NCBI GenBank assembly: GCA_903936705.1
Contig: CAIZWN010000068.1
Coordinates: 1-64,000 of the forward strand
Direction of reading: 5' to 3'
DNA: 64,000 nt
DNA from: an uncultured Myxococcales bacterium
GTDB lineage: Bacteria; Myxococcota_A; UBA9042; DTJE01
Each line of letters opens with the position of its first letter. The stretch's first letter is position 1. Below, one piece after another: positions 1 through 64,000 of the stretch. The notes below the pieces were generated by a model. That model had not been told where the DNA came from and searched no databases. It saw only the letters and a list, made by a program, of their open reading frames with translations. A program made the position numbers and the translations under genes.

Positions 1-203
1 GCTGCTGCGGCTTGTCGACAATGCACGATACCTCCAGGGATCTGCAGGAACGGCCAGATACTATCCGGGTTGCAAAAGGGATAAAAGCGGCTTTGCATCG
101 GCAAAAGTTCGTATTTCTGGTTTCTACCGGTGTTGACCGTCAGAACATGCAGGTCAATACGCCAGTTTCTTCTGAATATTCGGAGTTCGCGAAAGATGAA
201 TCC
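1..203. other. Window edge / intergenic
   Basis: This stretch lies downstream of the kinase stop. On the minus strand a GGAGG (31-35) sits four bases ahead of a GTG at 26-24 that stays open to the window edge (only eight codons visible), so a minus-strand gene may begin here and run off the window. A 6-bp inverted repeat, TTGACC (133-138) and GGTCAA (152-157) with a 13-base loop, is also present; it has no T run and is not an obvious terminator. Nothing else is recognisable. Confidence 0.3.
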
Positions 204-1796
204 CTACTTCCGACGAGTCATGTGAACCGGCCACTCTGTCTGTTGCTGCGCCTCCTGATGCGATACGGTGAGTATCTCGTCCCGGTAACCGTTCATCTGG
301 ATGTGCAGTCGGATGGTGGCACCTGGAGGCACCAGTACGGTGCCAGGAGCCAAACCAAGATCCTCGTTCGTCGAGCCGTTGCGAATGCTTGCTCCAGGTG
401 GGGTCGAAACAATCCTGATTGCCACGGTCCGCTGGGATGCCAACAATGGCTCCTGGCTGCTGCCGGCGGCTGTGTCCGATTCCATGTATGTCTGGGCGCG
501 ATTCAGCCAGGTCACAAAAGGTGCAGTCGACAGCCCGTACCTGGTCACGTAGAAAATCGCCAGAATTGCCACCAGTGCCAGGGCGCCACCCTCGAAAAGA
601 CCAATCAGCCGCCGGTAGGGACGTCGTTCGACTATTCGAGGTTGGGATGTCGTAATACGCCGTCGCTCGGTGGTCAGGACCGACGGCGAACCCACCTGGC
701 CGAACGCCTGGTCAGCGGCGTTGCGCACCTGTTCCGTAAGCGAGTGGCCTGCGTGCGCCGAAGCAGGGCGAGGGCTGGCGGCGACCTTTCCGATGAAAGG
801 CATCACGGCATCGAATGCGACTCGAAATTCCTTGGCACTGGAATAGCGCGATCCCGGATCACGGGCAATGGACTGGCGCAGGAAGGCCGTCAGTTCAGGC
901 GGCAGGTCGAGGCCGTCCGCCTGGGTCATCGGGTCGTATGTCGGGTCCAGTTTCATGGCGTACGTCTCCTGGGTCGAGTCGCCAACGAACGGTTGGCGAC
1001 CTGTCACCAGGCGGAACAACAACACACCCAGCGCGTACAAATCAGTCCATGGGCCGATGTTCTTGCGCGTGATCTGTTCGGGGGCCATGTATGCCGGCGT
1101 ACCGATCATCAGGCTGGTTTCACTGCGCTCTTCCACGAATTTTGCCAGCCCGAAATCCAGCACCTTCACGAACAATTGGTCGCCCGAGACCTCCTGCATC
1201 ATGATGTTCTCGGGCTTGACGTCCCTGTGGACGATGTTGCGGGCATGAGCGGCGTCCAGCGCGTTCAGGATCTGTCGCAGGATCTTCGCTATTACCTCTG
1301 GATCGATCGAATCTCCAGCCAGCGAACCGGACTGCATTTCAGTGCGCAGCGTGCGGTTTCCCTCGATGTATTCCATCACCAGGTACGGGAGGCCCTGGAA
1401 AACCCCGTACTTCAGAAGACGAACGATATTGGGATGGTTGAGTGTGGCCAGTGCCGCGGCCTCGCCCTCGAAACGCCTGCCCAATGCGTCGGCCAGTTCG
1501 GGATCGGACTCGGTGCGGTCCATGACCTTCAAGGCGGTCTTCATCAGGATTGGCAGTTGCAGCGCCAGGTAGACCTTGCCGAAGCCGCCGGAACCAAGAA
1601 CGTCAACAAGGAGGTATTCACCGATGCACTGGCCCAGTCTGGGGTCGATGCGGGCAGCAGGCAGTTCGCGCAGCTTCTCGAATGCTTCCTGTGGAACGAA
1701 GTGGTAGCCGCGCATCCCGCACGATTTCTCGCCGCAGGGCTGGCCGACGGTTCCTTCGGCATGGCATGAGGGACAATGGCCGGTCACGTCGCGCAT
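204..1796 (-). CDS. Ser/Thr protein kinase with zinc ribbon, TM segment and PEGA domain
   Basis: Eukaryotic-type (Hanks) kinase that phosphorylates Ser/Thr in unknown targets; it should be inner-membrane anchored with the kinase in the cytoplasm. A Cys-rich ribbon lies at about residues 7-30 (CPSC, then C-x4-C). The Gly loop GSGGFGKVY is near 67-76, the ATP Lys in ALKV near 90, HRDVKPEN near 190-197, DFG near 214-216 and a MAPE box near 238, so the kinase looks catalytically complete. One TM segment follows at about 404-420, then an external PEGA-like domain (STPPGASI, GLAPGTVLVPPG). An in-frame TTG exists at 1826, but the ATG at 1796 has AAGAGG six bases upstream and is preferred. It is the last of a minus-strand run after the DUF2505-like and Cys-rich lipoprotein genes, which may share its transcript. 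Confidence 0.93.
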   Translation of the reverse strand: MRDVTGHCPSCHAEGTVGQPCGEKSCGMRGYHFVPQEAFEKLRELPAARIDPRLGQCIGEYLLVDVLGSGGFGKVYLALQLPILMKTALKVMDRTESDPELADALGRRFEGEAAALATLNHPNIVRLLKYGVFQGLPYLVMEYIEGNRTLRTEMQSGSLAGDSIDPEVIAKILRQILNALDAAHARNIVHRDVKPENIMMQEVSGDQLFVKVLDFGLAKFVEERSETSLMIGTPAYMAPEQITRKNIGPWTDLYALGVLLFRLVTGRQPFVGDSTQETYAMKLDPTYDPMTQADGLDLPPELTAFLRQSIARDPGSRYSSAKEFRVAFDAVMPFIGKVAASPRPASAHAGHSLTEQVRNAADQAFGQVGSPSVLTTERRRITTSQPRIVERRPYRRLIGLFEGGALALVAILAIFYVTRYGLSTAPFVTWLNRAQTYMESDTAAGSSQEPLLASQRTVAIRIVSTPPGASIRNGSTNEDLGLAPGTVLVPPGATIRLHIQMNGYRDEILTVSHQEAQQQTEWPVHMTRRK

Positions 1797-1887
1797 TGCG
1801 TACCTCTTGGTGTCCTGGATGTCCAAAACGGTTCATCGACCAGGTCGGCGTGCCGCCCCGGTTGGCGAGGATGTCGGAACGCGGAAA

Positions 1888-2412
1888 TCAGTGTTTTGCC
1901 ACCCAGTCCTTCAGGAAGGCAACCTGCCGCGTGACCTCCTCACCGGTCTTCTCGAGTCCGATCTTTTCGGCCTTTCCACCCACGAACGGGATTTTCACTT
2001 CCAGTAGGGTGTTGAACACGACCTTTGTCTGTGTGCCCTGGGGGTGAAACTCCACGGACCCTGACAGCAGGAAGACGTCCGCCATGATGTGCGGGGTGAC
2101 CTTCCACGTCATTACCTTGAGGCCGCGATCGAGGACGTTGTCGTCGACGTACGTATCGGTGTCGGACTTGCGCAGCATGGCCGGTACGCGAGACGGTTCG
2201 GACGCGCGACACTTGCGGCGCAGACGTCCACCAGCCAATTCCTCACGCTCGAGAACCTCGACTGATGTCGCGCCCGAGTTTTTCAGCTTGAGGATATAGA
2301 ACTCGTCCAGTTCGTAGGCCGAGATGACCTTGTCGATCGGAGCCGAGATAAGGTGCTCGTAGGAAACCTTCACAGCCGTGTCCCTCGGTTTCAAGTTTTC
2401 CGAGTTTGCCAT
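1888..2412 (-). CDS. DUF2505-like (SRPBCC fold) protein
   Basis: A 174-residue soluble protein without signal peptide. The alternation of beta-strand-like segments (VKVSYEHLISAPIDKVI, TWKVTPHIMADVFLLSGSVEF, TKVVFNTLLEVKIPFVGGKAEK) ending in a long helix resembles DUF2505, a member of the START/SRPBCC superfamily found mostly in actinobacteria and myxobacteria; function unknown, lipid or hydrophobic ligand binding is inferred from the fold only. The open frame continues far upstream, but that extension is Arg-rich and lies inside the next gene's repeats, so the ATG at 2412 is chosen. It sits 44 bp downstream of the Cys-rich lipoprotein and 91 bp upstream of the kinase start, all on the same strand. 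Confidence 0.75.
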   Translation of the reverse strand: MANSENLKPRDTAVKVSYEHLISAPIDKVISAYELDEFYILKLKNSGATSVEVLEREELAGGRLRRKCRASEPSRVPAMLRKSDTDTYVDDNVLDRGLKVMTWKVTPHIMADVFLLSGSVEFHPQGTQTKVVFNTLLEVKIPFVGGKAEKIGLEKTGEEVTRQVAFLKDWVAKH

Positions 2413-2456
2413 CGAGGGCGACGGATCGCAACCTTGGTTTTTTGGCGAAAGGCCGA

Positions 2457-4955
2457 TCAGGTGCAGCCCGAGAGCAGTGTGCACGCCGGGCAAGGGCTGA
2501 TTGGCAAGGCCTGGTTGTAGCATTTTGCGGCGGCGCCTCCCAGGACGCAGCAGCAGTCGCAGGTGGTTGGATTGCCGTCGTTGCAGTCGGCGCCTGTCTT
2601 GCAGGCGGCGACGCAGCCCGGAATCGCAACGCGCTGGCAGCCCAGGGTCTTGTCGCAGGAATCCGTCGTGCAGGCATCGCCGTCGTCGCAGTTGACTGGC
2701 GTGCCGCCGGAGCACGTCGTGCCAGAGCAGGTATCCTTGGTGGTGCAGGCGTTACCGTCGTCGCAAAGCGTGCCAGCGGCCGCCGCGGGATAGCTGCAGT
2801 ATGGCGCCGTTGCGCCAGCGCGGCATGAGTCGGTTGTGCAAGGATTCTTGTCATCGCAAATGATCGGGCGCGAAATGCAGGTGCCAGTCACGCAGTAGTC
2901 GGTCGTGCACATGTCGCCATCGCTGCAATCCGCGGCAGTCTGGCAGGCTCCACAATTGGGAAGCTTCCGGTGCAGGCATCCCGCCGTCGGATCGCAGGAA
3001 TCGACGGTGCAACTGTCGTTGTCGTCGCAGGGGTTAACGGTACCTACGCACTTTGTCGCGGTGCAAGTGTCGCCCGTCGTGCAGGCGTTGCCGTCATCGC
3101 ACAAGGTACCCGCCGTCACCGGCGCATAGCGGCAGTATGGTGCCGTCGGGCCGGCGACGCATGTGTCTGTCGTGCAGGAGTTCTTGTCGTCGCACGAGAC
3201 CGGACGCCAGATGCAAGCCCGATCGACGCAGTAATCGGTTGTACAAAGGTCGCCATCGTTGCAATCCGCCGCGGAACTACACCCACCCGGGCAGCCGGGA
3301 ATCTTCACGTGTGTGCAGCCATTTATCGGGTCGCAGGAGTCGGTAGTGCACGCGTCACTGTCGTCGCAAGGAATGGTTGTGCCCGAGCAGGTCCCGTTGG
3401 TGCAGGTTTCGCCGGTAGTGCAAACGCTGCCGTCGTTGCATGCCGAGCCGTTCTGATTCGGGGTATAGGTGCAGTAAGCAGTTGCGCCACGCGAGCAGGT
3501 GTCTGTGGTGCACGGGTTCCTGTCGTTGCAGACGATCAACGTGTTGCTGCAAGTCCCGTTACTGCAGATGTCGGTAGTACAGACGTCGTTGTCATTGCAA
3601 CCGTCGTTGGATGTGCACGACGTGGGGCATGGCACGATTGCGACAAAAGAGCATCCGGTAGCCGGAACGCATGAGTTTTCAGTACACGAATTCAGGTCGT
3701 CGCAAAGAATGGTTTCGTTCTGGCATGTCCCTCCAACGCAGGTGTCGGTCGTGCAAGCGTTCTGGTCATCGCATCCGGCGTCGTCGGTGCAGCCACCGCA
3801 GGGCGAAAGCTCGTTGTGAACACAGCCGCTGGCCTTGTCGCAGTAGTCGGCAGTACAGGGATTGTCATCATCGCAGTTCACCGCGGAACCCGAGCACTTT
3901 GTCGCAAGGCAGGCATCGTTCTCGGTGCAAAAATCGCCGTCCGAGCAAGGGTCGCCGTCGATCGGCCTGAACGTGCAATACGGGTAACCAGGGCCCTTGC
4001 TGCAGAAATCCTGGGTGCAGTCGTTGTTGTCGTCACATAAGACCGGGTCGCCAACACATACGTTTGTATCGAGCGAGCCGCCGGGGTCAGGCGAACACTT
4101 GTCGTTGATGGTGCATGGATTTCCGTCGTCGCATACGGCGCCGGCAGTCGTGCACGGCACGCAGGTAGGAACGGCCTTGCAACCCGAGGCAGGGTCGCAG
4201 CGGTCCACCGTGCATGGGTCCAGGTCATCGCAGACCTTCATGACGTTGGTGCATGCTCCGTCCATGCAAGAATCGACAGTGCACATGTCGCCGTCATCGC
4301 AATCTGAACTGATGACACACTTCTTGCAGATTCCGTTCGGGAGGTGCTTGCAGCCAACGCCTGGCGTGCACGAATCGATGGTACATGGGTCCAGGTCGTC
4401 GCAGGGCTGGGCTGTATAGACGCATTTGCCGGCAATCAAATCGCAGACGTCCACCGAGCAAGGATCGTCGTCGTCACACTTCGCGTCGTTTGCACAGGAC
4501 GGGGCAATACAACCGTTGACCGGCAGGGTTCCGCAACCCTCGACCGGATAGCAGACATCGATCAGGCACGAGTCCAGTACGTTGCAATTGATGCGCGAAC
4601 TGAGACAGACGCCGTTCAGACATCGTTCGGCCGTACATTCGTTGTGGTCGTTGCAGTCGAAATCGACCGTGCATCCACCCTGGACGTCTGGAGCGTCCTG
4701 CTTGGGAAGATCGCCGGATGTCTCAAATCCTGAATTGTCGTTGGCAGGTTCCGAATCGGTACCCACAGCGATATCGCCGCCCAGATCCTGGACGTCGTCA
4801 AGATCGCCAGGCGTCATGTCTCCGATGTCACCTATCGCGGAATCACTATCGAAAATGATTCCAGGACCGCTGGATTTGCCGCAGGAGGTAAACGCTATCC
4901 CAAGAACCAGCAAGGCAAACGACGCGATTCTCGGATTTCTACCGACTGTGGCCAT
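2457..4955 (-). CDS. Large Cys/Asp-rich repeat lipoprotein
   Basis: An 832-residue exported protein. The N-terminus is a lipoprotein-type signal (hydrophobic stretch ALLVLGIAFTSC; Phe at -3 makes the lipobox slightly unusual), followed by an Asp-rich linker (about residues 35-95) and then about twenty units built on C-D-D-x-[DN]-x-C-T-x-D-x-C with variable tails. The units group into a higher-order pattern of about 112 residues near the C-terminus. Such units are common in surface proteins of Myxococcota; disulfide bonds and calcium binding by the Asp clusters are plausible but not shown. The last unit is out of register (a CDCCC run). GGAGGG precedes the ATG. Function unknown; probably an extracellular or outer-membrane adhesin or scaffold. 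Confidence 0.85.
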   Translation of the reverse strand: MATVGRNPRIASFALLVLGIAFTSCGKSSGPGIIFDSDSAIGDIGDMTPGDLDDVQDLGGDIAVGTDSEPANDNSGFETSGDLPKQDAPDVQGGCTVDFDCNDHNECTAERCLNGVCLSSRINCNVLDSCLIDVCYPVEGCGTLPVNGCIAPSCANDAKCDDDDPCSVDVCDLIAGKCVYTAQPCDDLDPCTIDSCTPGVGCKHLPNGICKKCVISSDCDDGDMCTVDSCMDGACTNVMKVCDDLDPCTVDRCDPASGCKAVPTCVPCTTAGAVCDDGNPCTINDKCSPDPGGSLDTNVCVGDPVLCDDNNDCTQDFCSKGPGYPYCTFRPIDGDPCSDGDFCTENDACLATKCSGSAVNCDDDNPCTADYCDKASGCVHNELSPCGGCTDDAGCDDQNACTTDTCVGGTCQNETILCDDLNSCTENSCVPATGCSFVAIVPCPTSCTSNDGCNDNDVCTTDICSNGTCSNTLIVCNDRNPCTTDTCSRGATAYCTYTPNQNGSACNDGSVCTTGETCTNGTCSGTTIPCDDSDACTTDSCDPINGCTHVKIPGCPGGCSSAADCNDGDLCTTDYCVDRACIWRPVSCDDKNSCTTDTCVAGPTAPYCRYAPVTAGTLCDDGNACTTGDTCTATKCVGTVNPCDDNDSCTVDSCDPTAGCLHRKLPNCGACQTAADCSDGDMCTTDYCVTGTCISRPIICDDKNPCTTDSCRAGATAPYCSYPAAAAGTLCDDGNACTTKDTCSGTTCSGGTPVNCDDGDACTTDSCDKTLGCQRVAIPGCVAACKTGADCNDGNPTTCDCCCVLGGAAAKCYNQALPISPCPACTLLSGCT
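2797..3640 (-). repeat. Higher-order tandem repeat inside the Cys-rich lipoprotein gene
   Basis: The same landmark (cagtatgg or cagtaagc) occurs at 2797, 3133 and 3472, spaced 336 and 339 bp, with the same order of four sub-units between landmarks (a CNDGD-type, a CDDKN-type ending in a Tyr-rich tail, a CDDGNACTT-type and a CDD-DACTTDSCD-type). A more diverged landmark lies at 3976, 504 bp further. The repeat is coding and stays in frame. Confidence 0.8.
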
Positions 4956-5048
4956 GTTTCCCTCCTGCCGTCAAATCCAGTTCGGCGAAATTATCGTGGT
5001 TCAAGCTTCCAAATACCAGTCCATGTTTGAGCAAGATTCAACGTGGCG

Positions 5049-6671
5049 TCAACTGCGGCGGGCCCGTCCCCGGAAACGCAAGACAAAGGACACTATCAGC
5101 AACAGCGGCGCAAGAAAGCCAAGCGGGGGGGCAGTGTTCTGACCTGAAGCGCAACCGCCGCCTCCGCCGCCGGCAGGGGCAGGGTCAGGCGGGGTGACGG
5201 GACCGGTGTCTGCCAGCGAACCAAGATCGGTCTGGGGCACGTCAACAACGGTGGAAACATCGTTTGTCCCCAGGTCTCCGGGTCCCGGGTCCGGAGGGGT
5301 ATTGCACTCCCAGACGCAGTTGGTATCCAGACAGGCCCAGGCGCCGCTGCAGCTCTCGTCGGGTGTCCTGATCTCGCACTCGCTGGCGTCGGCACACTGC
5401 GGCGGCGGTGTGCAGGCCCATACGCAACGCAACTCATTCGAACACTCGGCTTTGCCTTCGCAGGATCCCGAAGCCGGTGCCGCGCAGTCTGCTGGCAGCG
5501 AGCAGGCAGGAGGCACTGTGACCTCGAACGACTCCATCTCGGTGCCGTCGGCCTGGTATGAAGTGATCTCGAAGCTGTCCCCGTTCACGATCACCCGCTG
5601 GAAGTTATAGGTTGACGTTGACATGAGGACCTTGTGGGGGGGTACGTCGGGGCCTTCGGATGGCTCCGTTTCGTACAGAGGTGCCCCGCCACCGCCCGAA
5701 ACCACATAGTGGAGACCGTTTCCGGCAATTCCGTGCTCGTAGTAATGGTCGTGCCCCGACAGGATCATCCGGACCTTCGATCGCGCCATGTCGTTCAGCA
5801 GCAGCCTCATTTCTGTCGATCCGATCCGGCCTGGTTTGGACGAATACGGTCCTTCGTGAACCACTATCAACACGTGCCTGACCGTAGGGTCGTCACGTGC
5901 TGCACCCAGTTGCGCCAGCAGCCATGCTCGCTGGGTGGAGTTCATGCAGTATTCGAAGGATCCGGTCATGGCATAGCAGTTCGAATCGATCACCGCGGCG
6001 TAGAACCTGTCCAGCAGGATCAACCTGACTCCGGCGTAGTCGAAGATGCCATAGGTCTTTGGGTCGGCAGCCGAGGTAGGCGGACCGGCGTACTGAAGAA
6101 AACTGTCGGGGGGGCCGTCCCCATCAAGGTCGTGATTGCCCACGACTGCCAGCAAGGCCATGTCCCCGACCAGCGAACTCACGGTGCTGGTGAATTGCGT
6201 CCACATCGCGGTAGAACTGCCGTTTTCGACGAGGTCCCCAGTGTTGATCGCGAATGCAGCCGGGTGCTCCAGCATCCGGGAAACCACCAGAGCATGTGCC
6301 TCCGGGTTCGACCTTGTGTCGCCGTAAAGCAGGAAGGTGAACGGCTCGGGCGCTGCCGGCGCGGTCACAAAGGTACCAGCCCTGCCGGAGGGTACCCCGT
6401 TCAGAAGCACGCGGTAATGTCGCATCGACTTTGCGAGCAGTCCCGTGACTTGTACCGAGTGCCAGGTGGTTCCGGAACTTGATGCGATGACCGTGCCATA
6501 AGCGTCGGTTGTGCCGATCTCGATCGAGGCTGCAACTGGGACGTCGGTCTGGAAGCCGATGACCACCCGGTCCGGTCCAACATCGCGAATGATTGGTCCG
6601 ATGACAATGCTTGCGGCCATGGCCTCCGCGGAAATCAGGGCAGCAGCCAGGACAAAGATAAAATGGCGCAA
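5049..6671 (-). CDS. Secreted metallophosphoesterase with MYXO-CTERM-like tail
   Basis: Calcineurin-like phosphoesterase, probably exported and held at the cell surface. A signal peptide (residues 1-20, ending AMAA) is followed by a fibronectin-III-like domain (about 25-125) as in purple acid phosphatases. Metal-ligand motifs are all visible: GDTR, NTGDLVENG, VGNHD, VVHEGPY and LSGHDHYYEHG. After about residue 390 comes a Cys-rich segment, an Asp/Pro linker and a C-terminus with a Gly run, one Cys (GGGC), a hydrophobic helix and an Arg-rich end, which is the layout of MYXO-CTERM sorting signals. The start is TTG at 6671 with GGAGG at good spacing. The substrate is unknown; nucleotides or phospho-monoesters are the family norm. 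Confidence 0.88.
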   Translation of the reverse strand: MRHFIFVLAAALISAEAMAASIVIGPIIRDVGPDRVVIGFQTDVPVAASIEIGTTDAYGTVIASSSGTTWHSVQVTGLLAKSMRHYRVLLNGVPSGRAGTFVTAPAAPEPFTFLLYGDTRSNPEAHALVVSRMLEHPAAFAINTGDLVENGSSTAMWTQFTSTVSSLVGDMALLAVVGNHDLDGDGPPDSFLQYAGPPTSAADPKTYGIFDYAGVRLILLDRFYAAVIDSNCYAMTGSFEYCMNSTQRAWLLAQLGAARDDPTVRHVLIVVHEGPYSSKPGRIGSTEMRLLLNDMARSKVRMILSGHDHYYEHGIAGNGLHYVVSGGGGAPLYETEPSEGPDVPPHKVLMSTSTYNFQRVIVNGDSFEITSYQADGTEMESFEVTVPPACSLPADCAAPASGSCEGKAECSNELRCVWACTPPPQCADASECEIRTPDESCSGAWACLDTNCVWECNTPPDPGPGDLGTNDVSTVVDVPQTDLGSLADTGPVTPPDPAPAGGGGGGCASGQNTAPPLGFLAPLLLIVSFVLRFRGRARRS

Positions 6672-6744
6672 CGGGAACCTCCGTCAGGGTCGGATGACAA
6701 CCCTAGGACATTGCATCGGCAGAGTAAACCCCCGCAGATTCAGC

Positions 6745-6774
6745 TTGATTTTCGCCAGCCGCGTGGAGTACAAT
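6745..6774 (+). promoter_or_regulatory. Sigma-70-like promoter for the RNA-binding protein
   Basis: TTGATT (6745-6750), an 18-bp spacer and TACAAT (6769-6774). Transcription would begin near 6781 and leave a leader of about 215 nucleotides before the ATG at 6996. It lies in the 324-bp gap shared with the divergent phosphoesterase gene. Confidence 0.55.
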
Positions 6775-6943
6775 AGCGGCGACTCCGAAGGTGGCAATCC
6801 TGTCCACACTTGATCCCCGATCCGAGGTTCGTCTGGTCTCTAGCCCGACCTTCGTGACCCGGAAGAAAGATCCTGTGTGCATTGGCGTCAACTTCCGGGA
6901 GGTGTGGACGGCGGCGTAGTTGCGTCGTGCGGTCCGATTGAGA

Positions 6944-6988
6944 GCCCGGGTTCCGGGCACGTAGGGACGAGAGTCCCGGTTCAAGGAG
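6944..6988 (+). promoter_or_regulatory. Tandem hairpins and Shine-Dalgarno in the RNA-binding protein leader
   Basis: Hairpin 1 pairs GCCCGG (6944-6949) with CCGGGC (6953-6958) across a 3-base loop. Hairpin 2 pairs GGGAC (6964-6968) with GTCCC (6973-6977) across GAGA, a GNRA tetraloop. AAGGAG follows at 6983-6988, eight bases before the start codon. The rest of the leader (6780-6940) shows nothing I recognise. Confidence 0.5.
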
Positions 6989-6995
6989 TTTTCCG

Positions 6996-7397
6996 ATGCA
7001 GAAGAACAAGCTGTTCATTGGCGGTCTGGCGTGGGCGACCACCGAGGCCTCGCTGCGCGCGGCGTGCGAGCAGTATGGCGAAATCGAGGAGGTCCGCGTC
7101 ATCGTGGATCGCGAAACCGGCCGGTCAAAGGGCTTCGGGTTCGTGACCTTCACGAGCGACGAGTCGGCGGCTCGCGCCAAGGCCGAGATGGATGGTCAGA
7201 TCCTGGACGGTCGCGCTGTCAAAGTCGATTTTCCGCGTGAGCGTGAGGATCGCGGCGGTGGCGGTGGCGGTGGTGGTCGTGGCGGCTTCGGCGGCGGCGG
7301 CGGCTACGGCGGCGGCGGCGGCGGCGGTGGCGGCTACGGCGGCGGCGGTGGTAGTGGCGGCGGTGGCGGCTACGATCGTGGGCCACGGCGCTTCTGA
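6996..7397 (+). CDS. RRM-type glycine-rich RNA-binding protein
   Basis: A 133-residue protein with one RNA recognition motif (residues 3-80): RNP2 is LFIGGL and RNP1 is KGFGFVTF, both with the aromatic residues that stack on RNA. The C-terminal 45 residues are almost only Gly with scattered Tyr, Phe, Arg and Asp (GGYGG, GGFGG units). This layout matches bacterial and plant cold-inducible glycine-rich RNA-binding proteins, which act as RNA chaperones. A promoter, a 215-base structured leader and a strong terminator make it a single-gene transcript. Cold or stress control is an inference from the family. The Gly tract is coded by GGC/GGT runs that could slip in replication. Confidence 0.92.
   Translation: MQKNKLFIGGLAWATTEASLRAACEQYGEIEEVRVIVDRETGRSKGFGFVTFTSDESAARAKAEMDGQILDGRAVKVDFPREREDRGGGGGGGGRGGFGGGGGYGGGGGGGGGYGGGGGSGGGGGYDRGPRRF
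7254..7372 (+). repeat. GGC/GGT tract coding poly-Gly
   Basis: Low-complexity run of GGC and GGT codons with interspersed TAC, AGT and CGT codons, within the C-terminal part of the RNA-binding protein. Copy-number variation would stay in frame only in multiples of three. Confidence 0.7.
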
Positions 7398-7443
7398 TTC
7401 CCGCGTCGGGTCCTTCCGTCCTGATGCAGCATAACTTATAGTG

Positions 7444-7483
7444 ACGGGCGGCTCGGGCAACCGGGTCCGCCCGTTGCTTTTTT
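7444..7483 (+). terminator. Rho-independent terminator
   Basis: ACGGGCGG (7444-7451) pairs with CCGCCCGT (7467-7474), followed after three bases by six T (7478-7483). It ends the RNA-binding protein transcript and is the clearest intrinsic terminator in the window. Confidence 0.75.
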
Positions 7484-7507
7484 CGGGGTCAATCGAATCA
7501 TGACGAC

Positions 7508-7984
7508 GTGAATCCGAACCCCGGCAATAGTCCCTTCGTCGGCATTATCTCGGACACGCACGGGTTGGTGCGACCCTCGGCTCTGGAAGCGCTTGCTGGC
7601 GCGCGGGTAATCCTGCATGCGGGGGACATCGGGTCGTCCGAGGTGCTGCATGCGCTTTCGGCCGTCGCTCCCGTTCATGCGGTTCGCGGCAATACGGACG
7701 TCGAGCCCTGGGCAAGCGGCCTGCCGGCGCGGGAATGGCTGAACATCGACGGTGTTGATATTGTTGTTCTGCATGATCTGGTAAAGCTGGACATCGATCC
7801 TGTTGCCGCCGGGGTCAGCGTTGTTGTAACGGGGCATTCGCATCGTCCCGAACTGTTGGAACGAAACGGAGTGCTTTTCGTGAATCCCGGCAGCGCCGGG
7901 CCCAGGAGGTTTCATTTGCCAGCGACCGTTGCTCGCCTGACGGTCAGCGAGGGTCGCGTACGCGCCGAGATCGTGCCGCTGTGA
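7508..7984 (+). CDS. YfcE/MJ0936-type metallophosphoesterase
   Basis: A 158-residue cytoplasmic phosphodiesterase of the calcineurin-like YfcE family, which hydrolyses small phosphodiesters with two metal ions. Metal-binding motifs appear in the family order: SDTHG near residue 14, HAGDIG near 38, RGNTD near 60, a His in VLHD near 90 and TGHSH near 112. The length is normal for the family. The start is GTG at 7508; no Shine-Dalgarno is visible and the ATG at 7500 is out of frame. A weak -10-like AATCAT (7496-7501) lies exactly at the position expected for a leaderless message. The thioredoxin-like gene follows 19 bp later and is probably co-transcribed. Confidence 0.87.
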   Translation: MNPNPGNSPFVGIISDTHGLVRPSALEALAGARVILHAGDIGSSEVLHALSAVAPVHAVRGNTDVEPWASGLPAREWLNIDGVDIVVLHDLVKLDIDPVAAGVSVVVTGHSHRPELLERNGVLFVNPGSAGPRRFHLPATVARLTVSEGRVRAEIVPL

Positions 7985-8003
7985 CGCGGCCTGTGGGGAA
8001 GAC

Positions 8004-8804
8004 ATGTCGGGTTGGTGGTCGGTCGTTTTGGTTGCATCCGTTTTGCTGGTATCGACGTCGGCCAACGCCCTGGTCGGCAAGGGGGTGCGGTCGGCGGACT
8101 TTGTTGTCGAAGAAACCAACGGCAGCCTCGTGCGGATGTCCTCGTTCGCGGGGAGGCCGGTCCTGGTGATATACGAGGACAAGTTGGCGGTCGATTGGAA
8201 CAATGCGCTGAAGAAGCGCCTGGCCCGAGATCGAACGCTGCCGAAGTCGGTCGTCGTTTTGCCGGTGGCTGATATGCAGCGATGGAAGTCGTGGCCGGCG
8301 CGCTACTTCGCGAAGAAGGAGTTGGGCAAACAGGCAGTCAAGGCAGGGCGATCGCTTTACGGCGACTGGAACGGCGAGGCAGCCAGATCCCTCGGGGTTG
8401 CCAAGGAGACTTCGTCGGTTGTGCTTTTTGGCGAGGACGGCCTGGTTCGATGGGCTGCGGCAGGTCGCCTTGGTGCGGACCGAGTCGAGGAGTTGATAGG
8501 GTTGATCAGGGAAGCCTCTCCTGTGCGCAAGCAGGGGGCGGCCAAGAAGGATGCCGTAATCCTTAAGGATGCCGAAATCCCTGTGGTTGTCGGGAAGGCG
8601 CCAGCGACAGAAAATCCTGCTGGCGGGTCGGTCGGATCGGGTGCGCCGGATTCGCCGGGGACACCGGTGCCCGCTCCTGACGTTGCCGATCCTTCGCGAA
8701 GCGACCAGGACGCGAGTGGTTCTTCCGCGTCTCCCAGTTCGCGGTCCGAAGAGGTCAATGACGGTATTTCCCATCACGATGCAATTGTTACACCGGGTGG
8801 GTGA
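8004..8804 (+). CDS. Secreted thioredoxin-fold protein without CxxC
   Basis: Signal peptide (residues 1-22, ending ANA) followed by a domain of about 150 residues with the order of a thioredoxin/YtfJ-like fold (VRSADFVVEETNGSLVRMSS, PVLVIYEDK, SVVLFGEDGLVRWAAAG). The redox CxxC expected after the first strand is absent: the site reads IYEDKLAVDW. It is therefore more like YtfJ or other non-redox thioredoxin-fold proteins than a disulfide reductase. The last 85 residues are a Pro/Ser/Ala/Gly-rich, probably disordered tail. GGGGAAG precedes the ATG. It is likely co-transcribed with the upstream phosphoesterase. Function unknown; a periplasmic binding or scaffold role is a guess. Confidence 0.65.
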   Translation: MSGWWSVVLVASVLLVSTSANALVGKGVRSADFVVEETNGSLVRMSSFAGRPVLVIYEDKLAVDWNNALKKRLARDRTLPKSVVVLPVADMQRWKSWPARYFAKKELGKQAVKAGRSLYGDWNGEAARSLGVAKETSSVVLFGEDGLVRWAAAGRLGADRVEELIGLIREASPVRKQGAAKKDAVILKDAEIPVVVGKAPATENPAGGSVGSGAPDSPGTPVPAPDVADPSRSDQDASGSSASPSSRSEEVNDGISHHDAIVTPGG

Positions 8805-8835
8805 TTTTCCTCTCGCGTGCCGGCCGCGTTTCGCC

Positions 8836-8841
8836 TAGGAT
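8836..8841 (+). promoter_or_regulatory. Possible -10 element
   Basis: TAGGAT ends seven bases before the GTG start of the phosphatidyltransferase gene, the geometry of a leaderless message. AGGA within it could alternatively be the Shine-Dalgarno. No convincing -35 is visible. Confidence 0.3.
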
Positions 8842-8847
8842 ACTCGC

Positions 8848-9471
8848 GTGGTAATCGCGCCCACCAACCTGCCCCTGTGGATCACCTTTGCAAGATTGGT
8901 GGCCAGTCCGATCTTTGTCCTGCTGTTCTGGCTTGGCCTGCGCGGCAGCGGCTATGGTGCGCCGGTCGATGAACTAATCGTCGATCTGGCCCCTGGCTAT
9001 CTGATCGCGGCCTGGGCTCTGATGTTTTTGCAGGAGGCCTCGGACCTCGTCGATGGCGCCATAGCCAGGCATCACGGGACCGTGACCGACCTGGGCAAGT
9101 TGGTTGATCCCCTTGCAGACTCTCTGTCGCACGTTGGTGCCCTGCTGTGCCTGATGTGGGTAGGGTTGATCCCCTTCTGGGTGCTGGTAATCGTCTACTA
9201 TCGAGAGGCTGTCGTCGGGACCTTGCGGGTCATCGCCGCCAAGACTGGACACGTGGTTCAGGCCAGGGTGTCAGGCAAGATCAAGTCCTTGATCCTCGCT
9301 TTTGCCGCCAATACGCTGGTCGGGTTCCTGGTTGTGTCGCACTACGCCGAATCGTTTCGTCCTTTGGTGATACCGGTTGCCCAGATCCTGTCAGTCGTGG
9401 TGTCTCTGGGCGCTGTCGTATCGCTGGTCGACTACTACCTCGCCATCAATCGGATCGTCGGAAAAAAATAG
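8848..9471 (+). CDS. CDP-alcohol phosphatidyltransferase
   Basis: A 207-residue integral membrane enzyme that transfers a phosphatidyl group from CDP-diacylglycerol to an alcohol acceptor (glycerol 3-phosphate, inositol or similar). The signature D-x2-D-G-x2-A-R-x8-G-x3-D-x3-D is complete: DLVDGAIAR near residues 72-80 and GKLVDPLAD near 89-97. About five or six hydrophobic segments surround it. The length fits PgsA-like members. The acceptor cannot be told from sequence. The start is GTG. It is followed 48 bp later by the amidohydrolase gene. Confidence 0.88.
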   Translation: MVIAPTNLPLWITFARLVASPIFVLLFWLGLRGSGYGAPVDELIVDLAPGYLIAAWALMFLQEASDLVDGAIARHHGTVTDLGKLVDPLADSLSHVGALLCLMWVGLIPFWVLVIVYYREAVVGTLRVIAAKTGHVVQARVSGKIKSLILAFAANTLVGFLVVSHYAESFRPLVIPVAQILSVVVSLGAVVSLVDYYLAINRIVGKK

Positions 9472-9519
9472 TCTGTTCGGATACACTGCGCCCTGTCCTT
9501 GCAGTTGCCGGAGGGTTGC

Positions 9520-11280
9520 GTGGGATTGAAGACGACTCCGCGTTTTGACGTGGTTGTGGAAGGGGCAAGGATTTTCGATGGTTCCGGCCGCACGCCCTAT
9601 TCGGCAGACGTAGGCGTGAAGGGCGATCGGATCGAGGCCATTGGAGGGCTTGACGGGGCTACCTGCAACCGTCGTATCGCGGCCAGTGGCCTTTGCCTGT
9701 GCCCCGGTTTCATCGATGCACATTCTCATGCCGACATGACTGTCGTGCGACCGGATCATGCATCGATTCTCGAGCCGCTGGTTCGCCAGGGCATCACGAC
9801 CTTCGTGGGAGGCAACTGCGGAGTGTCGATGGCGCCGGTTTACCCCAAGAACCGCGAAGGCATTTTTACCTTCTTCGACTTCTTTCTTGGGGCGCCACAG
9901 GAGGACAAGGTTCACTGGCAGACCTTTGGCGAGATGCTGGATACGTGTGAATCCCAGGGCATGCTGCTGAACGCCGGCTTTCTGGCGCCGCACGGGATCC
10001 TGCGCCTGAATGCCATGGGTGATCGGAACGAGACGGCCAGTCCAGGCGACGTCCGGTTGATGAAGAAGATGCTGGCCGACTGCATGGAAGCCGGAGCGCT
10101 GGGCATGTCCACGGGCCTGATGTACTTTCCGGGGCTGGCCTCCGATTCTCATGAACTGACGCAGCTGGGCGGCGTCATCCACGACTACCATGGCATCTTC
10201 ACGTCCCACCTGCGGTCGTACAATTCCGACACCATGATGCAGGCGCTGGACGAAGTCATGGGGGTCTGCCGCAGTGCCGAAATCCCGTTACAGGTCAGTC
10301 ATCTATTCTGCATCCCGCGCCTGAAATTCCCGCTGGACCGTTTGGCCCATATGGCGGTGGCAGCAGGCAGTCGCTTGTATGGGGCCTTACCTTTGCCTAT
10401 CCCCGTGGACAGTCTGCTGGCCAGTCGCATGGAACGTGCGTTTGCCGCGGCTGACCGAGGCGAGCCGTTCGGTTTTGACGCCATGCCCACCTCGGCTGGT
10501 TTCACTCACCTGCTGGCGTTTTTCCCCCCCTGGACGCTCCAGGGAGGCATTCGGTCCATGCTGACCCGTCTGGCTGATCCCGTTCATCGTCGCGAGATCC
10601 TTCGAAGCATCGAAAATGGTGACGTGGCCTGGCCGCACCGCGGGCGGGATTCATGGTCCATGAATATTTTCAAGGTCATGGGTTGGGACGCAGCGTTCAT
10701 AATGTCCGTCACCCTGCCGCATAACAAGGGACTGGAGGGCCGGAGTCTCCAGCAGATTGGCGACGAGACAGGGCGGCATCCGTTCGATGTCGCTTGCGAC
10801 CTGCTGGTCGAGGAGCAGGGGCGCGTTCTGGTTTTCGAGACGGCAACGTTCCCCGGGGATCCGTTCGTCGAGCGCTCGGTTCTTGCCGCGCTTCGAAACC
10901 CGCACGTTTCGATAGTCACCGATACCATCCTTCTGGGATTCGGGCTGCCGTCGCACCTCTTCTACGATGCCTTCCCCAGGTGGCTGGGTTCATATGCGCG
11001 GGACCGCAAGATTGTGTCGATGGCCGAAGCGATTCGTCGGTCGACGTCTCTGCCGGCCACTCAGTTCGGCTTGCGGGATCGCGGGCGGGTTACCATTGGC
11101 GGGTATGCAGACCTGGTTGTGTTCGACGAACGGAACATCGGTTCACGTTCCACGGCCAAGGACCCGGCGCATTTTCCGGAAGGCATTCACACTGTACTCA
11201 TCAATGGTCAGGTCGTTCTTGATCCCGCCGGGTTCCACCCGGAACCCCTTCCCGGCCGGGTCCTTCGTCGCGGGGCTTGA
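9520..11280 (+). CDS. N-acyl-D-amino-acid deacylase-like amidohydrolase
   Basis: Metal-dependent amidohydrolase of the D-aminoacylase branch, removing acyl groups from D-amino acids or related amides in the cytoplasm. N-terminal FDVVVEGARIFDGSG and the C-terminal IGGYADLVVFDE form the composite beta-sandwich. The metal site HSHAD, the family GNCG (a conserved Cys that bridges metal in D-aminoacylases), VSHLF and HLRSYNSD are present. An in-frame TTG at 9499 exists, but GTG at 9520 has GGAGGG (9510-9515) at proper distance and is chosen, giving 586 residues. It is convergent with the MBL-fold gene (22 bp gap). Dihydroorotase-like or imide hydrolase activity is possible instead. Confidence 0.85.
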   Translation: MGLKTTPRFDVVVEGARIFDGSGRTPYSADVGVKGDRIEAIGGLDGATCNRRIAASGLCLCPGFIDAHSHADMTVVRPDHASILEPLVRQGITTFVGGNCGVSMAPVYPKNREGIFTFFDFFLGAPQEDKVHWQTFGEMLDTCESQGMLLNAGFLAPHGILRLNAMGDRNETASPGDVRLMKKMLADCMEAGALGMSTGLMYFPGLASDSHELTQLGGVIHDYHGIFTSHLRSYNSDTMMQALDEVMGVCRSAEIPLQVSHLFCIPRLKFPLDRLAHMAVAAGSRLYGALPLPIPVDSLLASRMERAFAAADRGEPFGFDAMPTSAGFTHLLAFFPPWTLQGGIRSMLTRLADPVHRREILRSIENGDVAWPHRGRDSWSMNIFKVMGWDAAFIMSVTLPHNKGLEGRSLQQIGDETGRHPFDVACDLLVEEQGRVLVFETATFPGDPFVERSVLAALRNPHVSIVTDTILLGFGLPSHLFYDAFPRWLGSYARDRKIVSMAEAIRRSTSLPATQFGLRDRGRVTIGGYADLVVFDERNIGSRSTAKDPAHFPEGIHTVLINGQVVLDPAGFHPEPLPGRVLRRGA

Positions 11281-11302
11281 TTGAGCGATCGTCCGGTGTC
11301 GG

Positions 11303-12262
11303 TCAGACCTCGATTTCCTGATAGTCGGCACAGGCGAAAACGTGGTCGGCAAGTTCGGGAGCGCCGTTGGCAATCAACCAGGAACGGGCCTCGTCGACAA
11401 TCGAGTTGACGATTGAATCATCGGACATCGGATCGTGATGGGTAAGCCCCAGGCGACCGACATTGCACTCCTTCATAACCCTCGCAGCGTATTCCCCTGT
11501 GGCGTGCCCGAATCCGGATGTGGTCGTCTGGTACTGCGCGCGTGTGTATTGAGCATCCTGGATCAGCAGGTTTGCTCCGTCGATGTGCATTCTGAGATCC
11601 TTGGGCAGGTTGACGGTGTTCTCGTGATCGGTCAGTACCACCGCCACCTTGCCTGACGTGCGCTCCTCGAAGCGATAGGACACTGTGTATTCTGGATGCA
11701 CGGTCTTGTGCATGTGAACCACGAGGCTCTCGTCCTGAAGGACCTGCTCGGCTGACGGAATGCGGGCAGTTTGCGTCAGGATCTGCTCGTACTCGTCGAC
11801 TCGAAGCAGGCGGGCACCCCGCTGCGGGTGGACCATCAGCAGATGGCGGCCAATGGCCTCAAGATCGTGGCAGTTGAAATGGCTGGCCACCCGCGAAAAA
11901 TCCACAGGAAAGAAAGGTGCGGACATCAGAGTCCGCAGCATCTCCATGGGGCCGATTCCATGTTCATGCGGGCCGTACATATCGATCGGCACGGACTTTT
12001 CAAAGGTGTGTCTTGCCAGCGGAAGCCCTTGGGTATGGTCATGGTGATAGTGGGTCATCAGCAGAACCAGGTGCTGAACCCCTTCATTGAACAGGTCTAA
12101 GGACGCCGGGACAAGACCGGTTCCAGCGTCGATCACAAGTGCCGAGTCCCTTGGAAGGCAGTTCGACATGATTCGGATGCAGGTGGTGTTGCCGCCGTAA
12201 CATCTTGTTTCAGCTCGGGATACCGGTGTGGAGCCGCGCGTACCGTAGGTCTTCAACCTCAT
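11303..12262 (-). CDS. MBL-fold metallo-hydrolase
   Basis: A 319-residue metallo-beta-lactamase-fold protein. THYHHDHTQG (about residues 90-99) supplies the H-x-H-x-D-H metal motif; further metal candidates are LTDHEN near 200 and LTHHDP near 277. The N-terminus (KTYGTRGSTP, YGGNTTCIRI, LVIDAGTG) is that of the RNase Z / PhnP-like subgroup, whose members hydrolyse phosphodiesters of RNA or cyclic nucleotides. There is no signal peptide, so it should be cytoplasmic. It is divergent from the DUF6901-like gene. A role in second-messenger or nucleic-acid hydrolysis is inferred only. Confidence 0.85.
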   Translation of the reverse strand: MRLKTYGTRGSTPVSRAETRCYGGNTTCIRIMSNCLPRDSALVIDAGTGLVPASLDLFNEGVQHLVLLMTHYHHDHTQGLPLARHTFEKSVPIDMYGPHEHGIGPMEMLRTLMSAPFFPVDFSRVASHFNCHDLEAIGRHLLMVHPQRGARLLRVDEYEQILTQTARIPSAEQVLQDESLVVHMHKTVHPEYTVSYRFEERTSGKVAVVLTDHENTVNLPKDLRMHIDGANLLIQDAQYTRAQYQTTTSGFGHATGEYAARVMKECNVGRLGLTHHDPMSDDSIVNSIVDEARSWLIANGAPELADHVFACADYQEIEV

Positions 12263-12373
12263 GCACTCTCCGACAGTTGGCCCCGTTGGGGTCCTTTGGG
12301 ACGTTCTGCAAGCGTATAGCGCGGTTATCGGAATGTCGATACATGTTTTTGTAATCGAGGGAAATCCTTGACT

Positions 12374-12390
12374 ACTGCTTTGATAGCAGT
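12374..12390. promoter_or_regulatory. Inverted repeat, possible operator
   Basis: ACTGCT (12374-12379) and AGCAGT (12385-12390) form a perfect 6-bp inverted repeat with a 5-base spacer in the 253-bp region between the divergent MBL-fold and DUF6901-like genes. A TTGACT (12368-12373) abuts it. The region is AT-richer than the neighbours and must hold both promoters, but I could not place a convincing -35/-10 pair. Confidence 0.3.
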
Positions 12391-12515
12391 TCTTGGAAGG
12401 TTTAGTCTGTCGGATTATTGATGAATATTCGGTTGAACAGTGTTGATGATATGCGTGGTAGAATGCTGTCGCAGGCGATTGCAGAATGTGAAATTGTGGC
12501 CTACTGGGGGTGGGA

Positions 12516-13268
12516 ATGAGCCGACGTGCAGTAGCTTCCGTTTCAAAAGATCAACCGGACAGCGAATCGGGTCAGGTAGTTTTCGACTACCGCCTCAAGT
12601 TCGATGACGCCAGCCAGTGGGAATTCCTGATTCGGCTGGACCCTGGAACGCTGGCAATAATTTTGCCCGAGTCCGTGGACCTGCCAGACTGGGCCGCCCT
12701 GGATTTCCACCGCTGCCCGAATTGTTCGCTGGATTCGTCGAAGCATGCGCATTGCCCGGTTGCCGTCTCGATGGTCGAGCTTGTTGATTGCTTCAAGGAT
12801 TGTGTTTCGCATGATGCCGTTGAAGTCACGGTTCGGACGGCCCAGCGCGGCTATTTCATGCGGACCAGCGTGCAGAATGCCTTGTCGTCCATCACCGGTA
12901 TCTACATGACCACGGCAGGGTGCCCAATTATGGACAGGTTGCGACCGATGGTGGAAACGCACCTGCCGTTTGCGACCCAGGAAGAAACGACCTACCGGAC
13001 GGTCTCGATGTACCTGTTTGCGCAGTTCGCTCTCGAGAGACACCAGAAGGATGCCGACTGGGGTATGTCGCGGCTGATGGAATTTCTGCGCGAGGTAGGC
13101 AAGGTCAATGTGGCGTTTTGCGAACGTTTGAAAGCCATTCCACACAATGGCGATGCGCACGTCAACGCGCTGACTATCCTCGATAGCCTGGCATCGCTCA
13201 CAAGCATCAGAATAGAGGGTGGTCAACTGGAGCACTGGGAATCATTGCTGTTGCGGCAGTGGGGTTGA
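12516..13268 (+). CDS. DUF6901-like protein
   Basis: A soluble protein of 250 residues without signal peptide. The pattern (FDYRLKFDD at the N-terminus, L-x-W-x-x-L-x-F-x-x-C-x-x-C near residue 65, a third Cys in HCPVAVSM, then SSITGIYMTTAGCP, RPMVETHLPFAT-EET, VSMYLFAQF and a VNALTILDSLA helix) resembles a family I recall as DUF6901; the accession needs checking. The paired Cys suggest a small metal site. GTG at 12510 is in frame, but ATG at 12516 has a G-rich ribosome site at better spacing. It is monocistronic and convergent with the O-methyltransferase gene. Function unknown. Confidence 0.7.
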   Translation: MSRRAVASVSKDQPDSESGQVVFDYRLKFDDASQWEFLIRLDPGTLAIILPESVDLPDWAALDFHRCPNCSLDSSKHAHCPVAVSMVELVDCFKDCVSHDAVEVTVRTAQRGYFMRTSVQNALSSITGIYMTTAGCPIMDRLRPMVETHLPFATQEETTYRTVSMYLFAQFALERHQKDADWGMSRLMEFLREVGKVNVAFCERLKAIPHNGDAHVNALTILDSLASLTSIRIEGGQLEHWESLLLRQWG

Positions 13269-13303
13269 TAGACTGATCACAACGGTTCCGCAGGTATGGG
13301 CGG

Positions 13304-14350
13304 TCATGCCGGTCGTTTCGCCGCCTGGATGACAGATCCGGCGCCCCGACGCATCCTCAGCGCCTTGTATGGTTTCAGTCCTGCCGTTTGCTGCCAGTGT
13401 GCCATTTCCTCGATCGACCAGGCCCCCGACACGCTGGTCAAGCTGAAATACAGGTCCATCAGGGCAGGGGTCTGGCCGGTGGCGCGTTCCGACGTTGGGC
13501 GGGTGAAGTCTATTATTGCGAACACTCCACCCGGTTTCAGCGAGCGGGCAACTCGTACAGTGAGGGACGTGCACTGGTCCGACGTCAGGTTGTGCACGAT
13601 GTTGGATGCGACTACGAGATCCCAGCATGCGTCGCCGAAGTCGTCAGTGCGGGCATCCCCGGCGCGGTGAACCACGCGATCGCCAAGGTTCTCGCTGGCC
13701 AGCAACGGCGCAGATGCCTGGATGGCCTCGGGCAACTCCAGGACGACTGCTTTCATGGCTGGATGGCGCCGGCAGAAGGTGGCCGACAGGTGTCCGTGGG
13801 CTCCGCCGATGTCGAGCATCGTGGTGGCGCCCTGGGGGACTGGCGTCCGGGCCGCGATCTCGGGAGAACCCAAATTGGCAAGGCAGCGCATTGCCCGCTG
13901 GTACAACTGCCATGCGTCATCGTCAAGTGCGCCGCGACCCAGAATACTGGCTCCGGTGCGTACGTGATCGTCGAGTCGCGAAATCCATTCCCATTCGTAG
14001 TGGCGCCACAGGACATAGTCGCGGACCGAGTCGGGGCTGTCCTTCAGCAGCCATCGCCGGGCTACTGGAAGCAACTCGAACGTGTCCCCCTTTCGACGCA
14101 CGTATCGCAGTGAAACCAGCACGTCCAGCAGGCGTTCGGTTGGCACGGGTGAGGTGCCGGCGCGACTTGCCACATCGATAGCCGAAAGGGGGCCTTCTGC
14201 CAGCGTGTCAAGAATTTCCAATCGGCAGGCTGCCACCAGCGATCGGACCATCAGCAGCCCGTTGAAAGTCTCGATGACCGGGTTGGGGACCTCGCCGGCA
14301 ATCAAGCCCATAAGCTCGTAGGCAGTCTCGGGAATCAGTCCGACTCGCAT
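13304..14350 (-). CDS. O-methyltransferase (plant/hydroxyindole type)
   Basis: SAM-dependent O-methyltransferase of 348 residues. The N-terminal helical dimerisation domain reads as a winged helix (LEILDTLAEGPLSAIDVASRAGTSP, LLDVLVSLRYVRRKGD). The Rossmann domain has motif I LDIGGAHGHLSA near residue 173, an acidic residue after the second strand (VLELPEAI), and the catalytic-type region SNIVHNLTSDQC with a His near 258. The family methylates phenolic or enolic hydroxyls in polyketides and aromatic metabolites. It is the last gene of the biosynthetic operon, 57 bp after the radical SAM gene. Probable job: O-methylation of the operon's product. Confidence 0.85.
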   Translation of the reverse strand: MRVGLIPETAYELMGLIAGEVPNPVIETFNGLLMVRSLVAACRLEILDTLAEGPLSAIDVASRAGTSPVPTERLLDVLVSLRYVRRKGDTFELLPVARRWLLKDSPDSVRDYVLWRHYEWEWISRLDDHVRTGASILGRGALDDDAWQLYQRAMRCLANLGSPEIAARTPVPQGATTMLDIGGAHGHLSATFCRRHPAMKAVVLELPEAIQASAPLLASENLGDRVVHRAGDARTDDFGDACWDLVVASNIVHNLTSDQCTSLTVRVARSLKPGGVFAIIDFTRPTSERATGQTPALMDLYFSLTSVSGAWSIEEMAHWQQTAGLKPYKALRMRRGAGSVIQAAKRPA

Positions 14351-14407
14351 CAGTTGTTGCCCTCCGGCGGGGAGATTCCTGGTGGTTCCCAGTCGCAGCG
14401 CCGCGGG

Positions 14408-15655
14408 TCAACCCGGCTTGACCCAGCCGCGGACGGTGCCGTCTGGCATTGTCGTCGTGCCTTCTGCCCGTTCGCGCATGACGACATTCCTGAACAGACG
14501 AGCCATCTTCGTCTGGCGCCCGTCGGCTCCGTAGAATTTCTCCCAGGCCAGGTAATACAGATCCTGGAGTTCAGTCGGAGTCATATGGCGCGGTTGAAAC
14601 ACCACCTTGCCGGTTGTGTAGTCGATCCAGTTGTTGTGCAGGACGCGCCCCTCGGCCTCCACCTGTTCGCGGTACGGGGTGTGCAGGAACGGCGTCATCA
14701 CCGTGAATTCAGCCATGTCCAGGTCCATCTCGATGCAGAAATCGATCAGGCGCAGGACGTCATCCTTCGTCTGGTCGTCCGTGCCAAGAATGATGGTGCC
14801 TTCGACACCTATGCCGTGATCCTTGTACATCTGGATGCGTCGGCGGATTCCCTCGTTCACATCCGTTATGGCCTGGTAGACGTACCAGGCGCCCGCATCG
14901 TATGCCGCCGACAGGACCTCGTCATCGCCCTCGATCGGGTGCGCAATGAACTTGCGCTTCAATGGCTTCAGGGCGCGGAACAGTTCAAGTTCCCATTTCT
15001 TGTCCTGGGCCAGCGAGTTGTCGACAAAGAAAAGTCGTCCGTTATCGATTCCCGCAACCTCCTCGACCACGGCCTCGATGGGCCGCGGACGGAAGCAGCG
15101 GCCTCCCAGGTACGCGACGCTGCACGGCGGGCAATTGAAGCGGCAGCCGCGGGAGGCATGCACCAGGTCCACCATGCGTACGCCCCGGTAGGTGTACAGC
15201 CCGTAATCCAGGATGTCCCTGCGGGCCGGGCGCACCGACTCGATAGGGGGCAATTGCCCCATGCGGTTATAGACCTTCTTCAGTGATTTCTTCCTCAGGT
15301 CGGCCAGCATCTCGTCGAAGTGGCCTTCGACCTCGCCCAGGAAGACCGAATCGCAGGCTTGCGCCATTTCTTCGCTGTGGATTGCGACTGCGATTCCACC
15401 GGCAATTACCGGGATGCCGCGGGCCCTGTATATCGCCGCAATCTCACGAGCCCTTGGCGTCTGGCAGGTGAGCATGACGGACAGGGCGACCACGTCCGGC
15501 TTGTCCTCCAGGTCCAGTTCCTGGCGGTGCTCGTCATGGAACGTGATGTTGACGTCACGCGGCACGTTGGCCGCAAAGTTGATGGGGCCGTGCGGGGGCA
15601 GGTGAAATTCGGTCTGTTCGGGCAGTTTGGGCCACTTCGGGTAGATCAGCTTCAT
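14408..15655 (-). CDS. B12-binding-domain radical SAM enzyme
   Basis: A 415-residue radical SAM protein. The N-terminal 130 residues (VVALSVMLTCQTPRA, GIPVIAGGIAV, DSVFLGEVEGHFDE) look like the cobalamin-binding fold of class B radical SAM enzymes, although no clean D-x-H-x-x-G is visible. The [4Fe-4S] motif C-x3-C-x2-C is in SRGCRFNCPPCS. Downstream segments (FFVDNSL, GTIILGTDDQT, FTVMTPFLHTPY) match the HpnJ/BchE-like group. The reaction could be methylation of an unreactive carbon, cyclisation or oxidation; not deducible. The start ATG overlaps the stop of the degenerate ketosynthase (ATGA), so the genes are translationally coupled; an in-frame ATG at 15661 is the alternative. Confidence 0.87.
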   Translation of the reverse strand: MKLIYPKWPKLPEQTEFHLPPHGPINFAANVPRDVNITFHDEHRQELDLEDKPDVVALSVMLTCQTPRAREIAAIYRARGIPVIAGGIAVAIHSEEMAQACDSVFLGEVEGHFDEMLADLRKKSLKKVYNRMGQLPPIESVRPARRDILDYGLYTYRGVRMVDLVHASRGCRFNCPPCSVAYLGGRCFRPRPIEAVVEEVAGIDNGRLFFVDNSLAQDKKWELELFRALKPLKRKFIAHPIEGDDEVLSAAYDAGAWYVYQAITDVNEGIRRRIQMYKDHGIGVEGTIILGTDDQTKDDVLRLIDFCIEMDLDMAEFTVMTPFLHTPYREQVEAEGRVLHNNWIDYTTGKVVFQPRHMTPTELQDLYYLAWEKFYGADGRQTKMARLFRNVVMRERAEGTTTMPDGTVRGWVKPG

Positions 15656-16632
15656 CCACATGCAGGTTGCTCCATGACATAGGCGGGGTTTCGCCTGAAC
15701 AGTACGGCGGCGACGCCTAGCCGGCAGAGGGTGACGTGCAGGTACAGACCCGGCAGCGCGCCCGGGCCATAGACTTCGGCAATTGCCAAGGCAGAAGCGG
15801 TCTCGAACACGCCGCATCGGTCGAGGTAGGGTGTCACCTTGGCACCAGGGATGCGACTGGCAAGCAGGGCCGAGGCGATCGCGTCAACGCGAAGACCTGG
15901 GAAGATCGTTACTGGCTCGCCGGCGCAGCGCAGTCTGGCGACGTTTGCTGCAATCACGTCAAAGGCTGCGCCAGGACCATGGCCTCCACGGGATTCGCCA
16001 GCAAGCAGGATTGTCTCGAGGATTTCTCCAGACGTTTCGTGTTCGTCCCGACCTACCAGAAGCCAGCCGGAACCTTCGCCCAGTACCGTGTTGCCAGGCA
16101 TACCGATACGCAGCACGAGTCCTTCGCGGTCAGGCAGGTACTCGTCCACACCTCCCACAAGGGCACGGTCTACCTCACCGGTCCGCAGAGCCAGGTCGGC
16201 CATCATCAGGGCGCCCTCGAACGAGGTTTCCTCCTGTGACACGACCATGTTCGGCCCGCGTGCCCCAGTGACCCGCGCGGCATAGAAAGTTGCAGAATTG
16301 CTGACCGAATTTGCGAAGTGCACCGGGGATGCCGGACCCTGCGCGAGGCCGGACGTCAAGCCGATCACCTGTTCTGCCACCAGGCCTTCCTCGGCCCCGT
16401 TTCCGATGCCTGACCCAAGGTATATTCCTGTTCTACTTCCCGGAATGCCATCCGGGGACATCGAGACGCACGCCGAGGCGCCTATCAGGGCCAGCCGAGC
16501 ATGCCGCCCAACCCGGCGCGGGCGCTGGGGTACGAAGCGTTCCTCGAGCGGGGCAAGATCCTGGGCGCAGAAATCAGCTCCGGGTGATGCGGGGGCGGTG
16601 GGCCACAGTGACCAGGCGGCAAGCACCTTCAC
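15652..16632 (-). CDS. Degenerate ketosynthase homologue (chain-length-factor-like)
   Basis: A 326-residue protein with a beta-ketoacyl synthase fold that is shorter than the usual 400. Segments RTGIYLGSGIGNG, VHFANSVSNSATFYAA, GEVDRALVGGVDEY and VLGEGSGWLLVG match the thiolase fold, but where active synthases have the nucleophile Cys (ACTS or ACSS) this protein reads SQEETSF, with Glu at about residue 135. No HGTGT motif is seen. It should not condense acyl chains alone. In type II polyketide systems a KS pairs with such an inactive partner (chain length factor); the direct overlap with the active KS gene (GTGA, GTG start) supports a heterodimer. Membership of the true CLF family is not established. 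Confidence 0.75.
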   Translation of the reverse strand: MKVLAAWSLWPTAPASPGADFCAQDLAPLEERFVPQRPRRVGRHARLALIGASACVSMSPDGIPGSRTGIYLGSGIGNGAEEGLVAEQVIGLTSGLAQGPASPVHFANSVSNSATFYAARVTGARGPNMVVSQEETSFEGALMMADLALRTGEVDRALVGGVDEYLPDREGLVLRIGMPGNTVLGEGSGWLLVGRDEHETSGEILETILLAGESRGGHGPGAAFDVIAANVARLRCAGEPVTIFPGLRVDAIASALLASRIPGAKVTPYLDRCGVFETASALAIAEVYGPGALPGLYLHVTLCRLGVAAVLFRRNPAYVMEQPACG

Positions 16633-17822
16633 GCGACGACCTCCCCGCGAGGCACCTTGGCCAGCAAAGACACGCTGTTCCCGCCAAAACCGAAGTAGTT
16701 CAACATTACTATTCCCCCAACGAACGGGGCGTGGTTGCGCAGCGGCGTGACGCCGACCTCCGGGTCAACCTCGGCAAAGCCCGCGCAGGCAGGCACGAAT
16801 CCGGCCTCGAGACATCCGACAAAGGCCCCCAGCTCAACGGTGCCTGCCGCGCCCATCGTGTGGCCCAGATACCGCTTGATCGAAGCGAACGGGGGAATCC
16901 GATCGCCGAACAGGCGCAGCAGTGCGTGGCCCTCGGCCGAGTCGTTGTCCGGTGTGCCAGTGCCGTGCGCCTTGATCGCCACGATTGCAGAGGGTTCGAC
17001 CCCTGATTGCTCGCAGGCGGCTCGCATCACGGCTTCAGCCCCGCTTCCATCCGGCGACGAGGCGGTCATGTGGAACGGGTCGCATCGGCTGGCCCCGCCC
17101 AGCAGCAACACATCGCGACAACCGGTCCGGGAATCGTCGTCTGCCAGTTCCAGTATCAGAGCGGCCGCGGCCTCACCAACCTGTATGCCCTTGCGTGCCC
17201 TGTCAAACGGCAGGCAGCCGTCTGGGGTCAGCAGCATCAGGGCGTCGAACCCGTGCAGCAGCGTGGCCGTAAGAATGTCCGTTCCAACAACGATGGCGCG
17301 GGGCACCAGGCCCTGGCGCAGCATGTGGATGGCGGTCAAAATTGCATTTGCCGACGAGGTGCAGGCAGAGCAAGTCGTAAGGACCGGACCAGCGACACCC
17401 AGCTCCTCGGCCAACCGTACGGCAACGCGTCCGGCCGGTGGCTCGATTGTCACGTTGGGCACCAGGCCCTGGTGCGCAAGCTGCCCGCGGTAACGGGTCT
17501 CGGATACGTTCGAATCGCCGGTGATGGATCCCACCAGCAGGGCTGCTGCTGCAACCTGTGGGCTGCGGGGCTGAAGGCCAGCCTCGGCCAGCGCCTGTCG
17601 CAGCGCTTCGAGGGCCAGTTCGTCGTTGCGTGGCCGTTCGGGATCAACGTCCATATCGCGGACCTGGGATACTGGCACGCGATCTTTCAGCGGAGTGATG
17701 ATGCCAGCCACCGGATGAAGGCCGATTTCGCCGGCGAGAATTCGCGTTGCAACTGCCGCCCGCCCTGAACCCAGCGAGCTGACGAGGCCGATGCCGGCGA
17801 TGCGGACTGGGGCCGGAATCAT
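16629..17822 (-). CDS. Beta-ketoacyl-ACP synthase (KAS II/FabF-like), active
   Basis: Condensing enzyme that extends an ACP-bound acyl chain with malonyl-ACP. The 397-residue length is normal. The catalytic triad is complete: Cys near 154 in SACTSSANA, His near 286 in AHGTGTPDND and His near 321 in KRYLGHTMGAAG; the C-terminal FGFGGNSVS loop is present. It starts at ATG 17822, overlapping the stop of the acyl carrier protein, and its stop overlaps the GTG of the degenerate ketosynthase, so ACP, KS and KS-like protein should be made in fixed ratio. It is clearly part of the operon's own chain-building machinery and is not the housekeeping FabF, because its neighbours are export and tailoring genes. 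Confidence 0.92.
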   Translation of the reverse strand: MIPAPVRIAGIGLVSSLGSGRAAVATRILAGEIGLHPVAGIITPLKDRVPVSQVRDMDVDPERPRNDELALEALRQALAEAGLQPRSPQVAAAALLVGSITGDSNVSETRYRGQLAHQGLVPNVTIEPPAGRVAVRLAEELGVAGPVLTTCSACTSSANAILTAIHMLRQGLVPRAIVVGTDILTATLLHGFDALMLLTPDGCLPFDRARKGIQVGEAAAALILELADDDSRTGCRDVLLLGGASRCDPFHMTASSPDGSGAEAVMRAACEQSGVEPSAIVAIKAHGTGTPDNDSAEGHALLRLFGDRIPPFASIKRYLGHTMGAAGTVELGAFVGCLEAGFVPACAGFAEVDPEVGVTPLRNHAPFVGGIVMLNYFGFGGNSVSLLAKVPRGEVVA

Positions 17823-18085
17823 GCGCGCGCACCCTCACTGCGGATGAAGTCCGCCAGGATACGTACCGACTGGAGCACCCGAATACTGGTGTTCTGGTTG
17901 TCGATGCGAACCCCGTATTGCCTCTGGACCGCGGTCACGATCTCGAGGGCGTCCAGGCTGTCCAGACCAAGTGGGGACTCGGGCCCCACCAGCGGACTGT
18001 CATCGGTCAGCGTCGCCATGCGGGCGTCGTCCAGGTCGCAGGACTTCTGGATCAACACTCGCAGTTCCTTTTCCAGGTCCTCCAA
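17819..18085 (-). CDS. Acyl carrier protein
   Basis: An 88-residue acidic helical protein carrying the growing acyl chain on a phosphopantetheine arm. The attachment site is Ser near residue 43 in LGLDSLDALEI, the standard DSL motif. It should be modified by a PPTase encoded elsewhere. The start is TTG with GGAGG six bases upstream. It is the first gene after the ABC permease (65 bp gap) and overlaps the ketosynthase start by 4 bp (ATGA). Context makes it the dedicated carrier for this operon and the likely donor for the BtrH-like acyltransferase. Confidence 0.92.
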   Translation of the reverse strand: MEDLEKELRVLIQKSCDLDDARMATLTDDSPLVGPESPLGLDSLDALEIVTAVQRQYGVRIDNQNTSIRVLQSVRILADFIRSEGARA

Positions 18086-18154
18086 TTGGTACCTCCGTCG
18101 TCGGCCTTTCGACCACCCATTATCCGCCTGGTCCGAACGATCCGTGCTGCGAAT

Positions 18155-19489
18155 TCAACCTTGTCGGCGCTGGAACGTCAACGCCGTAAGCATCCCGGCC
18201 GCAGCGAAGGCCAACAGCCGCATTACATCGCCTGCCACGGATGCAAGGTCCCCACCGCGCAGGAACAGGGTCAGGAACGCCTCCTGAGCCCATCCAAGCG
18301 GCGAGATCACGGCCATCTCCCTCATCGCCTGGGGCATTGAAAACCTGGGCATCATGACGCCGCCGATTGCGCCCAGGATCACGATGGTTGTGGAACCGAA
18401 GATGGACGCCTGTTCCGGGGTCCCGGCGATCGCGCCCACCGCCAAACCGAAGCCCATTGCCGCTGCCGCAGTCGCCAGGCCGACGACAATGGCGGCTGGG
18501 AGTTGCGCCCCAGGCGAAAATGCCGGAGTGCCCAGCAGCGGCAGGACGAAAGCTCCTATGGCGATCATCAGCACGAATTGCGCCGCGCAAACTATCAGGT
18601 ACAGAAGTGCCTTGCCCAGCAGCGCGGCCGATGGCGCACCAGGGATGATGTGAAGCCTGGCCTGGGTACCGTCCCGTCGCTCGCGGATCAGCGCGCCCGC
18701 CAGTGGGATCACGATCAGGAACATCGAGAAGATGGTCCAGGCCGGAACGTTCTGCTGGACCGAATCGGGGATGTCCGTCCATGCCTTGTCGGACGACGGC
18801 GCTGCGTCCAGCGCCAGCAGTGTTCCAGGTCCTGCGGCCATCGGCGCGGCAGCCAGGCCTCTGGTCACAGCGTCCGGAAGCGCGGCTCCCAGGCGTTGCG
18901 AGGCCCTGCGCGCCATTTCGAAAGTGAAGGCTTCGACCAGCAGGCGGATCTCGGCACCCTGAAGGACGCCAGCCGAAACGTTACGGATCAGCTTCACGTA
19001 GGGTGCCGTCAGGACGGGGTCCAGCCAAACCGACAATCTGGACGCCGGCCCGGCCTGCATCGCTGTCGGGGGACCTGCCGCCGGGTCTGACAAAAGGCGT
19101 TCCGCCAGATGCTGTGCATTTTCGCGTGCGGCGGCGCTGGTACCATCCCGCAGAACCAGGACGCCCTGGAATCGGCCATGACTTACTGCCTCCCGTGCCG
19201 ACTCCTCGGTGGCCGGGATGCCGTCCAGCAAACTCGTTACCGTGAACACGCCCGCGGATTCCAGACCGGCGCGCAGGGTTGGCCCAAGGTCACCGCCGTC
19301 CTGATCGACGATGATCAGGTCGGCATTAGGTGCCGCCACGAAACGCATCGCGCGTTCCTGGACAACAGTCACCACCAGGACCAGCGCCGTAGGCATCCCG
19401 AACAGCACCAGCAGACCGCCGCGGTCCCTGGCCAGGGTTCGTGCTTCCTTCACGACGCTGGCGGCGATCTGTCGCAAAAACCTAGTCAC
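18155..19489 (-). CDS. ABC-2 type permease
   Basis: Membrane half of an exporter. After a first TM segment (GLLVLFGMPTALVLVVTVV) comes a large extracytoplasmic region of about 230 residues, then five hydrophobic segments (FSMFLIVIPLAGAL, LLYLIVCAAQFVLMIAIGAFVLPLL, AIVVGLATAAAAMGFGLAVGA, IFGSTTIVILGAIGGVMMP, and a C-terminal one), the layout of ABC2_membrane_3/YhgE-like or LPS/lipid-type exporters. GTG at 19489 is chosen: it overlaps the ATPase stop by 8 bp and has AGGGA upstream; an upstream in-frame start at 19528 lies inside the ATPase. Together with the ATPase it probably exports the operon's product. Confidence 0.87.
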   Translation of the reverse strand: MTRFLRQIAASVVKEARTLARDRGGLLVLFGMPTALVLVVTVVQERAMRFVAAPNADLIIVDQDGGDLGPTLRAGLESAGVFTVTSLLDGIPATEESAREAVSHGRFQGVLVLRDGTSAAARENAQHLAERLLSDPAAGPPTAMQAGPASRLSVWLDPVLTAPYVKLIRNVSAGVLQGAEIRLLVEAFTFEMARRASQRLGAALPDAVTRGLAAAPMAAGPGTLLALDAAPSSDKAWTDIPDSVQQNVPAWTIFSMFLIVIPLAGALIRERRDGTQARLHIIPGAPSAALLGKALLYLIVCAAQFVLMIAIGAFVLPLLGTPAFSPGAQLPAAIVVGLATAAAAMGFGLAVGAIAGTPEQASIFGSTTIVILGAIGGVMMPRFSMPQAMREMAVISPLGWAQEAFLTLFLRGGDLASVAGDVMRLLAFAAAGMLTALTFQRRQG

Positions 19490-20225
19490 GAAGTTCCCTG
19501 CCTGTGAGGTGAAGGAACACGCCTTCAAGATTCGAGCATCCCGGGGTCTGCTGGATCAATGCTACGGGTGCCCCTTCCGACAGGACGCGGCCGCCGTCGA
19601 TGATGGCAACTCGTCCGCACAGGCGCTCGGCTTCCTCCAGGTAGTGCGTCGTATAGATCATCGTGACCCCGGCCTGCGACAGGCTCTGGAGGGTAGTCAG
19701 GATGGCCGCGCGGCTTTGCGCATCGACGCCTACCGTGGGTTCGTCCAGGAAAAGGAGTGTCGGCCCGTGAATCAGCCCGGCCGCAAGGTTTGCCCGCCTT
19801 TTCATGCCCCCCGACAAGGTTTCAACTGGACGGTCCGCCGTCTCGGACAGCGCCACGCGATCCAGACACTCGCCGATCCGCCGCTTCAGTTCGCCACCCG
19901 CCAACCCGTACAGACGGCCAAAGTATTCCAGGTTCTGGCGAACGGAAAGTGTCGGGTACAGAGCAATGTCCTGTGGCACCAGGCCGATGCGGCGCCGAAC
20001 TTCGCCGCCGGCCGCTCGCAGGTCCCGATCGAACACGGAAACGCTGCCAGAGGTCGGCGTTCGCAGTCCTGTGAATATCGAGATGGCCGTGGTTTTTCCA
20101 GCGCCGTTCGGCCCCAGCAGCCCGAAGAACTCCCCTTCCTCGACGGCAAGATCCAGGCCAGTCAAGGCCGGCTGGCTGGCGCCGGGGTAGGTTTTTCGCA
20201 GTTCATGTGATCGCAGTGCGATCAA
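19482..20225 (-). CDS. ABC transporter ATP-binding protein
   Basis: Nucleotide-binding subunit of 247 residues. Walker A is GPNGAGKTT near residue 39, the Q loop VPQDIALYP near 86, the signature LSGGMKRR near 135, Walker B LLFLDEPT near 154 and the H loop YTTHYLEEAE near 190. The sequence is closest in style to DrrA/CcmA-type exporters of drugs, antibiotics or lipids. The start is TTG at 20225 with GAGG upstream. Paired with the overlapping permease gene; it lies 86 bp after the BtrH-like gene on the same strand. Confidence 0.92.
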   Translation of the reverse strand: MIALRSHELRKTYPGASQPALTGLDLAVEEGEFFGLLGPNGAGKTTAISIFTGLRTPTSGSVSVFDRDLRAAGGEVRRRIGLVPQDIALYPTLSVRQNLEYFGRLYGLAGGELKRRIGECLDRVALSETADRPVETLSGGMKRRANLAAGLIHGPTLLFLDEPTVGVDAQSRAAILTTLQSLSQAGVTMIYTTHYLEEAERLCGRVAIIDGGRVLSEGAPVALIQQTPGCSNLEGVFLHLTGRELRD

Positions 20226-20311
20226 TCAATCCACCTCATGCCAGCGAAGAAGAACCATTCCGGGTGACAACATTCGGCTGTAAGGCCGTTGCTCGAACCA
20301 TGTCGTCTAGC

Positions 20312-21319
20312 CTACCGCACCTGGGCCCGGACGTCCTTGAAGATTGCCTCTTCGCGATCCGCACACTCCCGAAGGATGGCGGCGAGGCGGGGATAAGGGT
20401 CCTCGGCGTGGTCGCGTCCTTTGCACGTCCGTGACGCCAGAAGGGCAAAGTCGCGCCAGCGGTCGCCGACCTCGGTCATTCGTCGCGCCGCGTCCGCCAG
20501 TCCCTCGATGCCCAGGATGCGGGCTGCATCGGCCAGGAAAGCGCCGTACATGAAACGGAATCCTGCGCCGCCCGTGCCGATCTCTTCCAGCAGCAGCACC
20601 AGATGGCCCGCGTTCATAGCCGCCATCTCCGGAGTCAGTTTGTTGGGCCAGCGCTCGACGGTAAGGGCAAGTCGTCGCATGCCTTTTACACCCAGCAGCG
20701 GGAAAGGGATCTTCAGCATGTTGAACGCCGTTTCCTTGATGCCCTTCATGACGGGGACGCGCAGATCGACGTCTTTTGGTACAAGGGTGGGGTAGTACAT
20801 CCGACCCTTCGGCGCCATCTCGCCCCGGCTGAAACGGGCGCGCAGCAGGTCCTTGCGCAAGCAGCGAACCGGCTCTGCCAGGACCGGGTCGCTCATGTGG
20901 TACTCGTCGCCGTCACGACCGAACACGATGACGTTGTGTGCGTTGAAATGAAACCGGAAGGCGCCGGGCAGGTACGGCAGCCAGAATACTCCCGTCTGCA
21001 CAGCCACCGGAATCCCCTGGTCCAGCGCTCGGTCCAGGTCGTCCATAGCGCGCTGGGGGTCCTTGTACGTGACGTCGTGGAACCGTACTCCCAGGCGTTT
21101 CGCGTTCTTCCGGATGATCGATCCCGGCGGACCGCGGAACGACACAAGCGGGAACTTCTGGTCGGTCACCTTGATGAAAGGGAAGTACGCGAAAAACAGG
21201 CCCGAGCCGATTCCGAAGACCTGAGGTTCCGTGACGTTGAGCCCTTGGTGGCGCAGCAGGCTGGCGATTGTAGCTGTTTCGCAGTGCGCGCCCTGGAGGT
21301 GGGTGAATGGGATCTGCAT
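20312..21319 (-). CDS. BtrH-like acyltransferase (BtrH N-terminal domain plus DUF4872)
   Basis: A 335-residue protein resembling butirosin protein H, which moves an acyl group from an acyl carrier protein to an amine of an aminoglycoside. The N-terminal domain begins with HCETATIASLLRHQG, giving a probable nucleophile Cys near residue 13 followed by the family helix; a conserved-type His is in FNAHNVIVFG near 128. The C-terminal half (GIKETAFNMLK, a run of helices to residue 330) fits DUF4872. GAGGA precedes the ATG. Because the operon has its own ACP, the likely job is release of the ACP-bound chain onto an amine acceptor. The acceptor is unknown. Confidence 0.85.
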   Translation of the reverse strand: MQIPFTHLQGAHCETATIASLLRHQGLNVTEPQVFGIGSGLFFAYFPFIKVTDQKFPLVSFRGPPGSIIRKNAKRLGVRFHDVTYKDPQRAMDDLDRALDQGIPVAVQTGVFWLPYLPGAFRFHFNAHNVIVFGRDGDEYHMSDPVLAEPVRCLRKDLLRARFSRGEMAPKGRMYYPTLVPKDVDLRVPVMKGIKETAFNMLKIPFPLLGVKGMRRLALTVERWPNKLTPEMAAMNAGHLVLLLEEIGTGGAGFRFMYGAFLADAARILGIEGLADAARRMTEVGDRWRDFALLASRTCKGRDHAEDPYPRLAAILRECADREEAIFKDVRAQVR

Positions 21320-21325
21320 GCGTCC

Positions 21326-21766
21326 TCAGCCGCCGGTCCCTTGGGATGGCGGATCGACGGGCGGCGGCGAGTCGGGGAGGGACTTCAGTTCCTCGACCGT
21401 CAGGCGCAGTGCCCAGGCATACTTTTGCAATAGTGCTGGCGGCAGTTTCTGGAATACCTCGGGCCGCAGATGCCTGCGCACGCGCCAGGTCCAGATCCCG
21501 ACATACTCGGCCAACATGCCCGGTTCCAGCAGGTTGGCTGCCATGTGATAGAAAAGAGGGCTCTTTCGGCCTGCGCGCACTTCCTGCCATGCGTCGGCCG
21601 CGTTCCGCCGAATTATCGCCCAGGCCTGCCGGTGGACGTGGACGCTTTCGGTGAACCCGTCGTCGCGCACCTGCTGGACCTGACCGTCCTTGCGAGGCTG
21701 GTAGGTCACTACGTCGCTCCAGCGCTCGGGCGTATCGACCTGCGAAACCCGGTTTTCGGCGGCCAT
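21326..21766 (-). CDS. Uncharacterised protein, first gene of the biosynthetic operon
   Basis: A 146-residue, mostly helical and basic protein without signal peptide, Cys or recognised motif. A central stretch (SPLFYHMAANLLEPGMLAE, then WTWRVRRHLRPEVFQKL) and the C-terminal LLQKYAWALRLTVEEL are the most distinctive parts; the C-terminal helices resemble the end of a small DNA-binding or adaptor protein, but I cannot assign a family. ATG at 21766 is preferred over 21814 because the predicted promoter would start transcription near 21820, only six bases from the upper start. The BtrH-like gene begins 6 bp after its stop, so the two are tightly coupled. Partner, chaperone or regulator of the pathway are all possible. 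Confidence 0.6.
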   Translation of the reverse strand: MAAENRVSQVDTPERWSDVVTYQPRKDGQVQQVRDDGFTESVHVHRQAWAIIRRNAADAWQEVRAGRKSPLFYHMAANLLEPGMLAEYVGIWTWRVRRHLRPEVFQKLPPALLQKYAWALRLTVEELKSLPDSPPPVDPPSQGTGG

Positions 21767-21826
21767 CCTGAACCCCCGGGACCCGGGCTTACGAGAACGA
21801 GCCCTGCGGTCCAAATCAGGCCGCGA

Positions 21827-21855
21827 AACGTACCCGAGACGGTCGTTTCAGTCAA
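21827..21855 (-). promoter_or_regulatory. Sigma-70-like promoter of the biosynthetic operon
   Basis: On the minus strand, -35 TTGACT (21855-21850), a 17-bp spacer, and -10 TACGTT (21832-21827). Predicted transcription start near 21820, about 55 bases before the ATG at 21766. A 10-bp palindrome CGCCTAGGCG lies upstream at 21882-21891. Confidence 0.55.
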
Positions 21856-21981
21856 GGCTGTTGAAGTGTTAGCGCGGCCGGCGCCTAGGCGGCGCATGTT
21901 CCTGGCAAGCCCCAGTTAATTCCGGAATGAGTTGTCACTTCCGAAGGAGTAGACTTTGCCCTGATCTCGGTGGGGTGACGA

Positions 21982-23583
21982 ATGCGTCAGGGAATCCTGG
22001 TTGCGTGGATCGTGGCTAGCGTGTTGGGGATCGGGGCAGCGGGTTGTTCGGGCGATGACTCCTTGATCCAGACCGACCAGAGCGGTCGTCCAGATGTGCT
22101 TGCGGAAGTTCTGGTCGATGCAGTTCGGGATGCCGGGGACGTTGGCCTGCGCGATTCAGGCGGGGATTCCGCGTTCGAGATTCCTGGGGAGTGGGATATT
22201 GACGAGGACGCACGAGGTGACGATTCGGGGGACGCCTCAACCGATTCCACGCCGGACCTGCTGGACGATACCGGCCAGTCGGTCGATGATGACGGTGCCG
22301 AGAATGGCGGCTTGGACACTGGTGTTGACGTCGTTTCATTCTGTGTCTCATTCGAGGATTGTAGTGACGACGAGGTATGCGAATTCAGCCTGGGGCGATG
22401 CCAGAAGCGTGGCACGTGGACCGATACGGCGACTGCCGTGTACGGCTATCACCCGGCCGCCGCCACGGTTGGCGACAATCTTGTGATAGACGGTACCGTG
22501 CTGTGCCAGCAGGCGATGATGGGATGCACCGGGGGCCGCGTGAAGATCGGCAGCGTGGCTTTAAGCGGCTTTTCTGTGCCGACCGACGAGAACCGGATGA
22601 TCGTCAAAGTGACGGCTGCCATGAAGGGTATCGTCACGGTGTACGATGCCGCTGGCAAGGGCGTCAGCCTGCCAACCCCATTCATGCAGGCTCCGACAGG
22701 TGTTCTGGAATGCGATGGATCGACCCCGGCCGCCAGCGGTGTTCCCGGGATTTCCCCCCGTCACGTCGGACCATTTGCCGCCGGGTATGTGGACCTGGAC
22801 GACGAACTGGGAACACGTGTGTTCTATCCCGCGCAGTGCGGTTCGATACGCCGTCCGCCGGTAACTGACGCCGTCTGGCCGCTGGTGATGATCATGCACG
22901 GCAACGGGGCTCTTTACATGAACCACGAGCACCTGGCTCAGTTGCTGGCAACATGGGGATTCGTTTCCGTGATGCCTTCGACGTTGATGAACATGGCCGG
23001 TGATCCCCAGGGCGCCGATGACCTGATTGCGCAGGTGATGCCCCTGGTTCAACGCGTTCGCGGGAAGGATCTGGCAGCCGAGCATCCGGTGTTGTCGGGC
23101 GTGTTGACGTCCGAGGACGTAGTCTGGGTAGGGCACTCGCGCGGCAGCGGTCGCAGCGAGGAGTTGATCGGCGCCGATTCCGATCTGGCGGCGCATACAA
23201 AGGGTGGAATCTTCCTTGGGCCGGTCGATGACGGGATGCCAGTGCCAGGCATGCTGATCGTTTTTGGTGCGGGACACGACCTTCAGTCGGGTTCGTTGTC
23301 ATACAACGCGCCCTACCGTGATCATGACGGTCCTAAATGGCTGGTCGAGATCCCGGGCGGAAACCATGGTTCCTTCTGTGATCACAAGGTCTACGGCTAC
23401 GGCAGCCTGGGTACGATGTTCGGCGATGCCAAGCCGGATATCTCACGCCACCAGCAGTTGGAGATCGTGCAGACCTTCGGCCTTCCGTTCGTGCAGCGGG
23501 CTTTCGGGGGGGACGAACTGTTTTCGGGACTCCTGGACAGCCCGCCGTCAGATACCATGTACAAGATCGTGCACGCGAACTGA
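21982..23583 (+). CDS. Alpha/beta-hydrolase lipoprotein with Asp-rich linker
   Basis: A 533-residue exported lipoprotein. The lipobox GAAGC follows an N-terminal hydrophobic helix. Residues 25-115 form an Asp-rich linker; a short Cys-containing segment leads to an IPT/TIG-like domain (about 150-235) and then an alpha/beta-hydrolase domain. The oxyanion segment is IMHGNG near 310, the nucleophile elbow GHSRG near 391 and a candidate catalytic His is in GGNHGS near 460. The order resembles dienelactone-hydrolase and polyester-hydrolase (cutinase/PETase-like) lipases. The gene is divergent from the biosynthetic operon across 215 bp, and may be an outer-membrane or surface esterase. The substrate is unknown. 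Confidence 0.82.
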   Translation: MRQGILVAWIVASVLGIGAAGCSGDDSLIQTDQSGRPDVLAEVLVDAVRDAGDVGLRDSGGDSAFEIPGEWDIDEDARGDDSGDASTDSTPDLLDDTGQSVDDDGAENGGLDTGVDVVSFCVSFEDCSDDEVCEFSLGRCQKRGTWTDTATAVYGYHPAAATVGDNLVIDGTVLCQQAMMGCTGGRVKIGSVALSGFSVPTDENRMIVKVTAAMKGIVTVYDAAGKGVSLPTPFMQAPTGVLECDGSTPAASGVPGISPRHVGPFAAGYVDLDDELGTRVFYPAQCGSIRRPPVTDAVWPLVMIMHGNGALYMNHEHLAQLLATWGFVSVMPSTLMNMAGDPQGADDLIAQVMPLVQRVRGKDLAAEHPVLSGVLTSEDVVWVGHSRGSGRSEELIGADSDLAAHTKGGIFLGPVDDGMPVPGMLIVFGAGHDLQSGSLSYNAPYRDHDGPKWLVEIPGGNHGSFCDHKVYGYGSLGTMFGDAKPDISRHQQLEIVQTFGLPFVQRAFGGDELFSGLLDSPPSDTMYKIVHAN

Positions 23584-23592
23584 CGGTCCCAT

Positions 23593-24432
23593 TCAGAACA
23601 TGGCCCTGATCAACGCTGGTGCCACCAGAGCCTCGACGGCAGACGCGACCACAAGCACGGCCAGGCCGACCAGGCCGATCCCTGCAACGTCTCGCAGCCC
23701 CCTGGAAAAATGGCTGGATCCCCACTTGTAGATGGCCATGTTCTTGGACAGGAAGACGCCGGCTATTGCAACCAGGATATACGCCACCGATTCAAGCAGA
23801 AGGTGTGGCAGGATGGCTATCATCGACTTCAGAAAGTACAGGATTTCGCCGCCGGCGCCAGTGTCGGGCGCGCTGCGGGCGATCCACGCGAAGACCACGC
23901 CCCAGACCGAGGCGTTCCAGGCCAGCACCAGGACCATGCCGCCGTGGCGGTAAAGGATGGCGAACAGAAATCCAACCAGCATCACGACCATATTGTGGCC
24001 CAACACCGCACCAAGGTCGTCGAACTGGACCTCGGTAAGGCTGCGTCCGCCAAAACCGCCCACCTGGCGCGAAAAGATGGCCGCGACGCGATCGGCCGGT
24101 ACCACGAAAGTGACAATCGCATACGACAGAAACACGCCGACAAACAGCATCATCAATGACGTTGCCAGTTGCACGTTCGCCGGCCAGGCTGGCTGTCCCT
24201 TCTGCCAGACAGCATCCCGGTTCCGGTCCAGCATCGTGTGGACGGTGCGGGCCTGGCCCAGCGCCACCAGGAAGACTCCGATCATGCTGGCCTCGGCCGG
24301 GAACAGCAGGTAGGCTGCGCCGATGCCGAAGGCCGCCATCAGGAACCCTCTGAAAAACACAGGCCCCTTGCGCAGGTCCGGGGGCATCCCGTCCTTGTCC
24401 ATGAAGAACATCACAGTCTGAAGGTTCGCCAT
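23593..24432 (-). CDS. Stage II sporulation protein M (SpoIIM)-like membrane protein
   Basis: A 279-residue integral membrane protein with about six TM segments. The second half has the layout of the SpoIIM/DUF95 family: LGHNMVVMLVGFLFAI, VLAWNASVWGVVFAWI, then ILPHLLLESVAYILVAIAG, where the PH-x-x-x-E pair is the family hallmark. In Bacillus SpoIIM belongs to a peptidoglycan-remodelling complex of engulfment; in non-sporulating bacteria the role is unknown. GAGG precedes the ATG. It lies 10 bp downstream of the small anchored protein gene on the same strand, so they are probably one operon. Confidence 0.7.
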   Translation of the reverse strand: MANLQTVMFFMDKDGMPPDLRKGPVFFRGFLMAAFGIGAAYLLFPAEASMIGVFLVALGQARTVHTMLDRNRDAVWQKGQPAWPANVQLATSLMMLFVGVFLSYAIVTFVVPADRVAAIFSRQVGGFGGRSLTEVQFDDLGAVLGHNMVVMLVGFLFAILYRHGGMVLVLAWNASVWGVVFAWIARSAPDTGAGGEILYFLKSMIAILPHLLLESVAYILVAIAGVFLSKNMAIYKWGSSHFSRGLRDVAGIGLVGLAVLVVASAVEALVAPALIRAMF

Positions 24433-24442
24433 CGCGGCCTCG

Positions 24443-25024
24443 TCATTGCGCTGGGGGGGGTGAATCCTTGACGACTGACGCGAGGTTCGATTCGAAGAAA
24501 GGCGTCGCCTCGATGGCTGACATGCTGCGCTTCTCGGGCACCATCGTCCGCAGGTACTCCTGGATCATCGAGGCGTTTTCGCGCAGCAGCAGCCGTGCGT
24601 GGCGATCGTCCTCCAGCATACTGATTCGTTCCTGAAGTTTGTCCCATCTGACGAACTTCTCGTCCAGGTCCTTCAGTTTGCCGCAGACCGGGTTCTCGGG
24701 GTTGGCGGGGCAGCCGAAGAAGTCGTCGGGAAGCGTCTTGCGCCAGATCCCGGACCGACCCGTAACCTGGTATGCCAGTTCGTTGAAAGCGGTTGCCAGC
24801 AGGATGGGGTCGTCCGGGGGTTCCCGCAGGGCATCGCCGTAAGCTTTCAGAAACACGGGCCCTCGCGGTTCCAGCGCCTGCCAGAGTGCCTTGTGGAGTT
24901 CCCGTTCGGCAGGGTCAATTCGGCCGATTGCCATTCCTGTAGGGTCGGGTTTGATCAACCAGAGCGCGGCGACGGCGGCGATGACGCTGATCACGGCGGC
25001 CAAGGCGATCAGGGCGCGCTTCAT
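24443..25024 (-). CDS. Hypothetical membrane-anchored protein
   Basis: A 193-residue protein with an N-terminal hydrophobic anchor (residues 4-24, LIALAAVISVIAAVAALWLI) and a mainly helical, charged remainder (about 25-180) that should face the periplasm. Two Cys (FGCP and PVCG) nine residues apart might form a disulfide. No family is recognised. It is the first gene of a pair with the SpoIIM-like gene (10 bp gap) and divergent from the kinase-FGE gene; the pairing suggests a joint role at the membrane. Confidence 0.6.
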   Translation of the reverse strand: MKRALIALAAVISVIAAVAALWLIKPDPTGMAIGRIDPAERELHKALWQALEPRGPVFLKAYGDALREPPDDPILLATAFNELAYQVTGRSGIWRKTLPDDFFGCPANPENPVCGKLKDLDEKFVRWDKLQERISMLEDDRHARLLLRENASMIQEYLRTMVPEKRSMSAIEATPFFESNLASVVKDSPPPAQ

Positions 25025-25178
25025 GTGGGGTCCCCGGCAAGAGTTCGAATAGTGAGCAACCCAAGCTTACGATAAATACGGAGTTTTTGTCAGGGGTCGG
25101 GAAGCCTGCCCGAGCTTCTGGAAATGCACCACCCATCATGATTTTGATCTAGAATCCCCTTCTGCTACCGGAGGAAGC

Positions 25179-27155
25179 ATGCCGCGACGATGTCCGAAAT
25201 GCGGGCGGCGCACCGACCTGGAGGTGTGCCCGGGCTGCGACGTGACTACCGAGGTCTGCGGAACTCTGGGGTCGGGGGCTCGCGTGGCAGGCAGCAGGAA
25301 GGTCGATCCCCTTGTCGGCCAGATTTTCCAAGACCGTTACCGCTTGGAGGCTTGCATCGGCGCCGGGGGCATGGGCGCCGTCTACCGTGCAGTCCAGTTG
25401 GCGACAAACCAGGTGGTGGCAGTCAAGGTGCTGCTGCACCAGGGGGGGCAGGACCCCATTGCCGTCAAGCGATTTCGGCGTGAGATTGCTGCGGCAAGCC
25501 GACTTTCGCATCCCCACACTGTTCGGATTTTCGATGCCGGCACTTCCGAGTCGGGCTTCCAGTTCCTGGTCCTGGAATATCTTGACGGCCTGACGCTGCG
25601 GCAGATCCTGGATCGCAAGATGAGGCTGGGTGCCCAGCAGGTCTCCAAAATCGTGCTGGAGACTGCCCAGGCTTTGGCCGAAGCCCACCAGACTGGATTG
25701 ATGCACCGGGATCTGTGCCCGTCAAACATTATGTTGATCCAGGCATTCGGGGACCCCGATTTCGTGAAGGTTCTGGACCTGGGTATTGCCAGGTCAGTGA
25801 CTGAGATAGACAGCGACAGCCAGTTGACGCCCTTCGGGTTGGTGATCGGAAAGCCCGAATACATGGCGCCCGAGTGCTGCACGGAAGGCGGGATTTCGAC
25901 TCCGGCCCTTGATATCTATGCATTGGGTATTACCGCATTCGAGGCGTTGACCGGCAGGGTTCCATTCGATCGTCCGACCCCGCTGGCTACCCTTATGGCT
26001 CACGTCAGCGATCCGCTGCCGCCATTCCCGGACGGTGTGCGGATTCCGCCGATATTACGAGATCTTGTGACGGTAATGTTGTCGAAGGAACCTGGCGCCA
26101 GACCCAGCGCGTCGGACGTAATTCGTGTCCTTGAGCCTCTGGTGAGGCTGTTGCGGTCGGAACATGAAGATGTACACGAATACGAGGATCCGCCCGACCC
26201 TACAGGGCCGATGTTCGATTACAGAAAGGTCGAGGAGTCGGACGAGGCTGAACCAACGCTTGTTCTGGGCGCGGAACTGGCCGAAGCGATAAGGACACAG
26301 GCCTTGAATTCATTGCCCCAGGCGACTGTGGTGTTGAAGCCGGCGCCCTCGGTTCCCGCGCGAGGGTTGCCCGAACCGGTTTGGTCGCGGTGGGAAGCTT
26401 TGGGCGCGGAAATTGAGCCTGAATCCAGGAATTACGGCGAACTTTCGACCGGGCTGATTAGGCGGATCGTCAAGACCCCCAGCGGGCACAGGGCATATCT
26501 GGGATTCGTACTGGTTGCGGTTGCGGTTTTTGCGTCGGTCGTCCTGTTCGACAGGTTCCGGCGAGGTGACCGCATGGCCTCTGCTGCCAATGTGGCAGTG
26601 ATTGCCGCGCCTGATGTTACGACTCAGGCGATTCCCGAGCCTTTGGTTCAGGTCGAGCCTGAGGTACCGCAGGCACCGGATGTCGCCGCGGCGCCTGTCG
26701 GTTGCCCCGAGGACATGATTCCAGTGTCACTTTCATCGACCGCTCCTGCATTCTGCATCGACCCCTACGAGTACCCCGGTCGCCTCAAGATTCCCCGTGC
26801 ACCGGTCACGTGGGAGATGGCCAGCCGGCTTTGCGTCGGCGAGGGGAAGAAGCTTTGCACCAGGCGTGAGTGGCTGTCGGCCTGCGGGGCCTCTCTTCCG
26901 TATGGCGCCGCATACTCGGAAGGATCCTGCAACGTGTCTCAAGGCAAGTTGCTGCCGTCAGGCCGATTCCCGGATTGCCGGACCAGGGATGGCGTCCTTG
27001 ATCTTGTCGGTAATGCGGCCGAGTGGGTCCAGGAAAACGTGCTGATGGGAGGCGACATTTCAGGTGGGCGCGACGCGAACTGTCATACCGAGGTGAAGCG
27101 TTTCCAGCCATCCCCGACCAGCGGGTTCCGGTGCTGTGCGGCGCCTACTTCTTAG
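25179..27155 (+). CDS. Ser/Thr kinase fused to formylglycine-generating-enzyme-like domain
   Basis: A 658-residue membrane kinase. Zinc ribbon at residues 5-20 (CPKCG, CPGC); Gly loop GAGGMGAVY near 61-69; ATP Lys 83 in VAVKV; the catalytic loop reads HRDLCPSN (176-183), with Cys at the position of the usual Lys; the metal motif is DLG (200-202). A TM segment lies at about 438-458. Residues 508-655 form an extracytoplasmic SUMF1/FGE-sulfatase-type domain (AFCIDPYEYP, KLCTRREWLSACG, DLVGNAAEWV, GFRCC). Such fusions are known in myxobacterial kinomes, where the outer domain may sense a ligand. Loss of the catalytic-loop Lys may lower activity. GGAGGAA precedes the ATG. Confidence 0.9.
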   Translation: MPRRCPKCGRRTDLEVCPGCDVTTEVCGTLGSGARVAGSRKVDPLVGQIFQDRYRLEACIGAGGMGAVYRAVQLATNQVVAVKVLLHQGGQDPIAVKRFRREIAAASRLSHPHTVRIFDAGTSESGFQFLVLEYLDGLTLRQILDRKMRLGAQQVSKIVLETAQALAEAHQTGLMHRDLCPSNIMLIQAFGDPDFVKVLDLGIARSVTEIDSDSQLTPFGLVIGKPEYMAPECCTEGGISTPALDIYALGITAFEALTGRVPFDRPTPLATLMAHVSDPLPPFPDGVRIPPILRDLVTVMLSKEPGARPSASDVIRVLEPLVRLLRSEHEDVHEYEDPPDPTGPMFDYRKVEESDEAEPTLVLGAELAEAIRTQALNSLPQATVVLKPAPSVPARGLPEPVWSRWEALGAEIEPESRNYGELSTGLIRRIVKTPSGHRAYLGFVLVAVAVFASVVLFDRFRRGDRMASAANVAVIAAPDVTTQAIPEPLVQVEPEVPQAPDVAAAPVGCPEDMIPVSLSSTAPAFCIDPYEYPGRLKIPRAPVTWEMASRLCVGEGKKLCTRREWLSACGASLPYGAAYSEGSCNVSQGKLLPSGRFPDCRTRDGVLDLVGNAAEWVQENVLMGGDISGGRDANCHTEVKRFQPSPTSGFRCCAAPTS

Positions 27156-27678
27156 CATCCATCAGCCACTTGCCCTCGGTCTTGACCAGGTCGATGCTGA
27201 ACTCGTCGGTGCCCATCTTGTAGATCAGGCGTGACTTGACAGCCTTGGACGGATCGCCGCCGTCGTACTCGACCTTGATGACCGTTGAACCCTCGATCAG
27301 TTCTACCTTCTGGCGAATGATTTCGGGCGAACTCGACTGCAAGGTCTCTTTCTTTTTCATGTTGAAGTAGACCCGGAAGAAGCCCTTGGCATCCAGAGTC
27401 GCGATGTCGGAGACGCCAATGCCAGAGTCCTTCGCGATCTGTTCCTTCTGCTCTTGGGGCTGTGCCAAAAGGCTTTGGCGGCCCTCCTCGAAGACAACGC
27501 GCCAACTGCTGGCAAGGCCGTCCCACATCAGGTCGGCGTCACGTCCCAGAATAGCCTTCTTAATCGTGCCGAAGGTGGCCTCGGGGGTCTCGAAGGGCGC
27601 TGGTCCCTCGGACTTGCATCCCGCGAAAACCGTCATTGCCGCAAGAGTCGCCATGGTAAACAGGGAACGCGCAATCAT
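27145..27678 (-). CDS. Hypothetical lipoprotein (NTF2/DUF4878-like?)
   Basis: A 177-residue exported protein. The lipobox VFAGC follows the signal helix. The rest (TPEATFGTIKKAILGRDADLMWDGL near the start; VELIEGSTVIKVEYDGG and EGKWLMDAK at the end) has the order of SnoaL/NTF2-like lipoproteins such as DUF4878, in which an N-terminal helix is followed by a curved sheet. The catalytic role, if any, is unknown. GGAGGA precedes the ATG. Its 3' end overlaps the 3' end of the convergent kinase gene by 11 bp. It is divergent from the FHA-ABC gene. Confidence 0.72.
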   Translation of the reverse strand: MIARSLFTMATLAAMTVFAGCKSEGPAPFETPEATFGTIKKAILGRDADLMWDGLASSWRVVFEEGRQSLLAQPQEQKEQIAKDSGIGVSDIATLDAKGFFRVYFNMKKKETLQSSSPEIIRQKVELIEGSTVIKVEYDGGDPSKAVKSRLIYKMGTDEFSIDLVKTEGKWLMDAKK

Positions 27679-27770
27679 GTCTTCCTCCTGGTCCTGTTGG
27701 CCGCCTTACAAGGCGCGAGATTCGCCCACGCCGGCACTCCTGTCAAGTGTCGTTCGGGTGCGCAGTTACG

Positions 27771-27798
27771 TTGCCTTTTCCATGTCCGCAGCTAGAAT
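27771..27798 (+). promoter_or_regulatory. Promoter of the FHA-ABC gene, predicted leaderless
   Basis: TTGCCT (27771-27776), a 16-bp spacer and TAGAAT (27793-27798). The start codon begins seven bases after the -10, so transcription would begin at or next to the A of ATG 27805. No Shine-Dalgarno is visible. Confidence 0.5.
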
Positions 27799-27804
27799 CG
27801 CTGG

Positions 27805-30174
27805 ATGATCGTGGTATGCCCCCGCTGTAGTTTCGGCTTCGAATCCCTGTCGGGGGACGATTACACCTGTGGCAACCCCGATTGCGGCCACGTATGGTCC
27901 CCCGAAAGCCGCACGATCGTCTTTTCCTTGACGGCCGAGGGTCGCCGCCCTTGCCCCGAGCTTCGCGGGATCCAGGGCGAACTGGTTGGCCGGTCCTTCC
28001 CTGTTTCCAAGGGCAGGACGGTGATAGGTCGAAATCCGGATACCGAAATCCGATTGACCAACCTGGCGGTGTCTCGTGAACACGCTGCGGTTTACAACCT
28101 TGATGGCGTCTGCTCGATCGAGGATCTGGGCAGCCGTACCGGGGTGATGGTCAACAGGAAGAAGGTGACTCGCGCCGTTCTGGAGATCGACGACGAGGTG
28201 TTGATCGCCGGCAACGTGTTTGAATTCCGGGTGCGGTACGAAGCGGACATGCTGGCGCTGCCGGTTGCCGAGGATGGTGCTCGACAGGAAGTTGCCATCT
28301 TTCAGGACGGCCACAAGACCCGGCGGATTGAACTGAAGGGAAACAGGTTGACCGTCGGGCGGATCGATGGCCGGGACGTGGTCATTCCCCACCCGATGAT
28401 CTCGCGACGGCATGCGGTGCTGCGGCATGCGGACGGCGAGTGGTGGGTGATGGACGCCAAGAGCGTCACCGGCACCTTCGTCAATGGCAAGCCGGTGATC
28501 CAGGCGATTCTCGCCAAGGGCGACCGGGTTCAGTTCGGGCCAGTGGCATTCGAGTTCGACGGCCGCGCCCTTGCCTACCATCCAGCCTTCGAGTCCCTTG
28601 CAATCTCGGCGACTGCGGTTGGTCGTACGGTCGAGTCCGGCCTTGAGATCCTGCGGGACGTGTCGCTGTCAATCCAGCCGGGAAAACTGGTCGGGTTGAT
28701 CGGTCCCAGCGGGTCGGGCAAGACCACGTTGCTGAATGCCTTGAGCCATTTTGCCCCTGCCACTTCGGGCAAGGTGCTGTTCAACGGTCTGGACGTTCGG
28801 CAGCATCATGACATCCTGCGCCATCGAATAGGCTATGTTCCGCAGGACGACATCGTACATGCCGAGTTGACGCCCTCGCAGGCACTTGCATATGCCGGCA
28901 GGCTGCGCCTGCCAAGGGACACCACGCCGGAAGAACTGCAACTGTTGGTGCACGAGACGCTTGTGCTGTTGGGCCTGGACGAAAGGGCCGACGTCCCGAT
29001 CAGGAACCTCAGCGGCGGGCAGCGCAAGCGCGTAAACGTTGGCGTGGAACTCCTGAATCGCTGCAACGCGCTGTTCCTTGACGAACCGACGTCAGGCCTG
29101 GATCCGGGTGCCGAATCGCGTTTGATGCGCCTGTTCAGGCGCCTGGCCGACCAGGGGCGTACGGTTGTCGTATCGACGCACATCATGGAAAACGTGGATT
29201 TACTGGACTATGTGGCCATATTACTGGATGGTCGCCTGGTATTCTACGGGACGCCAGCCCAGGCCAGGAAGCACTTCGAAATCCAGCGTGCGACCGATCT
29301 GTACGAGCGTCTTGAGGAGGAACCGGCCGAGGAATGGGTGCGCCGGTTTCGGGCTGACGATTCGGTCAACGTCGAGCCTGCCTCAACGACGGCACATCCT
29401 GTCGTCGATTCCCGCGAGGGCAGCAGGCGACGCGGGATCGGCAACATGGCGCTGCAACTTGGCGTGCTGGTTCATCGGTACGGACGCGTGATGCTGTCTG
29501 ACAGGCGGCAGTTGGCGCTGCTGTTCGCGCAACCGGTGGTCATTTTTCTGATGATCTGCCTGGTGTTCTGGGTGCCCTGGCAGGTCCAGTTCATGTCGGC
29601 TGTGGCGATGTTCTGGGTCGGGTGTACCAACGCGGCAAGGGAAATCGTGCGCGAGCGCGGCGTGTGGCGTCGCGAGCGGATGGTCGGCCTGCGCGTCCTG
29701 CCATACATGCTGTCGAAGGTCCTGGTCATCGGCGGAATCTGTGTGCCCCAGGCCCTGATTGCGACGTTTTTCTACAAGTTTCTAGTCGGATTCTACCGGG
29801 GATCGTTTGGCCTGGATGGTCCGTTTGGATTCGTGTTCGTGGCAATGCTCGCGGCCGCATGGTCTGGCATGGCACTTGGACTGGTGGTCTCGGCGTTCGT
29901 GAAAAAGGCTGAACATGCGGACGCCATCGTGCCGATAGCCTTGATTCCGCAGATCATCTTTGCCGGCGTCATCGAGAAGGTCGATTCCATGAACCTGCCA
30001 AGCAGGCTTATTTCCATTGGGACCTCGACGAGGTGGACGTGTGATGCGTTGAACCTGTCGTGGCGAGGCGAGTCATTTGACCAGTTCTGGCTGTACAACG
30101 TGGTCGTGATGGGGTTCTCTGTGCTGTTGCTGGCGGTGACTGCGGGCTGGCTGGCCCGCGTTCCAAGGGATTGA
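27805..30174 (+). CDS. FHA-FHA-ABC transporter (ABCG-like) with zinc ribbon
   Basis: A 789-residue fusion. Residues 5-28 form a zinc ribbon (CPRC, CGNPDC). Two FHA domains follow, near 65-135 (VIGRNPDTEI, VSREHAAV, GVMVN) and 165-255 (ISRRHAVLR, TFVNGK); these bind phosphothreonine peptides. The ABC domain has Walker A GPSGSGKTT near 300, LSGGQRKR near 401 and LFLDEPTSGLDP near 420. The C-terminal 230 residues hold about six TM segments of an ABC2/ABCG-type exporter. Kinases in the window are natural candidates to supply the phospho-signal. The gene is monocistronic in appearance, with hairpins downstream before pgk. The substrate is unknown. Confidence 0.92.
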   Translation: MIVVCPRCSFGFESLSGDDYTCGNPDCGHVWSPESRTIVFSLTAEGRRPCPELRGIQGELVGRSFPVSKGRTVIGRNPDTEIRLTNLAVSREHAAVYNLDGVCSIEDLGSRTGVMVNRKKVTRAVLEIDDEVLIAGNVFEFRVRYEADMLALPVAEDGARQEVAIFQDGHKTRRIELKGNRLTVGRIDGRDVVIPHPMISRRHAVLRHADGEWWVMDAKSVTGTFVNGKPVIQAILAKGDRVQFGPVAFEFDGRALAYHPAFESLAISATAVGRTVESGLEILRDVSLSIQPGKLVGLIGPSGSGKTTLLNALSHFAPATSGKVLFNGLDVRQHHDILRHRIGYVPQDDIVHAELTPSQALAYAGRLRLPRDTTPEELQLLVHETLVLLGLDERADVPIRNLSGGQRKRVNVGVELLNRCNALFLDEPTSGLDPGAESRLMRLFRRLADQGRTVVVSTHIMENVDLLDYVAILLDGRLVFYGTPAQARKHFEIQRATDLYERLEEEPAEEWVRRFRADDSVNVEPASTTAHPVVDSREGSRRRGIGNMALQLGVLVHRYGRVMLSDRRQLALLFAQPVVIFLMICLVFWVPWQVQFMSAVAMFWVGCTNAAREIVRERGVWRRERMVGLRVLPYMLSKVLVIGGICVPQALIATFFYKFLVGFYRGSFGLDGPFGFVFVAMLAAAWSGMALGLVVSAFVKKAEHADAIVPIALIPQIIFAGVIEKVDSMNLPSRLISIGTSTRWTCDALNLSWRGESFDQFWLYNVVVMGFSVLLLAVTAGWLARVPRD

Positions 30175-30216
30175 TCTGCTGGATCTTCAGGTTCAATGGC
30201 ATCCGTCGTTGCCATT

Positions 30217-30300
30217 TGCCGGCTTCCGGACGAGAATCCCGGCAGGCCGCCCGGACGATCCGGGCGATGACTTGGGGCCGGCGCCGCGCGGGTGCCGGTC
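30217..30300 (+). promoter_or_regulatory. Three consecutive hairpins ahead of pgk
   Basis: A: TGCCGG (30217-30222) with CCGGCA (30239-30244). B: CGCCCGG (30248-30254) with CCGGGCG (30260-30266), 5-base loop. C: GGCCGGCGCC (30276-30285) with GGTGCCGGTC (30291-30300), two G-U pairs, loop GCGCG. Arms A and B are separated by only three bases. No T run follows, so they do not look like an intrinsic terminator; they lie between the FHA-ABC stop and the pgk Shine-Dalgarno at 30317. Confidence 0.45.
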
Positions 30301-30327
30301 GTGATTGACCAGCAATGGAGGTTCGGG

Positions 30328-31581
30328 ATGGCGACGAAGAGCGTTTCCGACATCGACCTGTCGGGCAAGAGCGTGTTCATGCGCGTTGACTTCAACGTGC
30401 CTATCAAGGCCGGGAAGATCACGAACGATCGGCGCATCGTAATGGCGCTGCCGACCATCCGCTATGCGATCGACAAGGGCGCAAAACTTGTGCTGGCAAC
30501 ACACCTGGGTCGCCCCGCCGAGACGGGTTTTGAACCGGATTTTTCGACCAGGCCGGCGGCCGAGAGGCTGGCCCAGTTGCTGGGTATTCCGGTGCGCCTG
30601 GGACCTCCCGAGGTGGTGGGGCCGATTGCCGAAGAGATGGCAGCTTCGCTGAAGGCAGGCGAAGTCATTCTGCTGGAAAACGTGCGATTCGATCCGGGCG
30701 AGACCATTGCCGACAAGGCCAAGAAGAATCCGGACAAGAAGTTGACCGAGGATCAGCAGGCCGTGCTGGACCGGTTCGTGGCTGGCCTTGGGGCGCTGGG
30801 AGAGGTCTACGTCAACGATGCCTTCGGGACCTGCCATCGCAAGCACGCGTCCATGTTCGGCGTGGCAAAGGCCATTCAGAAGAAGGGCGGTCCGGCGGTT
30901 GCGGGCTTCCTGGTCGAGAAGGAGATCCGCTATCTCCATGAGGCCGTCGCCAGCCCGAAGCGGCCATTTGTGGCCATCCTGGGCGGAGCCAAGGTATCCG
31001 ACAAGATCAAACTGATCAGCAACCTGCTGGACAAGGTGGACCGCATCCTGATCGGCGGCGCTATGGCATACACCCTTCTGCGTGCCAAGGGCGTTACGAC
31101 CGGGAAGAGCCTTGTCGAGGCTGACCAGGTCGAGGAGATGAAGGCCCTGCTGGCGCGAGCTGGCGGCAAGATCCTGCTGCCCGTCGATCATGTGGCCACC
31201 GATGACTTCGAGAGCGGGTTGCCGATGCCGATCGATGGCGTGGACATCCCGGATGGCCTCATGGGCCTGGACATCGGCCCCAGGACGATAGCGCTGTTTT
31301 GTGCCGTGATTGCCAAGGCCGGTACGATTGTCTGGAACGGCCCGATGGGCGTGTTCGAGAAGGCCGCCTTTGCGGTAGGAACGCGGTCGGTGGCCGAGGC
31401 CGTGGGCGATGCGACGTCGAAGGGTGCTGTCAGCGTGATCGGCGGCGGCGATTCCGCGGCGGCGGTCGAGCAGATGGGTCTTGAAGACCGTATGTCACAC
31501 ATTTCGACTGGCGGGGGCGCAAGCCTGGAATACCTGGAAGGCCGCGCGATGCCGCCGATCGACGTTCTGGACTCGAAGTAG
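30328..31581 (+). CDS. pgk: Phosphoglycerate kinase
   Basis: Glycolytic enzyme that interconverts 1,3-bisphosphoglycerate and ADP with 3-phosphoglycerate and ATP in the cytoplasm. The 417-residue length and motifs are standard: VFMRVDFNVP near 18, THLGRP near 63, LLENVRFDPGE near 120, the hinge GGAKVSDKI near 220 and the nucleotide loop GGGDSAA near 375 with STGGGASLEY near 395. An upstream in-frame start at 30292 exists, but ATG 30328 has GGAGG at six bases. A structured leader with three hairpins precedes it. engB begins 57 bp downstream and is probably co-transcribed. Confidence 0.97.
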   Translation: MATKSVSDIDLSGKSVFMRVDFNVPIKAGKITNDRRIVMALPTIRYAIDKGAKLVLATHLGRPAETGFEPDFSTRPAAERLAQLLGIPVRLGPPEVVGPIAEEMAASLKAGEVILLENVRFDPGETIADKAKKNPDKKLTEDQQAVLDRFVAGLGALGEVYVNDAFGTCHRKHASMFGVAKAIQKKGGPAVAGFLVEKEIRYLHEAVASPKRPFVAILGGAKVSDKIKLISNLLDKVDRILIGGAMAYTLLRAKGVTTGKSLVEADQVEEMKALLARAGGKILLPVDHVATDDFESGLPMPIDGVDIPDGLMGLDIGPRTIALFCAVIAKAGTIVWNGPMGVFEKAAFAVGTRSVAEAVGDATSKGAVSVIGGGDSAAAVEQMGLEDRMSHISTGGGASLEYLEGRAMPPIDVLDSK

Positions 31582-31638
31582 ACCGAGTACGAGGCCGGTC
31601 GGTTGTTGCGCCTCGCCCCTATTGACGGAGGCACCACC

Positions 31639-32274
31639 ATGGGCGCATCACTTTCCGGGGCCGATAGGCCTTTCGCGACGTTTCTGATGGCGACGACCGA
31701 CGCTGCCGGCTTTCCGCGTGGCGACCTGCCGGAGGTTGCCTTTCTGGGGCGATCCAACGTGGGCAAGTCCAGCCTGCTGAACTCCCTTGTTGGCGCCAAG
31801 GTCGCTTTTACCAGCAACACTCCGGGACGAACGCGGACCGTGACTTTCTTCGATGTTGCGCTGGGGTCAGCGAAGACGGCGCCTCTGTTGCGCCTGGCCG
31901 ATCTGCCCGGGTACGGCTTTGCAAGGATATCGCGTGCGGCTGCAAAGGAGTGGCCAAAGTTCGTGGTGCCCTACCTTGAAAAGCGGGAGTGTTTGGACCT
32001 GTGCGTGCTTCTGGTTGACTCGGCAATACCCCCCCAGGAAAGCGACATGGCAATGATGGACCTTCTGCGCGGTGCAGGCCGGCAGGCAATTGTCGTCGCG
32101 ACCAAGGTTGACAAGGTGGCACCGTCCAAGCGCGTGTCTACGCTGAAGGTTCTGGGGACCGCCCTCGGGGTAGTGCCCTGGCCGGTGTCCTCGAAGACTG
32201 GCGACGGTGTCGACGGGCTGTGGCAGCAGGTCTTGCTGGCGACGGGGAACACCAGGCGATCGCAGCGTTCCTGA
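31639..32274 (+). CDS. engB: Ribosome-biogenesis GTPase YihA/EngB
   Basis: Small Ras-like GTPase of 211 residues involved in large ribosomal subunit assembly. The nucleotide motifs are present: G1 GRSNVGKSS near 41, G2 TSNTPGRT near 66, G3 DLPGYG near 94, G4 TKVDK near 154 and G5 SSKTG near 184. The LPEVAFLGRSNVGK lead-in is diagnostic for EngB. ATG 31639 with GGAGG (31627-31631) is chosen over a TTG at 31603. It lies between pgk and the penicillin-acylase gene and probably shares the pgk transcript. Confidence 0.95.
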   Translation: MGASLSGADRPFATFLMATTDAAGFPRGDLPEVAFLGRSNVGKSSLLNSLVGAKVAFTSNTPGRTRTVTFFDVALGSAKTAPLLRLADLPGYGFARISRAAAKEWPKFVVPYLEKRECLDLCVLLVDSAIPPQESDMAMMDLLRGAGRQAIVVATKVDKVAPSKRVSTLKVLGTALGVVPWPVSSKTGDGVDGLWQQVLLATGNTRRSQRS

Positions 32275-32344
32275 TAGTTTCGAACTGGCGCCGTTCGTGG
32301 CGCGCATGAAGATTGGCCAGTCAAGACAAGCAAAGGAGTGTGCG

Positions 32345-34912
32345 ATGAAACGTACCCCCCAGGCGATTTGGACGGTAGTGCTTTTGGTGGTCGTTGCGCT
32401 GGGCTTCGTGACGGCGGCTGGCTGTTCGGCCAGCAGGTTCATCAACTACCGAGTGACCCCCGATTATCCGCGATCGGATCGTGATCAGACGGTTCCGATT
32501 CCCGGGTTGACGGCGGCTGTGCAGGTGCGTCTGGATGGTGCTGGTATTCCCTATGTCGAGGCGGCTAACGATCTGGATCTTGCCAGGGCGCTGGGGTACC
32601 TGCACGGGCGTGAACGCTATTTCCAGATGGACAGTCTGCGGCGTTTCGCGCGCGGCAGGATCAGCGAGTTGCTGGGGGACGTTCCGTTTGGCGCCACGAC
32701 CACGGTTCAGCAGGATCTGCGCATGAGAGCGTGGGGTATCGACGGCGCAGCGGTCGCCGAGGCGGCATTACTGGGCCCCGATGCCAGGATCCGCATGCAG
32801 GCGTACGTGGATGGTGTAAACGGGGCCTTGGCAATCCAGCAGCCGATCGAACACCGGCTGGTCGGGCTTTTGCCCCAGCCATGGACAATCGAGGATTCGT
32901 TGGCGGTTGGCCTGCTGAATGCCTGGACTTTAACAACCAACTGGCCGCAAGAGGCCGCGCGGTTTCTTCTGGCGTACTGGGGGGGGATTGACCGGGCGAC
33001 GCGGATATACCCGTTCGAACCGGGGGCCGACGCCGTCACATTGTCCGAAAGCGACAGCGTGTTGCGGCCGCTGCCTTCGGCGGTGGCGCCTGGAATCGCG
33101 CAGTTGTTCCCTGGCAAGGCGCCACCTGCATCGCAGGGGGGCAAGGAACTCGAGCTTTTGGAACTTTCATACGCGCCTTTGCGCGGCGGCGCCAGCAACG
33201 CCTGGGCAGTGGCTGGCGGGCGGTCCGCATCAGGCCAGGCGATGGTGGCTGGCGATCCTCACCTGGGCCACATGCTGCCGGGGCTGATGATGCCGACTTC
33301 GCTGCGGGCGCCTGGCCTGGAGGTGATCGGGTTCACGGTGCCGGGCCTGCCGTCCCTGTTGATCGGGCACAACCGGCATGTCGCGTGGAGCCTGACTGCC
33401 GCGGTTGCTGACGGCGCAGACTTGTACATCGAGCGGGCCTGTGAAGGGTTGCCGAATGCGGTCGAGGTTCCCGGGGGCGCGTGCGAGCCGCTGCGAAAGG
33501 TGCCTCTGGTAATCGGTGTGCTGGACAAGAAGGGCGTCATGCAGCAGCGAAGTTTCGAGGTGCGGGCATCGCGCCACGGGAACCTCCTGAACGACATGTA
33601 CCCGGATGTCATTCCGGCCGATGCTCCATTGCTGGCTGTTCAGTGGATGAGCGGCGGGCTGTGGGGGACGGTTGCAGCGCTGGACAATGCGGCACGGGCG
33701 ACCTCGGTTGATTCCTTGCGCGATGGAATGGCTTCCTGGGCGGTGCCCGGGCAGAACGTGACTGCAGCCGATGACGCCGGCAGCATAACGACCTTCGTGG
33801 TAGGCCGCTTCCCTGTGCGGAAGGCGCACCGCGGGACGTTCCCGGTTCCGGGCTGGCTGGCCGACTATGACTGGAAGGAATTCGTGCCCTATGCGGATTT
33901 GCCGGGCGGCAAGCGGTCGGGCGACGCCTTTGTTGTCCACTCCAACAACTTCACTGTGGTTCCGGGCAGTTCGCCACGAGGCTTCGTGCAGGCCGAGGCT
34001 GCGCCACCATACAGGTACCAGCGTGTCGCCGAGATGCTTCAGGCGACAGTGAAACAGACGCCGGATACGTTTGCGGCAATCCAGACCGACCTGGCGCTGT
34101 TGCAGGCGAGACGTGTTGGTCCGAGGATGCTGGAAGATCTGGTGGCGCAACGGTTTGACGACCCGCAGGTTCAGGGTGCGGTTGATGTGCTGCGCGGCTG
34201 GGATCACGTGGCAACGGTGGATTCTGCCGGCGCGGCCTTGTTCTATCTGACATGGCGTGAGGCGGCGTTTCTGGCGATGGGGGACGAGGCTGACAAGGCC
34301 GGCGTAACCTTCCTGCTGTCCAATGGATACGGGACTACGGCCATCGACGCGTGCTTTGACGACGCGCGCCACGCGGTGTGGGACGATAGGCGTACACCCC
34401 AGCTTGAGACTCGTGCCGATGCCGTGCGGGCCGCCTTCGTGTGGGCGGTGCGCGAACTGTCGAAGACGCAGGGCAGCGACCCTGTGAAATGGCGCTGGGG
34501 CCCCTTGCACATGCAGAAATTCCAGCATGCGTTCGGCGGTCTTTCGTCGCTTGCGTCGTTCGTGAACCTGAAGCCCAGGGAAGCCGGGGGCGGGCAGGAT
34601 TCGGTCTGGAAATCCCAGGCATGGATGGGCAAGCGGGGATCCGATTTCACGGTGTCCAGCGGGCCGGTGCTTCGCATGATACTGGATTTCGCGGACATCG
34701 ATCACGCGCGATGGGTTGTGGATACAGGCGTTTCGGGATGGCCGGGCTCGCCACACTACGGCGACCAGAACGAACTGTGGCGAACCGGCAAGTATCTGCC
34801 GATGCTGTTCAACCCCGATGATGTCAGGGTTGCGACCAAGGCGACCCTGACGCTTGTCCCGGCGCCGGTCGGCAGACCTGCGCAGGATGATGACTGCGGG
34901 TGCGGGAAATAG
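32345..34912 (+). CDS. Penicillin acylase family (S45) lipoprotein
   Basis: Ntn-hydrolase that cleaves acyl amides such as beta-lactam side chains or acyl-homoserine lactones. The 855-residue precursor has a lipobox (TAAGC near residue 27), an alpha-subunit region starting with VQVRLDGAGIPYVEA and LGYLHGRERYFQMD, and an autoproteolysis site GGASNAW; the Ser near residue 284 would become the N-terminal nucleophile of the beta subunit. DPHLGH, VAWSLTAA and HSNNF follow as in S45 enzymes. The C-terminus is DDDCGCGK. AAGGAG precedes the ATG. It should act in the periplasm or at the outer membrane. The substrate is unknown; quorum-signal quenching or amide scavenging are options. Confidence 0.92.
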   Translation: MKRTPQAIWTVVLLVVVALGFVTAAGCSASRFINYRVTPDYPRSDRDQTVPIPGLTAAVQVRLDGAGIPYVEAANDLDLARALGYLHGRERYFQMDSLRRFARGRISELLGDVPFGATTTVQQDLRMRAWGIDGAAVAEAALLGPDARIRMQAYVDGVNGALAIQQPIEHRLVGLLPQPWTIEDSLAVGLLNAWTLTTNWPQEAARFLLAYWGGIDRATRIYPFEPGADAVTLSESDSVLRPLPSAVAPGIAQLFPGKAPPASQGGKELELLELSYAPLRGGASNAWAVAGGRSASGQAMVAGDPHLGHMLPGLMMPTSLRAPGLEVIGFTVPGLPSLLIGHNRHVAWSLTAAVADGADLYIERACEGLPNAVEVPGGACEPLRKVPLVIGVLDKKGVMQQRSFEVRASRHGNLLNDMYPDVIPADAPLLAVQWMSGGLWGTVAALDNAARATSVDSLRDGMASWAVPGQNVTAADDAGSITTFVVGRFPVRKAHRGTFPVPGWLADYDWKEFVPYADLPGGKRSGDAFVVHSNNFTVVPGSSPRGFVQAEAAPPYRYQRVAEMLQATVKQTPDTFAAIQTDLALLQARRVGPRMLEDLVAQRFDDPQVQGAVDVLRGWDHVATVDSAGAALFYLTWREAAFLAMGDEADKAGVTFLLSNGYGTTAIDACFDDARHAVWDDRRTPQLETRADAVRAAFVWAVRELSKTQGSDPVKWRWGPLHMQKFQHAFGGLSSLASFVNLKPREAGGGQDSVWKSQAWMGKRGSDFTVSSGPVLRMILDFADIDHARWVVDTGVSGWPGSPHYGDQNELWRTGKYLPMLFNPDDVRVATKATLTLVPAPVGRPAQDDDCGCGK

Positions 34913-34921
34913 CCTGGGGAA

Positions 34922-35719
34922 TCAATCCTCGAAGACCACTTCGAAGCCGCGTTCTGAAGCCGCGCGGGTTGCGTCATAGCGGAAACGATCCCCGTCCGTC
35001 ACCAGCTCAAATGGACCGTTCGAATTTGCCTTGAGGATCGCCTTGGCCTTGCGGTCGGCCGCCGCCGGGTCGGTCTGTTGCAGGCGCAACAGCGGGACGT
35101 TGGCCACGTCCTCCTTCACATAGAACACAGGGTACGTCCCGTCACGGTAGAACTCGATGCGTGTAGGCGTCAGGCCGACGCCCAGCAATGCCTTGGGAAC
35201 CGGCGAGTTCCAGGTCTCCGGTTTCACGATGACCTTCTCGGGTCCGCCGTATCCAAGCCGAACTACCTTGCTGGCACCCGCCGGGGGGGGAGCAGTGCGC
35301 GGATCTCCGGCCTTCGACCTGCTGGCAGACGAAGACGATGGCTGGGGTTCCGGAGCACTCTTCGACGACAGCATGACCTCCATCGCGATGTCGCGGCAGG
35401 GGGACGCAGCGAACGAGCCCGACACCGCGTATCGGCCGGTTGCCGGCAATGGTTCGGTCGCCGATCCGGGCAGCAGTTGCACCTCGCGCACCAGTCGTTT
35501 GCCCCCGATGATGCCGCTGCGAATGCAGGTCTGCTGATCCAGGACCAGAACGCGGCACTCCTGGGCCTTCCCGCCGTCATCAGGCTGGTACTTCACGCTC
35601 TTTACGGTACCCTTCAATTCCAGGGACCCCGACGAGTCGTCCAGGCACTGTGCGATTGCGCCCTGAGGCAGCAGCAAACAGATTGCGGACAGGGTCAATA
35701 CCATGATGTTTCGCAGCAT
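34922..35719 (-). CDS. Secreted hypothetical protein (DUF4431-like N-terminal half)
   Basis: A 265-residue exported protein with signal peptide (residues 1-24, ending AIAQC). Residues 30-115 (LELKGTVKSV, CRVLVLDQQTCI, VREVQLLP, GRYAVSGSFAASPCRDIAMEVML) resemble DUF4431, a small OB-like domain; assignment uncertain. A Ser/Pro-rich linker separates it from a C-terminal domain of about 110 residues (VRLGYGGPEKVI to the end) with no recognised family. GGAGGG precedes ATG 35719; an upstream in-frame codon at 35761 lacks one. It is the last gene of a four-gene minus-strand run that starts with the LPP20-like lipoprotein. Confidence 0.65.
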   Translation of the reverse strand: MLRNIMVLTLSAICLLLPQGAIAQCLDDSSGSLELKGTVKSVKYQPDDGGKAQECRVLVLDQQTCIRSGIIGGKRLVREVQLLPGSATEPLPATGRYAVSGSFAASPCRDIAMEVMLSSKSAPEPQPSSSSASRSKAGDPRTAPPPAGASKVVRLGYGGPEKVIVKPETWNSPVPKALLGVGLTPTRIEFYRDGTYPVFYVKEDVANVPLLRLQQTDPAAADRKAKAILKANSNGPFELVTDGDRFRYDATRAASERGFEVVFED

Positions 35720-35822
35720 GATGCCCTCCCAGACATGGCGGTCGACCGCAGGCGGCGTCATTCTTCATCGTCGCGTCAGCGAGTATCGGATCGATTCGAG
35801 TGGCAGGTCAAGGTAGCAGTCG

Positions 35823-36890
35823 TTATTGGGCGGGGGCTTGTCTGGCTGGCAGTGCCAGGCTCTCCATTTGCTGCATCGACCAGGTGCGTTTTGACGTGCG
35901 AAAATCCTTCTTGATACGTGTTGGTCCCGGAGGAATTGGTGGAGCGTACCCAACCGATGTAGGTGCTACACCGCCGTCCTGGGACGGGATTATCGTTCCG
36001 TCGGGCAGCACCGTGACGGCCGACTTCGATGCAGTCGGGATTGGCGGCAGGTCCACTGGCAGAGCCGCAAATGGCTTGTCAAACACCGATGTCGATTTGG
36101 ACAGGAATCTTAGGCCCTTCGTCAGATTGGCGGCTTCGGGGATCTTCGACAGGAACGCCGCAATGGTGTCGGACCCGACCGCTATGTTCATGCTGTCGGC
36201 CGTTCGCATCGGGGCGTCGTCCTTCTCGAGGAAGCTGACCATTCCCAGCAGGCGGCCCGAGGCATCCATGACAGGGCTGCCGCCGTGAAACTTCGTCAGC
36301 GGCGCCTGAACCCGGTAGATGTTTCGGCCCGCGGTCTTGCGGTAGTCCGGCATTCTGGTGCTGACGGACCCGGTAGTAAGGCTCCACATCCCGCCCTGTT
36401 CAGGGTGCCCGATGACCACAATTTCGTCGCCTGGCGATCCGGGTCGGTCCGACAGTGCCACGAATGGAGTCGGAGCCTTTGCGTCGGCGGCTATGCGAAT
36501 CAGCGCCAGGTCCCATTCCGGGCGAACGTCGACGGCCGTGGCGTAGTTGATCTCCCTGAGGTCCGCCTTCGGATCCCCCTGCAACTCGTCAGGCTTGCGA
36601 AAGACTTGCAGGCTACGGGCGGCCATTCCCCCCTTGAAAACCAGGGAATAGCTGGTCAGGATGTGTCCTGCCTGCGAGATGATCACGCCCGCACCAAGGC
36701 GCCCCGGCTTGCCATCCTGCTCTACGGCATAGATCAGCACCACCGCCGGACTTGTAGCTTTGTAGATGCTTGCGGCGCTGGATGCCTGTGCCCGGGCCGA
36801 CAGCGGGGTCAGAATGAAGATCCCCACAGCCAGCAGGCAGCACCTGGTTATCCCTCGTGCGCGCCCATGCGAACGACTTGCTGTAACCAT
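35823..36890 (-). CDS. Trypsin-like (S1/HtrA) protease homologue lacking catalytic residues
   Basis: A 355-residue secreted protein with the double beta-barrel order of HtrA/S1 proteases: signal peptide (cleavage after ARA), AASIYKATSPAVVLIYAV, the His-loop position ILTSYSLVF, the Asp loop WDLALIRI, VVIGHPEQGGMWSLTTGSVS and the Ser-loop position KFHGGSPVMD. In the active relative at 40446-41642 these read VLTNHHVV, LDLAILRV and GNSGGPLL. The His is replaced by Tyr/Ser and the Ser loop is rearranged, so only the Asp remains. It is likely a pseudoprotease that binds peptides or lipoproteins. Third gene of the run LPP20, 324-aa lipoprotein, this, secreted protein. Confidence 0.82.
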   Translation of the reverse strand: MVTASRSHGRARGITRCCLLAVGIFILTPLSARAQASSAASIYKATSPAVVLIYAVEQDGKPGRLGAGVIISQAGHILTSYSLVFKGGMAARSLQVFRKPDELQGDPKADLREINYATAVDVRPEWDLALIRIAADAKAPTPFVALSDRPGSPGDEIVVIGHPEQGGMWSLTTGSVSTRMPDYRKTAGRNIYRVQAPLTKFHGGSPVMDASGRLLGMVSFLEKDDAPMRTADSMNIAVGSDTIAAFLSKIPEAANLTKGLRFLSKSTSVFDKPFAALPVDLPPIPTASKSAVTVLPDGTIIPSQDGGVAPTSVGYAPPIPPGPTRIKKDFRTSKRTWSMQQMESLALPARQAPAQ

Positions 36891-36906
36891 GGTGTGTCGG
36901 CCTCCT

Positions 36907-37878
36907 CTAATGTGTCAGCCTTACCACAATGTTGTTCTGGCAGCCAGGTACGGCTGTCAAGGCAAATCCTGGAATATCGACTGCAAACAAGGGTTGCGGG
37001 GCGCGGCATCGCAACACCTGGTCAAGTGTCTCGGCATCGCCAAAACAGTTCTCGGCGTCGGCCGAAAAATGCAGCCGCAGTTCGTATTGCCCTGACGCGT
37101 CAGGACCTGACATCCGGGCAACAAGCTGACCCGCCTCGCGATCCAGGACGCCCATCGCCTCGGCGCGGTCATAATCGGTGCCAGAAACCTGTCCCGCCTG
37201 AACCGCCTGGTCGCTGGCGATGTCGCCCGAACTTGCGCGGTCGTCATAAAGGCGGGCCGTCCGTATCTGTGCCGAGCACAACACCCCCGGAGCGGCCATA
37301 AATTCAACGAGATCCCTGGCAAGAATGACCTTGCGCTGATCGCTTGGCCGCGTAACCACGCGATGGTCGCCCTGCGCCACATGCAGGAACTTGCCGAAGC
37401 CAGCAGCCTCGGCGTTCTCCCTTGTTTCCAGGTCGATGCTGCGAATCCGATCGACCAGCGCCATCCAGAAACCGAATTCAACCGGAATTCCGCGGGGCAG
37501 TGTCACGGTGCCGACTCCCACCTCGGACGAGGATGCCGTGGGCGCATCGCTATCCAGCCCCAGCAGCTTCCCTGCCCCAGTCTCCGTGATCGATGTCTCC
37601 TCGACGGAAACCTGCCCGCGCAAGAGGCGCGCGCGAAACTCGAAGAGTGTGGGACTTTCCCCGGAATCACCAGCGCTGGCACCTGTCTCCTCGGGGATGA
37701 TCTCGGTGGTTCTCGGCCACAGCGTGCGTTCATCAAAAATCGATACAGGTTTGATGTCAGGGAGACTGTTCGCCAGTAACGCCATTTCCTGTTTCTGACG
37801 TCTGGCAGCGCCGCCACAGGCTGTCACAGCAAGAATCGAGGCAATCATGAAGCTGCAAAGAAATTCTGCTTTAGCCAC
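36907..37878 (-). CDS. Hypothetical lipoprotein
   Basis: An exported protein of about 323 residues. The lipobox is AVTACGG. The mature part contains an acidic segment, a region SVEETSITETG and a C-terminal half with beta-rich segments (GQYELRLHFSADAENCF, VPGCQNNIVVRL) and four Cys that could pair. No family is recognised. The start is uncertain: GTG 37878 gives a signal peptide with one Lys before the hydrophobic helix; TTG 37908 and ATG 37848 are alternatives. It lies between the LPP20-like lipoprotein gene and the pseudoprotease gene, with 58 and 16 bp gaps, so it is likely part of their operon and complex. Confidence 0.6.
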   Translation of the reverse strand: MAKAEFLCSFMIASILAVTACGGAARRQKQEMALLANSLPDIKPVSIFDERTLWPRTTEIIPEETGASAGDSGESPTLFEFRARLLRGQVSVEETSITETGAGKLLGLDSDAPTASSSEVGVGTVTLPRGIPVEFGFWMALVDRIRSIDLETRENAEAAGFGKFLHVAQGDHRVVTRPSDQRKVILARDLVEFMAAPGVLCSAQIRTARLYDDRASSGDIASDQAVQAGQVSGTDYDRAEAMGVLDREAGQLVARMSGPDASGQYELRLHFSADAENCFGDAETLDQVLRCRAPQPLFAVDIPGFALTAVPGCQNNIVVRLTH

Positions 37879-37936
37879 GATGGATATCCAGCGGGAGAGA
37901 ACTTGCAAAAGATCGGTCTACTGGTGGAAGGCGGGA

Positions 37937-38485
37937 TTACTTGGCGTTGCGAATCTTGTCCAGTTGCGCGTCCATGTCCTTGAATTCCTCTTCGGCGCGC
38001 TTCTTCAGCCCCTCGCGAGCCTTCTCGGACAGCGTCTTCATGCGGCTGAATGCGTCCCCGAATGTCTCTGGATCAAGGCAGACCATTGCGTAGAACTGAC
38101 CACCGGCGGATGCCGTCTTGACGACGCGAACGCCGTTCAGTGTCTGCTCGGCGGTGTCGCGAACCACAGAGCGCTGATCCTCTTCGGAAAAGTCCTTCGC
38201 GTCCACTTCGCCTTCGCGAATGTAACGCTTGACCATCGTCTGGACTGTACCCTCAAGCTGCTTCGCCATGTCTGCCCGGGCGCTGGCCACCGCGCCATCG
38301 CGGGCCGCCTGAAGGATGCTGCGCAGCTTGGCGCTGCCAACTGCGCATCCCTTGATGGGGGTGTTGTACCACTCGGGGGATTCGGCTGCGCCCTGGGCTG
38401 CCGGAGAGGCCTTCTGCTGCGCGCCGCCGCATGCAATGAGGGCCGCCATGAATCCAGCAAATACGAACGTGATAATCCGGGACAT
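37937..38485 (-). CDS. LPP20-like lipoprotein
   Basis: A 182-residue exported lipoprotein (lipobox LIACGG). The mature part has the LPP20 layout: a Trp and short loop at the start (PEWYNTPIKGCAVGSAKL), then a long helix with alternating Ala and Arg (ARDGAVASARADMAKQLEG), a strand, and a C-terminal charged helix (KKRAEEEFKDMDAQLDKI). LPP20 family members are outer-membrane lipoproteins of unknown function. GGAGG precedes ATG 38485. A strong promoter (38534-38561) drives it; it heads the run with the 323-aa lipoprotein, pseudoprotease and secreted protein genes. Confidence 0.78.
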   Translation of the reverse strand: MSRIITFVFAGFMAALIACGGAQQKASPAAQGAAESPEWYNTPIKGCAVGSAKLRSILQAARDGAVASARADMAKQLEGTVQTMVKRYIREGEVDAKDFSEEDQRSVVRDTAEQTLNGVRVVKTASAGGQFYAMVCLDPETFGDAFSRMKTLSEKAREGLKKRAEEEFKDMDAQLDKIRNAK

Positions 38486-38533
38486 GAGTACCTCCATCAG
38501 CAGGAAACCACCACACGAACATCAGAGGAAGGG

Positions 38534-38561
38534 ATCATATCCTCATGACCCTTTCCGTCAA
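38534..38561 (-). promoter_or_regulatory. Sigma-70-like promoter of the LPP20 operon
   Basis: Minus strand: -35 TTGACG (38561-38556), 16-bp spacer, -10 TATGAT (38539-38534). Predicted start near 38527, giving a 42-base leader before ATG 38485. One of the best matches to consensus in the window. Confidence 0.65.
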
Positions 38562-38618
38562 GCACAGTTTTCAGAAACACAGTCCAACTTCAGACACAGC
38601 CAAACCGTAGCAATTCCG

Positions 38619-40355
38619 TTAGCGACGGCGTCGCAAGGCGGAATCCATCTCGTCAAAGGTCGAGTCCTGCTGATTGGCAGGAGCCCTTTCGGCCGCAGGG
38701 CTGTCTTCCTGATCGGCTTCCCGAACCGGCTGCCTTGTCGGAGGGGGGCGTGGCTCGTCGTCGGCAACTGGCGCCGGCTGTCGCGCGGGTCTTGCCATCG
38801 GCGCTTCGTCGGAGGCCTGGGTCTCGGTCGAACGGGGCTGGGCTGACCTTTCGGCCGTTTCGGTTACTGGTGGGGCAGCAGCGGCCTTGCGACCGGTGGC
38901 TGCGGTGGCCGTCCCCGATGCCGTCTGTCCCGCGGAAGGCGATGCTGATGGTGAGGGGGTTGCCAAAGGCTGGGTGGCGGTGCCTGTCGGGGCAATCGTT
39001 CGTGTCACTCCAGCAGCGGGGGCGGCAACCGGTCGGGCCTGTGATGCAGCCGGTGTCGCCGGCGGCACGCCCGCCGACGTGGCGGTAGTTGGGGAGGACG
39101 TGGGTGCAGCGGCAGTCGTCGCAGCGGGGGCAGCAGCCGGCGATGCCGGGACACCAGTCACGGCGGGCCCACCTGGTACGGCAGCGGTCCCTGGCGTCTC
39201 GCTGGCGGTTGCCGGCACGGACTCGGACGGGGAACGCGACATCCACCAGGCGGCCAGGCCGGCCACGGCCACGGTCAGCAATGCAGCCACGATCCATGGC
39301 AATGCCTTCGATCCGGGAATAGCCCCGCCCTTGCCGGGTGCGGCCCTGGTCCCAGGCTCCAGCACGAAGCTGCGCAGTTGCTGCCCGACCTCGGCTGCCG
39401 TTGCAGGACGGTTGTTGACGTCCTTTGCCAGCAGACTGGCCACAAGCTGATCAAGTGCAGCCGGGATCGAACCGTCGGTTACCTTCGTGGACAGAGGCTG
39501 TGGGATCTCGATTGCGTGAGCGATGATCATCGCATGCGAGGTGTTTGCCTGGAACGGGCGAACACCGGACATCAGTTCGTACAGCATTACGCCAAGGCCG
39601 TACAAATCAGCTCGCCCATCGACGTCAAGGCCGCGGCATTGCTCGGGACTCATGTAGGCAGGGGTTCCCGCCGTGGCCATGATGGTCTGGGTCGTCGTAT
39701 TGCCCGAGTCGCCGATGCTGTGAAGCCGTGCGATGCCGAAATCGACGACTTTCGCCTCGGGTCGGCCGTTACGACCCTCGAGGATCATCACGTTGGCCGG
39801 CTTCAGGTCCCGGTGAATAACGCCCTTCTCGTGGGCGTCCTCGAGCGCCGAACACACCTGGGCACATAGATCAGCAGCGACGCTGACAGTCAGGCGTTTG
39901 GTTTCAGGGGCCACCTGGGAAATGTACTGTTCCAGGGTCACGCCGCGCAGGAATTCCATCACTATGAAAAGGCGCCCGTCGTCATCCTCGTCAACGTCAT
40001 TGACAAGAACGGCATGGCGAGACTGGATGCGCATGACAGCCTGGGCTTCCTTCAGGAACATGCGCCGCGCCCGGTCGTCTTCCTGCTTTTCCTCGTGCAG
40101 AATCTTGACTGCGACCTCGGCCTTTGCGATGCGGTGCAAGGCGCGATATACCGAACCAAAGGCGCCACGACCCAGTCGATTCAACAGCAGATACTTGGAC
40201 TTGAGAATGGTTCCGGTAAGGTCGTCCTGCGTGCCCAAAGGCAGCAGCGGAGTGCCGTCGTCGGGGCAGATGTTTGCCGACAGCGGCTGACGCTGGCCGC
40301 ATTTCGGGCAGAAAAGCTGGGTCGGTACCTGGGTTGTGTTGGTTCTTGATTCCAT
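38619..40355 (-). CDS. Ser/Thr protein kinase with zinc ribbon and Ala/Pro/Thr-rich tail
   Basis: A 578-residue Hanks-type kinase. Zinc ribbon at 16-34 (CPKCG, CPDDG: the last ligand pair is incomplete, C then D-D-G); Gly loop GRGAFGSVY near 62-70; ATP Lys 84; HRDLKPAN at 181-188; DFG at 205-207; MSPEQ near 233. All catalytic residues are present. A TM segment (PWIVAALLTVAVAGLAAWWM) lies near 350-370. The last 200 residues are low-complexity Ala/Pro/Thr/Ser, then an acidic/basic end (SALRRRR). The tail would lie outside the membrane and may touch the cell wall. The start codon is seven bases from a -10 on the same strand, implying a leaderless message. Divergent from the active protease gene. 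Confidence 0.93.
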   Translation of the reverse strand: MESRTNTTQVPTQLFCPKCGQRQPLSANICPDDGTPLLPLGTQDDLTGTILKSKYLLLNRLGRGAFGSVYRALHRIAKAEVAVKILHEEKQEDDRARRMFLKEAQAVMRIQSRHAVLVNDVDEDDDGRLFIVMEFLRGVTLEQYISQVAPETKRLTVSVAADLCAQVCSALEDAHEKGVIHRDLKPANVMILEGRNGRPEAKVVDFGIARLHSIGDSGNTTTQTIMATAGTPAYMSPEQCRGLDVDGRADLYGLGVMLYELMSGVRPFQANTSHAMIIAHAIEIPQPLSTKVTDGSIPAALDQLVASLLAKDVNNRPATAAEVGQQLRSFVLEPGTRAAPGKGGAIPGSKALPWIVAALLTVAVAGLAAWWMSRSPSESVPATASETPGTAAVPGGPAVTGVPASPAAAPAATTAAAPTSSPTTATSAGVPPATPAASQARPVAAPAAGVTRTIAPTGTATQPLATPSPSASPSAGQTASGTATAATGRKAAAAPPVTETAERSAQPRSTETQASDEAPMARPARQPAPVADDEPRPPPTRQPVREADQEDSPAAERAPANQQDSTFDEMDSALRRRR

Positions 40356-40361
40356 GACGCG

Positions 40362-40370
40362 AGGATAGCA
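40362..40370 (-). promoter_or_regulatory. Extended -10 promoter, predicted leaderless
   Basis: Minus strand TGCTATCCT (40370-40362): TG, one base, then TATCCT. The kinase ATG begins seven bases after its end. No good -35 is seen, as is common for extended -10 promoters. Confidence 0.4.
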
Positions 40371-40400
40371 GAAGAGGGTGAAGCATGTCGCAAGAAAAAA

Positions 40401-40409
40401 TGATACGAT
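40401..40409 (+). promoter_or_regulatory. Extended -10 promoter of the protease gene
   Basis: TGATACGAT: TG at 40401-40402, one base, TACGAT at 40404-40409. Start of transcription near 40416, thirty bases before ATG 40446. It shares a 90-bp gap with the divergent kinase promoter. Confidence 0.4.
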
Positions 40410-40445
40410 GCCGCCAATACCTTAGGCGTCGATCAGGAGGCTTCA

Positions 40446-41642
40446 ATGCGCGCGTCCCTGCTGGCGGCTGTCCCATTTCTTCTTGCCATGATGTTGCCTG
40501 GTACCGCGATTTCGGCCGATTTTTCGGCCGCAAACGTCTATCGGACGGCTGCGCCAGGGGTTGTTCTGGTGATGGGTATCAACGGCGCAAGAACCCAGGT
40601 CGGGACTGGCGCAGGGTCGAACCTCATGCCCCAGGGGCTGGTGTTGACGAATCACCACGTCGTGATAGAGGCCCAGACCGGCAAGGCCTATCCCGATCTG
40701 AAGATCTACATGAAGCCAGCCCGGTTGACCGGAGACAATTCCGAGGATCTTCAGCAGTGGCTGCCCGTCGAGGTCGTCGCCGCGGACGAACAACTGGATC
40801 TTGCGATCTTGCGGGTTACGAAGGCCGGCGTGAACCTGCCGGTCGTCGCAATTGGCGACTCCGAGGAGATCGATATCGGCGAGTCGGTTGCCGCAATCGG
40901 TCATCCTGGTGGCGGAGGGCTTTGGACGTTGACGACCGGGACGGTGTCGGCCAAGCGCAAGTCGGGTGCACGAGGCGTTTTCCAGACCGATACGGCCATC
41001 AACCCAGGTAATTCAGGTGGGCCGCTGCTGGACAGGGATGCTCACATCATCGGGGTGAACACGTACATAAACCGAGTGGCAGCCGATGGGTTGCCCCTGG
41101 AGGGTTTGAACTACTCGGTGCGCTCGTCCGACGCCTTGAAGTGGATGAAGGCGCGAGGCTACTCTGTACTGGCTACGCGGCGCGAAGATGTAGCTTCTCC
41201 CGCGGCTGTAGCAAAGGCCGAGCCGCCGGTCAGGGCGGCGCCTGCTGCCGTGTCTGAACCACCGGCCCGTGCCCAGCCCGAACGACGTGCAGAACCGGCC
41301 AACCCACCGCAGGTTGCCGCAAAGCCAGTGGCGGAACCGGTCGTGGCGCCGGCAACTGAGGCGGTTGCTCCGGTTCGCCAGCCAGCCCAGCCAAAAGCCC
41401 CGGCGCCAGTTGCTGCTGCACCCCCGGCCATTGCTTCCCGACCGCAAGCCCAGCAGGCGGCACCGCCATCCTTCGGAACCGAAGGTCCACGCGAGTTCAG
41501 GGGTGCCAACGGCGAAAGGATGTACGGAGTTCCCAACCTGAAACACGACACCAAGCGGTTCAACAAGGATATGCTGGAGCGTTTGGGCCGCGAGGCGGAC
41601 GACGCCTTCAAGGAGATGGATAAGCGGCTGAAGGCTCGCTGA
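40446..41642 (+). CDS. Trypsin-like serine protease (HtrA-like), active
   Basis: A 398-residue periplasmic or surface protease. Signal peptide (ending AISA), then the S1/HtrA fold with a full triad: His in VLTNHHVV near 67, Asp in LDLAILRV near 117 and Ser in GNSGGPLL near 191. VFQTDTAINPGNSGG is the typical HtrA lead-in. There is no PDZ domain; after residue 245 an Ala/Pro/Gln-rich linker of about 100 residues leads to a C-terminal charged helix (RFNKDMLERLGREADDAFKEMDKRL). GGAGG precedes the ATG. The LPP20-like lipoprotein gene follows 91 bp later. Probably cuts exported or misfolded proteins; the coiled C-terminus may oligomerise or dock to the partner. Confidence 0.9.
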   Translation: MRASLLAAVPFLLAMMLPGTAISADFSAANVYRTAAPGVVLVMGINGARTQVGTGAGSNLMPQGLVLTNHHVVIEAQTGKAYPDLKIYMKPARLTGDNSEDLQQWLPVEVVAADEQLDLAILRVTKAGVNLPVVAIGDSEEIDIGESVAAIGHPGGGGLWTLTTGTVSAKRKSGARGVFQTDTAINPGNSGGPLLDRDAHIIGVNTYINRVAADGLPLEGLNYSVRSSDALKWMKARGYSVLATRREDVASPAAVAKAEPPVRAAPAAVSEPPARAQPERRAEPANPPQVAAKPVAEPVVAPATEAVAPVRQPAQPKAPAPVAAAPPAIASRPQAQQAAPPSFGTEGPREFRGANGERMYGVPNLKHDTKRFNKDMLERLGREADDAFKEMDKRLKAR

Positions 41643-41733
41643 AATCGCTCAACCTAAACTGGCAATTTCGCGATTGACCCGGAAGGTTTCTGCTGCGCAG
41701 CATCCCGGTGTGCGTCAAAGGGGAATAACGACA

Positions 41734-42825
41734 ATGCGGATAAATGATCGTCGCCGTCTCCAATGCCTGCGGATTGGGATCATTCTCCTGGTCGGCTGTG
41801 GTGGTGCGAAGGAGACGGTCAGGATGGACGGGCAAATCCAGGCCGAGTTCGAGCCGGTGTTGATTGCTCAGTACCCCATCGTTAGCCATGTTTCGGCCGT
41901 GGGTTGCTCGGACCAGGGGCTTGATCATGCAAGGCAGATCGGACGCGATGAGGTGTTGCGACAGGTCAACCTTCGAATGGAAAGTGAACTGACCCGTATT
42001 GTGCGGGAACAGCAGTCCGACAAGGACAATTCCTGGCTGGACGAAATCGTGGTCAAGACACGCCAGACCAGTTCCTTTGAGGATGCCGAGTTGATCCTGT
42101 CGGATTCGAGGGTTGACGTTCGGACGCAAGGGGAGTGGGCTTGCGTTGTGATGCACCTGTCGCGTGACGATGCGGATGCGCGCCTGGGCGATCGTTGGCG
42201 CGGGGCGTTGGCGCGCTTCAAGGCCGCCGCAAATCGGTGCGAGGCGGCCTTTCCGTCCGGTGACGGTGAGGCTTTTACTCCGGCCATGCACGAGATGATC
42301 AAGGCTACTCCGGACCTGCTGCGATTGCATCGTGATCGTCGAGGCATCGGTCGTGGCGATGCGAATGAATTCAACCAGGCAATCCTGCTTCGCGAACGGG
42401 TATTGGACATGGCCGGCCGTCTGCGCGGTGGCGCCGTTTTTGCGGTTGATGTGGCCGCCCCGTCGCCCGACCAGGAACACAACGTTAGCCAGCAGGTTGT
42501 GACCTCGTTCCAGAAGCTGGGTTTGCGAGCCATTCCGGCCGGTTCCGATGGCGTTCGCGGTGCCAACTACATTGCTCACGTGTTCGTAGATGAGCAGTGT
42601 GATTCGTCCAATGTCGGCCAGCTCTGTCGGGTGCAACTGTCGCTGCAGGGAGGGCGGGTTGGCCAGACCGGTCAGCCGTTGCAGGTCAGCGTAGAACTGG
42701 AGGAACCGGCGATCCATCGCAGCAGCAGGGATTCTGCGGCGGCAGAGGCCTACAGGATGTTGCTGGCCTCGCCGGCGTTGGAAAAGGGATTGAAGGAAGG
42801 GCTGGCTCGTATTCTTCCTTTCTAG
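41734..42825 (+). CDS. LPP20-like lipoprotein, larger relative
   Basis: A 363-residue exported lipoprotein (lipobox LLVGCGG). The region after the linker (QYPIVSHVSAVGCSDQGLDHARQI, DEVLRQVNLRMESELTRIV) follows the LPP20 pattern of a short Gly-containing strand and an Ala/Arg helix, and WACVVMHLSRDDADARL resembles the strand-plus-helix that ends the smaller relative. The C-terminal half (about 220-360, GGAVFAVDVAAP, SLQGGRVGQTGQPLQVSVELEE) is a second alpha/beta domain without family. AAGGGG precedes ATG 41734; an upstream in-frame ATG at 41674 lacks one. It follows the active protease gene, mirroring the arrangement on the other side of the kinase. Confidence 0.68.
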   Translation: MRINDRRRLQCLRIGIILLVGCGGAKETVRMDGQIQAEFEPVLIAQYPIVSHVSAVGCSDQGLDHARQIGRDEVLRQVNLRMESELTRIVREQQSDKDNSWLDEIVVKTRQTSSFEDAELILSDSRVDVRTQGEWACVVMHLSRDDADARLGDRWRGALARFKAAANRCEAAFPSGDGEAFTPAMHEMIKATPDLLRLHRDRRGIGRGDANEFNQAILLRERVLDMAGRLRGGAVFAVDVAAPSPDQEHNVSQQVVTSFQKLGLRAIPAGSDGVRGANYIAHVFVDEQCDSSNVGQLCRVQLSLQGGRVGQTGQPLQVSVELEEPAIHRSSRDSAAAEAYRMLLASPALEKGLKEGLARILPF

Positions 42826-42844
42826 GGGTCCAGTTATAGCCTTA

Positions 42845-42885
42845 TTGATCAGGCTTTTACCCTGCGGTTTCGGTTCCTTGATCAG
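42845..42885 (+). repeat. Paired TTGATCAG direct repeats
   Basis: TTGATCAG at 42845-42852 and again at 42878-42885, exactly 33 bp apart (about three helical turns). Each contains the palindrome TGATCA. The second overlaps the -35 of the kinase promoter. Confidence 0.5.
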
Positions 42886-42905
42886 TCTCGAAAATGTGCT
42901 ATGTT
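42878..42905 (+). promoter_or_regulatory. Promoter of the soluble Ser/Thr kinase
   Basis: TTGATC (42878-42883), 16-bp spacer, TATGTT (42900-42905). Predicted start near 42912, upstream of ATG 42940; the in-frame ATG at 42901 would lie inside the -10. Confidence 0.5.
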
Positions 42906-42939
42906 GCCGGGCGTCGATAGCGGATCCTGGGGTTTTCTG

Positions 42940-43896
42940 ATGGCCACGCGCCAATGTCCCAAATGTGGCACTGCTGGCGAGGACTGGTTCTGCCGCAAGT
43001 GCAGTTCTTTTACACGCAAGGACAAGCCTGCGCAAAATGCCGACCCGATGGTCGGCAGCATGATTGACGGACGGTATCGTATCGAGACCCTGCTTGGTCG
43101 TGGTGGCATGGGCAAGGTGTATCGCGGGGTTCAGGTGGCCACCGGCCAGGTCGTCGCCGTGAAGGTGATTCCCCAGGAGCACCTGCGTGACGAACTGTTG
43201 ATGCGCCGGTTTCGCCGCGAGGCCGAGGTTGTCGCGACCTTGTCGCACCCGAACATCATTCGGCTGGTCGATTTCGGTAAAGTTCCCGGGGGCCAGCCAT
43301 ACCTGGTCATGGAGTACGTCGAGGGCGAGACGTTGGCCCAGCGGGTTTTCAAAAGTGGCCCGGTTGCAGAGGGGCGTCTGGCCGCCATTGCGGCGCAGAT
43401 GGCTCACGGTCTGGCCGAGGCTCACCGGCAAGGCGTTCTGCATCGCGACCTGAAGCCGGACAATGTGCTGCTGCTGAACGCGTACGGTCATACGGATTTC
43501 GTGAAAATCATCGATTTCGGTGTGGCCAAGATGATGCGCTCGCCCGGACCGACGCGACCTCTGACTGCCACCGACGAGATTATTGGTACGGCGGAGTATA
43601 TGGCTCCCGAGCAGGCTGCCTGTCGCCGTTCTCTGACCGGTGCGGCCGATGTCTATTCGCTTGGTCTGACTGTCTGGTTCGCTCTGGCTGCCGAGGACCC
43701 TTTTGGCGGTGTGAACCGGATGGAGTCAATGATGGCGAGGTTCCGCCAGTCGTCGCCACCCCTGCCAGCCAATCGTAGTGCATCGCCGGCCATGAGGGAT
43801 CTGCTGAATAATTTGATGGCGATGGAACCGGTGGACCGTCCCCTGGCGGAACAAGCTGCGCTGGCGTTCGAGGCGTTGCGGGATGGCGCCGGGTAG
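42940..43896 (+). CDS. Soluble Ser/Thr protein kinase with zinc ribbon
   Basis: A 318-residue kinase without a TM segment. Zinc ribbon at residues 6-21 (CPKCG, CRKC); Gly loop GRGGMGKVY near 53-61; ATP Lys 75 in VAVKV; HRDLKPDN at 168-175; DFG at 192-194; MAPEQ near 221. All catalytic residues are present, and the chain ends right after the kinase domain, so it is a minimal cytosolic enzyme. ATG 42940 is preferred over 42901 because of the promoter position. It lies between the protease/LPP20 pair and the convergent amino-acid permease. Substrates unknown; the FHA-ABC protein is a possible reader of its product. Confidence 0.92.
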   Translation: MATRQCPKCGTAGEDWFCRKCSSFTRKDKPAQNADPMVGSMIDGRYRIETLLGRGGMGKVYRGVQVATGQVVAVKVIPQEHLRDELLMRRFRREAEVVATLSHPNIIRLVDFGKVPGGQPYLVMEYVEGETLAQRVFKSGPVAEGRLAAIAAQMAHGLAEAHRQGVLHRDLKPDNVLLLNAYGHTDFVKIIDFGVAKMMRSPGPTRPLTATDEIIGTAEYMAPEQAACRRSLTGAADVYSLGLTVWFALAAEDPFGGVNRMESMMARFRQSSPPLPANRSASPAMRDLLNNLMAMEPVDRPLAEQAALAFEALRDGAG

Positions 43897-43975
43897 CTGT
43901 ACGTCGGCCGCATATCTGTCCCGTATTCAGCAATGCGTGGACCGCGCTGACGGTTCCTTTGATCGAAACGGCGGG

Positions 43976-45340
43976 CTAGGTTGCCCGGCGGCTTCGCCAT
44001 CGGTTCAGCGCCAGCGGTATCAGGCCGATTGCAATCCCTCCGATGCCTATCACGTTGGTCAGCACGTCGAAAGTCGGGATGCTGTAGAGGGCGATGAAGT
44101 ACAGCAGGCATGCGCTGGCGAACGGCCATATGACGCGGGTGATCGATCCCGGAAAGTCAGTCACCAGCGTCTTGCGGTGGTACCAAGCGCAGGCAAAGCC
44201 CGTCAACCCCAGATAGAACGAGATCTGGAAGCCGATCGCGGTGATCGAGTCCTTGAGGATCTGGTTGATGCTGTCCAGGTATGACGACAGGAACAGCAGG
44301 CACAACCCGGCAATCCAGATGAAGAAGATTGCGATATAGGGGGTCTGCCACCGCGGGTGCAGGCGAGAGTACCGCGGGTTCAGCGCGCCGTCGCGCCCCT
44401 TGGCGAACATGGTCCGGGTGAACTGCAGCATCTGCGTCTCGACCGTCCCGACCGTGCTCAGCAGCACTGCGATGATGGCGATATAGCCCCAGGTTCTGCC
44501 CAGCAGTTTTTCCGCGATGGCGAAGATGATGTTCGTGTTGAAGTGCTGGATCTCCTCGTCCGTCAGGCCCATCAGGACGATGACGATGAATACCATGAAG
44601 AACGCCATCAGGATGATCATCGACCAGAAGGCCGCTCGGCCCGGTGTTCGTGATGGGTCTTTAGTCTCCTCGGACAGGTTCAATGTCACGTCCCAGCCGT
44701 AGTAAAAGAAGATGGCTGTCAGCGTGCCCGTGGCGAACAGTTCGGGTGTGAACGAGAAGGGCGAAAACCAGGACCATGAGAACTCCCGGACCGGGGCCTG
44801 CGGGAACACGACGAAGGCGGTCACGATGATCGCCAGCAGAATCAGGGCTTCGATTACGGTCATGGCAATCTGGACATAGCTGGTGATCTTGATGCCCTTG
44901 ACCAGAACGGCGCTGATGAAAGTCAGCCACAAGGCGGCGATGCCAGTGACCCAGTTGACGTCATTCATCAGTTCCGGCCGGAAGATCAGTAGCGTTGCGT
45001 TGGCGGCTGGAACCATGGCCGAAACCATGAAGACGCAGCACAGGACCAACAGCGACCATCCGGCCAGGAAACCCAGGTGTCTCCCGAAGATCGAGCTGAC
45101 CCAGGAGTACGAGGTTCCTGCGCTGGCCTGAAGCCGGTTCAGGTGTATGAAGGCAAACGCGATCCCGAACATGATCAGCCCGCAGACCAGGATGTTCGCG
45201 GGGGACAGTACGCCGGTGGTCGCGATGATCGTGGATGTGGTGATCTCGATGCTGTAGGCGGGGGCCGTGCCGGCCACGCCCATTGTGATCGATTCACCAA
45301 GACCCAGCGCATTTGCCTCGAGTTTCGGACGTTGCTCCAT
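43976..45340 (-). CDS. APC family amino acid permease
   Basis: A 454-residue integral membrane protein with about twelve TM segments of the amino acid-polyamine-organocation family, importing amino acids with protons or by exchange. The N-terminus LGLGESITMGVAGTAPAY fits the helix-1 signature and QASAGTSYSWVSSIFG the helix-2/3 loop; further segments ATGTLTAIFFYYGWDVTLNLSEE and MLQFTRTMFAKGRDG are typical. Substrate specificity cannot be read. It is transcribed alone from a promoter that overlaps an inverted repeat. Convergent with the kinase gene. Confidence 0.9.
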   Translation of the reverse strand: MEQRPKLEANALGLGESITMGVAGTAPAYSIEITTSTIIATTGVLSPANILVCGLIMFGIAFAFIHLNRLQASAGTSYSWVSSIFGRHLGFLAGWSLLVLCCVFMVSAMVPAANATLLIFRPELMNDVNWVTGIAALWLTFISAVLVKGIKITSYVQIAMTVIEALILLAIIVTAFVVFPQAPVREFSWSWFSPFSFTPELFATGTLTAIFFYYGWDVTLNLSEETKDPSRTPGRAAFWSMIILMAFFMVFIVIVLMGLTDEEIQHFNTNIIFAIAEKLLGRTWGYIAIIAVLLSTVGTVETQMLQFTRTMFAKGRDGALNPRYSRLHPRWQTPYIAIFFIWIAGLCLLFLSSYLDSINQILKDSITAIGFQISFYLGLTGFACAWYHRKTLVTDFPGSITRVIWPFASACLLYFIALYSIPTFDVLTNVIGIGGIAIGLIPLALNRWRSRRAT

Positions 45341-45396
45341 CGGGATTTTGCCTGCCAGGTTGAGAAATAGTCACATCGGCTTTCTTCGGACTCCGT

Positions 45397-45430
45397 GCGT
45401 ATTTTACGCGCGGGGTGTTGTCCAGTCCAA
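45397..45430 (-). promoter_or_regulatory. Permease promoter overlapped by an inverted repeat
   Basis: Minus strand: -35 TTGGAC (45430-45425), 18-bp spacer, -10 TAAAAT (45406-45401). GCGTA (45397-45401) and TACGC (45405-45409) with a 3-base spacer form a perfect inverted repeat across the -10, suggesting a repressor site. Confidence 0.45.
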
Positions 45431-45456
45431 CGTGGTGTTCGGGGCGGGCGCGGATG

Positions 45457-46128
45457 TCAAAGGTTCTCGAACGGATATCCCTTGGACTTCCAGGCGGACA
45501 TGCCACCGTCCAGGTAGCGAACATTGCGATAGCCTAGCGTGACCAAATCGTTGCCGGCGATAGTGCTCATGTAGTTCGACAGGCAGTACACGACGGTTTT
45601 CACGTCAAGGTCGGTTCCGAGGTATTCGGTGAGGGCATCGATTTCCAGGTAACTGATGTGCCGGTCGGTCTGAGGGATTTGCCCTTCGTTGGGGATGTGA
45701 ACGTTCACCAGCAGGAAGTCCTTGGACGCCAGTTCGCTTATCAGGTCTGCTGGGGACACGATGCCAAGGGACGCGGGTGGCCGCCCTGGATCCGCAGGCG
45801 TAAGATCCTGCGTCAGGATATCGACGTTCGACAGGTCAGCGCTGGTGTCGCTGATCGTTGGCAGGTCTATGATCTGTGCGTCATCCGGTCGAATATCCGG
45901 CAGGTGATCCTGCTGGATCGGGGCATCAGCAGGCGCGGCAGCCTCGTCGAGGCTTGAGTCCCGTGGTTCAGTCGCGTCCAGGTTACCCAGGTCAGCACAG
46001 CCGCATGTCTCGCGGGAGTCGGCGAGGTCGTCGCTCTTCCGGTCATCGCTGCATGCGGCCAGCGCAAGACCGGCCAGCATCATCGAAATACCGGCAATGT
46101 TTCCGTGACACAGCCATCTGTTCGTCAA
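45457..46128 (-). CDS. Rhodanese-domain lipoprotein
   Basis: A 223-residue exported lipoprotein (lipobox LALAACS) with an Asp/Ala/Pro-rich linker (residues 30-105) and a C-terminal rhodanese domain (about 112-220). The persulfide-type Cys is in VVYCLSNYMS; the loop lacks the basic residues usual in thiosulfate sulfurtransferases. LLVNVHIP and VRYLDGGMSAWKSKGYP are typical flanks. It may be a periplasmic or outer-membrane sulfur carrier or a binding-only rhodanese. The start is TTG 46128 with GGAGG upstream. It lies 62 bp after the HD-GYP regulator gene on the same strand. Confidence 0.8.
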   Translation of the reverse strand: MTNRWLCHGNIAGISMMLAGLALAACSDDRKSDDLADSRETCGCADLGNLDATEPRDSSLDEAAAPADAPIQQDHLPDIRPDDAQIIDLPTISDTSADLSNVDILTQDLTPADPGRPPASLGIVSPADLISELASKDFLLVNVHIPNEGQIPQTDRHISYLEIDALTEYLGTDLDVKTVVYCLSNYMSTIAGNDLVTLGYRNVRYLDGGMSAWKSKGYPFENL

Positions 46129-46190
46129 AATTCATTCCTCCGATCCTTTGATGTGAAAGGATTTCGTGCCAGCATCTTGCTTTTGCGAAT

Positions 46191-47264
46191 TCAGGCCGGC
46201 AGCGCGAAGCTATCCTCCATAAACAGTCCAAGGCAGGCATCGACAATGTCGGTGTCGTAGATCGTGCCACTGCCTTTCCGGATCTCGGCCAGAGCCATGT
46301 CAATGCCAAGGGCCGGCCGGTAGGGGCGATGCGATGAAATGGCCTCGACCACGTCCGCAATTCCCAGGATGCGCGCCTCCTGCAATATGTTTTCGTTCTT
46401 CAGGTGGTCGGGATAGCCGCTTCCATCCAGCCGTTCGTGGTGCTGCCGAACTATGTCGGCCACCGGCCAGGGGAAATCCAGTAATCTGAGGATTTCCCAA
46501 GCCGAGACAGGGTGTTCCTGAATCAGGGCGAACTCTGCCCCTGTCAGCTTGGAAGGCTTGCTGAGTATGTCAGAGGGGACGCGGATTTTTCCCAGGTCGT
46601 GCAGCAGTCCGGCGATCCGCACGCCATCGCGACCTTCTTGCGGAAGGCGCATGCGGTCCCATATGGCGCAGGCCAGGACGGTCACCCTTCGCTGGTGCCC
46701 CGCGGTGTAGGGATCTCGCATCTCGAGGGCCATGGACAGCGCCTGCGTTGTGCTCTCAAGAACAAGGTTCAGCCGATCCAGTGTCGCTTCCCGTTGCGCG
46801 ACCGAACTCAACAACTCGCCGGTTCGCTTGGCAACAAGGGTCTGGAGTTCCTCGCGGTGGAGAATGACCTCTTCGTGCAATCGCTGGTTCTCTTGCCGCA
46901 GTGCCTGTTCTGTCGCGGCCTTCTCGACAACCCTGCACAGCGTGTCTTTTCGCACCGGCTTGAGCAGATAGTCGAACGCGCCCAGGCGCAGGGCATCGGT
47001 CGCGGTATCAAGTGATGGCTCGCCGGTGAAAATAATCACCTGCGTCAGCGGCGACAGGTTACGGATCTTTCCCAGAAAGCCGATGCCGTCCTCGCCAGGG
47101 ATCTGGATGTCAGACAACACTATGTCGAACGTCTTGTGCCCCATTAATTGCAAGGCATCGGATACCCTCCCGGCACTTGATACATCGTGTCCTGCCTGTT
47201 TCAGAAACAGGCAGGTCGATAGTCTGACCCCTTCCTCGTCGTCAACCACCAGTACGCTAGCCAT
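46191..47264 (-). CDS. Response regulator with HD-GYP c-di-GMP phosphodiesterase domain
   Basis: A 357-residue two-domain regulator. The receiver domain (1-120) has DD near 8-9, the phospho-acceptor Asp in LSDIQIPGEDG near 52, Thr in FTGEPS and Lys in KPV near 103. A coiled-coil linker (about 120-170) leads to HD-GYP (175-345): HDLGK, then HHERLDGSGYP, both metal and GYP motifs intact. It should hydrolyse cyclic di-GMP when phosphorylated. GGAGGG precedes the ATG. The histidine kinase gene ends 33 bp upstream on the same strand and is the obvious partner. Confidence 0.94.
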   Translation of the reverse strand: MASVLVVDDEEGVRLSTCLFLKQAGHDVSSAGRVSDALQLMGHKTFDIVLSDIQIPGEDGIGFLGKIRNLSPLTQVIIFTGEPSLDTATDALRLGAFDYLLKPVRKDTLCRVVEKAATEQALRQENQRLHEEVILHREELQTLVAKRTGELLSSVAQREATLDRLNLVLESTTQALSMALEMRDPYTAGHQRRVTVLACAIWDRMRLPQEGRDGVRIAGLLHDLGKIRVPSDILSKPSKLTGAEFALIQEHPVSAWEILRLLDFPWPVADIVRQHHERLDGSGYPDHLKNENILQEARILGIADVVEAISSHRPYRPALGIDMALAEIRKGSGTIYDTDIVDACLGLFMEDSFALPA

Positions 47265-47297
47265 GAATCCCTCCCGATCGGGCGCAAACGAAATGAG

Positions 47298-48992
47298 TCA
47301 TTCCGATTCATCCTCATCGAGGTCCCTCTCGCCGCCCATGGGATCCCGATCGTCTACAGGAAGATCAACGATGAAGCGAGTGTATTGCCCTGGCTGGGTC
47401 TCGACGGTCAGCGTGCCGTGGTGCTCGGCAACGATTCCGTGGCTGACGAAAAGGCCAAGGCCAGTGCCAATCCCGCGCTGCTTGGTTGTGAAGAAAGGCT
47501 CGAAGAGCCGCTTCAGGACAGTTGGTGGTATGTCTGCACCGTGGTTCTCGATCGTGATGCGGACCGTTCCATTGCCGTTTCCAGCTATGTGAGTGGCCTG
47601 CGCGACAAGAATCTTGTTCGTGTCGGTTCCGGGGTAGCGTTCGTTCAAGGCATCCCTGGCATTTGTCAGCAGGTTCACCAGGACCCGCTGGATCTGTTGC
47701 CGGCGGCATCGTACCTCGGGTAGATTCTCGGGAAGGCTGATCGTGGTCAGGATTCGGTCCTCGTCCAGACCGACTCGCAGAAGATTCAACGCCGAACGAA
47801 CGATATCACCGACTGGAACTGCGCGCCTGGCCTGACGTTCCTGCTGGGCGAACGCCAGCAGATTCTGGACGATGGTCGCGATGCGCTCGCCATGCACGAC
47901 GATCTGCTGGGTCATTGTTGCCACGTTGACGTTGCCGGGTATCTCGGCGGCCACGAGTTCTGCGTAGTTCAGGATGACGCTAAGCGGATTGTTGATCTCG
48001 TGTGCGACGCCGCCGGCAAGCGTGCCGACGGACTCCAGGCGCTGCAGGCGGACAAGGCGCTCCTGGATACGGGCTTTGTTTTCCTGTTCGAGCTTCTTTT
48101 CAGTGATGTCAACGACGGCAGACACCGCGCAGGACCGGTCATCCAGTTCGATTCGTTCGGCCGAGAAAAGGCCGATAACCAGTCTGCCGTCCTTCCCGCG
48201 GAAGCGGCATTCAATGTCGCGGGCCATTCCGGTGTCGTTCAGCAGTTGCGAGATGTCCCGAACAGGTTCCTGATCATCGAAGATGCCCAGTTCCAGGGTG
48301 GTTCGTCCGACTACATCCTCGCGCCGGTACCCGAATATGCGCTCGAAGGACTCGTTGACCTCGATAAACCGGTGTTCGTCAAGGGTGGTGATGGCGATTG
48401 CGACTGGGCTGCTGTGGAACACCCGGAAGAATCGATCCTCGGACTTGCGAAGGGCTTCTTCGCCCTTCTTGCGAACGACGATATCGGCTTCAAGGGCGGC
48501 ATACGCTTGCACGAGTTCGGCGTTGCGGTGGGCCAGGATCAGGTGCGTGCGACGCAATTCCACATGCGTGCGTACCCTGGCCAGCACCTCTGCCCAGCGA
48601 AACGGCTTCGTTATGAAATCGACGCCGCCAGCCTCGAATCCTTGCAACCTGTTGGCGTCGTTTTCGAGGGCGCTGATGAACAGGATCGGAACCGAGCGGG
48701 TTGACTCGTCGGCTTTCAGGCGCCGACACACCTCATACCCATCCATGTCAGGCAGGCGAACATCCAGCAGGATAAGTGCTGGAAGTCGTTCGCGCACTGC
48801 GGCCAAGGCCATCTTGCCGTCCGGGGCCGAGCGGACACTGAAGCCGGCCTGGGCAAGGACAGCCACAAGAAGCTCAAGATTGGCCGGGGCATCATCGACG
48901 ACGAGAAGGTCGTCCGGGTTCCCAGGACTGGAAATGTCCACGCCAATCAAGTCCACGGTGCGGGATTCCGATGGGGCGCCGCCCAATCGCAA
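47298..48992 (-). CDS. Receiver-PAS-histidine kinase hybrid
   Basis: A cytoplasmic sensor kinase of 564 residues. A receiver domain lies at about 25-145 (VVDDAPANL, phospho-acceptor Asp in ILLDVRLPDMDG, KPFRW), a PAS domain near 185-310 (FFRVFHSSPVAIAIT, FGYRREDVVGRT), then DHp with the phospho-His in GVAHEINNPL and an ATPase domain with NLLTNARDA, GTGLGLFVSH. There is no TM segment or signal peptide, so the signal comes from the receiver or PAS ligand. Start uncertain (TTG 48992; GTG 48956 or 48941 possible). It is followed by the HD-GYP regulator, likely its output for c-di-GMP breakdown. Confidence 0.92.
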   Translation of the reverse strand: MRLGGAPSESRTVDLIGVDISSPGNPDDLLVVDDAPANLELLVAVLAQAGFSVRSAPDGKMALAAVRERLPALILLDVRLPDMDGYEVCRRLKADESTRSVPILFISALENDANRLQGFEAGGVDFITKPFRWAEVLARVRTHVELRRTHLILAHRNAELVQAYAALEADIVVRKKGEEALRKSEDRFFRVFHSSPVAIAITTLDEHRFIEVNESFERIFGYRREDVVGRTTLELGIFDDQEPVRDISQLLNDTGMARDIECRFRGKDGRLVIGLFSAERIELDDRSCAVSAVVDITEKKLEQENKARIQERLVRLQRLESVGTLAGGVAHEINNPLSVILNYAELVAAEIPGNVNVATMTQQIVVHGERIATIVQNLLAFAQQERQARRAVPVGDIVRSALNLLRVGLDEDRILTTISLPENLPEVRCRRQQIQRVLVNLLTNARDALNERYPGTDTNKILVAQATHIAGNGNGTVRITIENHGADIPPTVLKRLFEPFFTTKQRGIGTGLGLFVSHGIVAEHHGTLTVETQPGQYTRFIVDLPVDDRDPMGGERDLDEDESE

Positions 48993-49072
48993 GTCCCGGT
49001 ACCTTCATTTGAGCGCAGCCAGTCTATCCGGTTATCGAGAGCATGGGCAAGAATGTGTCGGCTTCCTGTTTC

Positions 49073-51640
49073 TCACCACGTCCCCTTGAATCCCAGCACG
49101 GGCAGGAACGGGATTCCGGTGATGTAACTGGTTTTCGTCAGGTCGTAGTTGTAGACCAGACCTTCGGCGTTCTTGGCGTAGTAGACGTTCTGTATCTCGA
49201 GGTACATGCCGAATTTCCAGTCGTCGAAAACCCATTCCTTGTCCACCCTCAAGTCCAACTGGTGAAACAGCGGCAGTCGCTTGCTGTTGATGCGCGTCGA
49301 GGCGACTCCGATGTGCCGGTCAAGATCGGAATCGTAGACCGAGCTGGCGATCGGGGTGTACGGAAATCCCGATGTCAGCCTGAACCGCCCACCGATTGTC
49401 CAGTGCTTGGGCAGTTCGTACGAGACCAGGATATTCAACAGGTGGGTCTGGTCATAGTCGCTGCGCCGCCATGCCTTGGTACGAAAATCCCAGATCTCGG
49501 ATCGCGTGAAAGTGTACGCGATCCACCCGATCAGGCGTCCGCCCGGGTTCAGGCGAACCAGGGCGTCGAATCCGTAGGCTCGGCCCTTGCCTTTGCTGGT
49601 GTAACGCACCGTTCGGTCGTCGCTGACTTCGGCTTGATTGAACAGGTATTTGTAGAAGGCTTCTGCCGAGATGGTCAGTCGATCGATTGGAGTAGCCTCC
49701 AGCCCCAGCAGTGCGTGCGCTGCCGCTTGCGGCTTCAGATTCGTGTTGCCGGCGCCCTGGATGTACGCAAAAGGTGCCGGCGGTTGCTGGTAAAGTCCGC
49801 CCGCGGCCTTGATAGACAATCGGTCCTTCAATACCTCCCACCTGGAGGACAACCTGGGGTCGATCGACCACGATTTCCAGTCCCCGAAATACACGTCAGC
49901 CCGTACCGAGGGAACGATTGTCCACCAGGAGAACGGCTTCCACTCGACGGACATGTACGGACCCAGCGCGAACAGATACTGGCTGCCGCGAACCAGCAGC
50001 GTTTCCTGCGAGGCCAGTGGTGTGCCTATCGCGCCCTGACGTTGCGGCTCGGGCGACTTGACGTCGAACCAGGACGGCTGAACCAGGCCTGTCGTGCCTA
50101 GATGCAGCCAGACCTTTTCGTGGACACGCCAGTCGATTTCTTCACGTAAATTGGTCTGTGAACTGCGAATGTTGAATTTCACCGCGTTGAAAAGGTCGAA
50201 CTTGAAGTCGGTCAGTGCGGTCTGTACCGAGAATGAATTCTTGAACGTTGATGAATGGTCGTATGTCCATCGCAACTGGACATTGTGCGTTGCGCTGGAC
50301 AGCGAGACGTTACCGATGAACTTGGCCTCCTGGCTTGTAACCTTCTTGTTCAGCAGGACGATTGAATCGTCCGTTCCGAACACGAACAATGTCAACTGGT
50401 GCTTGCCGAAGCGTTGCCGCAGCCGGCCCTGATAGTCGTAGTAGCGTGGCGCGGTCGTGATTGACGTGTTGCCGCTCATCGGGATCGCACCAAGGATCGC
50501 GTCGATATAGGATCGTCGGAAGGCAAACTGAAAGTCCCCGTCATCGTTCGTGGGCAGCCCGAAATAAAGCCCGGCGTGCAGCAGGTTCACATCGATCTGG
50601 CCGTGCAGGGCAGTCAGGGGCTCGCTCTTGATCTTCACGTCCACGATGCCTGCGCTGGCCTGGCCGAAACTTGCATCGAAACCGGCCGGGGTGAAATCAA
50701 TTCGCTGAATGAATTCGGGATTGATCGTCGAATACAGCCCTCCGAAGTGGTACAGGTTGACGAATGGAAGGCCATCGACCAGGACCTGCGTATCGAACGG
50801 CGACGAGCCAAAGACGACCAGTTGCCCCGTGCCAAAGGCCGAGCGGGCGACCCCGGGAAGATTTTCGACCATCTTCAGCGGGTCTCCCGCGGAACCCGGA
50901 AGGCGGCGCAATTCGGTGGCCTCCAGTGTCTGGCGGGCGACGAACCTGGCCTCTTTTGGTGCGCGAATGATAGTCTGGTTTGTTGAACCGTAGCGGCGGT
51001 CCAGGCGAAGATCCTCGTTCCCGACGGCATTTTCACGGACGGTGAAGTTCCGGCGTACCTCGACGAATTCGCCGGTCGGCACGTACAGCGTGTAGTTGCC
51101 GGGGGGCAGATCGGACACCTCCAGGTGCCCCGATAGAGCGGTGAACGATCGGCCATTCTGTTCGATAACGGCCGTAACTCCGTCAAGTGCTGCGCGCGTG
51201 CCCTTCTCGAACATGTTGAAGGTATAGACGATGCGCCGTTCCTTGGGGCGGATGTCGAACGCATAGCGGTAGGTTATCTGGACGGCAACCGGTTTGCCCT
51301 GGTACTGCGCCGGCGTGAAGATAAAACTCCTTGCAGCGCTGGCGGCAAGGGGGGACAGTCGTGGCTCGTCCGATGCGGTTTCCTGGACTTCCGTGACGGC
51401 GCCGTTCTCGTCAACCGTCAGGACCAGCGTGACAATATAGTTGCCGGTCTGCACGCCGAGGTCCGGCGGTAGGGCCGCCTCCTTGAACGTTGCAAGAACA
51501 GGCGGTTGAACGGCTTCTTCGGGGGCCGCTTGAGGCTCGGCAGACTGGATTGGCGCCTGGGGTGCGGTCTGGGCCGCGGCGGCAAGACCTGAAAGAACGA
51601 TCGGAAGCGATAAGACAAGTGCCGCGAGTTGGCGATTCAT
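49073..51640 (-). CDS. TonB-dependent receptor with N-terminal TonB-like domain
   Basis: Outer-membrane transporter of 855 residues that takes up a large substrate using TonB energy. Signal peptide (ending AAA), then residues 45-130 with the fold pattern of a TonB C-terminal domain (VTLVLTVDENGAVTEV, SFIFTPAQYQGKPV, YRYAFDI), a carboxypeptidase-regulatory-like domain (135-210, SGHLEVSDLPPGNYTLYVPTG), the plug (about 225-340, ELRRLPGSAGDPLKMVENLPG) and a 22-strand-type barrel ending in Trp. Such receptors are known in Myxococcota. It overlaps the stop of the lipoprotein gene (ATGA) and is the last gene of the exb-ton run. Substrate unknown. Confidence 0.9.
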   Translation of the reverse strand: MNRQLAALVLSLPIVLSGLAAAAQTAPQAPIQSAEPQAAPEEAVQPPVLATFKEAALPPDLGVQTGNYIVTLVLTVDENGAVTEVQETASDEPRLSPLAASAARSFIFTPAQYQGKPVAVQITYRYAFDIRPKERRIVYTFNMFEKGTRAALDGVTAVIEQNGRSFTALSGHLEVSDLPPGNYTLYVPTGEFVEVRRNFTVRENAVGNEDLRLDRRYGSTNQTIIRAPKEARFVARQTLEATELRRLPGSAGDPLKMVENLPGVARSAFGTGQLVVFGSSPFDTQVLVDGLPFVNLYHFGGLYSTINPEFIQRIDFTPAGFDASFGQASAGIVDVKIKSEPLTALHGQIDVNLLHAGLYFGLPTNDDGDFQFAFRRSYIDAILGAIPMSGNTSITTAPRYYDYQGRLRQRFGKHQLTLFVFGTDDSIVLLNKKVTSQEAKFIGNVSLSSATHNVQLRWTYDHSSTFKNSFSVQTALTDFKFDLFNAVKFNIRSSQTNLREEIDWRVHEKVWLHLGTTGLVQPSWFDVKSPEPQRQGAIGTPLASQETLLVRGSQYLFALGPYMSVEWKPFSWWTIVPSVRADVYFGDWKSWSIDPRLSSRWEVLKDRLSIKAAGGLYQQPPAPFAYIQGAGNTNLKPQAAAHALLGLEATPIDRLTISAEAFYKYLFNQAEVSDDRTVRYTSKGKGRAYGFDALVRLNPGGRLIGWIAYTFTRSEIWDFRTKAWRRSDYDQTHLLNILVSYELPKHWTIGGRFRLTSGFPYTPIASSVYDSDLDRHIGVASTRINSKRLPLFHQLDLRVDKEWVFDDWKFGMYLEIQNVYYAKNAEGLVYNYDLTKTSYITGIPFLPVLGFKGTW

Positions 51641-52839
51641 GCCGCACCCCCGTTCAATACGGTTCGGTTCAGCCGTACAACTTCGGAGGTATCCGGAAGA
51701 ACCTCTGGCTCGGGGACCTTCCAGTCCTTCGGGGCATCCGCGGGCCTGGTGCAGGCAGCCTCGTCGCGGGGGCGCACCTGGAATTGAACCTGGTCCATGC
51801 CCAGGCGTTCATCACGGACGAATACCCAGACGGGGAATGACTCGGGAAATGTCGCTCTGTTAGGCATTTTCAGGGCATTCGAAAGGTCGATTGGCGAATC
51901 GGGGGTAGCAGTGGCCGTAGAGGATTTCACGCGGTCGAAGGTTCCCGCAGTCGCGAACCAACTGACCATGATGTATTCCTCGCTCCAGGTGCCGTCGGTA
52001 TTCAGGAAAGTCTCGCGAGCACCGGCGTCGAGGATTGGGTTGAGCTGCAACTGCTGTCCCGGGCAGGCAAGCACGACAGGAAGGTTGCCGGCTGCCGATG
52101 TCGATGTCACCAGGGACGATTCCAGCGGTTCGGTTCGTTTCAGCCAGACCGAGAAGGAAGGGTTGCGATTCGCCGGCCGCTCGGTCGTGATCGGTCGGAA
52201 GTAGACCTTCTTGTAGGCATCGGCGATGAAATCAACGGCGCCATCAGTCCAGGTTGCCGTCAGATGGATGGTGATGTCCTGTCCCTTTGCCAGCAGGCAC
52301 TTTCTTTCGGCGTCAAAACCGGCATCGATGCAAGGTGTCGGGTCGTCAGGGTTGCCGGCGGTGCAGGACTCCCAGTCCTGAATGACCTTGAACTGGCACG
52401 GGTCGTCCTGTGTGACCGTCTGTTTCACAAACTCCATGAACTGGGGAAATATCGGGCGCAACAGGTTCATTTGCGCGTACAGCACCGCCCCGTCAAGAGT
52501 GGCAGTCTGCGTCGCCAGATCGCTGTCAAGGGGTTGTTCGGGAACCGCGCATTGATACCCGGCCTGCGATCCCAGGTTTAAAAAGCAGACGAACCAGTCC
52601 AGGGACTTCAATTCGCGCTGGCCTGGCGAACCCTCCTTGGGCAGTTCAGGCAGCGCCAGAAAGGCGGTTAGGGTCACGGATCCCTGCTCGGCCTCGGTGA
52701 ATTGCACCTCGGGAGGATCTGCCCGTACCCCCAGGATTCGAGGCTTGTCGATCAACGACTGAGGATCAAAATCGGGGTTGCACGCTGTCAGCGCCGTCAC
52801 GGATCCAATAGCCAGAAAAATGCCTGAAATCCGTCTCAT
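51637..52839 (-). CDS. Hypothetical lipoprotein between tonB and the receptor
   Basis: A 400-residue exported lipoprotein (lipobox ALTACN). N-terminal part KPRILGVRADPPEVQFTEAEQGSV reads as a beta-sandwich start (Ig/bacterial-type); several Cys (FVCFLNL, GYQCAV, CQFKV, SCTAG, KCLLA) suggest disulfides. The C-terminus (FPVWVFVRDERLGMDQVQFQVRP) also looks beta-rich. No family is recognised. It lies 3 bp after the tonB stop and overlaps the receptor start by 4 bp, so it is almost certainly a partner of that transporter, perhaps a substrate-binding or surface-exposed subunit like the SusD or TbpB type by analogy of place only. Confidence 0.75.
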   Translation of the reverse strand: MRRISGIFLAIGSVTALTACNPDFDPQSLIDKPRILGVRADPPEVQFTEAEQGSVTLTAFLALPELPKEGSPGQRELKSLDWFVCFLNLGSQAGYQCAVPEQPLDSDLATQTATLDGAVLYAQMNLLRPIFPQFMEFVKQTVTQDDPCQFKVIQDWESCTAGNPDDPTPCIDAGFDAERKCLLAKGQDITIHLTATWTDGAVDFIADAYKKVYFRPITTERPANRNPSFSVWLKRTEPLESSLVTSTSAAGNLPVVLACPGQQLQLNPILDAGARETFLNTDGTWSEEYIMVSWFATAGTFDRVKSSTATATPDSPIDLSNALKMPNRATFPESFPVWVFVRDERLGMDQVQFQVRPRDEAACTRPADAPKDWKVPEPEVLPDTSEVVRLNRTVLNGGAA

Positions 52840-52842
52840 TGT

Positions 52843-53637
52843 TCATGCCTCCGGCAGGAAGACGATGGTCCACTTGATCTCGTAGGGAATCGGCACGCCG
52901 TCCCGTGTCGCGGGGCGGAATCTTATCTTGCGGGCGGTGCGCTTGGCCTCCTCGTCGAAAGCGGGCAAGTCGCCCTTTCGCACCCTGATATCCACTACTT
53001 CGCCAGCCGGGTTCAGGGTCAGCAGAAGTTCCACGCGGACTACGCGTCCAAGGTCGCGATGTTCCGGTGGGTACGCTCCACGCGCGTCGCCTATGGCTTC
53101 CGGCGGTTTGACCACCACCTTTTTCGGCTGGGCAGCGGTCCCGCCTGCGCCTGTGCCGCTGTCGACGCCCCCGACCGACCCTGGCGCGTCGGAGCCTTTC
53201 TGGAAGCCTGCCGCATCCTTCGCAGGGTCGCCGAAAAGGTTGGAACTTGCGCCAGCCTGAACCTGGACCCCGCCATTCAACGCGACGTTGGACAGGACAA
53301 AGGGCGCCGGCTTCTTCGGCACCGCAGGCTCAGGTGTCGATGGAGGAGGGGTTGGGTCGGCTTTCGGGGGGGGGGCTTCCTTCGGTGGCGGCGGCTTCAC
53401 GGTCTCAGTTTTCGGTTTGGGTGGGGCGGGTCGCGGCTCCGGCGGCTTCTTAGGCGCTTCCTTGGCGGCCGCGCTGGCCACCTTGGCGGCCTGTCGATGA
53501 ACGGACACGGTAACCGGTCTGGGCTGTTGCCGGTATTGACGTGGCGGTGGCGGCTGGTGGGCGGGGGCCATCAATACGAACGCTGCGTGGATTGCCACCG
53601 AGGCGATGATCGTCAGCGTCAGGCGCCGGCCGTACAT
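52843..53637 (-). CDS. tonB: Energy transducer TonB
   Basis: A 264-residue inner-membrane-anchored protein that carries proton-motive energy from ExbBD to outer-membrane receptors. An N-terminal TM helix (LTIIASVAIHAAFVLMAP) with the conserved-type His is followed by a Pro/Lys-rich periplasmic spacer (residues 30-125) and a C-terminal TonB domain (about 190-264: VELLLTLNPAGEVVDIRVRKG, KIRFRPATRDGVPIPY). It lies directly after exbD (6 bp) and before the lipoprotein gene (3 bp), forming one operon with the receptor. Confidence 0.92.
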   Translation of the reverse strand: MYGRRLTLTIIASVAIHAAFVLMAPAHQPPPPRQYRQQPRPVTVSVHRQAAKVASAAAKEAPKKPPEPRPAPPKPKTETVKPPPPKEAPPPKADPTPPPSTPEPAVPKKPAPFVLSNVALNGGVQVQAGASSNLFGDPAKDAAGFQKGSDAPGSVGGVDSGTGAGGTAAQPKKVVVKPPEAIGDARGAYPPEHRDLGRVVRVELLLTLNPAGEVVDIRVRKGDLPAFDEEAKRTARKIRFRPATRDGVPIPYEIKWTIVFLPEA

Positions 53638-53643
53638 GGCGCC

Positions 53644-54108
53644 TCACTGCACGGCCGGGGTCGCGCCCTCGGCCGTGATATTCATCTCCTCGACGTTTAT
53701 TGCAAGGTTTCCCACACCATGCAGCTTCAACTGGTCGATGACGCGGGTGACCTTGCCATACGGCAGTTCCTTGTCGGCGGAAACGACGGCCTGTGGGGGT
53801 CTTCCGGTTTCCCTGCGGCGGTCGATTACCCGACCGATCCCCTCGATATCCATCAGCGAACCGTCGAGGTAGGTCTTTCCGTCGCGATCCACTATCACGT
53901 TGAGGGGGGCGGAATCGGCGTCGGGAGGCGCCCCGCTGGCTGCGGTGGGCAGCGTCAGCGAGATTTCGCGCAGTTTGCGCTCCTGTTCCAAAAAAAGGTT
54001 AGCCGTGACCATGAAGATGATCAGCAGTACCAGGAAGATATCGACCAGCGGCGTGATGTTGATCGCCGAAATCAGGTCGTCATCATTTTCCGGTGTCGTC
54101 GCAGCCAT
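53644..54108 (-). CDS. exbD: Biopolymer transport protein ExbD
   Basis: A 154-residue inner-membrane protein of the ExbB-ExbD-TonB complex. One TM helix (INITPLVDIFLVLLIIFMVTANLF, written here in parts: NITPLVD, FLVLLIIFMVTA) holds the Asp that takes part in proton transfer, followed by a periplasmic domain (LTLPTAASG, VIVDRDGKTYLDG, VVSADKELPYGKV). ATG 54108 is chosen, with GGACGGAA just upstream; it overlaps the exbB 3' end by 26 bp. An in-frame ATG at 54147 would place 13 non-conserved residues ahead of the helix. Confidence 0.9.
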   Translation of the reverse strand: MAATTPENDDDLISAINITPLVDIFLVLLIIFMVTANLFLEQERKLREISLTLPTAASGAPPDADSAPLNVIVDRDGKTYLDGSLMDIEGIGRVIDRRRETGRPPQAVVSADKELPYGKVTRVIDQLKLHGVGNLAINVEEMNITAEGATPAVQ

Positions 54109-54730
54109 TTCCGTCCCCGAATAGGCACCGTAGGCGGTGCGCCACAATCTCCCTGGCCTGTTCTATCGCCACGTTCACGCGCTTGCGGAAGACGTTGTAG
54201 AACAGCACGGCCGGGATCGCCACGAACAGGCCGACCGCGGTGGCTATCAACGCCTCCGAAATGCTGCGCATCAGCATCTCGTTCTTCTCGGCGGCGTCGG
54301 CAACCTGCGACAGGCTGTAGAAGGCCGCCATGATGCCCAGGACGGTGCCCAGCAAGCCTATAAAGGGGGCGTTGTTGCCCAGTGTTGCCAGGAAAGTCAG
54401 TCCGCGTTCATAGCGCTGGCGCTGCTTGCGCAGTTCGATCTCCATGCCATTCTCGGCGTCTTCGCGCGACGCGCCCTCCTTCTTGAAGGCGACCGTACGA
54501 TCAGCCAGGCACTGCTCCATCGAATCAGCAGGGACTCCATCTCGGAGGCCCTTCAGCAACGATCGGACGTGGTCCGGCGTGACGCGTCGGCGGGTGTAGA
54601 AGACCCAGCGCTCAAGAATCACGGCCAGGGATCCTACCGAAAGCGCGATCAGGATCAGCAGGATCCAGTCAACTCCAAGACCTATCAACAGATCCTGCAG
54701 GATTTCCGCCACGTGCACGGCAACCTCCAT
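54083..54730 (-). CDS. exbB: MotA/TolQ/ExbB proton channel protein
   Basis: A 215-residue inner-membrane protein with three TM segments: WILLILIALSVGSLAVILERWVF near 21, GLTFLATLGNNAPFIGLLGTVLGIM near 115 and EALIATAVGLFVAIPAVLFYNVF near 163. These match ExbB/TolQ, with the conserved Thr in IATAVGLFVAIP. Context (exbD and tonB behind it) supports ExbB over TolQ. ATG 54730 has CGGAA upstream; a GTG at 54718 has GGAGG and could be the true start. It heads the operon exbB-exbD-tonB-lipoprotein-receptor. Confidence 0.92.
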   Translation of the reverse strand: MEVAVHVAEILQDLLIGLGVDWILLILIALSVGSLAVILERWVFYTRRRVTPDHVRSLLKGLRDGVPADSMEQCLADRTVAFKKEGASREDAENGMEIELRKQRQRYERGLTFLATLGNNAPFIGLLGTVLGIMAAFYSLSQVADAAEKNEMLMRSISEALIATAVGLFVAIPAVLFYNVFRKRVNVAIEQAREIVAHRLRCLFGDGNGCDDTGK

Positions 54731-54820
54731 GAGTTCCGGCGGGTATTGAATGTTCGCCCACGGCGCTTATTTCCGGTCTCAGCCACGATGCGACATGGCA
54801 AGAATGGGGCGGCATGGTGG

Positions 54821-54834
54821 CGAAGTCAACTTCG
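54821..54834. promoter_or_regulatory. Palindrome upstream of exbB
   Basis: CGAAGT-CA-ACTTCG, a perfect 6-2-6 inverted repeat, 91 bp upstream of the exbB start. On the exbB strand it contains TTGACT, a possible -35, with only a weak CATTCT at 17-bp spacing. Not a Fur-type box. Confidence 0.4.
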
Positions 54835-54990
54835 GTGGATGAGCATGGCTGCCTGATCGCGGGGTTCGCCTTGTGACTGGCTTGGTCTTTTTGGGCCTGT
54901 GCACCGCTGTGTTCATTGGCGTGTCCGGCTTGCGTGCCTGCGGCGAAGGGACGGACTGCGATCGCAGTGCCAGTCTGGATTGCCTGAATA

Positions 54991-55031
54991 CGGATTTCTG
55001 TCTGACGTTCCTGTCTGACGGATTTCTGTCT
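54991..55031 (+). repeat. Short overlapping direct repeats
   Basis: CGGATTTCTGTCT occurs twice, 28 bp apart, with CTGTCTGACG repeated 13 bp apart between them, ahead of the FGGY kinase gene. Probably a small local duplication. Confidence 0.5.
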
Positions 55032-55099
55032 TCCCCCCGCTCGTCCGTCGACGTATCCTGCCTGCGTGTTGTGGTGCGCAGTGTTGAACGGAGGTCCGA

Positions 55100-56725
55100 A
55101 TGATTCCCGAGCCAACGAACCCCCGCGCCCTGGATGCCCGCGGCGTGATCCTCGCTATTGACCATGGCACATCGGGGCTGAAGGTGGCGTTCGTTGACGA
55201 GGGCGGGCGTGTTCTGGCCGCTGAATTCGAGCCGACACCCGTGAGCTTTTTGCAGGGTGGAGGCGCCGAACAGGATCCCGCCGACTGGTGGCGCGCTCTG
55301 GGAATCGCCGCCAGGCGCTTGCGCGATCGTGGTATCGCCCGTCCCGATTCGGTTCTGGCGGTCGCTTGCTCCAGCACCTTTTCGACTACGGTTGCGTGCG
55401 ATGCCGGGGGGGCGCCTGTTGCGCCAGCGCTGACTTGGATGGACCATCGCGGCGCTGTGCACGTGCAGCGGGTAATGGGCGGTTGGCCGTCAGTCCATGG
55501 ATACGGCGTGGCAAAGGCGGCCTCGTGGATGCTGCGGACCGGTGGTGCGCCGACCCTGTCCGGCAAGGACGACGCAGCACACGTGCTGTTCTGGCGTGAG
55601 GAACGTCCTGACGTCTATCATGCCGCCAGATGGTTCCTTGGCAGCAAGGATTGGTTGAACCTGCGGCTGACGGGCCGTTGTGCGGCGTCACCCGATTCGG
55701 TGACGCTGTTCTGGGCGACCGACAACCGGGATATCAACAACGTCAAGTGGGACGATTCGCTGCTGCGAAGGTTGCGCCTGGATCGCGGCAAACTGCCCGA
55801 CCTGCGGCCTTCGACCGACATACTCGGGCCGCTGACTGACGAAGCGGCGCAGGAGTTGGGGGTGCCGCGTGGGACGCCGGTCGTCGTGGGCTCGGCTGAC
55901 CTCCAATCCGCTTGCGTCGGGTCGGGAGCCGTCGAGGATTTCGCAGGCCACGTCTACATTGGGACGTCATCCTGGATCCTTTGCCACGTCCCATTTCGCA
56001 AGACAGATCCGCTGCATGCCATTGCCGCCCTTCCGTCTGCCATTCCGGGGCGGTACTTCTGTGCGAACGAGCAGGATATGGCAGGGGGAGCGTTGAATGC
56101 AGTTCTTCGCAACCTTCTGCGCTGCCCCGGGGACATTCGGGAGGATACCGTGTCTCCCGAGGCATTCCTGCGGGCCGACACCATAGTGCAGAGTGTTCCT
56201 GCCGGCGCTCGCGGGGTCCTGTTCACGCCCTGGTTGAACGGCGAAAAGACGCCGGTGGACGACGAACAACTGCGCGGCGGCTTCCACAACGTCGGCGTGG
56301 ATACCACATCCGAGGATCTGCTGCGGGCCGTGTACGAGGGGGTTGCCTACAACACCCGCTGGAGCCTGGGTTATGTCGAGAAGTTCACCGGGCGGCGCCT
56401 GGATCCCCTGAACGCCATCGGCGGCGGGGCGCAGTCCGACGCCTGGTGTCGCATTCTGGCCGACGTTCTGGGACGGACCATCCGGCAGGTCGAGGACCCG
56501 CGCGAGGCCAACGCCCGTGGTGCGGCCTTCCTGGCCCTGGTGGGGCTGGGGCGGCTGCGCTTCGAGGACATTGCAGGCTGCATCCGGTTTACGCGGACCT
56601 TCATGCCGGATCCGGCGCACCGCAATGTGTACGACCGCGGTTTCAGGGCCTTCCGTGATCTGTGGAGGAGGAACAAGGGCTTCTACGGATGGTTCAACTC
56701 CTCGAAGCATACACACGACAACTAG
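55100..56725 (+). CDS. FGGY-family carbohydrate kinase
   Basis: A 541-residue ATP-dependent sugar or polyol kinase of the FGGY family (xylulokinase/gluconokinase-like). N-terminal ILAIDHGTSGLKVAFVD is the phosphate-1 motif; EQDPADWW near 60 and SCSSTFSTTVACD are substrate-side segments; the C-terminal half has GSADLQSACVGSG, GTSSW, the FGGY signature region AIGGGAQSDAWCRILADVLG and NARGAAFLALVGLG. The substrate cannot be fixed from sequence. GGAGG precedes ATG 55100. It appears to be transcribed alone. No sugar transporter lies beside it. Confidence 0.88.
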   Translation: MIPEPTNPRALDARGVILAIDHGTSGLKVAFVDEGGRVLAAEFEPTPVSFLQGGGAEQDPADWWRALGIAARRLRDRGIARPDSVLAVACSSTFSTTVACDAGGAPVAPALTWMDHRGAVHVQRVMGGWPSVHGYGVAKAASWMLRTGGAPTLSGKDDAAHVLFWREERPDVYHAARWFLGSKDWLNLRLTGRCAASPDSVTLFWATDNRDINNVKWDDSLLRRLRLDRGKLPDLRPSTDILGPLTDEAAQELGVPRGTPVVVGSADLQSACVGSGAVEDFAGHVYIGTSSWILCHVPFRKTDPLHAIAALPSAIPGRYFCANEQDMAGGALNAVLRNLLRCPGDIREDTVSPEAFLRADTIVQSVPAGARGVLFTPWLNGEKTPVDDEQLRGGFHNVGVDTTSEDLLRAVYEGVAYNTRWSLGYVEKFTGRRLDPLNAIGGGAQSDAWCRILADVLGRTIRQVEDPREANARGAAFLALVGLGRLRFEDIAGCIRFTRTFMPDPAHRNVYDRGFRAFRDLWRRNKGFYGWFNSSKHTHDN

Positions 56726-56841
56726 GTTGGACCGGGTGAAACAGGGCATGGTTTGCGGCGGCAGCCTACGACGGCCATGTATTGTTGTTGTCACTGGCAT
56801 GATCTCGCTGTCATGGCGCAGGCCCTTCGCAGCCGTGTCTG

Positions 56842-56871
56842 TTGCCACAACTCATTGATCTGCCGTATGAT
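56842..56871 (+). promoter_or_regulatory. Promoter of the beta-propeller lipoprotein
   Basis: TTGCCA (56842-56847), 18-bp spacer, TATGAT (56866-56871). Predicted start near 56878, 87 bases before ATG 56965. Confidence 0.55.
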
Positions 56872-56964
56872 TGCCGCTGGCATATCCCTTGCCTTCATGG
56901 GATGTTGGGGGCGGTCCTTCGGGACGCTGAATGGTGGCGAACGGACCGGATCGGGGAGGACGAC

Positions 56965-59166
56965 ATGAAACGCCTTGGACTGCTGTTTTTTGGAATTCTG
57001 GTTGCTGCGTTGACCGGGGGCGGTTGCGGCACCTCGAAGTGCGCGGACGGTTCCTGCGACGAAACCCCGCCCGTGATAGGCAAGAGCCTAGCCGCGCTGA
57101 CCACTGCCGACGGCTGCGACGAAGTGCTGGCGCTTCTGAAGGCCGAAACGCTGAAGGACGTCGAGAAGGTGGTTGACGCGAATCGCGACTGGGTCCTTCA
57201 GATGACGAAACAGGATTACGGCTGGTGCATGTACGCCGAGGACGGCACTGGAGGGACACCATCGAGCAATGGCGGCGACAAGGGCGGCGCCCGCGACTAC
57301 TCGACCACGAACACCCAGGAAGCCGGCGTCGACGAGGCTGACTTCGTAAAGAACGACGCGAAGTTCATCTATGTCCTGGCCGACGGGAAACTGCAGATCA
57401 TCGAGGCGTGGCCGGCCGCGACTGCCCGGAAGGTGGCGACGGTGGCCATCGAGGGCACGCCGTCAATGATGTACGTGGAAGGCGACCGGATCGTCGTCTA
57501 CTCGGGCACTGGCCCGGTCCAGCAGGGCACCTCCGACGTCTACGGCCCGGGAATGTGGTACGGCGGCATGCCCTACTACCAGGGCGGCGGCCTGTGTACC
57601 TACGGCTATGACTGCGAGTTCACCGGTGACGGGCAGCGGCTGAAGATCACCGAGTTCCAGGTCAACGCCGATCGGACCGAACTGACGCTGTTGCGGGAGA
57701 CTCGGTTCTCGGGCTCGTACCTGAATTCGCGCCGTATTGGGAAGATCGTACACACCGTTGTCGTGTTCCCCGAGGTGTCGGTCCCCGGCGTGACCTATTG
57801 GCCCGAGGAACTGAAGGACTTCTACAACTGGTGCGGCCAGGAAACATTCCCGTTCACCGAGGCCCAGATCATCGACATGTTTGATGCTTTGAAGACCGCG
57901 AACCTGCAGAAGGTGCGCGATTCGGACATCACGGACTACCTTCCCGGGATCCAGGACACGCGGTACGTTGACGGCCAGGCTGTCACCGAGGAAGGGCTGC
58001 TGGGCGACTGCCAGGGTTTCTACCTGTCAAAGGCGGGCGATGGAAGGTCGTTCCTGTCGCTGGCCTCTTTCGACATGTCGAAGCCGGGCAGTATTGGCGC
58101 ATCGACCATCGTTGGCCGTCCAGGCGCGGTCTACGGAAGCCTGGATAATCTGTACGTGGCCGAACGTCACTACCAGAACGACATGACGGTAGGCTGGTAC
58201 TACCCACAGTCCGAGGGCGCCATCGAGGCGACAACCGTCCACAAGTTTCGGCTGTCAGATGGTCAGGCTACGACGCAGTACGTCGGGTCCGGCGTGGTCA
58301 AGGGGCGGGTCCTGAACCAGTTCGCGCTGGACGAGCAGGACGGCTATCTGCGCGTCGCGACCACGATGGGCCAGGTTCCCGACCCTAACGTCTACAGCAC
58401 GGTGTCCGTCCTGAAGGACATCGGGGGCGAACTGGCCGTGGTTGGCATGGTTGACCACATCGCCCCCACGGAAGACATCCGATCGGCGCGCTTTGAAGGT
58501 GACGCAGGCTTCATCGTGACCTTCAAGAAGACGGATCCCCTGTTCGCCTTTGACCTGTCGGACCCGCTGGATCCGAAACTGCTGGGCGCACTGGAAATCC
58601 CCGGGTTTTCTACTTACATGCACTTCCTGGACCCAGGCCACATCCTCAGCATCGGTTATGATGCCGACGACATGGGGGACTTTGCCTGGTTCGACGGCCT
58701 GCAATTGCAGGTCTTCGATGTGACCGACCTCACCAAGCCAACGCTGCTGCACCGTCAAATCATAGGGACTAGGGGCAGCACCTCGGATGCAGCAACGAAC
58801 CATCTGGCGTTCAACTTCTTCAGGTCCAGGAATCTGCTGGCCCTGCCCATCATCGTCTGCGAGGGCGGCGGCGACGGGCAGTCCGGTACCACGATGTCCT
58901 TCAATGGGCTGCAGGTGTGGCGTGTGACCGTGGAAAACGGGTTCTTCTCGATGGGCGGGATCCCGCACAGTGCGCCGGTCACTGGCGATAGTTACAACAG
59001 CGTGTGCGGGTCCTGGTGGAGCCAGTCCAACAGCCAGGTCAAGCGCAGCGTGTTCATGGAGGACTGGGTCTATTCAATTGCTCTGGACAAGATCGAGATC
59101 GCCAACCTGATCGACCTGGAACATCCAGCGATCGAAATTCCCCTGGCCCCGCCTCCGGTCAATTGA
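56965..59166 (+). CDS. Secreted beta-propeller lipoprotein (PF09826 type)
   Basis: A 733-residue exported lipoprotein (lipobox TGGGC near residue 19). The segment STTNTQEAGVDEADFVKND near residue 115 is the hallmark of the Beta_propel family, followed by repeated propeller blades (FIYVLADGKLQIIEAWP, ISVRSARFEGDAGFIVTF-type segments: RSARFEGDAGFIVTFKKTDP, LFAFDLSDPLDPKLLGALE, HFLDPGHILSIGYD, LQLQVFDVTDLTKPTLL). Family members sit outside the cell, function unknown. GGGGAGGA precedes ATG 56965. A frame extending upstream to 56842 overlaps the promoter and is rejected. Transcribed alone, tail before the marR operon. Confidence 0.87.
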   Translation: MKRLGLLFFGILVAALTGGGCGTSKCADGSCDETPPVIGKSLAALTTADGCDEVLALLKAETLKDVEKVVDANRDWVLQMTKQDYGWCMYAEDGTGGTPSSNGGDKGGARDYSTTNTQEAGVDEADFVKNDAKFIYVLADGKLQIIEAWPAATARKVATVAIEGTPSMMYVEGDRIVVYSGTGPVQQGTSDVYGPGMWYGGMPYYQGGGLCTYGYDCEFTGDGQRLKITEFQVNADRTELTLLRETRFSGSYLNSRRIGKIVHTVVVFPEVSVPGVTYWPEELKDFYNWCGQETFPFTEAQIIDMFDALKTANLQKVRDSDITDYLPGIQDTRYVDGQAVTEEGLLGDCQGFYLSKAGDGRSFLSLASFDMSKPGSIGASTIVGRPGAVYGSLDNLYVAERHYQNDMTVGWYYPQSEGAIEATTVHKFRLSDGQATTQYVGSGVVKGRVLNQFALDEQDGYLRVATTMGQVPDPNVYSTVSVLKDIGGELAVVGMVDHIAPTEDIRSARFEGDAGFIVTFKKTDPLFAFDLSDPLDPKLLGALEIPGFSTYMHFLDPGHILSIGYDADDMGDFAWFDGLQLQVFDVTDLTKPTLLHRQIIGTRGSTSDAATNHLAFNFFRSRNLLALPIIVCEGGGDGQSGTTMSFNGLQVWRVTVENGFFSMGGIPHSAPVTGDSYNSVCGSWWSQSNSQVKRSVFMEDWVYSIALDKIEIANLIDLEHPAIEIPLAPPPVN

Positions 59167-59192
59167 AGGCCTTTCCGTCCGTCTGCGCCCCG

Positions 59193-59207
59193 TACTTGTC
59201 ACAAGTA
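59193..59207. promoter_or_regulatory. Perfect palindrome upstream of marR, probable operator
   Basis: TACTTGT-C-ACAAGTA, a 7-1-7 inverted repeat, 65 bp upstream of the MarR start codon. A consensus -35 TTGACA follows at 59210-59215; the -10 is unclear (GACCAT at 17 bp, CATACT at 20 bp). MarR proteins bind short palindromes of about this size near their own promoter. Confidence 0.6.
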
Positions 59208-59271
59208 GCTTGACAGCATTTAAGTCCGGGATGACCATACTATCCGGCGTTACCCACTTCCTGGAGCACAT

Positions 59272-59760
59272 ATGAGCGGTCGGCGCGAGGATACGGTGCG
59301 GCGGATACTGGACATGGAAGAGCACGTCCATCGTACGGTTGGATTGGCCCAGCATGAGAGTTGGCTGGACTCGGAACTTGGTACCAGCCAGATCAAGGTG
59401 CTTTTTCTGTTGAGGGCATTGGGTGACCAGAGGATCGGGGATATAGGGCGGGCTCTTGGCGTAAAGAAGGCGTCGGTCAGCGAGACCGTCGAGCGTATGG
59501 CCGGCCTGGGGCTGGTCGCCAGGAAAACCGACCAGACTGACAGGCGTTCGATAAGGGTCAGCCTGACCGAATCTGGCAGGGAACAGTCGGAACGGATGCG
59601 GGCGGCCGGGGGCGTCCGAACGGCGCGCCTTCTGGCAATGATGGACGAGGTCGAATTGGATCACGTTCGTCTGGGCCTGGAGGCCATGGGTCGGGCGGCC
59701 GAGCGGCTGAACTCCGATGAGGTGCCGGCTGACCGATCACGGAACAGGGAGGCGACATGA
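59272..59760 (+). CDS. MarR-family transcriptional regulator
   Basis: A 162-residue winged-helix repressor-type regulator. The N-terminal dimer helix is followed by LGTSQIKVLFLLRAL, the recognition helix region IGRALGVKKASVSETVERMAGLGLV (residues about 63-87) and the wing DQTDRRSIRVSLTESGR, all typical. Family members bind palindromes and release DNA on binding phenolic or drug-like ligands. It heads the operon with HlyD, MacB-like permease and ATPase genes, so it likely controls that exporter and itself through the palindrome at 59193-59207. Confidence 0.93.
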   Translation: MSGRREDTVRRILDMEEHVHRTVGLAQHESWLDSELGTSQIKVLFLLRALGDQRIGDIGRALGVKKASVSETVERMAGLGLVARKTDQTDRRSIRVSLTESGREQSERMRAAGGVRTARLLAMMDEVELDHVRLGLEAMGRAAERLNSDEVPADRSRNREAT

Positions 59761-59854
59761 TGCCGGTTTCGGGGATCAGGTCCCGATTCATTTTTCTGAC
59801 TTTCAGGGCAGAAGCGGAGACAGTGGATTGTCGTGAATCTGGAGGAGGCGCGGC

Positions 59855-61054
59855 ATGAAGCCAAGGACGTGGATCTTGATCGCTATCGCCGTCGTGGCAG
59901 CCGGGTTTGGTGCGTGGGGGATGCTGCGTGGGCCCATCGTGCATGTAGTTCGTGTGGAACGAACCTCGTTGGTGCAGACAGTCGTGGTCAGCGGTAGGGT
60001 GGCGGCCCCGGCGCATGTTTCGATAGGGTCTGTTGCCATTGGGCGTGTCGTGGAAGTGAAGGCTCGTGAGGGAGATCGTGTTGTTGCCGGCGAACTGCTG
60101 ATTCGGCTGGAGGAAAAGGAGGCGATGGCGTCGGTCCAGCAGGCGAATGCCTCGTTGGCAAAGGCGGATGCCCGTGTCGACCAGGTCCTGCGTGTCACGG
60201 GTCGAGTCGCCTCGGAGGATCTGCGGCAGGCAAAGTCGGCGCTGGAACTGGCAGACAGACGTTTCGTTCGCATCTCGGGGCTGGCGGCCTCGGGATCATC
60301 GACGGTCGACGACCTGGATCAGGCGCGGTCGCAACGAGATCAGGCCCAGGCCAGGCAAGCTGCTGCGGAATCGCAGGCCTGGGGGTCGGCATCCTTGTCG
60401 GGAACGGAAAGCCGCGCCGCGCGGGCCGAAAAGGAAATCGCGCGTGCCAATCTTGCTGCTGCAGAGGCCAGGTTGGAACAGACCAGGATTCTGGCGCCGG
60501 CCAACGGGATCCTGCTGGCCCGGAACGTCGAAGTAGGGGATGTGGTTCAGCCGGGGTCGGTGCTGATGGCGATGGCGACTGAAGGGATCCCCTACCTGGT
60601 GGTCCAGCCTGATGAAAAGAACCTGTACCTGCTGCGCGAAGGGCAGGAGGCAATCGCTTCCTCGGATGCCTTCCCGGGCCTGACGTTTCCGGCAAAGGTC
60701 TCCCGGATCCTGCCGGCCGTTGATCGCCTGCGAGGCACTATTGAAGTAAGGCTGACCCTGAATGATCCTCCTGCCTACCTTAGGCCCGACATGACCGTTT
60801 CGGTCGAGATGATGGCCGAGAAGCGCGAAGCCACCATCACGCTGCCCGAGGTCGCTGTTCGCGAGTCGGGCGGGCGGCAGCCATGGGTTCTGGTGGCCAG
60901 GGAAGGGCGGGTCCAGCGGCGCGACGTCAGGCTGGGAATGAGGGGCGAGGATCGGTTCGAGGTGGTCGAGGGGCTTGCCCAGAACGAGGACGTGGTCGTA
61001 TCTGACGGGGTGCGCTTGCGGCCGGGTCAGAGGGTGACGGTCGTGCGCGAGTGA
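59855..61054 (+). CDS. HlyD/MacA-type periplasmic adaptor
   Basis: A 399-residue membrane-fusion protein. An N-terminal TM anchor (WILIAIAVVAAGFGAWGML) is followed by a barrel-sandwich (lipoyl-like) start (VVSGRVAAPAHVSIG, VVEVKAREGDRVVAGELLIRLE), a coiled-coil hairpin of about 110 residues (SVQQANASLAKADARVDQ to RLEQTRILAP) and the second half of the lipoyl domain (ILAPANGILLARNVEVGD), then the beta-barrel and membrane-proximal domains. It bridges the inner-membrane ABC transporter and an outer-membrane channel that is not encoded nearby. GGAGGAG precedes the ATG; 94 bp after marR. Confidence 0.92.
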   Translation: MKPRTWILIAIAVVAAGFGAWGMLRGPIVHVVRVERTSLVQTVVVSGRVAAPAHVSIGSVAIGRVVEVKAREGDRVVAGELLIRLEEKEAMASVQQANASLAKADARVDQVLRVTGRVASEDLRQAKSALELADRRFVRISGLAASGSSTVDDLDQARSQRDQAQARQAAAESQAWGSASLSGTESRAARAEKEIARANLAAAEARLEQTRILAPANGILLARNVEVGDVVQPGSVLMAMATEGIPYLVVQPDEKNLYLLREGQEAIASSDAFPGLTFPAKVSRILPAVDRLRGTIEVRLTLNDPPAYLRPDMTVSVEMMAEKREATITLPEVAVRESGGRQPWVLVAREGRVQRRDVRLGMRGEDRFEVVEGLAQNEDVVVSDGVRLRPGQRVTVVRE

Positions 61055-61061
61055 GGTCCCG

Positions 61062-62279
61062 ATGCGCTTTGAGTTGATCCTGGCGGTGCGATTCCTTCGC
61101 GAGGGACGGTTCCAGACGCTGCTGACCCTGGCTGGGGTGGCTGTCGGCGTCGGTGTCATCGTCTTTCTTTCCGCTCTGATCTCGGGGCTGCAGACCAGCC
61201 TTGTCGCGAACACGCTGGGGTCTCAGCCGCATGTCGTGATCCGGCCCCAGGACGCCGTGGCTCGCCGTATGCTCGAGGAGGGAACCGACAAGGTTGCTGC
61301 GCGAGTCGAAGGTGCTGCTCAGCGTCCCCAGAAGATCCCTGACTGGCCGGCGAATCTTGGGCGTGTCGAGCGGGTGCCAGGGGTCGTGGCGACGTCACCG
61401 ATTGCCGCGGGTGCTGCGTTCGCGGTGAAGGGCGACGTCAGCAAGGCTGTGGCCCTGCGTGGCGTAGACCCGGCGCGTTTCGATCGGATTGTCGATGTGA
61501 CAGGCCGTCTGAAGTCCGGCGCTTTCCGGCTTGAGGGGAACGACGTGGTGCTGGGAATCGGTCTGGCGGCTGACCTGGGCCTGTCGGTTGGTGACAAACT
61601 GAGGCTGGTGACCGAGGGCGGACGCTCGGACGTTTTCACAGTCGGAGGGTTGTTCGACCTTGGCGCCAAGGACCTGAACGAGCGGTGGGTTCTGTCCTCG
61701 CTTCGCAACGCCCAGACGCTGCTGAACCTCGAGGACGGGATCACCAGCATCGAGGTTCGCGTGGATGCGATATTCGAGGCCGACCGGATGGCGGACGAGA
61801 TTTCTGACCGCACCGGTCTGGTCGCGGAAACGTGGATGCAAATCAACCGGCAACTGCTGGTCGGGCTGAAGTCCCAGAGTGCCTCCTCGTGGATGATCCA
61901 GTTTTTCGTCGTGCTGGCGGTGGCGCTGGGCATCGCTTCGATGCTGGTCGTGTCGGTTGTGCAGAAGTCTCGGGAGATCGGCATCCTGAAGGCCATAGGA
62001 ACATCGACGGGCCAGACCATGGGAGTGTTCCTGTTGCAGGGCACGATTCTCGGGCTGGCCGGATCCGCGTTGGGATGCGGCCTGGGCGCGTTGCTGGCCC
62101 TGCTGTTTCGCAGCATGGCGCTGGCGCCGGACGGCTCTCCGGTGTTTCCGGTGGACCTGACATGGACGCGGTTCGTCGCCGCATCGGCAGTGGCTACGGT
62201 TGTCGGGGTGGTGGCAGCGGTGGCCCCGGCGCGGCGCGCGGCGCGGTTGGACCCGGCCGAGGTGATCCGATATGGCTGA
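61062..62279 (+). CDS. MacB/FtsX-type ABC transporter permease
   Basis: A 405-residue permease. The first TM helix ([22 protein letters not shown]) is followed by a periplasmic domain of about 220 residues and three C-terminal TM helices ([21 protein letters not shown] with [15 protein letters not shown] between, [28 protein letters not shown], and [19 protein letters not shown]), ending [16 protein letters not shown], the family tail. Members drive efflux or lipoprotein release by mechanotransmission. Seven bp after the adaptor stop; it overlaps the ATPase start by 8 bp. Confidence 0.93.
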
Positions 62280-62973
62280 AGAAGACGGGGCTATCCTGCG
62301 CCTGGAGGGTGTCCGCAAGTCCTACGGCAGCCGCGTTGTCACCGAAGTCCTTCACGGCATCGACATGTCGGTCAATGCCGGCGAATTCGTGGCACTGGTT
62401 GGACCGTCGGGTTCGGGGAAAAGCACGCTGTTGAACCTGATGGGCCTGCTGGACCGGCCGTCGGGTGGCAGGATCTTCCTGGATGGCACCGATACCTCGA
62501 CGCTGGACGACGCCGGACAGACGCGTTTCAGGGGCCACAAGATCGGGTTCGTCTTCCAGTTCCATCACCTGTTGCCGGCCTTTACCTCGCTGGAAAACGT
62601 GATGATGCCGCTGCTGGTGCAGCGCGGGCGGCCCGACGACGAGATGCGTCAGCGAGCGCGCATGCTGCTGGTTCGCGTCGGCCTCGAGGACAAGATATTT
62701 GCGCGAGCATCCGACCTGTCGGGGGGTCAGCAGCAGCGCGTTGCCGTGGCACGGGCGCTGGCAATGCAGCCGCCGCTGGTGCTGGCCGACGAGCCGACCG
62801 GGAATCTTGATTCCAATTCGGCCGACCAGGTGTTCGACCTGCTGCGCGAGTTCAACCGGGAGTATCGCGGGGCTTTCGTGATCGTCACGCACGACCACCG
62901 CATGGCGTCCCGCTGCGACCGGATTGTCGAGATCGTGGACGGCCTGATTCGTAAGGTAGACACTGGTTCGTGA
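62272..62973 (+). CDS. LolD/MacB-type ABC transporter ATPase
   Basis: A 233-residue nucleotide-binding subunit. Walker [13 protein letters not shown] near 44, the Q loop [12 protein letters not shown] near 94 (the LLP is usual in LolD-type ATPases), signature LSGGQQQR near 147, Walker [13 protein letters not shown] near 167 and H loop IVTHDHR near 205. It powers the overlapping MacB-like permease. Whether the complex exports small molecules (regulated by MarR) or sorts lipoproteins (LolCDE-like) is open; the MarR and HlyD genes favour export. Confidence 0.95.
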
Positions 62974-63029
62974 AGGCTTGAAGGTCCTGGACGATTCATG
63001 GGCTAGTGCTAGTGAAATATGGGGGGATC

Positions 63030-63653
63030 ATGGTTGATCGACACCTGTTCGCCTGGGAATACTGGGCGCCACGTTACGAGAACATGATCGCCCAGTCGTT
63101 TGTCCTGAAGCCGACGCGCGAGTTGGTCTTGCAACGTCTGCTGCAGGTGTGCCCGGACGCCAGGCGGATCCTGGACGTCGGATGCGGGATCGGACAGCTA
63201 GACCGTACCATCGTCGATTGCCTGCCAAAGGTGGAAGTGGTCGGTGTGGATCCGACGGGACCGATGATCCTGCGGGCAAAGGCCCAGTTCTCGCATCCCC
63301 GTATCACCTACCTGAATGGAACGGTACACGATGTGCCCACGCAGGCGCCCTTCGATGCCGTGGTCACAACACATGCGTTTCCGTACGTGATGGATCCTGA
63401 TGCATTCCTGGCCAGGATTCGCGACCTTTTGCGACCTGGGGGCCGGCTGTTCCTGGCCCAGGCATGCACGGAATCAAGGTGGGATGCGGCGTTCCTGAGT
63501 TTGGTAAAACTGGTAGTCGGCCCGGCCGGGTACTATGCATCCGGTGACATCGCACGCAAAATCCAGCTGGCAGGGCTTCAGTTCGATGGCGTTTGCGCCG
63601 TGCCGACAATTCCCTTGATTCCGTCGGTTCGACTGTTGGAGGCTCTCAGGTGA
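63030..63653 (+). CDS. Class I SAM-dependent methyltransferase
   Basis: A 207-residue methyltransferase with SAM motif I ILDVGCGIGQLD near 49-60, an acidic residue at the second strand end (VVGVDPTG), and post-motif segments FDAVVTTHAFPYV and LLRPGGRLFLAQA typical of the UbiE/Methyltransf_11 group. The substrate is unknown. ATG 63030 follows GGGGGGA closely; GTG 63006 is an in-frame alternative. It lies 56 bp after the ATPase gene and may be read with the transporter. Its TGA overlaps a GTG that opens a 33-codon frame leading to the next gene. Confidence 0.85.
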   Translation: MVDRHLFAWEYWAPRYENMIAQSFVLKPTRELVLQRLLQVCPDARRILDVGCGIGQLDRTIVDCLPKVEVVGVDPTGPMILRAKAQFSHPRITYLNGTVHDVPTQAPFDAVVTTHAFPYVMDPDAFLARIRDLLRPGGRLFLAQACTESRWDAAFLSLVKLVVGPAGYYASGDIARKIQLAGLQFDGVCAVPTIPLIPSVRLLEALR

Positions 63654-63751
63654 CGCGCGCCAGGAATGTCGACACCGCGAAGGAAACCGCGTTGACCAGG
63701 AAGCGCCGACGACCGATGATCCGGGCGTCGGAATCCGTGGGGCACCCGTGA
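63650..63751 (+). CDS. Possible 33-codon linking peptide
   Basis: Open frame GTG 63650 to TGA 63751 (33 residues, very basic in the middle: TRKRRRPM). It begins in a GTGA overlap with the methyltransferase stop and ends in a GTGA overlap with the GTG of the next gene. It has no recognised family and no own ribosome site. It may serve translational coupling, may be a real small peptide, or may be chance. Confidence 0.25.
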   Translation: MTRARNVDTAKETALTRKRRRPMIRASESVGHP

Positions 63752-64000
63752 CGATTGCCGAAGTCGAGGACCTCAAACACCTTCTGGCCCAAGGTGGCAA
63801 GGCCTTTGCGATCCTGGTGGCGGGCGGTGACGAGGCTGTGCGCGACGGCATATTCGATGCCGTAGTGGAGGACTTGAAGCGGACCGCGGCGCCCGTGACG
63901 ACAGCCCGCCTGGATGCCGACGGGGCGAAGACCGACGCCTGGCACAAGCTGGCCGCCATTGCGCAGGAAGCTCCCTTGTTCGGCGAGGGGACGGTGGCGC
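63748..64000 (+). CDS. holA: Probable DNA polymerase III subunit delta, N-terminal part
   Basis: Partial gene that runs off the window; 84 residues visible. The text FAILVAGGDEAVRDGIFDAVV followed later by WHKLAAIAQEAPLFGEGTV has the order of HolA: a GxE/GDE loop and helix at the start of the AAA+ domain, then the helix and (S/A)PLFGE-R-type motif. HolA is the clamp-loader subunit that opens the beta clamp. The start is GTG 63748, overlapping the stop of the 33-codon frame. Recognition rests on short motifs, so confidence is moderate; other AAA+ proteins are less likely. Confidence 0.65.
   Translation, partial: MTIAEVEDLKHLLAQGGKAFAILVAGGDEAVRDGIFDAVVEDLKRTAAPVTTARLDADGAKTDAWHKLAAIAQEAPLFGEGTVA

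Follow-up and report, generated by a model that had tools for sequence, protein, structure and literature searches.

The nine tightly packed ORFs that run on the minus strand from position 21766 to 13304 of the window (the whole 64,000-nucleotide stretch of contig CAIZWN010000068.1 that was analyzed, from an uncultured Myxococcales bacterium) form a real and conserved operon. It is probably an accessory block derived from dialkylresorcinol (dar) clusters that lacks the resorcinol enzymes, with a different lipid or polyene conjugate being made and exported. The helper genes and their order are known from dar clusters, which belong to a bacterial pigment pathway; the operon departs from these clusters in that the resorcinol enzymes are missing and in that it includes an O-methyltransferase and a radical SAM enzyme of the B12 type.

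ORF and Pfam analyses agreed with the nine genes, their positions, and their domains as listed in an earlier note on this DNA.

21326..21766, minus strand: DarG-family protein (darD of Azoarcus), 146 aa; NF053536 DarG_fam, 113.5 bits, cut-off 70
20312..21319, minus strand: DarH, BtrH-related acyltransferase (darE of Azoarcus), 335 aa; NF053550, 417 bits, cut-off 300
19482..20225, minus strand: ABC transporter ATPase (darF-like); PF00005, with a DrrA-type match of 247 bits that is below cut-off
18155..19489, minus strand: ABC-2 type permease (darI-like); PF12698
17819..18085, minus strand: acyl carrier protein (ACP, darC-like); PF00550, phosphopantetheine Ser43 in GLDSLD
16629..17822, minus strand: ketosynthase (KS, darJ-like); Pfam, Cys154/His286/Lys316/His321
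15652..16632, minus strand: chain-length-factor-like (KS-like) protein (darK position); Glu135 for the active-site Cys, C-terminal KS half degenerate
14408..15661, minus strand: B12-binding-type radical SAM enzyme, rSAM1; CxxxCxxC at C173/C177/C180
13304..14350, minus strand: O-methyltransferase, Methyltransf_2 plus dimerization domain; Pfam, in three of six species

The Pfam domains of genes 2–6 are BtrH_N with DUF4872, ABC_tran, ABC2_membrane_3, PP-binding, and both the N- and C-terminal ketoacyl-synt domains, and those of genes 7–9 are a degenerate ketoacyl-synt N domain only, B12-binding, and Methyltransf_2. The intergenic distances are +6 bases (DarG/DarH), +86 (DarH/ATPase), −8 (ATPase/permease), +69 (permease/ACP), −4 (ACP/KS), −4 (KS/KS-like), and +57 (rSAM1/O-methyltransferase). 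Three of the overlaps that had been claimed (ACP/KS, KS/KS-like, and ATPase/permease) were recovered as such; the fourth, 4 bases between the KS-like gene and rSAM1, is obtained only from the internal ATG of MWMK and is 10 bases from the first ATG. Across the GC-rich loci analyzed, some ORF boundaries are uncertain. The proposal that the genes lie behind one promoter found no support, as a sigma-70 consensus scan returned one weak site, not upstream of the operon, versus 1.9 expected by chance. The promoter and terminator scan was at chance level, and Rfam and tRNA scans gave no match.

The earlier note did not recognize this gene set as a described pathway, a claim that the comparison with dar clusters partly overturns. 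Genes 1 and 2 score above the NCBIfam cut-offs for the DarG family and DarH, names that correspond to Azoarcus darD and darE and do not follow the Azoarcus letters. In Azoarcus sp. BH72, the dar cluster is part of arcuflavin biosynthesis, and its order is darA, darB, darD, darE (BtrH-like), darF (ABC ATPase), a toxin-antitoxin-like pair, darI (permease), darC (ACP), darJ (KS), and darK (PMC3949708). By domain-level comparison, seven of the nine window genes keep the darD-E-F-I-C-J-K order. The equation of darK with the KS-like gene rests on position, because darK is annotated as “hypothetical” in Azoarcus (PMC3949708). The two loci differ in that Azoarcus has darA, darB, and the internal toxin-antitoxin-like pair, whereas the genome that contains the window (G000) is without darA and darB and the window adds rSAM1 and the O-methyltransferase. 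In a phylogenetic tree, the KS of the operon clusters with KS sequences from the dar-type loci of three Myxococcota genomes, G087, G097, and G200 (SH-aLRT 99), and not with those encoded in the polyene cluster of G000.

Searches for the resorcinol enzymes, the aromatase DarA and the ketosynthase DarB (StlD/DarB type), separated the operon from a dar cluster proper. DarA had no match in G000 or in the five related genomes that carry the operon (G011, G036, G060, G191, and G176), and the same query gave strong matches in the positive controls G087 and G097. This query belongs to a Myxococcota family remote from that of G000, and a divergent DarA might escape it. The best genome-wide DarB match in G000 scored 103.5 bits versus a cut-off of 450, and in all six operon genomes, including one of 30 contigs, DarB matches were below cut-off and at the FabH level only. 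The canonical dar genes were recovered by the same searches in G087 and G097. Thus, of the features of a dar cluster, DarG- and DarH-type proteins, the accessory gene order, and a KS of the dar lineage are present, and DarA and DarB are missing. A plain dialkylresorcinol cluster was rejected on this genome-wide absence of both enzymes in six of six genomes. The earlier note had named a close match to a characterized cluster, dialkylresorcinol among them, as evidence against its reading; the Azoarcus cluster comes near to such a match, yet DarA and DarB are missing from the genome, and a different product is likely because of their absence. That this is nevertheless a dialkylresorcinol cluster whose DarA and DarB lie elsewhere or in an assembly gap is highly improbable: the block and its order are as in dar clusters and the genome is 96% complete, but the same two proteins are absent or at the FabH level in six species, the 30-contig genome included, and the control searches succeeded, so that this explanation is largely refuted.

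A member of another Myxococcota family (G200; locus L066, contig C481) carries DarG-DarH-ACP-KS-KS-like together with a different ABC transporter, and no DarB was found in its genome.

The co-occurrence across genomes on which the earlier note had staked its reading was borne out. Genes 1–8 are collinear in G000 and five related Myxococcota species, on one contig each in G191, G011, and G036 and across contig ends in G060 and G176; together these species represent three genera. Of the family's 13 genomes, only six have a close relative of DarH, namely G000 and these five, and a seventh has a relative with 34% identity. When compared with the related species, the radical SAM enzyme is the most conserved product of the operon (83–91%) and the KS-like protein the least (41–66%). 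Every gene is under purifying selection (dN/dS 0.08–0.44 across all pairs measured), with the lowest values for the radical SAM gene. This selection, together with the recurrence of the order of genes 1–8 in relatives, indicates that the arrangement reflects more than chance. The terminal O-methyltransferase is variable, being present in G000, G011, and G036 and not found at this place in G191, G060, and G176.

G000 is a draft genome of 4.85 Mb in 84 contigs, and the genomes closest to it in sequence are metagenome bins of Myxococcota. A DUF6901 gene downstream of the operon (12510–13268 of the window, plus strand) also adjoins it in G011 and G036, and it is followed by an RNase Z-like gene (a weak match; 11303–12262, minus strand) that is also near the operon in G011; the presence of these genes by the operon in relatives points to vertical inheritance of the region. 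One DarH scan of viral contigs found no relative, and a viral origin was rejected on this basis. Plasmid relatives were only BtrH-family proteins with about 30% identity or less.

The AlphaFold2 model of DarG (pLDDT 81) has a Cro/C1-type helix-turn-helix as its C-terminal half, and its Foldseek matches are mostly Cro/C1-type DNA-binding domains, with modest scores (best E 1.9e-3). DarG is probably a helix-turn-helix regulator or helper protein, judged from this model. Its regulatory role is a suggestion only, since similar domains occur in some enzymes, of which HEPD and HppE are in the same Foldseek list.

The DarH model (pLDDT 89) has AziU3, CtaG, and CcbD as its best Foldseek matches, and its predicted active site consists of Cys13, His128, and Asp144. 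Among 20 homologs, Cys13 and His128 are invariant and Asp144 is nearly so. The CtaG crystal entries that were matched include variants named C11A, H128A, and D144N. CcbD, which works by a cysteine ping-pong mechanism, turns an acyl group on a carrier protein into an amide and can also use fatty acyl groups (PMC12945683); CtaG is a proposed peptidyl transferase of closthioamide synthesis (PMC6772006). DarH therefore models as a CtaG/CcbD-like carrier-protein-dependent condensing enzyme, with the overall fold and the Cys/His/acid active site of CtaG, CcbD (celesticetin), and AziU3, although it shares just 10–20% sequence identity with them. CcbD differs from DarH in its third catalytic residue (Glu versus Asp), and CtaG and CcbD serve peptide-type pathways (HBA/β-alanine carriers and proline plus amino sugar, respectively) and are not beside a KS pair. 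Of the earlier proposal that an ACP-bound chain is modified, moved by a BtrH-type transfer, and exported, the parts are present in the operon; given the predicted fold and the Cys-His-Asp triad, transfer from a carrier protein to an acceptor is the best guess for DarH. The model supports acyl transfer and does not distinguish an amide from an ester product. BtrH_N proteins are related to C39 peptidases (PMC10318531), and 3erv, with its C39 peptidase relation, is also among the fold matches; however, the closest folds include the carrier-protein condensing enzyme CcbD, and the neighbors of DarH are an ACP and a KS, so a C39-like peptidase or hydrolase that is tied to the ABC transporter and performs no acyl transfer is very unlikely.

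The pairing of a KS with a Cys-less KS that the earlier note had described was confirmed. The KS retains its active-site residues (Cys154, His286, Lys316, and His321), and its best PDB matches include 6qsp and 6kxd. In the adjoining KS-like protein, Glu135 replaces the Cys and both His motifs are missing. An active KS next to a partner that lacks the catalytic Cys is the arrangement of type II KS/chain-length-factor pairs, and from sequence we infer that the two proteins form such a pair, as a putative heterodimer. The ACP is 45–49% identical to the ACP that follows the permease in polyene-type clusters of anaerobes.

The assignment of the eighth gene to the class B type of radical SAM enzymes also held, as rSAM1 has a B12-binding domain (33.6 bits, cut-off 32.1) and an intact CxxxCxxC motif; its radical-SAM Pfam match is below cut-off. 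The reaction of rSAM1 is not readable from homology, since no NCBIfam model covers it above cut-off (TIGR04072, 50.9 bits versus 360) and its best PDB match is 6fd2, a radical SAM enzyme of apramycin biosynthesis. A profile search returned at least 540 relatives of rSAM1, of which the best 80 beyond the family are 54–61% identical to it, in Desulfuromonadales, Nitrospirota, Elusimicrobiota, Bacteroidota, and others. Many relatives sit in KS-rich polyene/ladderane-like clusters with further radical SAM genes, and several of these have ACP-KS-KS-like-DarG-DarH-ABC downstream. Clusters related to the rSAM1-bearing ones have been noted in Kuenenia, Desulfotalea, and Geobacter (Rattray et al. 2009; PMC2649909), and a literature search on aryl polyenes and radical SAM enzymes in Geobacter found nothing. 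In the rSAM1 tree, the six operon copies make up a single, fully supported clade on a long stem, to which the polyene-cluster copies of G060 and G191 do not belong. On short contigs of G106 and G133, from other families (loci L087 and L088), rSAM1 is followed directly by an ACP and a KS; a dehydratase-like gene is close to them, and DarH is not seen on these contigs.

Clusters in Desulfuromonadales and Nitrospirota (Desulfuromusa kysingii, L132 and L189; Geothermobacter, L190) resemble the operon in holding rSAM1, ACP, KS, KS-like, DarG, DarH, ABC ATPase, and permease together. They differ in having a full polyene core, extra radical SAM genes, and DarB, whereas the operon has the eight core genes and no DarB. 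In G000, a separate polyene cluster is located on another contig, C32 (L183 and L184), with MMPL, LolA, thioesterase, GT2 glycosyltransferase, several KS, a FabD-type acyltransferase, and a ladderane-type radical SAM enzyme (TIGR04072, 375.8 bits, cut-off 360), and comparable KS-rich polyene-type loci are present in all six operon genomes. The earlier note was correct that no acyltransferase, ketoreductase, dehydratase, thioesterase, or PPTase is encoded within the operon (Pfam), but beyond it C32 holds the FabD-type acyltransferase and relatives of thioesterase and dehydratase genes. Aryl polyene markers (ammonia-lyase or chorismatase, AMP ligase, ketoreductase, dehydratase, and LolA/MMPL exporter) are all missing from the operon and several are on C32; the aromatic/histidine ammonia-lyase of G000 is on C78, not beside the polyene cluster. 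An ordinary aryl polyene cluster was rejected for the operon since these markers are missing, although such a cluster is present elsewhere in the genome, and an ordinary ladderane cluster was rejected since rSAM1 falls far short of the TIGR04072 cut-off that the C32 gene passes.

These data bear on where the chain comes from. The operon could be a satellite of the C32 cluster, a more specific form of the explanation that we favor below, in which the operon ACP would receive the C32 polyene for an rSAM1 step, conjugation by DarH, and export by the ABC transporter. The contents of C32 and the polyene-type loci in all six genomes fit such a division of labor, as do the anaerobes, where rSAM1 is inside the polyene cluster and adjoins the DarG-DarH-ABC block. 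The operon rSAM1 is the only close copy in G000, G011, and G036, and the polyene-cluster stretches read in these genomes have none. In Azoarcus, too, the arc and dar loci lie at separate places, and a single hybrid product is ascribed to both (PMC3949708). However, the operon has its own KS pair, and G060 and G191 carry a polyene-cluster rSAM1 (53–54% identical to that of the window, in separate clades) in addition to the operon rSAM1, so that the operon enzyme may have its own substrate. We regard the satellite arrangement as possible but doubtful. It is rather unlikely that the operon is a stand-alone pathway, as the earlier note had proposed, in which its KS pair would build a short fatty or poly-β-keto chain independently of C32: an ACP and a KS pair, the KS with an intact active site, are encoded within the operon, and rSAM-ACP-KS units occur on the short contigs of G106 and G133, but acyltransferase, ketoreductase, and dehydratase are lacking.

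The explanation that we favor, with some confidence, is that the operon is a dar-type accessory block whose part in resorcinol formation has been lost or never existed and that conjugates and exports another chain. From their residues and family, the KS and the Cys-less KS-like protein would work together as ketosynthase and chain-length factor on a chain that the operon ACP carries; the starter, malonyl transfer, and any reduction or dehydration would come from fatty acid synthesis or the C32 polyene cluster. rSAM1 may then alter this chain on its carrier, either through C-methylation or through some other radical reaction. As its predicted fold and its residues suggest, DarH would accept the acyl group of the ACP on Cys13 and, assisted by His128 and Asp144, pass it to an amine or perhaps to a hydroxyl. 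The ABC-2 transporter, judged by its family, would export the conjugate, and in three of six species the O-methyltransferase may cap a hydroxyl.

The gene content, the kept order, the absence of DarA and DarB, and the intact catalytic residues that this explanation draws on were all observed. In addition, an ACP and a KS immediately adjoin rSAM1 in G106 and G133, which belong to other families, and a DarG-DarH-ACP-KS-KS-like-ABC block in a genome without DarB is also seen in G200, a member of a different Myxococcota family. Against it stand the draft state of the genome (96% complete, in 84 contigs), the distant DarA query, which a diverged DarA could escape, the lack of an evident acceptor-making gene in the operon, and the Glu of CcbD where DarH has Asp; DarH could also hydrolyze the chain off or form an ester rather than an amide. 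More broadly, and tentatively, DarG-DarH-ABC-ACP-KS/KS-like may be, in place of a resorcinol accessory set, a general module that removes an acyl or polyene chain from an ACP, attaches it to an amine or hydroxyl acceptor, and exports the conjugate; some lineages would have combined it with DarA/DarB, and the present one with an O-methyltransferase and a B12 radical SAM enzyme. If this broader reading is true, it implies an undescribed class of conjugated lipids in Myxococcota.

In the literature on dar clusters, we found neither a tested role for the accessory genes beside DarA/DarB nor experimental work on what DarD, DarE, or DarK do. Because lineages keep the block under selection without the resorcinol enzymes, the block has a use of its own, and the operon provides a small eight-gene system for probing the roles of DarG, DarH, the KS pair, and rSAM1. 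Through rSAM1, the operon also connects a widespread family of B12 radical SAM enzymes, one without a curated name, with the modification of ACP-bound chains.

DarB was well above cut-off in eight of eight tested anaerobe genomes with rSAM1 and DarG/DarH, and DarA was not found in these eight genomes with the distant query. A B12-type radical SAM enzyme beside DarB may replace DarA in the absence of oxygen. In the anaerobe clusters, DarB is located beside a further B12-type radical SAM gene (L189:8454-10902, L190:6569-9018, L192:6891-9334, and L147:18995-21237), and the two of these radical SAM proteins that were scanned are HpnR-like, below cut-off.
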